Shown: piece by piece, positions 1 through 32,312 of the stretch
How the letters are laid out: each line of letters opens with the position of its first letter
How positions within the stretch are numbered: the first letter of the stretch is position 1
Assembly (NCBI GenBank): GCA_024653775.1
Contig: JANLHZ010000127.1
Coordinates: forward strand, 1 to 32,312
DNA length: 32,312 nucleotides
From: Planctomycetota bacterium
GTDB taxonomy: Bacteria; Planctomycetota; UBA8742; JACQVU01; JANLHZ01
Reading direction: 5' to 3'
The notes under the pieces: generated by a model
The model's database searches: none
What the model was told of the DNA's origin: nothing
The model's input: only the letters and a program-made list of their open reading frames with translations
Made by a program: the position numbers and the translations under genes

Positions 1-3
1 TTT

Positions 4-113
4 AGAAACTATCGTAGGCACCTGGGACCGCGGACGTCCTCGTCCGCAAAAGCCGTCAAACGTCTCGTTTGACGGCTCCGAATTATCGATGTCGCTTGCC
101 TACGATAGTTTCT
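4..113. repeat. 110-bp inverted-repeat element with nested hairpins
   Basis: The ends are perfect 17-bp inverted repeats (4-20 and 97-113, AGAAACTATCGTAGGCA and its complement). Inside lie two further hairpins: 30-36/41-47 with a TCCT loop, and a 12-bp stem 51-62/66-77 with a 3-base loop. No ORF of its own fits inside. The layout is that of a MITE-like or REP-like non-autonomous element. No target-site duplication is obvious next to it, so mobility is an inference. Confidence 0.7.
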
Positions 114-265
114 TAGTCCAGCCGATGAAGAAAGGTGCAAAGACTCCGCGCGGACACTTGCTTCGCCTGAATCTTGTATTCCCGATACATTGTCTTCACC
201 CGAACCGTGCCGTTCTCGGTTTCATCCTTGACAATCCGCTGCCTTGTATTTACACCATTACTCAT
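113..265 (-). CDS. possible small protein or gene remnant
   Basis: A 50-codon reading frame begins with ATG at 265 and ends with TAA at 115-113, inside the right arm of the inverted-repeat element. The peptide is hydrophilic and basic with no low complexity, so it could be real coding sequence rather than a shadow. I recognise no family. No Shine-Dalgarno site precedes it. An in-frame TTG at 307 would add 14 residues. The stop is supplied by the repeat element, so this may be a gene truncated when the element arrived. It would be divergent from the membrane protein starting at 323. It may equally be chance. Confidence 0.25.
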   Translation of the reverse strand: MSNGVNTRQRIVKDETENGTVRVKTMYREYKIQAKQVSARSLCTFLHRLD

Positions 266-322
266 AATCGCGAACACGCATGATTTTTTCGTCAGGTTCT
301 CCCCCAAGACAACTTGTAAAAA

Positions 323-1747
323 ATGAACTACGAAGAAGAATACGAAATCGCCGGAAACACCGGCGCGCAGGGCATCGCATTGATGGAGGACCCGAAGGGG
401 CTCGCCAGATCTTCGAGATCGTCAAGGAGACGTGGAGGCGATGACGACGAGGAAGAAGAGGAGGACGACTCCTCGAATAGGAGACGCAAAGGCGGAAGCG
501 CCGGTAGCGGTCGCGGAGACGGTGGTCGCGGCGGCGGCGGAGGTCGCGGAAGAGGCAGGGGAGACGACGACGAGGATGACGAAGAAGAGGAGGAAGATCG
601 TCCACGCAGAAGACGCTCGGGAGGCGGAAGCTCCAGACGAAAGGGTCGTGACGAAGAAGAGGAGGAGGAAGAGGAGGAACGTCCACGCAGAGGAGCGCGC
701 GGCGGCGCGAGCGGTCGCGGAGGTCGCGGCGGAGGAGGTAGCGGCGGCGGAGGAGGATACGGCGGCAGGACTGCTCCGAACAAGGTCGGGACGGCTAAAA
801 CACTGAGTTTCGTCGGAATGATCGTGCCGTTCCTCGGGCTGTACGCCGCGGTGGTCGCGATGGGCGAGCTGAAACGAATCGAGCAGGGCAGGCTCGATGA
901 AAAGCTCGAGCCGGGCGCGAAACTCGCAAGACTTCTCGGGTTCATCGGAACCGGCGTCAGCCTTGTGGTTCTCGTCATCGTGATCGTCATCATAAACGTA
1001 ATGTCAGGAGTCGCGCTCGCGGGCGTCGTCCTTAAAGGCCAGCTCGTGATCGAGGACGCCAACGAAAAAGTGGCTGCGCAGTACTACGCGCAGTTCCAGG
1101 AAATCGTGAACACGAAGTACAATCCCGCGCAACTGCAAGCGGCTTTCGACCAGAAGTTCCAGGAGGCGATCGACGTCGTCAACAGGAACTGGTCCGAAAA
1201 CCACGAAGGAACCCCTGACGGAATCAACGACAAGGACTGGAAGACAGGTTGGGACGCGGGTTCGAAAATCGCGATCGGCAACGCCGAGAAGGCGGCCAAG
1301 AGTTTGATCCTTGACGACCTGATCGCGCTTTACGAAGCCTCTAAAACGGACTTCCAGAAGATTGCGGGTCAATACCATGAATTCGAAGACCCAGCGTTCA
1401 AGAGGATCCATTCCGGGCTTAGCGAGGCGACGCCTTATTACGGTTTTGCAATCTCGTGGGAGGACAACAAGAAAATCGACAAGAACGTCGTGCTCACATA
1501 TACAGTCCCCGGAATGGAGGAGGAACAGACCGTCCGCTCGACCTGGAGCTTCGAGCCGAACGGATTCCTTTCCCACCCGGACTTCAAACCGCTGCAGAAG
1601 GATTCGTCCTCGAAAACGGATATGGTGATCACGAGCAACAACACTCAGATTCGCGTGCTTTTCGAATTCGCCGATACTTCCGACAAGGTGGAACTCTGGA
1701 TCAACACCGAGCAGGGAGCAAACATCTTCCTTCGAATGCTCAGGTGA
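323..1747 (+). CDS. membrane protein with alternating acidic and Arg/Gly-rich low-complexity N-terminus (DUF4190-like helices)
   Basis: The 474-residue product has three parts. Residues about 28-150 are low complexity: Asp/Glu blocks (about 40-49, 81-92, 110-119) alternate with Arg/Gly blocks (57-80, 93-107, 120-149). Two membrane helices follow at about 159-180 and 203-237, separated by a charged loop. Their spacing and the loop pattern (MGELKRI...G) recall DUF4190-type helix pairs, which is a resemblance only. Residues 240-474 form a soluble mixed domain, probably outside the membrane if the low-complexity part is cytoplasmic. The acidic/Arg-Pro block seems internally duplicated: the same CGTCCACGCAG word follows acidic stretches at 599 and 680. 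No Shine-Dalgarno site precedes the ATG. Function unknown; a scaffold or nucleic-acid-binding role for the Arg/Gly part is speculation. Confidence 0.85.
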   Translation: MNYEEEYEIAGNTGAQGIALMEDPKGLARSSRSSRRRGGDDDEEEEEDDSSNRRRKGGSAGSGRGDGGRGGGGGRGRGRGDDDEDDEEEEEDRPRRRRSGGGSSRRKGRDEEEEEEEEERPRRGARGGASGRGGRGGGGSGGGGGYGGRTAPNKVGTAKTLSFVGMIVPFLGLYAAVVAMGELKRIEQGRLDEKLEPGAKLARLLGFIGTGVSLVVLVIVIVIINVMSGVALAGVVLKGQLVIEDANEKVAAQYYAQFQEIVNTKYNPAQLQAAFDQKFQEAIDVVNRNWSENHEGTPDGINDKDWKTGWDAGSKIAIGNAEKAAKSLILDDLIALYEASKTDFQKIAGQYHEFEDPAFKRIHSGLSEATPYYGFAISWEDNKKIDKNVVLTYTVPGMEEEQTVRSTWSFEPNGFLSHPDFKPLQKDSSSKTDMVITSNNTQIRVLFEFADTSDKVELWINTEQGANIFLRMLR

Positions 1748-1765
1748 TCGGGGCTATTTGGGAGT

Positions 1766-1783
1766 GCAGACGTCCTCGTCTGC
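1766..1783. repeat. REP-like hairpin, copy 2
   Basis: A 7-bp stem GCAGACG/CGTCTGC closes a TCCT loop between two convergent genes. It is the same hairpin as 30-47 (GCGGACG, TCCT, CGTCCGC) but with one G-C pair changed to A-T, so the pairing is kept. It is followed by more GC-rich sequence to about 1800. It could also act as a bidirectional stem for the convergent transcripts, but there is no T-tract. Confidence 0.6.
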
Positions 1784-1845
1784 GCCAGTGCCACGGGGTG
1801 GCCTGTACGTTCACCAGAATTTTCCCGGCTGTCGCGATACCGCGA

Positions 1846-2646
1846 CTACCTGAAGGATGGGCCGCTGGAACCCTGGTCGCTTGACCCAGGCTGACCCGAA
1901 GCATTTTGCGGAGCTTGATTCTGCGACGGCTGGTTTCCACGAGCCTGCGGATTCGAGGTCTGCACACCACCGCGAAACACCGGCGAGTTTTCCGCTTCGC
2001 CTTCGCCGGTGGTGATCGTAAGCCCCTGCCTTCCGCTTTCGAGGTTTTCGACGACGTTCGCGCCCGTGAACGCCATTGGTTCCGTTGTCTCCCTCGATAC
2101 TTCCGAAATTTTTTGAACGATCGCCTGCGTCGTCTGAACCATTTCCGCGACGGCTCGACCCTCCGCGGTATCCGGCGGCGGCGGCACGACGCGCAGAATC
2201 GTACCGCGCCTGCCGTCGACTTCGAGGGTTATGTAGCTCCGCTTGAAGCGTGGATCGACCCGAAGAAGCATCATTTCCGTGTACGGATCGTCGATTTCCC
2301 TCGCGTGCTCCCAGAAAATGCAGTCGAGCATCACCGCGAGCAGTTCCTCCATCTTCTCGTTCCGAATCCGGCTGATCGGTTCCGTGTACAGCGTGCTCCC
2401 GGCGGAAGCGCGCGATGAAGTGAGGTCTTCCGCGGTGAGATTTTGCAGCGCCTCTCCTTGAATCGTCCTCGTCGCCTGGTAGTCAGGGTGAGTGTCGTTA
2501 ATAAGCGTGATCCTGGAATTCCGGGTTTCGCTTTCGTAGACGACCTTCATCGACCTTTCGAAGCGAGCGGTGGTGGCGCAGCCCGAAGCGAGAACCAGAC
2601 AAAAAAGCGCGATCAGCGCAGAGATAGAAAACTTTGAAACCATCAT
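1846..2646 (-). CDS. predicted lipoprotein of unknown function
   Basis: A hydrophobic signal peptide ends in a lipobox (LASGC) at about residues 20-24 counted from the ATG at 2646, predicting a lipid-anchored envelope protein of 266 residues. An upstream in-frame start at 2679 would add 11 residues ahead of the signal. I prefer 2646 (or the adjacent ATG at 2643) because the signal peptide then begins properly and a GGTGGCGAG stretch lies upstream. The mature part is a mixed domain with a PPPP run, and the last 50 residues are rich in Gln, Ser, Pro, Asn and Gly, probably disordered. No family is recognised. It converges with the membrane protein ending at 1747. Confidence 0.85.
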   Translation of the reverse strand: MMVSKFSISALIALFCLVLASGCATTARFERSMKVVYESETRNSRITLINDTHPDYQATRTIQGEALQNLTAEDLTSSRASAGSTLYTEPISRIRNEKMEELLAVMLDCIFWEHAREIDDPYTEMMLLRVDPRFKRSYITLEVDGRRGTILRVVPPPPDTAEGRAVAEMVQTTQAIVQKISEVSRETTEPMAFTGANVVENLESGRQGLTITTGEGEAENSPVFRGGVQTSNPQARGNQPSQNQAPQNASGQPGSSDQGSSGPSFR

Positions 2647-3315
2647 ATTCGTCTCGCCACCAACTATGGCGGCATGCAATATCTTATCGGGGGACTATAT
2701 ATCGTAACCGAAAACCGCGCCGTTTGCGAAAGTTTTCGAATCGCGACCCCGCACCGAACCGTGGAACCGTGGGGGGCGCATGCGGATTTATGCAGACGTT
2801 TTATTTGATTCAGGGTATCGGTTCACTGAACCGCTGCGATGATTATGACGTAAAGAAAAGTATTTAATAATAAATTTATCAAATTTATTTCAAAATTTGA
2901 GTGTTATCAGTTATATAAAATTTATTCATGTATGTTTTTCCGCTTAAGAGGACTTTTTGTTGCTTTTATGTAACCGCTCAAAAAGCCTTCCGATTACCCA
3001 CAAGTCTTGTTGCCTGGATACTCCCGAAAATGCCCGCAAGTAGCGCAGGCGTCCGGCCGGCAAAGGGTGCACGCATTGCGCCCCTGCGTCCAGAATGCGC
3101 GGACGATGGCGGAAGCACTCCCGGTGGGACTGTAGGCGTCTCGCATACAGCAAAAGAGAATGCGCGGACGGAACGTCTGCACTCCCAGACGCGGAGCACC
3201 CCAAAGCCGAACAATTCGACCCGCGTGGAACTATAAAGGAGTGAAAAACGTCATGGAATCAGGTATGATTCGAAAAATCGGGGAAATTCACTCATATGAG
3301 CTTGAGGAATGAAAA
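2647..3315. other. 669-bp intergenic region: AT-rich palindromes then GC-rich repeats
   Basis: This spacer separates two divergently read genes, so it should hold promoters for both. From about 2830 to 2935 it is strongly AT-rich and contains an inverted repeat TCAAATTT (2879-2886) / AAATTTGA (2893-2900). From about 3030 to 3200 it turns GC-rich and repetitive: GAATGCGCGGACG occurs at 3093 and again near 3159. I see no convincing ORF. The short frames across the repeats look like repeat-derived translations. Confidence 0.6.
3030..3200. repeat. GC-rich intergenic repeat cluster, REP-like copy 3
   Basis: The stretch 3163-3186, read on the minus strand, gives GGGAGTGCAGACGT followed by a TCC-like loop and GTCCGC. 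It matches the REP-like hairpin at 1761-1783 in reverse orientation. Its stem 3164-3170/3174-3180 includes one G-T wobble. The word GAATGCGCGGACG is repeated at 3093-3105 and 3159-3170. The rest of the block (GCGCAGGCGTCCGGCCGG and similar) is palindrome-rich. This looks like a compound array of dispersed extragenic palindromes. Confidence 0.5.
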
Positions 3316-5052
3316 ATGAATAAACCAGGGCCAGATATTTCCGAAGTTCATTCTCTTGTCGCGTCGATCAGGGTGCGGAGCTACCTCTCGTTTCTGATCG
3401 AAACGAGCGCGCTTGTGCTGATGGCATTCGCTGCGACGTTTGCGCTCGCAATCGTCATCCGCAAACTGACGTACACGCTCATCGTTGACGAATGGACCCT
3501 CGCAAGCTGGATGCTGATGGCGTTCGCGCTCGTCAGCATCGCGGTCTCTATGGTGGGCATCCCCACGAAGATGAACAGCGCTATGAAGGCGGACGAAGCC
3601 CTCGGGAAAAAAGATCGCTTCAGTTCGCTGATGTACTTCCAGAATCCCACGAATCCATTCGAAAAGGCGTTTTACGAGGAAGCGATCGCGCACGTCCGTA
3701 GCGCCAGGGCGAGCGGCGTGGTTCCGCTGAAGGCGCCCAGGCAGTGGATGATCGCGCCTTTCGTCTGCCTCGCGGCGATGATGCCGATGTTTCTTCCGCA
3801 ATACGACATTTTCGGGTTTCTAGAGGATGAAAAGGAAAAGGAAGCCGAGGAACTGCGCATCGAAAACACCGTCTCCAGCCTGCTGAAGGTCGAAAACGTC
3901 GAATCGAAGTACCAGGATGAACTCGAACGCGGCGAACTTCCGGAACTCGCGTCCGCAATAAGCGAAATCGAGGAGCTTCGCGCGAAAATGGAGGCGGAAG
4001 GCGCAACACGGGAAGAGGTCCAGCGTGAAATCCAGAACCTCGCGGAACGGCTGAACCAGAAATCGGAGGCGCTCGCGGAAAGACACGAACAGCTTTCCCG
4101 CGCGCTCGAACGCAGCGCGTCGAGCGATCCGACTTCGGACCTCAAGGAAGCGATAATGTCCGGAGATCCCGAAAAAATACAGGACGCGCTCGACGATCTC
4201 CGCGAACGACTGACGAACGAAAATATGAGCGCCGAAGAACGACAGGAAATGCTCGAACGGACGTCGGAGTCGATGTCGGAGCTTTCGAACGAACTGAGCA
4301 CGCTTAGCGAGACTATGCAGATGAGCCTCGAAAGCGGCGAGCACAGCGAAATGTCCGAGAGCGAACAGAATCAGCTCGAGCAGCAAAGCCAGCAGCTTTC
4401 GCAGATGTCGGAAGCGATGCAGCGGCTATCCGAAACGATGCGCCAGCTTAGCGAGAGCATGTGCCAGAATCCGGGCAACCAGCAGGGTTCCGACTCTCAG
4501 AATCCCGGCGCGCAGAACTCCCAGGGCCAGCAGCCGAGGCAGCTTACCGACCAGGAGATTCAGCAGCTTCAGAATATGCTGAACCAACTCAGCCAGCTTT
4601 CCGACGAGGAACTCCAGCAGCTTATGCAGCAGCTTCAGAACATGCAAAACTGCTCGGGACAGCAGGCCGGCGAAATTCAGCAGCTTTCGAACCAGCTCGG
4701 CCTCGCGCCATATATGCTCCGCGGCAACCTGAAGCCGGACGACCTGAAACCAGGGGATAACAACTACAATCCGTACAACAACGGCGGACGCGGGTCGGGA
4801 CTTCGCAACTCGCAGGTCACGGACGAGGAATACCAGCACGAATTTGTGCGACCGGAGACTTACAACACGGGCAGGGGACTCCGGACCCTGATTCCGTCGG
4901 ACCTCGAAGCCCTTCCGTCGGAAGGCGCGACTTCTCTCGCTCCCGGCTCCCGCGCGGCGGAAACGTTCCAGACTCAGGACGATGCGCTTGACGAGCAGAA
5001 CATCCCACGCGACTACCACGACGCCATCAGACGGTATTTCGGAGAACGCTGA
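3316..5052 (+). CDS. DUF4175-like membrane protein with long coiled coil
   Basis: The 578-residue product has two membrane helices near the N-terminus (about 27-48 and 62-82), a third at about 145-162, then a long charged coiled coil (about 169-365). A Gln/Asn/Ser-rich helical stretch follows (about 385-475), then a disordered tail ending in an IPRDYHDAIRRYF motif. The layout, the GKKDRFSS segment after the second helix and the tail motif recall DUF4175-type proteins often found near MoxR/von Willebrand clusters in planctomycete-like genomes. No MoxR or BatA gene is adjacent here. GAGG lies 8 bases before the ATG, which supports the start. The role is unknown; an envelope scaffold is plausible. 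Confidence 0.85.
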   Translation: MNKPGPDISEVHSLVASIRVRSYLSFLIETSALVLMAFAATFALAIVIRKLTYTLIVDEWTLASWMLMAFALVSIAVSMVGIPTKMNSAMKADEALGKKDRFSSLMYFQNPTNPFEKAFYEEAIAHVRSARASGVVPLKAPRQWMIAPFVCLAAMMPMFLPQYDIFGFLEDEKEKEAEELRIENTVSSLLKVENVESKYQDELERGELPELASAISEIEELRAKMEAEGATREEVQREIQNLAERLNQKSEALAERHEQLSRALERSASSDPTSDLKEAIMSGDPEKIQDALDDLRERLTNENMSAEERQEMLERTSESMSELSNELSTLSETMQMSLESGEHSEMSESEQNQLEQQSQQLSQMSEAMQRLSETMRQLSESMCQNPGNQQGSDSQNPGAQNSQGQQPRQLTDQEIQQLQNMLNQLSQLSDEELQQLMQQLQNMQNCSGQQAGEIQQLSNQLGLAPYMLRGNLKPDDLKPGDNNYNPYNNGGRGSGLRNSQVTDEEYQHEFVRPETYNTGRGLRTLIPSDLEALPSEGATSLAPGSRAAETFQTQDDALDEQNIPRDYHDAIRRYFGER

Positions 5053-5104
5053 GCGCTTTTCGATGTTACGAAAAATTCGTAGACGGTACGAATATAATGT
5101 AATG

Positions 5105-5806
5105 TTATGACCGCGGCAACCCGATCTGGATTTCCTCGCCAGATTCGAGAAGTTTCAGGTGTTTGAGGAGGTTCTTGCTATCAGGAAACTTGGAGATCGC
5201 CTGCTCGAGTATCTCTTTCGCTTTTCCGACGTCGCCCTGCTTTTGAAGCGTGTACGCAAGCCCGCTGTATAGCGGCGCCTCGGCTTTCACTTCGCGGATG
5301 CCTTCTTCGTAGATCTCCTTCGCCTTTTCGAGATCGCCTTTGTTCAGGTAGTAACCGGCGAGATGGTGCCGCGCGAGCCAGAAGTCGCGATTCCGACTCA
5401 GTTCCTCGATGCCGCGCTCCGTGTCGCCGCGATCGAGATATATCTGCGCGATTGCGAGTCTTATGTACTTTTCGAAAATCTTGTGCTGGCAGTATTCGAG
5501 GGCCTTGTTGTAGTGGATGAGCGCGGAGCTGTAGTCCTTCAGCTTATAAGCGGCTTCGCCCTCCGCGAGATGCTTCTGGAACCGCTTTCCACGGTACGAC
5601 GAATACAGAATCCAGGACACCGCAATCACTCCGACCACGAGGGTGGTGATGAAGACGGTCGTCGTTTCGCCATAGCCTTCTTCGAGCAGACGCCGGTGAA
5701 CGAAAAACGCAACCACTATCAGTATTCCGCAAAGAATCGCGGCTTCCCTCGAAATCTTCGGGAGCGCCCACTTGTCGCTGGCTTCTTCCGGATTTTTATC
5801 CTGCAT
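5105..5806 (-). CDS. membrane-anchored TPR protein
   Basis: The 233-residue product has two N-terminal membrane helices (about 22-38 and 48-68) and then tetratricopeptide repeats from about residue 75 to 220, for example the segments containing EAAYKLKDYSSALIHYNKAL and GDLEKAKEIYEEG. TPR units mediate protein-protein contacts, so this is probably an assembly or scaffolding factor facing one side of the membrane. GAGGAG lies 5 bases upstream of the ATG. An AT-rich -10-like stretch (TTATAAATAG) lies further upstream at about 5830-5842. It is the last of three minus-strand genes, 126 bp after the O-antigen ligase-like gene, so it may have its own promoter. It converges with the gene ending at 5052. 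Confidence 0.85.
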   Translation of the reverse strand: MQDKNPEEASDKWALPKISREAAILCGILIVVAFFVHRRLLEEGYGETTTVFITTLVVGVIAVSWILYSSYRGKRFQKHLAEGEAAYKLKDYSSALIHYNKALEYCQHKIFEKYIRLAIAQIYLDRGDTERGIEELSRNRDFWLARHHLAGYYLNKGDLEKAKEIYEEGIREVKAEAPLYSGLAYTLQKQGDVGKAKEILEQAISKFPDSKNLLKHLKLLESGEEIQIGLPRS

Positions 5807-5932
5807 GGATACTCCTCGGCGTTGGAATGATCCTATTTATAACGACGAAAGGCCCCGACTTGTTCGAAAAATCGATTCGCTCGGGAAGTTCTTATAAGGA
5901 TAACGAAGGCGTTGTCCTATTCGCATTCCTCG

Positions 5933-7354
5933 TCACTCTCTCGCGAAAATGCGCGTCGTCCTTCTGGGCTTCGGCTGGAAGCTGTGATAGCCGAGGTCTT
6001 TCGGCGTGACCACTTTCGGCAGGCTGCTGGCGATGTTTTCGCGCTGGCAGACGTGGTAAGTCGCAACGACTATTCCGAGCGCGAAATAGAAAGGCTCCAT
6101 TGTCCTGATCGTTGTGAAACTCGTTGCGCCGAGGGCGTGGATCATGAGGCCTCCAAGCCCGGCGATGAATCCCACGCAGAAGCCATAGACAGTTTTGTCT
6201 TTGTCTCGCACCAGATTCAGCGTATCGAAGGAAACTTTCCCGATACGATAGAGGAAGAAGAAGAACACGACGAGTCCCATAAGTCCGGTTTCGAGAGCGA
6301 GTTTGACGTATTCGTTATCCACGTCGCCGAGGTTGACGATTCCTTTTCCGGTGCCTAAGAGAGGCGAATCGACGACGTTGAGCGAGAACGATTTGATCGC
6401 GTACATTCGCGACTGGAACGAGCTGTCTTCGCTCAGATTGACGAACGTGGATACCCGATCGATTATTTGGCGGTCTCCAGCGATCCAGAGAACCAGCGGA
6501 GAGAGGATCAGCACGAAAATCAGCGATTTCCTGCCCGAGATGAGCGCGATGAACGTCAGCGTGACGAAAAGCGCGACGTACGAGGTTCTGCTCAGAGTTC
6601 TGATGAACGGATAAATCGTGATGAGAAGGAATCCGCTTCCGAGGATACGGATTCGTCTCGAGTCCGTCATCGCGGTCACGCCGAGGGCGAGAAGGAAGTG
6701 GAACAGAAGGTATCCGCCGAGGATGTTCGCGGTTTCGCCTTCCGGGCCGGAGACTCGTCTGACCACGTATGAGAGCTGATAATAAAGGAACGCTATCAGC
6801 AGGCTCGACGCGACGAACATCGACGTAATGAAAAACCTGACTTCGCTCATGCTCTTCAGAATGTTAAGGACGAGGAAGAAGATGAGGAAGTACTCGACGA
6901 TCTTCAGCGTGTGGAAAATTCCAGTGGTGAGGTTGAAGCTTTCGATGGTCATCGCCGCGAGGAGGGTGGAAATCAGCGAAAGGCTCATCAGGAGCATGAA
7001 AGGTCTCCCGATCATAGTCGGCCTGAATTCGGTCTTTTCCGCCATCTGCTTCGCGAGGAATATGAACAGGAATATCGGGATCAGGAAGTCGGATATTCGA
7101 AGCTGAACTCCCCCGACGTTTATATCGGGACTTATCCCGATGCCGATGATCAGCACCGTCAGTCCGGTGCGGAGATCGAACATCATAAGGAAGTACGTCA
7201 GACCGACGAGGAAAACGTAGCCGAAGGATTTCATCTCCTTCGAAGGTCCGAAGAGGATGAGACTTCCGAGAATCAGCGCCAGAACCACGAGCGGCACGAG
7301 GTGCAGCGGCCTTTTGCGTTCTGTCCTGAATTCTTCAGCGTGAATTGGAAGCAT
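5933..7354 (-). CDS. O-antigen ligase/polymerase-like membrane protein (Wzy_C family)
   Basis: The 473-residue product is almost entirely hydrophobic, with about 10-12 predicted membrane helices and one larger extracytoplasmic loop. After that loop comes the pattern GTGKG, then DNEYVKLALETGLMG, then a very hydrophobic helix, which is the hallmark arrangement of the O-antigen ligase/Wzy_C family. Such proteins join or polymerise lipid-linked glycans on the outer face of the inner membrane. The exact substrate cannot be told from sequence. It follows the FabZ-like gene by 31 bp and is probably co-transcribed with it. Ligase and polymerase cannot be separated here. Confidence 0.8.
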   Translation of the reverse strand: MLPIHAEEFRTERKRPLHLVPLVVLALILGSLILFGPSKEMKSFGYVFLVGLTYFLMMFDLRTGLTVLIIGIGISPDINVGGVQLRISDFLIPIFLFIFLAKQMAEKTEFRPTMIGRPFMLLMSLSLISTLLAAMTIESFNLTTGIFHTLKIVEYFLIFFLVLNILKSMSEVRFFITSMFVASSLLIAFLYYQLSYVVRRVSGPEGETANILGGYLLFHFLLALGVTAMTDSRRIRILGSGFLLITIYPFIRTLSRTSYVALFVTLTFIALISGRKSLIFVLILSPLVLWIAGDRQIIDRVSTFVNLSEDSSFQSRMYAIKSFSLNVVDSPLLGTGKGIVNLGDVDNEYVKLALETGLMGLVVFFFFLYRIGKVSFDTLNLVRDKDKTVYGFCVGFIAGLGGLMIHALGATSFTTIRTMEPFYFALGIVVATYHVCQRENIASSLPKVVTPKDLGYHSFQPKPRRTTRIFARE

Positions 7355-7385
7355 GCTCTTTCCCGGCGTTCAAACCGTTAGTCTG

Positions 7386-7868
7386 TCAAACCCGCAGCCC
7401 AGTGATGGTTCCCTCGAACAGCAGCTTCGGGGTCTCTTCGATTTTTATCGCCTGGACCGAAAAAGTGAAACTCCTGCTTCGAAGATTTTTTTCCAAAGCC
7501 ACGTAAAAGAATTCCTCTCCCGGCTGTATCAGCGACCTGAATTTGACGTCGCTGACGCCGCCAAGACCGAGAAAGCCGCCAAGTCCGTGCGTAACGAGGT
7601 AGTGTAGCGAACAAAGCTGCGCGGCTCCCTCGATAAGCAGCACACCGGGGAATATCGGCCTTCCGGGTACATGATCTTGAATCCAGAATTCGTCGTCCCG
7701 AATTTTCCGCCTCGCGATGGAGAACTTTTTTTCGCGGTCGAAAGCGACCACGGAATCGATTTGGAGGAAGGTTCCGCGGTGCGGATTGATCTTCTGAATT
7801 TCCGCGCTGTCCATTTCAGTGCGGCTCCAGTCGATTCCGCCCGGGTCGACTAAGAAAGATGACGGCAT
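7386..7868 (-). CDS. FabZ-like beta-hydroxyacyl-ACP dehydratase (hotdog fold)
   Basis: The 160-residue product fits the FabZ/FabA-like hotdog family. The opening motif NPHRGTFLQID matches the family's PHR-PF-L-D pattern. The catalytic histidine is His66 in DHVPGRPIFPGV and the catalytic glutamate is Glu80 in LLIEGAAQL. Their 14-residue spacing equals His54/Glu68 of E. coli FabZ. The enzyme dehydrates 3-hydroxyacyl carrier-protein thioesters. It heads a probable operon with the O-antigen ligase-like gene, so it may serve a dedicated lipid or lipid-A-like pathway rather than bulk fatty acid synthesis. The N-terminal 20 residues are an extension; ATG codons occur at residues 1 and 19, so the start may be later. 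No fabZ neighbours such as lpxA are present. Confidence 0.8.
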   Translation of the reverse strand: MPSSFLVDPGGIDWSRTEMDSAEIQKINPHRGTFLQIDSVVAFDREKKFSIARRKIRDDEFWIQDHVPGRPIFPGVLLIEGAAQLCSLHYLVTHGLGGFLGLGGVSDVKFRSLIQPGEEFFYVALEKNLRSRSFTFSVQAIKIEETPKLLFEGTITGLRV

Positions 7869-8190
7869 CTACACTCTGATAATCTTGTTACGAAAATATA
7901 GCCGAATGATACCCGTAGCGAAAGCAAAAGCAACCATAAAGACTCGGCGCAGGGGTTAAAACGACAAGAAACAGTCATCAGAGGTCCGTCGGACGGTGTC
8001 GGACTCCCGGAATGAATCCGAGGTAAGGACGCGCGTCGCGGAAACTTTCGCTTCAGAAACGAACCGAAAATTCCGAAGAACGGCCTGTAGCCCCAGCGTG
8101 CGAGCTACGAATCCCTCATATTCTTCAAATCTTCCTCAGCGGACTTTCGCGCGTGCGCGGGAGTCTCCCTCCACCTGACCTCAGTTCATC
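7869..8190. other. 322-bp spacer between divergent genes
   Basis: It must hold promoters for the FabZ-like operon and for the coiled-coil gene at 8191. I see no clear -35/-10 pair, no strong hairpin and no convincing small ORF. The plus-strand frame at 7996-8178 has no ribosome binding site or recognisable content. Confidence 0.4.
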
Positions 8191-9513
8191 ATGAGAATTA
8201 ACGCGCCCAGAAACAACTTCCTTCTGTTCCTCTGGATCATACCGATGCTCGTTATGACGGGGGTGCTTCTAATCGCGAACGGAATCGCATGGACTTTCGG
8301 ATTCACGCCGGCCGGGGTGTGGATCGATCTCTCCGAGTACTCCCAGGCCGCGTTCGCGGCGCTCGGATTCCTGGTCGTCACGAGCGGCATCACCTTCGCC
8401 TACGGGATGCGATGTTACAGACGGGAGTGGGACGCGTACTACGCCCACGTCGACGCGGTGGACGATTTCGCAGAGCGTCACGAAATTGCGAAGAAAGACC
8501 TGAAACGCACGGTGAACGCGGAAATAAAGAAGGGTATCAAGACAGAGGTCGCGGGCGAACTTCAGATTCTCCTCGCGCAAATGAAACGCGGTACGGAAAA
8601 GATGATCGAAAACGCGGCCAGGTGGCTTCAGGGAACGTATCGCGCACAGCTTGAGGAACGGTTCCAGACATCCGCGAAGGTGCTGCGTTACTTTGACGGT
8701 CAGATTCAGTTCCTAAGGCATCAGCTAGGCGTCGTCGAAACGCAAAACAGCGAGGAAATCGCTAACGGCGCTCACTCCATAGGCGAGATTTCAGCGGAGC
8801 TCGAGTATTTCAGGAAGCAGCTCGCAAACGAGGTGTCGGAGTTCCGCGAGGAAAAAAAGAACACCGCGATCTATCTCGAAGTGCTCGCGGGACGTCTGCA
8901 GGACGAAATGAATTCGCTGAAGGGCGCGGTCGTCCCGGCGGAAGTTTCGAGCGGGGACGCGCAGCTACGTCTCGAGGAACTCGCGGACGGACTCCGCGAA
9001 GAACTCGGCTCGCTGCTGAATTCAAGGTTCACGTCCGTCGCGGAACTCGAACGAAAACTCGAACAGCTAAGACCCGACATCGATCTCACCATCGTGGGCA
9101 AGGTTGAATCCGTCGCATCGAAGTTCGCGAGCGAAATGCAGCGCATCGAGGAGCTGACGCAGAGTCTCGAGCAGCGCGTGCAGAAGGCGGAGACGAACAA
9201 GGTTTCGAAAAGGCTCGCGCCCGTCGCGGAATCCGCGACCCAGACCCTCGAAAACGAGAAGAAGATTTTCATGCTCGAAAAGCGGCTCGGGAAGTTCTCC
9301 CGCACGCTTGAGAAAATCGAAGGCAAGCTCACGGAATACGTGTCCATCGTCGAAGGCGAACTCGGCATCGCAAGCGTCTACAAGGAAGTTCAGGGACTCG
9401 ACCGCGGCGACAACAACTTCTCGAAGAAGACCCACGCGTTGAAGCACATTTTCGAACTGAACCTCGCGATCCAGAAACCGACGACCTCGACCTCCTTCGC
9501 CAAAGCGGCATAG
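8191..9513 (+). CDS. two-helix membrane protein with long coiled coil
   Basis: The 440-residue product has two membrane helices at about 10-32 and 50-70, then a long predominantly helical, highly charged region (about 75-400) with heptad-like spacing of Leu/Ile. The C-terminal 40 residues are less regular. I do not recognise a family. The layout resembles anchored coiled-coil organisers rather than enzymes, which is an inference. No Shine-Dalgarno site precedes the ATG. It faces convergently onto the kinase-fold gene across an AT-rich spacer. Confidence 0.8.
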   Translation: MRINAPRNNFLLFLWIIPMLVMTGVLLIANGIAWTFGFTPAGVWIDLSEYSQAAFAALGFLVVTSGITFAYGMRCYRREWDAYYAHVDAVDDFAERHEIAKKDLKRTVNAEIKKGIKTEVAGELQILLAQMKRGTEKMIENAARWLQGTYRAQLEERFQTSAKVLRYFDGQIQFLRHQLGVVETQNSEEIANGAHSIGEISAELEYFRKQLANEVSEFREEKKNTAIYLEVLAGRLQDEMNSLKGAVVPAEVSSGDAQLRLEELADGLREELGSLLNSRFTSVAELERKLEQLRPDIDLTIVGKVESVASKFASEMQRIEELTQSLEQRVQKAETNKVSKRLAPVAESATQTLENEKKIFMLEKRLGKFSRTLEKIEGKLTEYVSIVEGELGIASVYKEVQGLDRGDNNFSKKTHALKHIFELNLAIQKPTTSTSFAKAA

Positions 9514-9824
9514 GGCGAAATTAGGAATAGTGATTGGTTCCCAATCTAAACATTACTATTGATTAAGATGATAATAATAAGTTAATATAAAAAATATGAT
9601 TCAAATTTGAAATTAATTTGAATCATAGTGTGTATGAAATAACATCAATACGTTAACTGCGTTTCTGAAGTGTCTCAGGCGTTTTCTGTACACCGCACGA
9701 TCATCCTGACGGTGAAATCTCGGACGAGACATCCGAGCCTGGTGTTTCGCTGCACCAATACGCTACGGATACTTCAAGTCGAATGCCGGATGAAAACTTC
9801 GACATTCATCGCTGCCGATTCGAA
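9514..9824. other. 311-bp AT-rich convergent spacer with two palindromes
   Basis: It lies between convergent genes. A hairpin GATTGG (9532-9537) / CCAATC (9541-9546) sits inside an outer AATAGT/ACTATT pair (9526-9531 and 9555-9560). Next is an AT-rich 13-bp perfect inverted repeat, 9595-9607 with 9615-9627 (TATGATTCAAATT and its complement). Either could end transcription for one strand, but neither has a clean T-tract. No gene is visible. Confidence 0.5.
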
Positions 9825-12800
9825 TCACGATATCTGCATCCAGTCGATTTCGATTTCCGGCCCCGGCCCCGGCACCGACTGAATCTGCACCTTCGGATGC
9901 GCGGCCGCGCGAGGAGTCCGTGTGAAGGCCCTCGCGTTCTCGGGCATTGCAACTCCGTTGACCTTGAGAAGGAACCCGTCTTCCTTCAGCGCGAGGTCGA
10001 TCGTATTCATTTCGCCGACGTGAAGCTCGAACCCGATGTCTTCCGGCATGTACCCGGTCGATCCGGTTCTGTGGAAAACCTGGGCCGCGAATTTCTGTCG
10101 TTTCTGCTCGACCTGGCTCGCATCCTGGGGGAGGAGTCTCAGCCACACGCCGTCGCACTTGATCGGCTGGATTTCGTCGCCTCCGAACATCACTCGGAAG
10201 CTTAGCTGATCCGCGTGCTCCTGCGATTTCGGCTGGGGCACGTATATGCGGAACCTCACCCGGCTGTATTCCTTGCCGGAGGGTTCCGAAGGATAGCCGG
10301 CCACCCCGCCGCTTGCGATGACCATCCGTCCGCTGCGCATTATCACGCTTCCCCTCGAAGAGATATTCTGGAATCCCTGCAAGCCGTCCTCAAAGGAGAT
10401 GAACTTCATCTCTTCGAGCGAAGTCCTCGACTGTCTCTGCCAGATGATCTTCACCCAGCCGTCGAGTTCCGACGACGCGCTGGCCCAGGCTCCGTCCCCT
10501 GCGTACTGCGCGCGTTCCCGTTTCAGTCTGTCTAAGAACCTGATCCACTCTTCGATGGTCGTCAATTCGTTGTTCAGCCTGCCGTATTCCTGTTTCAGAA
10601 GATTGAGAGCATCTTCGCTCAGGGCGTTAGAGGCGCCTGCTACTTCGGAAATGAGCTGATCGACGTTTATGAAGCGCGAGCACGGCTGCCTCATGAGTCT
10701 CGATTCCGCTTCTCGTCCGATGTTGAGGTGGTTGATAGCCTGCTCGCCGAACGCGCCGCCCTCGTCGGAAGCCTCCGAGGGCGAGAGGATTTTAGCGTAT
10801 CGGTGCATTATTAGTCCGAGGCCGAGGTGGACCATCTTTTGCTTCTCCGCGTCGGCTCTTCCGCTGCCTTCTTCCTCGCGGAGTGCGGTCTTCAGAATAG
10901 TGACCAGGGCTTCTGCGGTGAGTTTCGCGCCCGCGGGCGAGTTGACGCCTTCGAAGTACCATTCCGCGTAAACGGTTCGCGGCGCGGCTCCGGGATTGTC
11001 GACTTCAGAATTGAGCTGCACGGCCTCATCGTTCGAATCGACGAACCCGTATGCCTTTCCGTTTTCGAGAGTCACGCGGAGTACCGTGCCGTTCTGCTGG
11101 CTTCGAAGGTTGGCGGCCCGCTCCTTCACCAGCGCGAAACAGGCCTGTTCCGCCTCGATCCTGCATTTCAGGTTGCCAATGCTCGCGAGCAGCGCTTCCG
11201 CGTGCTTTTGGGGTTCCGCTTTTTCTCCTTCCGCGAACATGTTTATCTCCGTCTGGTCCGCCGCTTCGAGTCTAGACCAGATCGGGTGCCTCGTCGGGTT
11301 CGAGTCCGCGCTCAGGTAGCGGTCTCTGTCGAGCTGGAAGTTCGCCGTCGCAGCGGTTATTTTATCGAGGGCGACTTTGTACTCTCTTCTGAAATACGCA
11401 GCGAAAATGGTGTCCACGCTCGCGTTATAGGAGGCGTACTCCAGAGTGGACTTGATTCCGAACTGGGCTTCGAGGGCGTCCAGATTCGCTTCGTATGCCG
11501 ACGCGGCTGCGCTTAGGCTTGATGTAACCTGCTCCTTAAGATATCTGACATCGCGCTGACGGAGCTTGCTAATCAGGTCCGTCCGGCTGGCTCTGAGCGC
11601 TTCCTGCCTCTCCGTCGCCTGAGCGGAGAGCTGCGCGAGCGCGGGCGGCTCGGACCCGCAGTTGTTCTTGAAAATCTCGTACAGCGAATCGAATTTCTCG
11701 ATGCGCTGATTTATGTGGCTTTCGGTTCTTGCCGCGACGCTCGCGTTCGTAATGTCATCTCCGATTTTTTTGATTTCCTCGTCCGCGATCGTGTTCAGCC
11801 AATCGAGATAAGTCCTCGCGCGGCCTACTATGTTGTCTTCCCACTTGCTGGCAAGGAACCTGTTCCACGCGTCCGTGCTTTGATACTTGTCCTGCTCGCG
11901 CTGAATCAGATCGCGAAGAATCGAAATCGCGTGCCCGAACCTCGCGTCGAAAGTCGCGGGATCGCGCTGCGAGTTCGGCGCGATGAACGGCCCTGGATCG
12001 CAGAATCCGTTGATCTTCTCGATGTTGTTCGAAATTAGTGTCGCCGCGGCGTTTTCGAGCCTGCCGCCGAGCCTCGCAAGAAGATCGTTCGCCTCCCGAA
12101 GGCATCGGGCCACTCCGGCTCCCGACTGACCCTGATGCTTGTTGACGTAGTTCTGGATCAGCACCATCTGCGAGTTCAGATCGAGCCCGGTCCCCGGATT
12201 GACGGTCTGGACGATGCCCGTCCATTCCTTGACCGCGGTTTCGTCCGCGTCGCCGCCGCCGAAGAAGTTCGCGCCCGCGATAACTCCGACCGCCGCCAGG
12301 ACGAGCACCACGACGAGCACTATCACCCCCGTGAGCTTTCCGCCGGTCTTGGTCTCGCCTCTCCTCGCCGCGCGTTCGGAGATGCTCTCCTTCGAAAGAT
12401 CGAAGTCGAGCGGAATCCAGTCCTCGTCCTTCTCGTCGTGGCCGCCCACGAGAAGGTCGGAACTCTCCCCGATCAGACGATCGAAGGCGCTGTCTGGATC
12501 GACGAGATCGCCAAGGAAGTCGTCGACGGTCTTGTATCTGTCCTTAGGCCTCGGCTTCAGCATCTTCTCGATGACCACGCAAAGGGCGTCGGGAATCCCC
12601 GCGTTGTAGGACTTCAGCGAAGGAAGAAAATCCTTCTGGAGTCTGACTAGAATCTCGAAAGGCGAGCTTCCCTCGAATGGAGCCCTTCCAGCCAGCATGT
12701 TGAAGAACGTCGCGCCGAGACCGTAGATGTCGGTGCGCTGATCAACCTTGCCGCCCTCCGCAACCTGCTCCGGCGCGAAGTGAAAAGGCGCGAGACCGCC

Positions 12801-13904
12801 CGCTCCGGTGAGACTCTTGACGTTCTCCGCGATGTTGGGCCGCATCCCGAGACCCATCAGTTTGACCTGCCCGCTTACGTCGAGGAAAACGTTCGAAGGG
12901 CGAATGTCGCCGTGGACGAACCCCGCCGCGTGGACGACCTTCAGCACCTCGGCGATTTTCTGGATGAAGAACTTCGCCTTCTGGAGATAAATCTGTCCTT
13001 CGTGCTTGATGAGGTTTCTGAGGCTGTCGCCTTCGAGGAATTCCATCGCGACGAAGACGTTGTCGCCGCTCTGTCCGGCGGAGAGGATTCTGCGCAGGTT
13101 CGCGTGCCTTAGCCTCGCGGCCCGTTTCAGCGTGTCGATGAACTCGTTCACCGAGGCTTCGTCCTTGAACCTCGAAGTCTTCATCACCTTCAGACTGACG
13201 ATTGCGCCCTTCGTCGTATGCTGCGCCTTGAAGATCGCGCCTTCGATATCGAGTCCGAGCTGATCGATTATCGCGAACTCGCCGACGACGTCTCCCGGTC
13301 CGAGCGCGGAGCCGGGCATCTGCGAGCGGGTCTCCGGAGCGTCGCCTATCAGCGTCATTCCCACCGCGATGTTGTCCGACATCTGAATCTGATCGTTTTC
13401 GAGCACGGTTATCGACGCGTTGCAGTTCCTACAGTTTATCGAGTCTCCGGGCTGGTACTCCCTCACGTTGAACGACGCCTTGCACATGGGGCAGTTGACG
13501 ATGCGCTTGTTCTGCTCCTCGAGAACCTTTCGAACGTCCGCGACCGTGAGATAGCCCTTGCTTACCATGATCTCGCCGATTCTGGGCGGGACCTGCTTGT
13601 TCGCCTTGATCTGGTGCTGGATGAGAAGACATTCCTTGACCTTCTCCACGTCTGAAATTCCGGACTTGATGACGATTTCGCCGAAGAGGCGCGCCTCGCG
13701 CTGAAGACCGGCGCTTAGCTGATCGATCTGCTGCCTCGCGATGTATCCCTTCTCGAGAAGTATCTCCTCGATCGCGGGCGGCTCCTTGCCCTGCGCGTTA
13801 TAAACCTGCCTCGCGCGCAGGCATTCCGAAACCTGCTGCTGCGTTATATACCCGGCCTTTAGCGCGAGACTTACAATGTTTTTTGATTGTGCTTCGGCTG
13901 TCAC
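9825..13904 (-). CDS. protein kinase-fold membrane protein with MshEN-like repeats and zinc ribbon; probable pseudokinase
   Basis: The 1359-residue product starts at a GTG. Residues 10-131 hold three MshEN-like repeats (clearest at 107-131, matching R-G-L-G-L-L-Q spacing). A zinc ribbon follows: CPMC at 138-141 and CRNC at 158-161. A kinase domain spans about 207-470. It keeps Lys239 (VSLKVMK), Asp333 and Asn338 (HGDIRPSN), the APE motif (377-379), Asp392 and Arg456. The DFG motif is replaced by GLG (351-353), the alpha-C glutamate aligns with Thr258, and the glycine loop is degenerate. A membrane helix lies at about 526-546. About 800 residues outside follow, mostly helical, ending in a beta-rich domain from about 1168. 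It is likely a signalling scaffold or sensor. MshEN domains bind cyclic di-GMP in known cases; that role here is inference. Confidence 0.85.
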   Translation of the reverse strand: MTAEAQSKNIVSLALKAGYITQQQVSECLRARQVYNAQGKEPPAIEEILLEKGYIARQQIDQLSAGLQREARLFGEIVIKSGISDVEKVKECLLIQHQIKANKQVPPRIGEIMVSKGYLTVADVRKVLEEQNKRIVNCPMCKASFNVREYQPGDSINCRNCNASITVLENDQIQMSDNIAVGMTLIGDAPETRSQMPGSALGPGDVVGEFAIIDQLGLDIEGAIFKAQHTTKGAIVSLKVMKTSRFKDEASVNEFIDTLKRAARLRHANLRRILSAGQSGDNVFVAMEFLEGDSLRNLIKHEGQIYLQKAKFFIQKIAEVLKVVHAAGFVHGDIRPSNVFLDVSGQVKLMGLGMRPNIAENVKSLTGAGGLAPFHFAPEQVAEGGKVDQRTDIYGLGATFFNMLAGRAPFEGSSPFEILVRLQKDFLPSLKSYNAGIPDALCVVIEKMLKPRPKDRYKTVDDFLGDLVDPDSAFDRLIGESSDLLVGGHDEKDEDWIPLDFDLSKESISERAARRGETKTGGKLTGVIVLVVVLVLAAVGVIAGANFFGGGDADETAVKEWTGIVQTVNPGTGLDLNSQMVLIQNYVNKHQGQSGAGVARCLREANDLLARLGGRLENAAATLISNNIEKINGFCDPGPFIAPNSQRDPATFDARFGHAISILRDLIQREQDKYQSTDAWNRFLASKWEDNIVGRARTYLDWLNTIADEEIKKIGDDITNASVAARTESHINQRIEKFDSLYEIFKNNCGSEPPALAQLSAQATERQEALRASRTDLISKLRQRDVRYLKEQVTSSLSAAASAYEANLDALEAQFGIKSTLEYASYNASVDTIFAAYFRREYKVALDKITAATANFQLDRDRYLSADSNPTRHPIWSRLEAADQTEINMFAEGEKAEPQKHAEALLASIGNLKCRIEAEQACFALVKERAANLRSQQNGTVLRVTLENGKAYGFVDSNDEAVQLNSEVDNPGAAPRTVYAEWYFEGVNSPAGAKLTAEALVTILKTALREEEGSGRADAEKQKMVHLGLGLIMHRYAKILSPSEASDEGGAFGEQAINHLNIGREAESRLMRQPCSRFINVDQLISEVAGASNALSEDALNLLKQEYGRLNNELTTIEEWIRFLDRLKRERAQYAGDGAWASASSELDGWVKIIWQRQSRTSLEEMKFISFEDGLQGFQNISSRGSVIMRSGRMVIASGGVAGYPSEPSGKEYSRVRFRIYVPQPKSQEHADQLSFRVMFGGDEIQPIKCDGVWLRLLPQDASQVEQKRQKFAAQVFHRTGSTGYMPEDIGFELHVGEMNTIDLALKEDGFLLKVNGVAMPENARAFTRTPRAAAHPKVQIQSVPGPGPEIEIDWMQIS

Positions 13905-14111
13905 TTTAGCTTCTAATTATCGGTGGACGGAATCATGTCGAACAATGAAAACCTTAGTTTACCAATAAGCGCCAAAGTGTCAACGAATCTCCCGTTTCAG
14001 CGTTATGCACCTCGAAGCGTCTGCTTTCTTTTTGGCCGTCGGTTTCATTCGACTCAGGAATCAGGGATTATGTGGGTCCGCTCGGAACCCGTACAAGCTG
14101 ATGAGGCGAAG
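13905..14111. other. divergent intergenic region between kinase-fold gene and glycosyltransferase
   Basis: The plus-strand reading frame is open from 13923, which would extend the glycosyltransferase upstream by 63 residues. Those residues do not look like a glycosyltransferase N-terminus. I treat this stretch as the shared promoter region. A TAATTA sequence lies about 10 bases before the GTG of the minus-strand gene. Confidence 0.4.
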
Positions 14112-15278
14112 ATGAACATTCTCACCACTTACTCCGGAATCAGGATGGGCGGGAGCTTCAAGAGGTTCAAGCGAATATGCCGTTTGCTCATCGAGCGGGG
14201 GAATGACGTCACGATACTCTTCGGCGAACGCTCGCGCATCGAGGACGAACCGGAGTTCAGGGAGTACTTCTCTGGAAACAAGGACGAGGACGGAAAAGGC
14301 AGTCTGAGAGTCGTCCGGCCGTGGTTCGCGCTTTCCGGAGGAAAGCTCGCGATCCTGCTTTACTACCTCTGGATGCCGTTTGCATCGAAGATCTACGCGC
14401 GGAAATACTCGGCCCAGAAACTTCTCGGAATCGACGGGATATTCTGCTTCCTGCTCTCGTTCGCGATAAATAATGACAGGCCGCTGTATCACGTCGTGCA
14501 TGGAAACGCCGAGTTCTTTTTGTATTCGAAAAACGCGCTCGGAATTTCGCGTCGAATTTATATGTGGCTCGACCGACGTGGGAACCGCTGGTTCAAAAAG
14601 GGTCTCTGCAACTCGAAAGGTTCACGTCAGGCGCTCTGCGACATGTACGGGATCGATCCGTCCCGCTTCGAAATTCTGTATAACGAAGCGCCTGACCTCC
14701 GCGTGAGCGAAAGCGATCGAAAGGCGATCCGCGCGGAGTTCGGAATCCCAGACGACGCGCTCGTCGTCGGATACACGGGCACGCTGATTAAACGCAAGGA
14801 CCCGCTCTATATGATCGCGCCTTTCGCGAGGACTTTCGCCGGAAAGAACGCGTACGTACTCCTCGTCGGCGAAGGCGATCAGCGCGCGGAGATAGAGGCG
14901 AAGGCGAGGGAACTCGGGATTTCGGACAAGGTCAAGCTCGCGGGCTGGCGCGCGGACGGAATCAGGTTCTACTCGGTTTTCGACCTCTACATCTTCTGTT
15001 CGCACTACGACGACAATCCGAACTCGCTCACCGAAACTACAGGTATCGGACTCCCGCTTCTCGTAGGCCGCGGGAAGGGCGGGATTCAGGAAATCGTCGA
15101 TTTCCGTGAGGAGCTTCTGTTCTCCCTCGCAGACGACGGCGCGGAACTGACCGCCAAACTCGCAGAGATTGCGGAGGACGCGGGACGTCTCGAAACGCTC
15201 CGCGATATTTCGAGGGAAATCGGCTCGCGATACAAGTTCGACTGGGATTCCGAGATGGCGAAGTTCATACTGGAATGA
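14112..15278 (+). CDS. glycosyltransferase, GT4-like
   Basis: From the ATG at 14112 the product has 388 residues and begins MNILTTYSGIRMGGSFKRF, the usual first beta strand and glycine-rich loop of GT-B glycosyltransferases. The C-terminal half shows the GT4 pattern: GYTGTLIKRKDP, LLVGEGDQR, VKLAGWR, then DNPNSLTETTGIGLPLLV and GGIQEIV, which places the donor-binding glutamate region. These enzymes move a sugar from a nucleotide donor to a lipid or saccharide acceptor at the cytoplasmic face. A GAGGCG site lies shortly before the ATG and supports this start over the longer frame from 13923. Acceptor and sugar are unknown. With the O-antigen ligase-like gene it suggests surface glycan synthesis. 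Confidence 0.85.
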   Translation: MNILTTYSGIRMGGSFKRFKRICRLLIERGNDVTILFGERSRIEDEPEFREYFSGNKDEDGKGSLRVVRPWFALSGGKLAILLYYLWMPFASKIYARKYSAQKLLGIDGIFCFLLSFAINNDRPLYHVVHGNAEFFLYSKNALGISRRIYMWLDRRGNRWFKKGLCNSKGSRQALCDMYGIDPSRFEILYNEAPDLRVSESDRKAIRAEFGIPDDALVVGYTGTLIKRKDPLYMIAPFARTFAGKNAYVLLVGEGDQRAEIEAKARELGISDKVKLAGWRADGIRFYSVFDLYIFCSHYDDNPNSLTETTGIGLPLLVGRGKGGIQEIVDFREELLFSLADDGAELTAKLAEIAEDAGRLETLRDISREIGSRYKFDWDSEMAKFILE

Positions 15279-15584
15279 AATTCAGAAACAGAACTGATCG
15301 AATTACGATTCTATTAGTTCCGGATTCAATTTCCGCTCGCCGAATTCCGAATTCTTCTGTCGCCGCCAAAACAAGTTTTCAAGTGTCTTTGACTGTCGAA
15401 GACCTCGCCTGACGCTCCGAAGCGACCGTTTTCGCTGTCCGATGTTGTATCTAAAAGATTCATTAACGCGTGCAGCAAATTAATTGAAAATTTATATATT
15501 GAGACTTGCATTTTCATGTGGGGGGTAAACTCCACGTAATTCTTAACAACAATATCGGGTTGCTTTTTCTGATAGGAGAGACTT
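15279..15584. other. 306-bp AT-rich spacer upstream of accessory operon
   Basis: No gene is visible. The stretch 15470-15530 is AT-rich with TTGAAA at 15484-15489 and several TATATT-like words, so the promoter of the operon starting at 15585 probably lies here. I cannot assign a convincing -35/-10 pair. Confidence 0.35.
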
Positions 15585-16082
15585 ATGTGGAACGGAGCGC
15601 GCGCGATTTCTGCTTTATTCGCTTTTCTGATCGTAGTTTGGGCAATACTCGCAGGCGTACTCTGGGCAGTGCTCGAAGCGACCTTCCCCGGCGGAGTCCC
15701 CGACGGCTTCGCGATCTTTACGGCACTCTCCGGCGGCGGCGTGCTGATCGCCGCTGCGGGACTAATCATCGCGCTGATTTCCCGTCAGGGCGTCTTGTTT
15801 AGAATCGAAAGGATGAATCGCGACTTCTTCGACATTCTCCGCGCACTCGGCGCACTCGTCTTCTGCGACGCGGTTTCCTGCTGGCTTCTTTTCACATTTT
15901 TTGGCACATCGATCTTTCTTGGGGTAGCATTCCTGATGCAGGTGTCCGACCCCGCATTCTACGGCGCGGGCGTCTTCACGGTTTTCATCGCGTACATTCT
16001 CGAAGGCATCGGCATCGTTTCCCGCGCTATTTATATTTTCGGTTCCTCGGCATTTGCGCAGTCCCGCCTCGGCAGCGCTTAA
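15585..16082 (+). CDS. four-helix membrane protein of unknown function
   Basis: The 165-residue product has about four membrane helices (roughly 7-30, 42-66, 84-112, 122-152) and few charged residues. No family is recognised. A clean ribosome site GGAGAG (15575-15580) lies 4 bases before the ATG. The gene is first in a three-gene plus-strand operon, with 18 bp to the next gene. The operon lacks any housekeeping marker and looks accessory. Confidence 0.75.
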   Translation: MWNGARAISALFAFLIVVWAILAGVLWAVLEATFPGGVPDGFAIFTALSGGGVLIAAAGLIIALISRQGVLFRIERMNRDFFDILRALGALVFCDAVSCWLLFTFFGTSIFLGVAFLMQVSDPAFYGAGVFTVFIAYILEGIGIVSRAIYIFGSSAFAQSRLGSA

Positions 16083-16100
16083 TAGAAAGGAGAGACAAAG

Positions 16101-16922
16101 ATGAGCTTCAACGATTTCATATACAGTCTCTTCATGGGAGGCGAAAAACCGCCGGGGAGTTGCGGTGGACAAAGCACGGATTTTGTATCAACTTTTGATG
16201 CGAACTTCCGACAGACAACTGGAATAGAACCATTGGGTCGAATTCGCCTTCCAGAAGCAGTCGGCACATTCGTGCCACCGGTGTTCTTAGATATAGATGA
16301 CGAAATTGAAATTGAATATCTTGAAGACAAGATATCTAAAACAGAGGAAGAAATCAACTCTTCGTTTCCTGATGGTACTCCATCCGCTGAAGAAGTCGAT
16401 AGATTGATAGACGAGCTAAACCGTAGAGTGACGGGTCTGGAGGAAGACCTTGCGCGAGTTACCGGCGAGGGGGCAGAGAGAGTGCGGAGACTTCAGGCAA
16501 GACTAGCAGAAGTGGAGGCCGAAACCTTAACGCAATTCCGAGAGCAACAGCGCGCGGAACAGGCGCTGGCGAGCATTCGCGGATCGGGAGTTCTGACAGA
16601 GAGAAGACGAGCAGAGGCGCAGGCTAACCTTGATGCAATCAAGGAAAGAATCGCGGTACTCGCACTTAGGCAAAGGATTCTCGACGGCCTTGTTAGGTAC
16701 TATAGGCCACTGACTGGACGAACTACCATCCAGAACGGTCAGCTACGCGAAGAAGAAAATTCTCGACGTACTTGGCTTCGCACTCGTATCGGAGAACTGA
16801 AGGAAAGAATCATAAGATTGGAGAACTTTCGACTCCTCGGCGATTATAGATCGGAGCTACGTGAGTTGACGGAACGACAACGACGCCAAGACGAACAGAA
16901 TGGAAATGGCAACGGAGGATGA
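16101..16922 (+). CDS. coiled-coil protein of unknown function
   Basis: The 273-residue product has a 60-residue N-terminal segment with little predicted regularity, then a highly charged, almost continuous helical region (about 70-265) with heptad-like Leu spacing, and an Asn/Gly tail. No signal peptide or membrane helix is visible. GGAGAG (16089-16094) precedes the ATG by 6 bases. Only 3 bp separate its stop from the next ATG, so the two are coupled. The body uses fewer GC-ending codons than the core genes nearby. It is likely a structural partner of the membrane protein upstream and the lipoprotein downstream. Confidence 0.75.
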   Translation: MSFNDFIYSLFMGGEKPPGSCGGQSTDFVSTFDANFRQTTGIEPLGRIRLPEAVGTFVPPVFLDIDDEIEIEYLEDKISKTEEEINSSFPDGTPSAEEVDRLIDELNRRVTGLEEDLARVTGEGAERVRRLQARLAEVEAETLTQFREQQRAEQALASIRGSGVLTERRRAEAQANLDAIKERIAVLALRQRILDGLVRYYRPLTGRTTIQNGQLREEENSRRTWLRTRIGELKERIIRLENFRLLGDYRSELRELTERQRRQDEQNGNGNGG

Positions 16923-16925
16923 AAT

Positions 16926-17711
16926 ATGTCGAAACAGCAATCGATTAAAATGTACTACGATGTTTCTGTATTGATATATTTGATTGTGTTTACATCTATG
17001 TCCTCCGTCGCCTTCATCGGTTGCATATCCAATAAGCCTGAATCGACAGTTGACGATGCGGGCAAATGTCGGGACATTGAGAGCAGGAATGAGATAGATG
17101 AGTATCACACAATGTATATAGATTCGCAGGTTCAGGAAATTGTCGATTATATCGTTCATTCTCCAACCTACCCTCCTAATGACGAAAGGGGAGGTAACGA
17201 ACATTCTTTCGGTCACCTTGAGCATAAAATAGCAGAGATCAAGCGTTTGGACGCTAGTGAGGAAATATCGCGCAGAGCGCTAATGACAATACTTGAAGAA
17301 AGCAAAGACGAAAATATCAGGCGCGTCGCAGCGGAAAGTATTGCTACTATTCATTCTGATGGCTCTCCTCTTTTGCCACAAGTTAATCGCATTATATTAA
17401 AATTGCTTGCAGATGAGAATGATGAAATTGTTTTTGAAACGTTCGTAGGCGGCGTCATGAAAGGTGGAATCTTAGGCGATATCGCTTCTCCCCGCTATTA
17501 TCAAAGCTCTCGTTTGCAACTAACTCTTTATGATAGAGAGACGCTATTGCGGCTACATAAAATCGCCCTATTACTTGATGAAGATAGGCGAAACTATGTT
17601 GAAAACATGATGGTCGAGGCGCTCATCGACTTAAAAGTTCTTGAAAGTTCCAATGGCTTCGGTGAATTCATGGAAGGACTGGAGCAAGAAGATGACAAGT
17701 CAAGACGATAG
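16926..17711 (+). CDS. predicted lipoprotein with HEAT-like helical repeats
   Basis: The 261-residue product opens with a hydrophobic signal segment ending in a lipobox-like FIGC at residues 30-33, which predicts a lipid-anchored protein. The rest is helical, with HEAT/armadillo-like pairs in about 100-180 (for example the segment around DENIRRVAAESIATI). The ribosome site GGAGG overlaps the end of the upstream gene, showing coupling. Base composition is clearly AT-richer than flanking core genes, which hints at transfer. No family is recognised. It closes the three-gene operon. Confidence 0.75.
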   Translation: MSKQQSIKMYYDVSVLIYLIVFTSMSSVAFIGCISNKPESTVDDAGKCRDIESRNEIDEYHTMYIDSQVQEIVDYIVHSPTYPPNDERGGNEHSFGHLEHKIAEIKRLDASEEISRRALMTILEESKDENIRRVAAESIATIHSDGSPLLPQVNRIILKLLADENDEIVFETFVGGVMKGGILGDIASPRYYQSSRLQLTLYDRETLLRLHKIALLLDEDRRNYVENMMVEALIDLKVLESSNGFGEFMEGLEQEDDKSRR

Positions 17712-17842
17712 AGTTCGCCGATTTAATCGCGTGCAGTAGCAAGCAAAGCATGCCTGCCAAGTAAGGTCGGTATTAGTTCTTGTAAGCGCGGCAGGTTGTT
17801 TACCTGTATCGAAATTAAATTAAGCGTTGCGGCGGAGTGTGC

Positions 17843-17848
17843 TATACT
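17843..17848 (+). promoter_or_regulatory. TATACT -10 element, likely leaderless start
   Basis: TATACT with a TG one base upstream (an extended -10) ends exactly 6 bases before the ATG at 17855. Transcription would then begin at or next to the start codon. The -35 position (17820-17825, TTAAGC) is poor. There is no Shine-Dalgarno site. Confidence 0.45.
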
Positions 17849-17854
17849 CCCGGC

Positions 17855-20071
17855 ATGGCGCGAATCAGCATCGGACCTCGAAAAAACCGCCTGGGCGCGA
17901 GTGGAACCATCGTCGCGATGGAGTCGTTCATTCTCGCGTCGCCCAGGTATCTGCTTGCGCTCGTTCTGAACCTGCTGCTTCTTATCGTGCTGGTCGAGGT
18001 TTTCGGCGACGTAGCATTCAAGGAAGACGACCCGAAAGTCATCATCCTGAACTTCGAAGCGCAGATCGACGAAAAGGACGACGACGCGGCGGACGAGGTC
18101 GAAAACGATTCGCAGGAAAAGCCGGAGATCGAGGATTCGAGCGACGAGGAGTTCGCTACGCTACCGGAGGTGGACGTAACGGAAACCCCGCGGCAGGAGG
18201 TCGTGAACGAGGGCGAAATGCAGGCGCCTTCGCTGCTCGACGAACTTGTGAACGAGATCGATCTGAACTCTTCGCCTGCGGAAGCGGAGAGCCAACCGCT
18301 GATCGGGACGTCGGCGTCGAACGATTCGAGTTCCGGCGCGAACGCGGCTCCTTCCGGAGGCGCGCCTTACATAGGAGACGTCTTCGGCGCCCGCAGCGGC
18401 GGGGGGCGGGGCGTAGCGCTGCGCACCTACGGCGGAAACCAGAGCACCGAAGACTCAGTCAGCGCGGGACTTCAGTGGCTCGCGAACCACCAGGTCCGCG
18501 GCGGAGCGTTCCGCGGGTTCCTCCTGACGAAGCACTTCGATGACCTTTGTCCAGCGGACGATCAGTGCGACGGCGCCGGAGACGATCGCTACAAGGACAC
18601 CGATGTCGGGTTAACCGCCCTCGCGATGCTCGCGTTTCTGGGCGACGGCAGCACCCACGTTTCCGGACGATACAAGGATAGCGTCGCAGCCGGACTTTCC
18701 GCGCTGCTCGACTCGCAGCGAAGGCTGGACGAATTCGAGGAGCCTTACACCCGCGCGATGCTCCGGAGAGGCGTCGGCGCCATCGATACCGTCGGTATGC
18801 TCGAAGGAGTCCAGCGAAGAAGGGATCGCGAGTTCGAGCCCGAGGACGGGGAGGATCAGCTCCAGATGTACAACCACGCGATCGCGACCCTCGCGGTGAT
18901 CGAGGCGTATGCTATGACGAAGGACCAGAATCTGCTTAGACCGATAAACGCCGCGCTCGCGCTGATTTTCGAGAGCCAGCAAAGCTGCGGCGGCTGGGAC
19001 TATCTTTCGACGTTCACCTACGGCCGCGGCGACCTCAGCATCACTGGCTGGATCGTGATGGTTCTGAAGGACGCGCTCTCCGCGAGGCTCCACGTCCCCG
19101 CCCAGGTGCTGCGAAAAACAAGCATGTTCATCGATAACGTCCGTCAGCCGGACGGAAGGTTCAACTACGCGAACATCAACTCGCCGGTGATCGGATCGCG
19201 GGATCGCAAGGGCGCGGGAATGACCGCGGTCGGAATGCTGTGCGATCTTTACCTCGGAAAGCCGCGGACCTCGGACGAGATGAAAAAAAGCGCCGACTAT
19301 CTGAAGCGGAACCTTCCTAGATGGGACCTGCTCGAAGCGGATCGCACGACCGACGAAAAAATGCACACGTTCTATTACTGGTACTACGGCGCGCTTTCGA
19401 TGTTCCAGATGGGCGGCGAAAGCTGGGTGCTCTACAACGAGGCTATGTCGAGCGAACTTCTTGGGCACCAGAGAACCGAAGGGCACCTCGCGGGAAGTTT
19501 CGATCCCGTGGACTGGCAGTGGGGAGACATCGCGGGACGGATATATTCGACCGCGTTCTCCGTGCTGTGCCTCGAAGTCTACTATCGCTATAAACTGCTC
19601 GACGACGATACCGTGATTCGGATCGAACAGACGCGAATGAGCCGCGAGCAGGCGATCCGCGACGTGCGCAGGTCGAACTCGTCCGGAAGGAGGATCCAGG
19701 CGATCGACGCGCTTTTGGAGGAAGGCTACGAAGAGGACGTCGTGCACATTGGCCGGGCGCTCGACGATCCGGACCCGGTAGTGAGACTCAGCGCTCTACG
19801 CGCCCTCGGCGAGACGAAGAAGGAAGTCGCGCTTGACTTTCTGCTTCCGCTCTTCAAACGCGCGGACTACCGCGAGCGCTGGAACGAAATCTGCGTGGCG
19901 GTGGAGGAGATTCACAGTCAGAAGTCGGTTCCTGCGCTGATCGACGTGCTCGAAATGCGGATCATCACGGACACCGAGCGAAACCGCGTCGCGACGACCC
20001 TCAGCCGGATAACGGGTCAGTTCCACGGCGCGAACCCCGAAGCCTGGCGACGCTGGTATTCGGGGGGGTGA
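17855..20071 (+). CDS. membrane-anchored prenyltransferase/squalene-cyclase-repeat protein with C-terminal HEAT-like repeats
   Basis: From the ATG at 17855 the product has 738 residues. A membrane helix lies at about 31-50, an acidic disordered linker at about 55-190, and an alpha/alpha toroid at about 197-580. The toroid carries repeats such as DTDVGLTALAMLAFLG and GGWDYLSTF that match the terpenoid-cyclase/prenyltransferase superfamily repeats common in planctomycetes. HEAT-like repeats fill about 620-738 (DPDPVVRLSALRALGETKK). I see no DxDD cyclase motif, so terpene cyclase activity is unlikely. A binding or surface role is more probable. A longer frame from 17837 exists, but the TATACT box and the MARISIG start favour 17855. 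It ends in a GGGGGG run at 20064-20069. Confidence 0.85.
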   Translation: MARISIGPRKNRLGASGTIVAMESFILASPRYLLALVLNLLLLIVLVEVFGDVAFKEDDPKVIILNFEAQIDEKDDDAADEVENDSQEKPEIEDSSDEEFATLPEVDVTETPRQEVVNEGEMQAPSLLDELVNEIDLNSSPAEAESQPLIGTSASNDSSSGANAAPSGGAPYIGDVFGARSGGGRGVALRTYGGNQSTEDSVSAGLQWLANHQVRGGAFRGFLLTKHFDDLCPADDQCDGAGDDRYKDTDVGLTALAMLAFLGDGSTHVSGRYKDSVAAGLSALLDSQRRLDEFEEPYTRAMLRRGVGAIDTVGMLEGVQRRRDREFEPEDGEDQLQMYNHAIATLAVIEAYAMTKDQNLLRPINAALALIFESQQSCGGWDYLSTFTYGRGDLSITGWIVMVLKDALSARLHVPAQVLRKTSMFIDNVRQPDGRFNYANINSPVIGSRDRKGAGMTAVGMLCDLYLGKPRTSDEMKKSADYLKRNLPRWDLLEADRTTDEKMHTFYYWYYGALSMFQMGGESWVLYNEAMSSELLGHQRTEGHLAGSFDPVDWQWGDIAGRIYSTAFSVLCLEVYYRYKLLDDDTVIRIEQTRMSREQAIRDVRRSNSSGRRIQAIDALLEEGYEEDVVHIGRALDDPDPVVRLSALRALGETKKEVALDFLLPLFKRADYRERWNEICVAVEEIHSQKSVPALIDVLEMRIITDTERNRVATTLSRITGQFHGANPEAWRRWYSGG

Positions 20072-20102
20072 TTACTCAGCGAGGATTCAGAATTTGCTTT
20101 TA

Positions 20103-20129
20103 TTGACAGATACATTGCTTCTTTAAGGT
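20103..20129 (+). promoter_or_regulatory. possible promoter of two-gene cassette
   Basis: A perfect -35 hexamer TTGACA (20103-20108) is followed 15 bases later by TAAGGT (20124-20129), a weak -10 with short spacing. It lies 22 bases before the ATG at 20152. Confidence 0.25.
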
Positions 20130-20151
20130 GTGGGTTTTATAGAAAAGGTTT

Positions 20152-20712
20152 ATGGAGAATCCTGAGCAACAAGTGTCACAAGGTGTTTTGGATCTTCGAG
20201 AACTTTCGTCGAGGTTTCGTCCAGGATTGACCAAGGTTGCCGGCGCGTATCTGGCGGAAGCTGCGACAGTCTGCCTGGCTTCTAACAGCCATTTTTCGGG
20301 TGTAGTTTTAGATGTTTATGGTGGGATTGAAAAGAAATATGAACTGCAATATATAAATGCCGATGACCAGATGAAAAAGACACACGGCGATGATGAAGTC
20401 GCTACTGAAAGTGGTGCATGCGCAATTGCCATTTTGATATTGGAGGCTACTTCTGGTATAGTTGTGGATGCAAGATCCCGAAAAGGAACGGGATTCGACT
20501 ACTGGCTGAGAGTTGACAATTCGCCATCTGACGGGTATTTTCAAGATAGAGTTCGTCTTGAGGTATCCGGAATCAGAAAGGGCGACATTCGAGCGATAGA
20601 ATATCGCGCTTATCGAAAAGTCGAGCAGGTGACGAAATCGAATGGGGAATTATCCGCTTTTGTTGTTGTGGTCGAATTCGGAACACCGCTAGCGAAAGTT
20701 GTTAAATTATGA
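20152..20712 (+). CDS. conserved cassette protein A, RSRKGTGFDYWL family, unknown function
   Basis: The 186-residue product has a central signature: Glu86 in ATESGACAIAILIL, then ARSRKGTGFDYWL (about 107-119), then RVRLEVSGI (about 133-141), and a C-terminal VVVVEFGTPL strand. I recall the same signature in a family found as the first gene of a two-gene pair in cyanobacteria and other bacteria; this is memory, not a search. The order helix with Glu, strand with Asp116, strand with Glu137 is reminiscent of PD-(D/E)xK nuclease folds, but the following Lys is Ser139, so activity is doubtful. The stop overlaps the next start (ATGA). Base composition is lower in GC than its neighbours, suggesting transfer. 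Confidence 0.75.
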   Translation: MENPEQQVSQGVLDLRELSSRFRPGLTKVAGAYLAEAATVCLASNSHFSGVVLDVYGGIEKKYELQYINADDQMKKTHGDDEVATESGACAIAILILEATSGIVVDARSRKGTGFDYWLRVDNSPSDGYFQDRVRLEVSGIRKGDIRAIEYRAYRKVEQVTKSNGELSAFVVVVEFGTPLAKVVKL

Positions 20713-21116
20713 AAAACGATGATCTTCATCATAAAGCGATGGAATTGGCAGATGAAGCGGATTTGGCCAAGCGACTTGGGAATATCGAAGAATCGAAAAC
20801 TCTATATCAAGAAGCTTTGGAGTACGAGTTGGTTGCCGCTGGTAAGTTTCGCGACAGGCTCGATGTAGAACCCACACGCTCTGTCCTTTACAGGAGCGCC
20901 GCGACGCTTGCCTTCGAATGTTGTAATTTCAGTTTGTCAATTCGACTTGCATCGAAAGGTCTTGCGGGAAATCCGCCTGCCGAAATCAGAGATGAGTTGG
21001 AAGATATTCTTGAATCGGCAACCGACGCGGAAAAATCTGCAAATCCAATCTTTGTCGGCCCTGCCGACGCCGAGGGCGCCGGTACATCCAAATCGTCAGA
21101 TGGCAAGAGGGAGTAG
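20709..21116 (+). CDS. conserved cassette protein B, TPR-like partner, unknown function
   Basis: The 135-residue product opens with a TPR-like helix pair (DEADLAKRLGNIEESKTLYQEAL). It then carries the signature EPTRSVLYRSAATLAFEC, a second helix pair and the motif GLAGNPPAEIRDELEDIL, followed by a Ser/Gly/Lys-rich tail. I recall this signature from small TPR-like proteins that follow the family represented by the gene upstream. Start and upstream stop overlap in ATGA, so translation is coupled and the products probably act together. It ends 30 bp from the convergent secA stop. Function unknown. Confidence 0.75.
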   Translation: MKNDDLHHKAMELADEADLAKRLGNIEESKTLYQEALEYELVAAGKFRDRLDVEPTRSVLYRSAATLAFECCNFSLSIRLASKGLAGNPPAEIRDELEDILESATDAEKSANPIFVGPADAEGAGTSKSSDGKRE

Positions 21117-21146
21117 GTTTTCACTCGGCTAACTGTGCTCCGACCC

Positions 21147-24100
21147 CTACTTCTTCTGCAACCAGGGCGGGGGTTCGTCGCTCTTTTTGGGCGGACTTTT
21201 GCGCTTCGGAGCCTGTTTCGGGCCGCCGCCGGCGGACTGGCGCTTCGACGCCTCGATCGCGGCCTGCTGCTGCGCGCGGAGTTCCCGATCCTGCGCGAGC
21301 GCGTCGTCCCCACCTGCGGCGTTGCTGCGGGAAACGCTCTGCATTCCCCACCTGCGTTCGAGCGCGCGATAGTCGGTGCCGCGGATGTTCAGATGCATTA
21401 TGTTGGTCGCGATCTGCTCGTCGACCCCCGCGAGCATCTTCTGGAACATATCGAAGCCCTCCTTCTTGAAGACCTGCTTAGGATCCTTCTGCGCGTAACC
21501 CTCGTATCGAATGTGGCTGCGGAGAATATCGATCTGCTGGAGGTGATCCTTCCACTTGCCGTCGATGCTCGAAAGTATCAGAAACCGTTCGATTCCGCGC
21601 ATCGGGTTTACGTTTGCCGCGAGTCCGAATTCGACGGTCGGCGCGCCTTCGCTGATGACGTGCTCCTCGATCGCGCTGGTCAGCCTTTCGACGATGGTCT
21701 GTCGATCGTTCCCGCTCACCATATCCTCGCTCGCCTCGAATGCGAAGCCGTCCTTGCACCATTTGATCAGTTTGTCACGCTCCCACGCGGACGCTGGCAG
21801 GTTGTCCCTCTCGAACGTGAACATTCCGGTGAAGTAGCGGATCGCCTCCCGCCTTTCGTGAACGCATCTCTCCCAGAGTTCCTTTTCCCTGCGCTCATAG
21901 AGGCTGTGCGCGATTTCCTGCGTGCGCGAGGTCGCCTGCTCGACGCTCTTGCCCTTCAGGTCGGCGGCTGTAACGACGGTTTCGCGATCGACTTTCTTCG
22001 GGTCATCCGGATTCGGTATCAGCGGCGCGAAACACCTGTGGAACCAGTCGATGAACTTGTCGACGTCCAGCTCCGCGGCGCCGCGGGTTTCCTCGTTGTA
22101 ACTTTCGAGGGAATCCGGATCGTAATACTCGAAAACCTTGTCCGCGATCGCCTCGCCGATCTTCGCGATAGCAAGCTCGCGTATGTCCCGGCTTTCGAGA
22201 ATCTGCTGGCGGAGGCCGTAGACGCTCTTACGCTGCGTGTCCATCACGACGTCGTACTCGAGCAGATTCTTGCGGCTGTCGAAGTGCATTCCTTCGACCT
22301 TCTCCTGCGCCTTCTTGATCATCCTCGAAAGCAGCCGGCTTTCGAGCCGCGCGCCTTTCTCGAACCCCGTCTTCTGCATGAAGCCGCGGATGCTGTCCGA
22401 CGCGAACATTCTGAGCAGATCGTCCTCGAGCGAAAGAAAGAACCGCGAGTAGCCCGGGTCGCCCTGACGTCCGGACCGTCCGCGGAGCTGGTTGTCGATG
22501 CGCCTCGACTCGTGCCGTTCGCTTCCGAGCACCGCGAGTCCTCCAAGCTGTTTGACGCTCGTGCAGACGTGGATTTTCGGGTAGTCCCACTCCCGGCAGA
22601 ACTTTTCGAGCGCGGTCCAGCGTTCCGAAGTCTCCTTCAGTTCCCCGCTCAACTCCTTCGGCATCAGATTTTCGCATAGCGCCTTCGCGAGCGAGTTGCC
22701 CTGCGTGTCGTCCGTCAGTTCCGAGTCGAACTTGTGCGGAAGCAGCCCGGTGCGTTTCCAGTGCTTTACGAGTTCTTCCTCGGTGAACGTGCCGAGGACG
22801 ATGTCCGTTCCGCGGCCCGCCATGTTCGTCGCAATCGTGATCTGCCCGAGCTGCCCCGCCTTCGCGACGATCTCCGCCTCACGTTCGTGGTGCTTGGCGT
22901 TCAGGACCTCGTGTGGAATCCCCTGCCTTTGGAGCAGCTTGCTCAGGACTTCGCTCTTCTCGATGCTTGTCGTTCCGACGAGCACGGGTCTTCCCACGTT
23001 GAAGTTCTTTTCGATCTCTGACACCAGCGCGGCGATTTTATCTTCGTGGGTGCCATAGACCGCGTCCATCGCGTCGAGGCGCGCGATCGGGCGGTTCGTC
23101 GGGATCGAAAGCACTTCGAGGAAGTAAATCTCCTCGAACTCCTTCGCTTCCGTCGCCGCGGTGCCGGTCATTCCGCTCAGCTTCTCGTACATCCGGAAGA
23201 AGTTCTGGAACGTAACGGTTGCGAGGGTCTGCGTCTCCTCCTTGATCTTGATTCCTTCCTTCGCCTCGACCGCCTGGTGCAGCCCATCCGACCACCTGCG
23301 CCCCGGCATCTTGCGTCCGCGGGAAATGTCCACGATGACGACCTCCTGCTCCACGCCTTCGCCCTCGACGACGTAATGCACGTCGCGGAAATACGTGAAC
23401 CTCGCCCGGAGCGCCTGACAGATCAGATGCGGCCATTCGACGTGGATGCCGTCGTGGATCGAATCTATGCCGAGGGCCTTCTCGACGATCCGCGTTCCGC
23501 TTTCGTTCAGATACGCCGCGTTGTGCTCGTCGTCGACGTGGCAGTCCTTCTCGGTGTATTCCTCGACCGCGTCGTGAGGAATCTCGACCGACTGCGGCTT
23601 CAGCGCGAAGTGCGAGTCTGTGATATCCTCCTTCCAGCCGACGAGGGCGACGCCCGACGTGAGCGTAAGGCTGAGCGTGTCTACGCCTTCCTCGACGTAG
23701 CTGCGGTTCTCCTTGACGAGAGCGCGGGGGACCTTGATCGTCCCTTCGAACCTGCTGGCGGTCTTCGCGAGATACATTCCGCGGTTCTTGTCCCAGTCGG
23801 ACGCGCAGCGGAGTTTGAAACCCGAGCCTTCGTCCGTCTTGATGCGGAACGTGTCGTATCTGTCGAGCCGTCCGGAAATTTCGTGCGCGAGCGCGTAGTT
23901 GCGTCCGGAGTCCTTCGAAGGCCCCGCGATTATCAGCGGCGTGCGCGCCTCGTCGATCAGCGCGCTGTCTACCTCGTCGACGATTGCGTAGAACAGCTTC
24001 TGCTGGACCTGATCGCGGACGTCGGTTTTCATGTTGTCGCGGAGGTAATCGAACCCGAACTCGTTGTTCGTTCCGTAGGTGATGTCGCTGTCGTACTCGG

Positions 24101-24671
24101 GTTGTCGTTCCTGGTTCGACATATAGCTCTGGATGCAGCCCACCGTGAGGCCCAGGGTTTCGAAGACTGGAGCCATCCAGTCGCGATCGCGTTTCGCGAG
24201 GTAATCGTTCACGGTGATGACGTGCACCCCGAGGCGGAGTCCGGTCTTCGGATCGCGCCCAGGGATCGCGTTCAGATACGCGGGCAGGGTCGCCACGAGG
24301 GTTTTGCCTTCGCCGGTCGCCATCTCCGCGATCTTGCCAGAGTGCAGCGCGATACCGCCTATAAGCTGGACATCGTAGTGCCGCTGCCCGAGCCTTCGTT
24401 TCGCCGACTCGCGCACCGCCGCGAACGCCTCCGGAAGTATCGCGTCGAGCGCGCTTTGACGGTCCCCGCCTGACTGGGCCGCCTTCTTGTACCTTTCCCT
24501 GAACTCGATGGTTTTCGCCTTCAGTTCGTCTTCGGAGAGCGCTGAGAACTGACTTTCGAGCGAGTTGATCCTGTCGATGGTCGGCTGGACCTGCTTCCTA
24601 AACCTTTTATCCCTCGATCCGAGGAACAGATTCATGCCTTTTTCAACGAACTCGAATAGTCCCATATTCAT
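21147..24671 (-). CDS. secA: preprotein translocase ATPase SecA, enlarged
   Basis: SecA drives proteins through SecYEG using ATP. Visible motifs are Walker A MATGEGKT (117-124), VNDYLAKRD, YGTNNEFGFDYLRDN, the DEVDSALIDEARTPL box (232-246), SGMTGTA (499-505), and NMAGRGTDI with the QLRGRSGRQGD helicase motif. At 1174 residues it is well above the usual 830-950. One extra block is about 262-370, between the DEVD box and the VDDEHNAAYL segment. The tail is Pro/Lys-rich and lacks the cysteine zinc motif that binds SecB and lipids in E. coli SecA. The start could be ATG 24671 or ATG 24665; AAAGAGAG sits directly before the first and 6 bases before the second, so 24665 is quite possible. Confidence 0.97.
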   Translation of the reverse strand: MNMGLFEFVEKGMNLFLGSRDKRFRKQVQPTIDRINSLESQFSALSEDELKAKTIEFRERYKKAAQSGGDRQSALDAILPEAFAAVRESAKRRLGQRHYDVQLIGGIALHSGKIAEMATGEGKTLVATLPAYLNAIPGRDPKTGLRLGVHVITVNDYLAKRDRDWMAPVFETLGLTVGCIQSYMSNQERQPEYDSDITYGTNNEFGFDYLRDNMKTDVRDQVQQKLFYAIVDEVDSALIDEARTPLIIAGPSKDSGRNYALAHEISGRLDRYDTFRIKTDEGSGFKLRCASDWDKNRGMYLAKTASRFEGTIKVPRALVKENRSYVEEGVDTLSLTLTSGVALVGWKEDITDSHFALKPQSVEIPHDAVEEYTEKDCHVDDEHNAAYLNESGTRIVEKALGIDSIHDGIHVEWPHLICQALRARFTYFRDVHYVVEGEGVEQEVVIVDISRGRKMPGRRWSDGLHQAVEAKEGIKIKEETQTLATVTFQNFFRMYEKLSGMTGTAATEAKEFEEIYFLEVLSIPTNRPIARLDAMDAVYGTHEDKIAALVSEIEKNFNVGRPVLVGTTSIEKSEVLSKLLQRQGIPHEVLNAKHHEREAEIVAKAGQLGQITIATNMAGRGTDIVLGTFTEEELVKHWKRTGLLPHKFDSELTDDTQGNSLAKALCENLMPKELSGELKETSERWTALEKFCREWDYPKIHVCTSVKQLGGLAVLGSERHESRRIDNQLRGRSGRQGDPGYSRFFLSLEDDLLRMFASDSIRGFMQKTGFEKGARLESRLLSRMIKKAQEKVEGMHFDSRKNLLEYDVVMDTQRKSVYGLRQQILESRDIRELAIAKIGEAIADKVFEYYDPDSLESYNEETRGAAELDVDKFIDWFHRCFAPLIPNPDDPKKVDRETVVTAADLKGKSVEQATSRTQEIAHSLYERREKELWERCVHERREAIRYFTGMFTFERDNLPASAWERDKLIKWCKDGFAFEASEDMVSGNDRQTIVERLTSAIEEHVISEGAPTVEFGLAANVNPMRGIERFLILSSIDGKWKDHLQQIDILRSHIRYEGYAQKDPKQVFKKEGFDMFQKMLAGVDEQIATNIMHLNIRGTDYRALERRWGMQSVSRSNAAGGDDALAQDRELRAQQQAAIEASKRQSAGGGPKQAPKRKSPPKKSDEPPPWLQKK

Positions 24672-24966
24672 CTCTCTTTTTCGCGGATGGTTCCGCAGGA
24701 TCGATTTTACAGGTTAATACTCACAGTCGCGGGATGATAGCCGTTATTCAAATTACTCCCGGAACGCGAGTACGGCAAAACGTTGTACCGCCAGAGCCAC
24801 CGGAAGTTCGGCGCCGGATACCGTTCTCCGCTACGGGATGAAGGTGACGAAGGCAGATGAGGGTCGCAGCAATTTTTCCTGTTTTGGCCAATTTTTCTGT
24901 TGACTCAAGTTCTGGCTCGTCTTAATCATGGAATAATCCGAGTCACAACCATCTATGGAGAGCAAA
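24672..24966. other. 295-bp divergent intergenic region upstream of secA and the repeat-controlled gene
   Basis: Promoters for both directions must lie here. No gene is visible. On the plus strand TTGACT (24900-24905) is followed after 17 bases by TAATCA, and AATAAT lies at 24932-24937. On the minus strand TAAAAT lies a few tens of bases before secA without a clear -35. Confidence 0.4.
24900..24937 (+). promoter_or_regulatory. possible promoter of repeat-controlled secreted protein
   Basis: TTGACT at 24900-24905 is one base from consensus. Candidate -10 boxes are TAATCA (24923-24928, spacing 17) and AATAAT (24932-24937, which would pair with TTCTGG at 24910-24915, spacing 16). The ribosome site GGAGAG follows at 24957-24962. 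Confidence 0.35.
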
Positions 24967-26932
24967 ATGAGTGATCTGAACGTTCTGTACAAGCACAGTC
25001 AGTCAGTCAGTCAGTCAGTCTGATTCTCGGCTGAAATCCGGGCTTGCCGGATTCATAGCGCTGCTACTGATATTCGGCGTTTCTCAAGCAGCTTTTGCGC
25101 AAACTTCGGATTACAATCTCACTGGATTATGGGTTCTGTCACTTGACCTTCAGGGCGGAACCTGGGAAATAAGCGAATCAAACATGCTCGAAATCGCGCC
25201 TCAGGGGGATACGCCTACTCTCGAGGTCGAGCACACGGGAAACACGCTCACGTTCCTGAACGCTCCCCCGACGATAACCCTCACCGGAACCGTTTCCGGG
25301 AGTGACGTAACGATCTATCAGAATCAGGTCCTTCCCGACGAAGAGACCAGTTCGACCTACGAGGCCACTATCAGGCTCGACAGCGCGACCATCAAGGGCA
25401 AAAACGCTTCTGGAAACCTCATCGTCGAAGGAACCTACACAGGTTTCGGCTACCTCACCTACCAAAGCGGTTCCGATCAATTTGGAAATCCGATCATCGT
25501 GACTGACAACTGCACATGGTTCGGAAACGTAACCGGCTACATCGTCCCGTCCATTGACGTACCGGCGGAAGGGTCGCTGTCATACGATCTTGGTGTGAAG
25601 CGGATAGAAATGTCTGTCGTCGAAAAGGAATCTGAAGAAGCTATGGAGGCTGAATTCGATCAGCTTGTGCTCGACCTCGAAGGAGTGAATGACCCATCGA
25701 TTCGCAAGGAAGAAGGAAAAGAGAGTAAGGAGAACATCCTCGTTATCCGCAAAGATGCAAGACACGGCGTTGAAGAAATCCTCGAACAAGGCAGACAGCG
25801 CTGGCGGGATAGAACTCTACGCGGTCGTCCGGACCAGATTGATCGCGTTGCCTGGACAGGGTTCGTGAATGCCGTCGCATCTCTTTTGAAGGACATACAA
25901 AATGCATGGCTCGAGATAAAAGAAAATATTGACGAAGTTGTGAAAAATCCACCTGAACAACCTGCTCCAGGGAATATTACCTCATTTAAGCCTATACACT
26001 TTACGGTGGGGAATCAAGGCACACATGGATCGCACACTGTTACTGCATCGGGCGGTATTTCGTATATATTACCCAACTCGGCGCAATTTGATTTCGGTGT
26101 GATCATTCTTGATACGGCTTGGGATTTCCATCCCGAGTGTTTACCGTTATCTGTCTACTATGAGGCAGATATGCGGATTTATCGTAGAAACGGCACGTTC
26201 ACAACAGGCAATACTTCTAATGTACACGTAGATAATTGGGTACCACCTGGGACGAATGTAGGCGTAATGACTGATGTCACGCCGCCAGTTCTGGTTACAG
26301 GGATAAATGTTTACATTGACCTGAATGGTTTAGTGATACCACATGATGCCGTTCGTGCAGAGGTTGTTGTTACAATTACAATAGTCGACAAATGTGCGAA
26401 TTTATACCATGCTTTAAATCACTATCCAATTACATTGCCTCGGCTTCCTGATCTATTTCATCCTGATCCCCCAATTACTTCAATAGTTGGCACTGACGAC
26501 TTTGATACAACTGGCGTTACAAGTCCATTTAAAGTATTTGTAACGGGCGAAAGTCTATATAGAGTCCAACTGTATTCTCCTATTGGCGAGGAAGACCCTA
26601 AATGTCGACCGATTACTTTTGATCTAACCATATCGATTCAGGCTGTTTTTTTTGATATACTTGCACCCGGTTATGTAGTAAGAGAAATATTTCACGATGA
26701 GGACGTATCAGCGCAAACGAACAACTTTACATGGGGCACGAGTTTTTCATTTTCAGACGCAGATGTGAAGCAGTGGTATCAAGACTTTTTGGACGATCGA
26801 AGTAATGTAGGAAATTACAAAGTTGAACATGCGGACGAGATTGAGTATATAGTGATAGAATTTAAGCTCGTGGTCTCGTCTGCGTGTGATACGGAAACGT
26901 TTATATATAGATATACTCCAAAAGTTAACTAA
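24967..26932 (+). CDS. secreted protein under tetranucleotide-repeat control (OFF frame in this sequence)
   Basis: GGAGAG (24957-24962) lies 4 bases before ATG 24967. That frame reads into the AGTC repeat and stops at TGA 25021-25023 after 18 codons. From 25022 a different frame is open to 26932. It starts DSRLKSGLAGFIALLLIFGVS and reaches a signal-peptidase site AFA/QTSD at about 25099, with no start codon of its own until ATG 25184, which would discard the signal peptide. Removing one 4-base unit joins the two frames into 653 residues; adding two gives 657. The mature N-terminus is beta-rich and lipocalin-like in feel, a charged linker follows, and the last 320 residues are beta-rich. GC content falls clearly from about 25960. 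No known family. A sequencing error or an old frameshift is the alternative. Confidence 0.75.
24996..25020 (+). repeat. tetranucleotide simple repeat (AGTC)6 within the coding start
   Basis: Six perfect AGTC units run from 24997 to 25020, with the preceding C giving 25 bases of continuous period four. The tract lies ten codons after the ATG at 24967. A change of one unit shifts the reading frame. Such tracts mutate by slipped-strand mispairing. Confidence 0.95.
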
Positions 26933-26948
26933 ATAGAGGAGTTACGTT

Positions 26949-28340
26949 ATGCTTATGAAGAATAAATATTTGATATGTGCCGCATCTCTTTTAGCTTTTA
27001 TTGTCATTGCTATTGCTATGGGTCAAATTGACGGACATTTTCAACTGAAAATGGCAACAGGAAGCGTAGGTGATAAAGGTCGGATGGCTATCGATAATTA
27101 TTTTAGTGCCAAAGAAAAGCAAGATACCGAGTTATATGGAATAGGTGCGAGCGTTATAGAGGAAGCACCGGTAAACGAAGAAGAGATCACATCTGAAGAA
27201 ATACCTCAATGGGAGGATATCCGCCAGTCGATCTATGAGTACCAGCAAATAGAAGGTGGAAGAATAGAGAATTTGCTCAACCTATATCCTGTGATTCGTC
27301 ATTCGTATGAAAGAAAGGTGCTTGAGATCAATTCCAATATCGAAGTAAACCGGATATTTGGCGGTGATGAAAATAATCTTGTTCCTCATAGTATTGATGG
27401 ACAACGGATATTTTGGGCGGATTTTATATTGTCCACAGCGTATTCTGCTTCAGGCTTGACCTACGATTCGGTTGATCCTGAAGTTCTTGTTGCAATAAGG
27501 AATTATGTAGGCATTTCATCTGGAGATGAAATTGAGTACTTGCTGAAACAATTTTTAGAAACTGCTGGAGGCAAAATAGGTTTGACATTTTCCGTGTCCG
27601 AAGTTATCAACATTCTGTCGAGTAGATATTCTTCCTTTTCCTTTGATGAGTTGTATGAGCTTTCTCTGGGCAATCCACTATTAGCCGTGCAGGAAGCAAC
27701 CGCTTCAGCGTTACAGTACGTCGCGGTGTTTAACGACGATGAAATTTTTCGTTGGAGTCAATGGCTTGAGAGAGTTTCTGTAATGGAAGGTCTGAACGAC
27801 TCTGGCCGAAAAAAAGTGGTTGATAGGCTGATAGAGTCCGCGATATTGTCGTGTGGGGCTTCAATTTATCCAACATTGATGAATTTATTCAAAGAAAGTA
27901 TTTTAAAAGAAAGCATTTTAAATGTCGAACCACCACAATTCCCACGCCGATATCTATTTCACCGAAACTGTTTAAGCACCATAAAAAAACTCATTTTTTC
28001 TGATTTCTGGGGTAACGACTATGTAGAACAGGAGGTCGTGAATATACTATCCGATGCCTCGCTCACGGACTTTCATCTAACTATCGTTTCCGAGCTTTCG
28101 CGTTCTGATAGTCTCTCTCTTGAAGATATTGATCGACTTGGAGTAAGGGGAATTGTTCAGCGATTCGCTATGGATGAAAGACATGTGAACGATTCTCGGG
28201 ATTTGTATATGATACTTGGCTTCTATGAACGTTTTGGTCGAGCTTCAGATGAACAATATATTTTTCCATTTAAACAGCGATTTCCTGATTTCGAAAATAA
28301 AATAAATTCGGTCATCGAGGAAATCAGAAGTCGTCCCTGA
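26949..28340 (+). CDS. exported helical-repeat protein of unknown function
   Basis: The 463-residue product opens with a signal anchor or signal peptide (about 5-26, ending near AMGQ). The rest is mostly helical with HEAT-like stretches at about 210-300 and many hydrophobic-charged alternations; no catalytic motif is seen. GAGGAG (26936-26941) lies 7 bases before the ATG, and only 16 bp separate it from the gene upstream, so the two form an operon. Base composition is distinctly AT-rich compared with core genes, matching the 3' half of the upstream gene. A 15-base imperfect tandem duplication encodes KESIL twice near 27890-27920. Expression may depend on the repeat-controlled gene through transcriptional or translational coupling. 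Confidence 0.75.
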   Translation: MLMKNKYLICAASLLAFIVIAIAMGQIDGHFQLKMATGSVGDKGRMAIDNYFSAKEKQDTELYGIGASVIEEAPVNEEEITSEEIPQWEDIRQSIYEYQQIEGGRIENLLNLYPVIRHSYERKVLEINSNIEVNRIFGGDENNLVPHSIDGQRIFWADFILSTAYSASGLTYDSVDPEVLVAIRNYVGISSGDEIEYLLKQFLETAGGKIGLTFSVSEVINILSSRYSSFSFDELYELSLGNPLLAVQEATASALQYVAVFNDDEIFRWSQWLERVSVMEGLNDSGRKKVVDRLIESAILSCGASIYPTLMNLFKESILKESILNVEPPQFPRRYLFHRNCLSTIKKLIFSDFWGNDYVEQEVVNILSDASLTDFHLTIVSELSRSDSLSLEDIDRLGVRGIVQRFAMDERHVNDSRDLYMILGFYERFGRASDEQYIFPFKQRFPDFENKINSVIEEIRSRP

Positions 28341-28387
28341 TGTTTTTGATGACTCTTTGTACAGTAAGATTCGTGTAGAGTAGGGAA

Positions 28388-28407
28388 GGAATAGTTTAAG
28401 CTATTCC
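28388..28407. repeat. hairpin with following GAATGTC repeats
   Basis: GGAATAG (28388-28394) pairs with CTATTCC (28401-28407) around a 6-base loop. Directly after it GAATGTCC, GGATGTCC, GAATGTTC and GAATGTC words recur up to about 28441. There is no T-tract, so it is not an obvious terminator for the gene ending at 28340. Confidence 0.45.
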
Positions 28408-28524
28408 GAATGTCCTGGATGTCCCGAATGTTCGAATGTCTTCTGCGGTCCTGAATTTTTAATTTTGATTTGCAACTCCCGGACTGAACTATAGACTGTG
28501 CTTTCCTGTAGACGTCAGGATGCC

Positions 28525-28609
28525 GCGGAAGTGGCGGAATTGGCAGACGCGCCAGGTTGAGGGCCTGGTTCTCGATTAGAGGGTGCGGGTTCGACTCCCG
28601 CCTTCCGCA
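28525..28609 (+). tRNA. tRNA-Leu (anticodon GAG)
   Basis: An 85-base cloverleaf fits. The acceptor stem GCGGAAG pairs with CTTCCGC. The anticodon arm CCAGG/CCTGG encloses the loop TTGAGGG with anticodon GAG (28559-28561). A long type II variable arm TCTCGATTAGAG is present, and the T arm GCGGG-TTCGACT-CCCGC ends it. Discriminator A is at 28609; CCA is not encoded. The long variable arm and GAG anticodon identify leucine. Confidence 0.95.
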
Positions 28610-28614
28610 CGATT

Positions 28615-28642
28615 AAAAGAGCGCAACCACGCGCTCTTTTTT
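28615..28642 (+). terminator. rho-independent terminator after tRNA-Leu
   Basis: A perfect 10-bp stem AAAAGAGCGC (28615-28624) pairs with GCGCTCTTTT (28631-28640) around AACCAC, and the T run continues to 28642. It lies 5 bases after the tRNA. Confidence 0.85.
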
Positions 28643-28643
28643 G

Positions 28644-28649
28644 TATACT
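28644..28649 (+). promoter_or_regulatory. TATACT -10 element, likely leaderless start of larB
   Basis: TATACT ends 6 bases before the ATG at 28656, the same spacing as at 17843. It begins one base after the T run of the tRNA terminator, so any -35 region overlaps the hairpin. No Shine-Dalgarno site fits between. Confidence 0.45.
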
Positions 28650-28655
28650 CCGTCG

Positions 28656-29420
28656 ATGGAAAATATAGACCTCCGAAGCAATCTGAAGGTCGTTCTGGAC
28701 CGAGTCAAGAGCGGAGAACTTGGAGACGACGAAGCGATCGCGCAGATTTCGAAACTCGTCGCGTCCGACCTCGGATTCGCGACTGTCGATCACGGCCGCG
28801 AAGCCCGCTGCGGAGTTCCCGAGGTCATCTTCGGCGAAGGCAAGCGCGTGGACGATCTGCTCGCGATCGCGCGGGACATTCATTCGAGGTCCGGAAAGCT
28901 GCTCGTGACGAGATGCGACCCGGATAAACTCGCGGCGCTCGAGTCCGCGTTCCCCGCAGGCGTGGCGAACGAGCGCGCTCGGACTTTCGCGGTCCGGAAG
29001 GAGAGCGCGAGGTCGGGACTCGTCGCGATCGTCTGCGCCGGGACGAGCGACGTTCCAGTTGCGGAGGAAGCCGCGGTCACGGCGGAGTTCGTAGGCGCGT
29101 ACTGCGAGCGTCACTACGACGTCGGCGTCGCGGGTCTTCACCGGCTGCTGCTGAAAATCGATGCGATTCGCAAAGCCCGCGCGATCGTCGTGTGCGCGGG
29201 GATGGAAGGCGCGCTCGCGAGCGTCGTCGCGGGGCTTGTTGACGTCCCGGTGATCGGAGTCCCGACGAGCGTAGGCTACGGCGCGTCCTTCGGCGGAATC
29301 GCGGCGCTGCTTGCGATGCTTAGCGCCTGCGCCCCGGGCGTAAGCGTCGTCAACATCGACAACGGCTTCGGCGCGGGTATAGCCGCGGCGAAGATCGCCG
29401 GCGCAGGGGTTGGGGATTAG
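28656..29420 (+). CDS. larB: LarB, pyridinium-3,5-biscarboxylic acid mononucleotide synthase
   Basis: LarB carboxylates nicotinic acid adenine dinucleotide and hydrolyses it, the first step in making the nickel-pincer nucleotide cofactor of lactate racemase (LarA) and related enzymes. The 254-residue product shows the family marks: RCGVPEVIFGEGK (51-63), the PurE-like half with AGTSDVPVAEEA (128-139), VVCAGMEGAL, GVPTSVGYGA and NIDNGFGAG. Cys225 in SACAPG is the likely catalytic cysteine. ATG 28656 is chosen over a TTG at 28641 because the latter lies in the terminator. No larA, larC or larE is present in the window, so partners must be elsewhere or a different racemase is served. Confidence 0.93.
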   Translation: MENIDLRSNLKVVLDRVKSGELGDDEAIAQISKLVASDLGFATVDHGREARCGVPEVIFGEGKRVDDLLAIARDIHSRSGKLLVTRCDPDKLAALESAFPAGVANERARTFAVRKESARSGLVAIVCAGTSDVPVAEEAAVTAEFVGAYCERHYDVGVAGLHRLLLKIDAIRKARAIVVCAGMEGALASVVAGLVDVPVIGVPTSVGYGASFGGIAALLAMLSACAPGVSVVNIDNGFGAGIAAAKIAGAGVGD

Positions 29421-29965
29421 GAGGCAGATTTTTCCCTCTACCTCCGGGTAATGCCACTTATTTAAACCCTCGCTATCATACGTTATTGAAAACACTTTCA
29501 TTGCTCCCAAGCTGTTCTAAAATTAATTATAAATTTAGACTTAGCCTTAGTCGTAATCTTTTAAGACAATAAAATAATATATTTTATATTTGTTACATAA
29601 TTAATGGCTTACTCGCTATCGTTTTTTATCCTAAAATAAACTGCTGGAGAAAATGAACACCGTGGTCTGTAAGCCCGAAAAGAAATATCGTATGATATAC
29701 TTACTATTTGACATAAACATGTGGCGTTAACCTCAGGGAAATGGCAGGGGTGAGGGCAGTAAACGTCTTCGAAATTGAATTCCCTCGCCTGCTCTGCGGG
29801 CACCCTCTCCTGAAGGGAGGCTGTCGAATAAGGTTCGGGGAACTACAAGTGCCGGGGACTTTCTCGTTCTAAAGTTGCGCGAGAAGTCATTTCAGGCTTC
29901 TCAAAGTCAGATGTTTGAAGTCCCCGGCACTTTTTCGACACCATCAAAGGGAGAGGGAAAACGCG
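29421..29965. other. 545-bp convergent spacer: AT-rich stretch and inverted-repeat element
   Basis: It lies between larB and the convergent phosphatidyltransferase gene. From about 29515 to 29640 it is very AT-rich with no gene. From 29740 it carries dispersed-repeat-like text (GAGGGCAG, CACCCTCTCCTGAAGGGAG) and then the nested inverted repeat at 29822-29940. No convincing ORF is present. Confidence 0.5.
29822..29940. repeat. 119-bp nested inverted-repeat element
   Basis: Three nested pairs line up: TGTCGAA (29822-29828) with TTCGACA (29934-29940), a perfect 15-bp pair AAGTGCCGGGGACTT (29847-29861) with its complement (29918-29932), and GAGAAG (29881-29886) with CTTCTC (29897-29902). The element could form a long cruciform or RNA stem. 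It sits inside the text CCTGAAGGGAG ... GGGAGAGGG, as if inserted in another repeat. Confidence 0.65.
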
Positions 29966-30592
29966 TCAGTCCTTCGACACGAGGGCGCGCACGTAAGGCG
30001 CGAGGCTGACGACGCTGAGCGTCACCACCGCGAGCATTCCGTAGTAGCCGAAGAGGTCGATCTGCGCGCGGTACTCCGAAACCTCCGCGGGCCAGAGCGA
30101 CATCGCGCTGAGGATCGTCAGCGCGAGTCCGCCGTAGACGCACTGAAGAACCATTTTCCATTTGCCGAACCACGCGGCCTGTACCACCTTCGTCTTTACG
30201 AAGAGCATGTAAGGCCGCAGGAACACGTTCTGGAAACTCTCGCGGATCGCGACTACAACGACCATCCACAGCGAAACCCACGTCGGCTCCATCGCGTGGA
30301 GCGCGAGAAACAGCGCCACGAAGAACGCGCTGTCCGCCGCGGGATCGAAGATCTTGCCGAAGTCGCTGACGAGCGAAAATCCCCGCGCGAAGTAGCCGTC
30401 GAGGAAGTCGCTCGCGAGCGCGTACATAGTGCAGACAAGCAGCGCGATCGGAATCCACCACTCGTTCCACATTGACATCACGACGACCACGAAGGATATA
30501 AAAAATCGCGACCACGTGTAGAAGTTCGGAGAGAAGTAGAACGGAACTCCCTTCCGAGGCGGCGTCAAATTCATTTCAGGTTGCGGCTGCAT
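29966..30592 (-). CDS. CDP-alcohol phosphatidyltransferase (PgsA-like)
   Basis: The 208-residue membrane protein carries the complete CDP-alcohol signature D-x2-D-G-x2-A-R-x8-G-x3-D-x3-D: Asp62, Asp65-Gly66, Ala69-Arg70, Gly79, Asp83 and Asp87. Five or six membrane helices are predicted. Such enzymes transfer a phosphatidyl group from CDP-diacylglycerol to an alcohol at the inner membrane. Closest in length and motif context is phosphatidylglycerophosphate synthase (PgsA), but cardiolipin or inositol-phosphate synthases of the same family cannot be excluded. The start codon overlaps the -35 box of the divergent dehydrogenase promoter. Confidence 0.88.
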   Translation of the reverse strand: MQPQPEMNLTPPRKGVPFYFSPNFYTWSRFFISFVVVVMSMWNEWWIPIALLVCTMYALASDFLDGYFARGFSLVSDFGKIFDPAADSAFFVALFLALHAMEPTWVSLWMVVVVAIRESFQNVFLRPYMLFVKTKVVQAAWFGKWKMVLQCVYGGLALTILSAMSLWPAEVSEYRAQIDLFGYYGMLAVVTLSVVSLAPYVRALVSKD

Positions 30593-30620
30593 TGAAACTC
30601 TGTTACAGAGGGATTATAGC
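30592..30620 (+). promoter_or_regulatory. sigma70-like promoter of the P5C dehydrogenase gene
   Basis: TTGAAA (30592-30597), a 17-base spacer, then TATAGC (30615-30620). Transcription would start near 30627, about 38 bases before the ATG at 30665. The -35 box overlaps the first base of the divergent phosphatidyltransferase gene. Confidence 0.55.
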
Positions 30621-30664
30621 AGCGTAATCGAAGATCACAATACGAAGCAGACAAGGGGAAGAAG

Positions 30665-32227
30665 ATGGCGAGCGAATTCAAAAACGAACCTATCAAGCTG
30701 TTTAACGACCCTTCGGACGCGGGGAAGCAGAAAGACGCGATCGCGAAGGTCCGCGCGAGTTTCGGGACCGAGTACCCGATAATCGTCGGCGGAGAGGAAA
30801 TCAAGGCCGCCTCGACGTTTGGCAGCGTGAATCCAGCGAAGCCGACCGAGGTCGTCGGGAAGTTCCAGAAAGGCGACGCGCAGATCGCAGAGAAGGCGAT
30901 GAGCGCCGCGGCAACAGCGTTCGAATCCTGGAAGAAGGTCCCCGCGAAGGAGCGTGCTGAAGTTCTATTTCGCGCCGCGCAGATGATGCGCGAACGCAGG
31001 TTCGAGTTCAACGCGCTGATGATCCTCGAAATCGGGAAAAGCTGGATCGAAGCCGATGCGGACACCGCGGAGGCGATCGACTTCATGGAATACTACGCCC
31101 GCGAGGCGCTCCGCTACGACGAAGGAATGGCCGTAACTCCCGTCGCGGGCGAAAAGAACCGCTGCTTCTACATTCCACTCGGCGTGGGCGTCGTGATCCC
31201 TCCCTGGAACTTCCCGAACGCGATTCTATGCGGAATGACCGCGGCGTCGATCGTCGCGGGAAACACCGTCATTCTGAAGCCTGCAAGCGACACGCCGACG
31301 ATTGGCTACCACGTCGCGAGGCTGCTTATGGACGCGGGACTTCCGGCGGGCGTTCTGAATTTCATCACGGGTCCGGGATCGATCGCCGGCGAAGCGCTCG
31401 TTAACCACCCGAAGACGCGCTTCATCACCTTCACCGGCTCGATGGAAGTCGGCCTCGGAATCACCGAGAAGGCATCGCGAAGGGCGGGCGGTCAGAAATG
31501 GATCAAGCGCGTGGTTGCGGAGATGGGCGGAAAGGACAGCATAATCGTGCTCGATGACGCAGACTTCGAAGGCGCGGTCAGCGCGGTCGTCGCGAGCGCG
31601 TTCGGGTTCCAGGGGCAGAAGTGCAGCGCGTGCTCCCGCGTGATCGTTCACGAAGCGATCTACGACAGATTCGTCGACTCCGTGGCGGAGAAGACGAACG
31701 CGCTCGTCGTCGGGAATACAGAGGACCAGAAGAGCTACATGGGTCCGGTATCGAGCGCGTCCGCCGAAAAGAAAATCCTCGAATACATCGAGATCGGAAA
31801 AAATGAGGGACGCGTCGTCGCGGGCGGCGGGAGCCATCCGCTCCGGGAGTCCACGGGAGGTTACTTCGTAAAACCGACCGTGATCGCGGACGTCGATCCG
31901 AAGGCGCGCATCAGCCTCGAGGAAATCTTCGGCCCGGTCCTCGCGGTGATCCGCGCAAAGGACTATGACGACGCGCTCGAAATCGCGAACAACACCGACT
32001 ACGGCCTTACCGGCGCGATCTGGACCAGCAGCCGCGAAAACTGGAATCGCGCGGTGGACGAGTTCCACGTCGGAAACCTGTACTGGAACCGCAAATGCAC
32101 TGGCGCCCTCGTCGGCGGGCATCCCTTCGGGGGTTTCAACATGTCGGGCACCGACAGCAAAGCCGGAGGCCGCGATTACCTTGGCCTTCTGATGCAGGCG
32201 AAACTCGTCTCCGAGACGGTGAGATAA
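30665..32227 (+). CDS. rocA: L-glutamate gamma-semialdehyde (1-pyrroline-5-carboxylate) dehydrogenase
   Basis: This NAD-dependent enzyme oxidises glutamate semialdehyde to glutamate, the last step of proline and arginine breakdown. At 520 residues it is the monofunctional RocA/PutC type rather than PutA. Aldehyde dehydrogenase motifs are clear: PPWNFPNAI (179-187), FTGSMEVG (256-263), catalytic-region Glu286 in VVAEMGGKD, and nucleophile Cys320 in [12 protein letters not shown]. The C-terminal [15 protein letters not shown] matches the P5C dehydrogenase subgroup. A purine-rich AGGGGAAGAAG precedes the ATG. No proline dehydrogenase gene is adjacent on either side within the window. Confidence 0.95.
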
Positions 32228-32284
32228 GCGAAAACTTAGGACGCGTACCCTCTTTGCCGGTTTTGTGTTGGTTCGGTGAAACAC

Positions 32285-32297
32285 GTCCCCGGCACTT
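32285..32297. repeat. single arm of the 29822-29940 repeat family
   Basis: GTCCCCGGCACTT matches 29920-29932 over 13 bases. The window ends 15 bases later, so a second arm may lie outside. Confidence 0.5.
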
Positions 32298-32312
32298 ACC
32301 TACTTCTTCGGA

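Follow-up and report, generated by a model that had tools for sequence, protein, structure and literature searches.

How a protein could be exported from a gene whose start codon is out of frame with its signal peptide is the question raised by one locus in the window, the 32,312-nucleotide stretch of DNA analyzed here. The window gene (C257) very probably belongs to a sizeable set of paralogs that encode secreted proteins and would be switched on and off by slipped-strand mispairing at a short repeat.

Architecture of the window gene

The ribosome-binding site, start codon, six AGTC units and stop codon that the initial annotation described at this locus were all exact to the base (Table 1). 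Translation from the leader ATG gives MSDLNVLYKHSQSVSQSV followed by the stop. The repeat, which in CAGT phase forms a perfect array from 24996 to 25020, lies in the 5′ coding region and has a unit length not divisible by 3. The signal peptide is encoded out of register with the leader, in a long frame that is open from 24980 to the TAA stop (650 codons). From base composition, the probability that 636 codons of this frame would lack a stop is ∼4e-16. The hydrophobic core of the signal peptide has a mean Kyte-Doolittle value of 2.75 over 12 residues. Translation thus bore out the claim of a signal peptide and a 600-residue frame displaced from the leader. The long frame was also said to have no usable start upstream of the signal peptide, and before 25184 it indeed has no ATG, GTG or TTG, just CTG and ATA codons. 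A gene call at 25184 would, as had been pointed out, lose the signal peptide; this codon falls inside the conserved domain. The two parts of the gene become joined at 5 or 8 AGTC units, the loss of one unit or gain of two that had been predicted.

Table 1. Coordinates of the window gene, its surroundings and repeat tracts of two further families
Feature	Position	Strand	Basis
Shine-Dalgarno-like GGAGAG, 5′ of leader ATG	24957-24962	+	Read from sequence
Leader, 10 conserved codons MSDLNVLYKH, ATG at 24967-24969	24967-24996	+	Translation and paralog leaders
(AGTC)6 simple sequence repeat, proposed slippage site	24997-25020	+	Read from sequence
TGA closing leader frame in assembled state	25021-25023	+	Read from sequence
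Signal peptide frame DSRLKSGLAGFIALLLIFGVSQAAFA, likely cleaved after AFA	25022-25099	+	Translation; paralogs have signal peptides at equivalent site
N-terminal secreted domain, conserved in family (G-x-W ... EGTYxGxG ... D-x-x-x-W-x-G)	25100-25921	+	Alignment A1 and own-genome search
First conventional start of long frame, within conserved domain	25184-25186	+	Read from sequence
C-terminal part, variable, low GC	25922-26929	+	GC, GC3, blastp
TAA stop of long frame	26930-26932	+	Translation
Downstream gene, 463 aa, N-terminal export/anchor signal	26949-28340	+	tblastn; homologues behind paralogs C291 and C293
G tracts, lipoprotein family	C271:2642-2650; C19:262-271; C6:36259-36268
GT tracts, membrane-anchored family	C258:25939-25962; C258:27356-27375; C308:39353-39370

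The tract was not reproduced by chance, with 0 matches in 100 dinucleotide-preserving shuffles when two mismatches were allowed. At least four AGTC units occur at three places only in the 5.4-Mb genome (a 331-contig assembly), namely the window locus and two paralogs. Among 392 genomes of this phylum, no more than 8 contain such a tract. These repeat surveys consisted of pattern searches and 310 kb of contig stretches picked around matches.

The N-terminal and C-terminal parts of the long frame differ in composition, with GC contents of 0.53 and 0.41 and GC3 values of 0.57 and 0.33, respectively. The C-terminal part is common in full to C291 and C293 only, with whole-protein identities of 43-45% by blastp. 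The downstream gene, which is probably co-transcribed with the window gene, is shared by the same three loci and matched no Pfam family.

A paralogous family with clade-specific repeats

Searching the genome with the window long frame gave 12 loci, and an alignment of the N-terminal domain gave 19 credible loci. A twentieth match to the domain, on C6, was discounted as a long protein resembling a vWA-type protein. A TCTA pattern search and a G-tract search added C187, C221, C81, C88 and C153; all of these except C187 run off their contigs just past the tract, so that their 5′ ends only are seen. The genome thus holds ∼24 paralogous loci with the N-terminal secreted domain of the window gene. 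In ∼23 of these a simple repeat separates the start codon from the signal peptide or falls within the signal peptide itself. The unit is AGTC, AC, C, G or TCTA depending on the clade (Table 2), and in all clades except TCTA the tract follows the start codon and precedes the hydrophobic core. On the tree the tract type is clade-specific with six changes, so the repeats were gained or exchanged independently in each clade.

Table 2. Repeat units and reading state of family members; tract lengths are draft consensus values and may be off by one unit
Group	Members
AGTC clade	C257 (window) 6 units; C293 8; C189 4; C291 and C149 2 full plus partial
AC clade	C170 8 units; C253 9; C33 12; C316 9
C clade	C275 6; C231 8; C41 9; C63 10; C147 without tract
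G clade	C216 11; C309, C227 and C153 10; C154 7
TCTA clade, tract inside signal peptide	C45 and C187 4 full units; C221 7; C81 5; C88 8
In frame as assembled	C189, C291, C149, C45, C187, C221
Out of frame with likely ATG	C257, C293, C170, C253, C33, C316, C275, C231, C41, C81, C88
Start uncertain	C216, C309, C154, C227
Probably decayed	C63, C147

Repeat number determines whether one long frame joins a start codon with a ribosome-binding site to the signal peptide, as it does in C189, C291, C149, C187 and C221. Paralogs with 8, 4 and 2 full AGTC units carry the repeat at the same position as the window gene; the copies with 8 and 6 units are out of frame and that with 4 is in frame. The predicted product of the in-frame members comprises a leader, a repeat-coded peptide (SQSV from AGTC, YLSI from TCTA), a signal peptide, the conserved domain and a variable C terminus. 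The leaders MSDLNVLYRR, MGRANVLYKQ and MSDVNVLFKR resemble that of the window gene, and most paralogs likewise have a GGAG motif ahead of the leader ATG. Homologues that start at the position of 25184 without a signal peptide were looked for, and this was not the arrangement found: C189, C291 and C149 read leader, AGTC repeat, signal peptide and domain as one protein. For the AC members C170, C33, C316 and C253 and the C members C275, C231 and C41, a nearby tract length would bring an upstream start into frame with the signal peptide, the start in C253 being a TTG or a more distant ATG. In the G-tract members C216 and C154 an in-frame ATG adjoins the tract. No tract length opens the frame of C63, and C147 contains an in-frame stop; these two members are probably decaying.

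The TCTA clade provides the strongest evidence in this analysis bearing on the pace of repeat change. C221, C81 and C88 do not differ in the flanks of the tract, 25 nt on the ATG side and at least 71 nt on the other, and have 7, 5 and 8 units, respectively, such that C221 is on and C81 and C88 are off as assembled. Their upstream regions differ and they are therefore separate loci. Their contigs stop 71-79 bases past the tract, an ending typical of assemblies that are interrupted by almost identical copies. C187 has the same leader with 4 units and is on; C45, with a diverged leader, also reads on. This variation between otherwise like sequences, which is among paralogs in one genome, suggests that the number of units evolves more quickly than the adjoining sequence.

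Relatives of the family beyond this genome were found neither in GTDB contigs by a pattern scan nor in plasmids or viral contigs. The 392 phylum genomes, its own included, gave one weak homologue without a tract, in G001, the only genome of the same order in that sample. Pfam, NCBIfam and PDB sequence searches gave no convincing match, and a single-sequence AlphaFold model was unusable (pLDDT 38).

Proposed switch and alternative explanations

The repeat downstream of the start codon, which in the TCTA clade interrupts the signal peptide and elsewhere precedes it, would be the slippage site, at which DNA polymerase would add or remove units. At a joining length the leader would be fused to the signal peptide (ON); at other lengths translation would soon run into a stop (OFF). 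Because unit length is not divisible by three, roughly a third of tract lengths would be ON. With a separate tract at every locus, any one cell would export a random selection of proteins that differ in their C termini. Slippage is presumably reversible and the products are presumably displayed on the surface or outside the cell; the tracts are short (4-12 units) and switching may therefore be slow. The proteins may serve to change the surface or extracellular repertoire, with a possible benefit in evading phage, predators or a host, or in varying the binding repertoire.

The window copy is out of frame as assembled, and C63 and C147 look decayed, so the tract might have broken the window gene permanently, leaving a decaying copy in a family where only the in-frame paralogs matter. 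We consider this very unlikely. The long frame has kept its 650 open codons, a neighboring tract length restores reading and several clades show a like pattern. Furthermore, the N-terminal domain of the window gene has a dN/dS of 0.11-0.14 against its paralogs, and values within the AGTC and AC clades are 0.09-0.23, pairs with out-of-frame copies included. The domain is thus under purifying selection even in out-of-frame copies, which are therefore not pseudogenes. Pairs within the C clade are less constrained in this domain (0.24-0.5). The C-terminal halves, mostly of lower GC, are much less constrained, with pN/pS of 0.37-0.69 and saturated synonymous change. C189 combines an AGTC-type N-terminal part with a C-terminal part that aligns with the AC clade, a hybrid make-up that suggests module exchange.

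The sequence itself might mislead, the true tract being in frame and the gene always on; the draft is fragmented and short repeats are error-prone. Such an error would, however, have to strike many paralogs with several repeat units alike while the frames elsewhere in the genes stayed intact, and one wrong count would still leave the tract and the variation among paralogs. This explanation is more improbable still. Least credible is programmed recoding, in which the ribosome or RNA polymerase would slip on the tract and yield a fixed share of full-length protein without a change in the DNA. Homopolymeric C and G tracts could in principle permit slippage during transcription or translation. Nevertheless, counts and registers differ among the paralogs, the in-frame paralogs need no slip and, to our knowledge, the tetranucleotides AGTC and TCTA are not slippery sites for either ribosomes or RNA polymerase. 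The phase-variable export put forward in the initial annotation, with the assembled gene OFF, is accordingly the best reading of the in-frame paralogs and their differing counts and units.

Known systems, other repeat-bearing genes and implications

The Hop outer-membrane genes of Helicobacter pylori carry CT repeats in the signal-sequence region. They resemble the present family in having a dinucleotide repeat near the signal peptide and in being paralogous, but they have one main repeat type and no relation to the window family was found. Similar in design are the opa genes of Neisseria, of which gonococci have as many as 11; their leader-peptide region contains CTCTT pentamers, and switching occurs at ∼1e-3 per cell per generation (PMC3960869). 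In both families the paralogs are scattered, every copy carries a separate repeat in the region of the export signal, a conserved core is combined with variable parts, and translation is, or here would be, turned on or off by repeat number. Unlike opa, the present family has five repeat units rather than one and no known host. A test for homology to the Opa outer-membrane barrel gave no Pfam, NCBIfam or convincing PDB match; the window protein is not an Opa member, and the two families are alike in design and unrelated by sequence. AGTC tracts are found in Haemophilus influenzae mod, with more than 30 units (PMC3711429), and just after the start codon of a gene of strain R2846 (PMC2651432), the position seen here. 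However, those loci encode a methyltransferase and a glycosyltransferase-like protein, with longer tracts and no signal peptide after the tract.

Throughout the genome, every AGTC and AC/GT tract and the majority of long G/C tracts lie at the 5′ ends or promoters of secreted-protein genes. A second family, of lipoproteins with leaders MRNWL.VC or MRDWISVC, has G9-10 between the start and the lipobox signal in C19 and C271, both out of frame as assembled; a C6 locus with the same leader runs off its contig. In a third family, three related secreted membrane-anchored proteins have GT9-12 tracts 51-62 bases before the ATG. From their position these tracts are probably in the promoter, where they would alter its spacing, a possible form of transcriptional phase variation. 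The AC clade and the GT-promoter genes explain all 7 sites with at least 7 AC/GT units, and 9 of the 13 sites with at least 9 G or C fall in the window and lipoprotein families. C323 contains heptanucleotide TCTTAAC arrays of 5.3 and 3.9 copies (L185:3333-3369 and 8256-8282).

In other genomes of the phylum most AGTC tracts are away from gene starts. G336 encodes an unrelated 507-residue secreted protein with ATG-TGT-(AGTC)6 directly before the signal peptide, in frame (L202, position 1501). G075 has an AGTC tract of 22 units (L198, position 1501), with more AGTC matches there and no obvious gene start.

Repeat-driven hypervariation has been described earlier from a metagenome (PMC6851277), and a text search of the literature found no paper linking phase variation with Planctomycetota. 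For the present organism Planctomycetota is a tentative placement, based in part on a divergent SecA, which gave just a long branch in a tree; the assembly contains no 16S gene. The mechanism is already known; what appears to be new is the family, its size and its use of five repeat units at almost the same site. We think it rather probable that phase variation has evolved in a whole set of secreted-protein families in this lineage, that the five units of the window family arose independently at nearly one site and that the AGTC-before-signal-peptide design originated a second time, in an unrelated secreted protein elsewhere in the phylum. Such independent origin, if true, would show strong selection for random export switching. 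Standard gene calls will miss both switch and export signal in such families. Most known examples of large phase-variable surface repertoires come from host-adapted pathogens. With a family of about two dozen loci and five repeat units at nearly one site in an uncultured, possibly free-living lineage, it becomes testable whether phage, predators or a host drive switching, and by what routes evolution adds repeat tracts or substitutes one for another.
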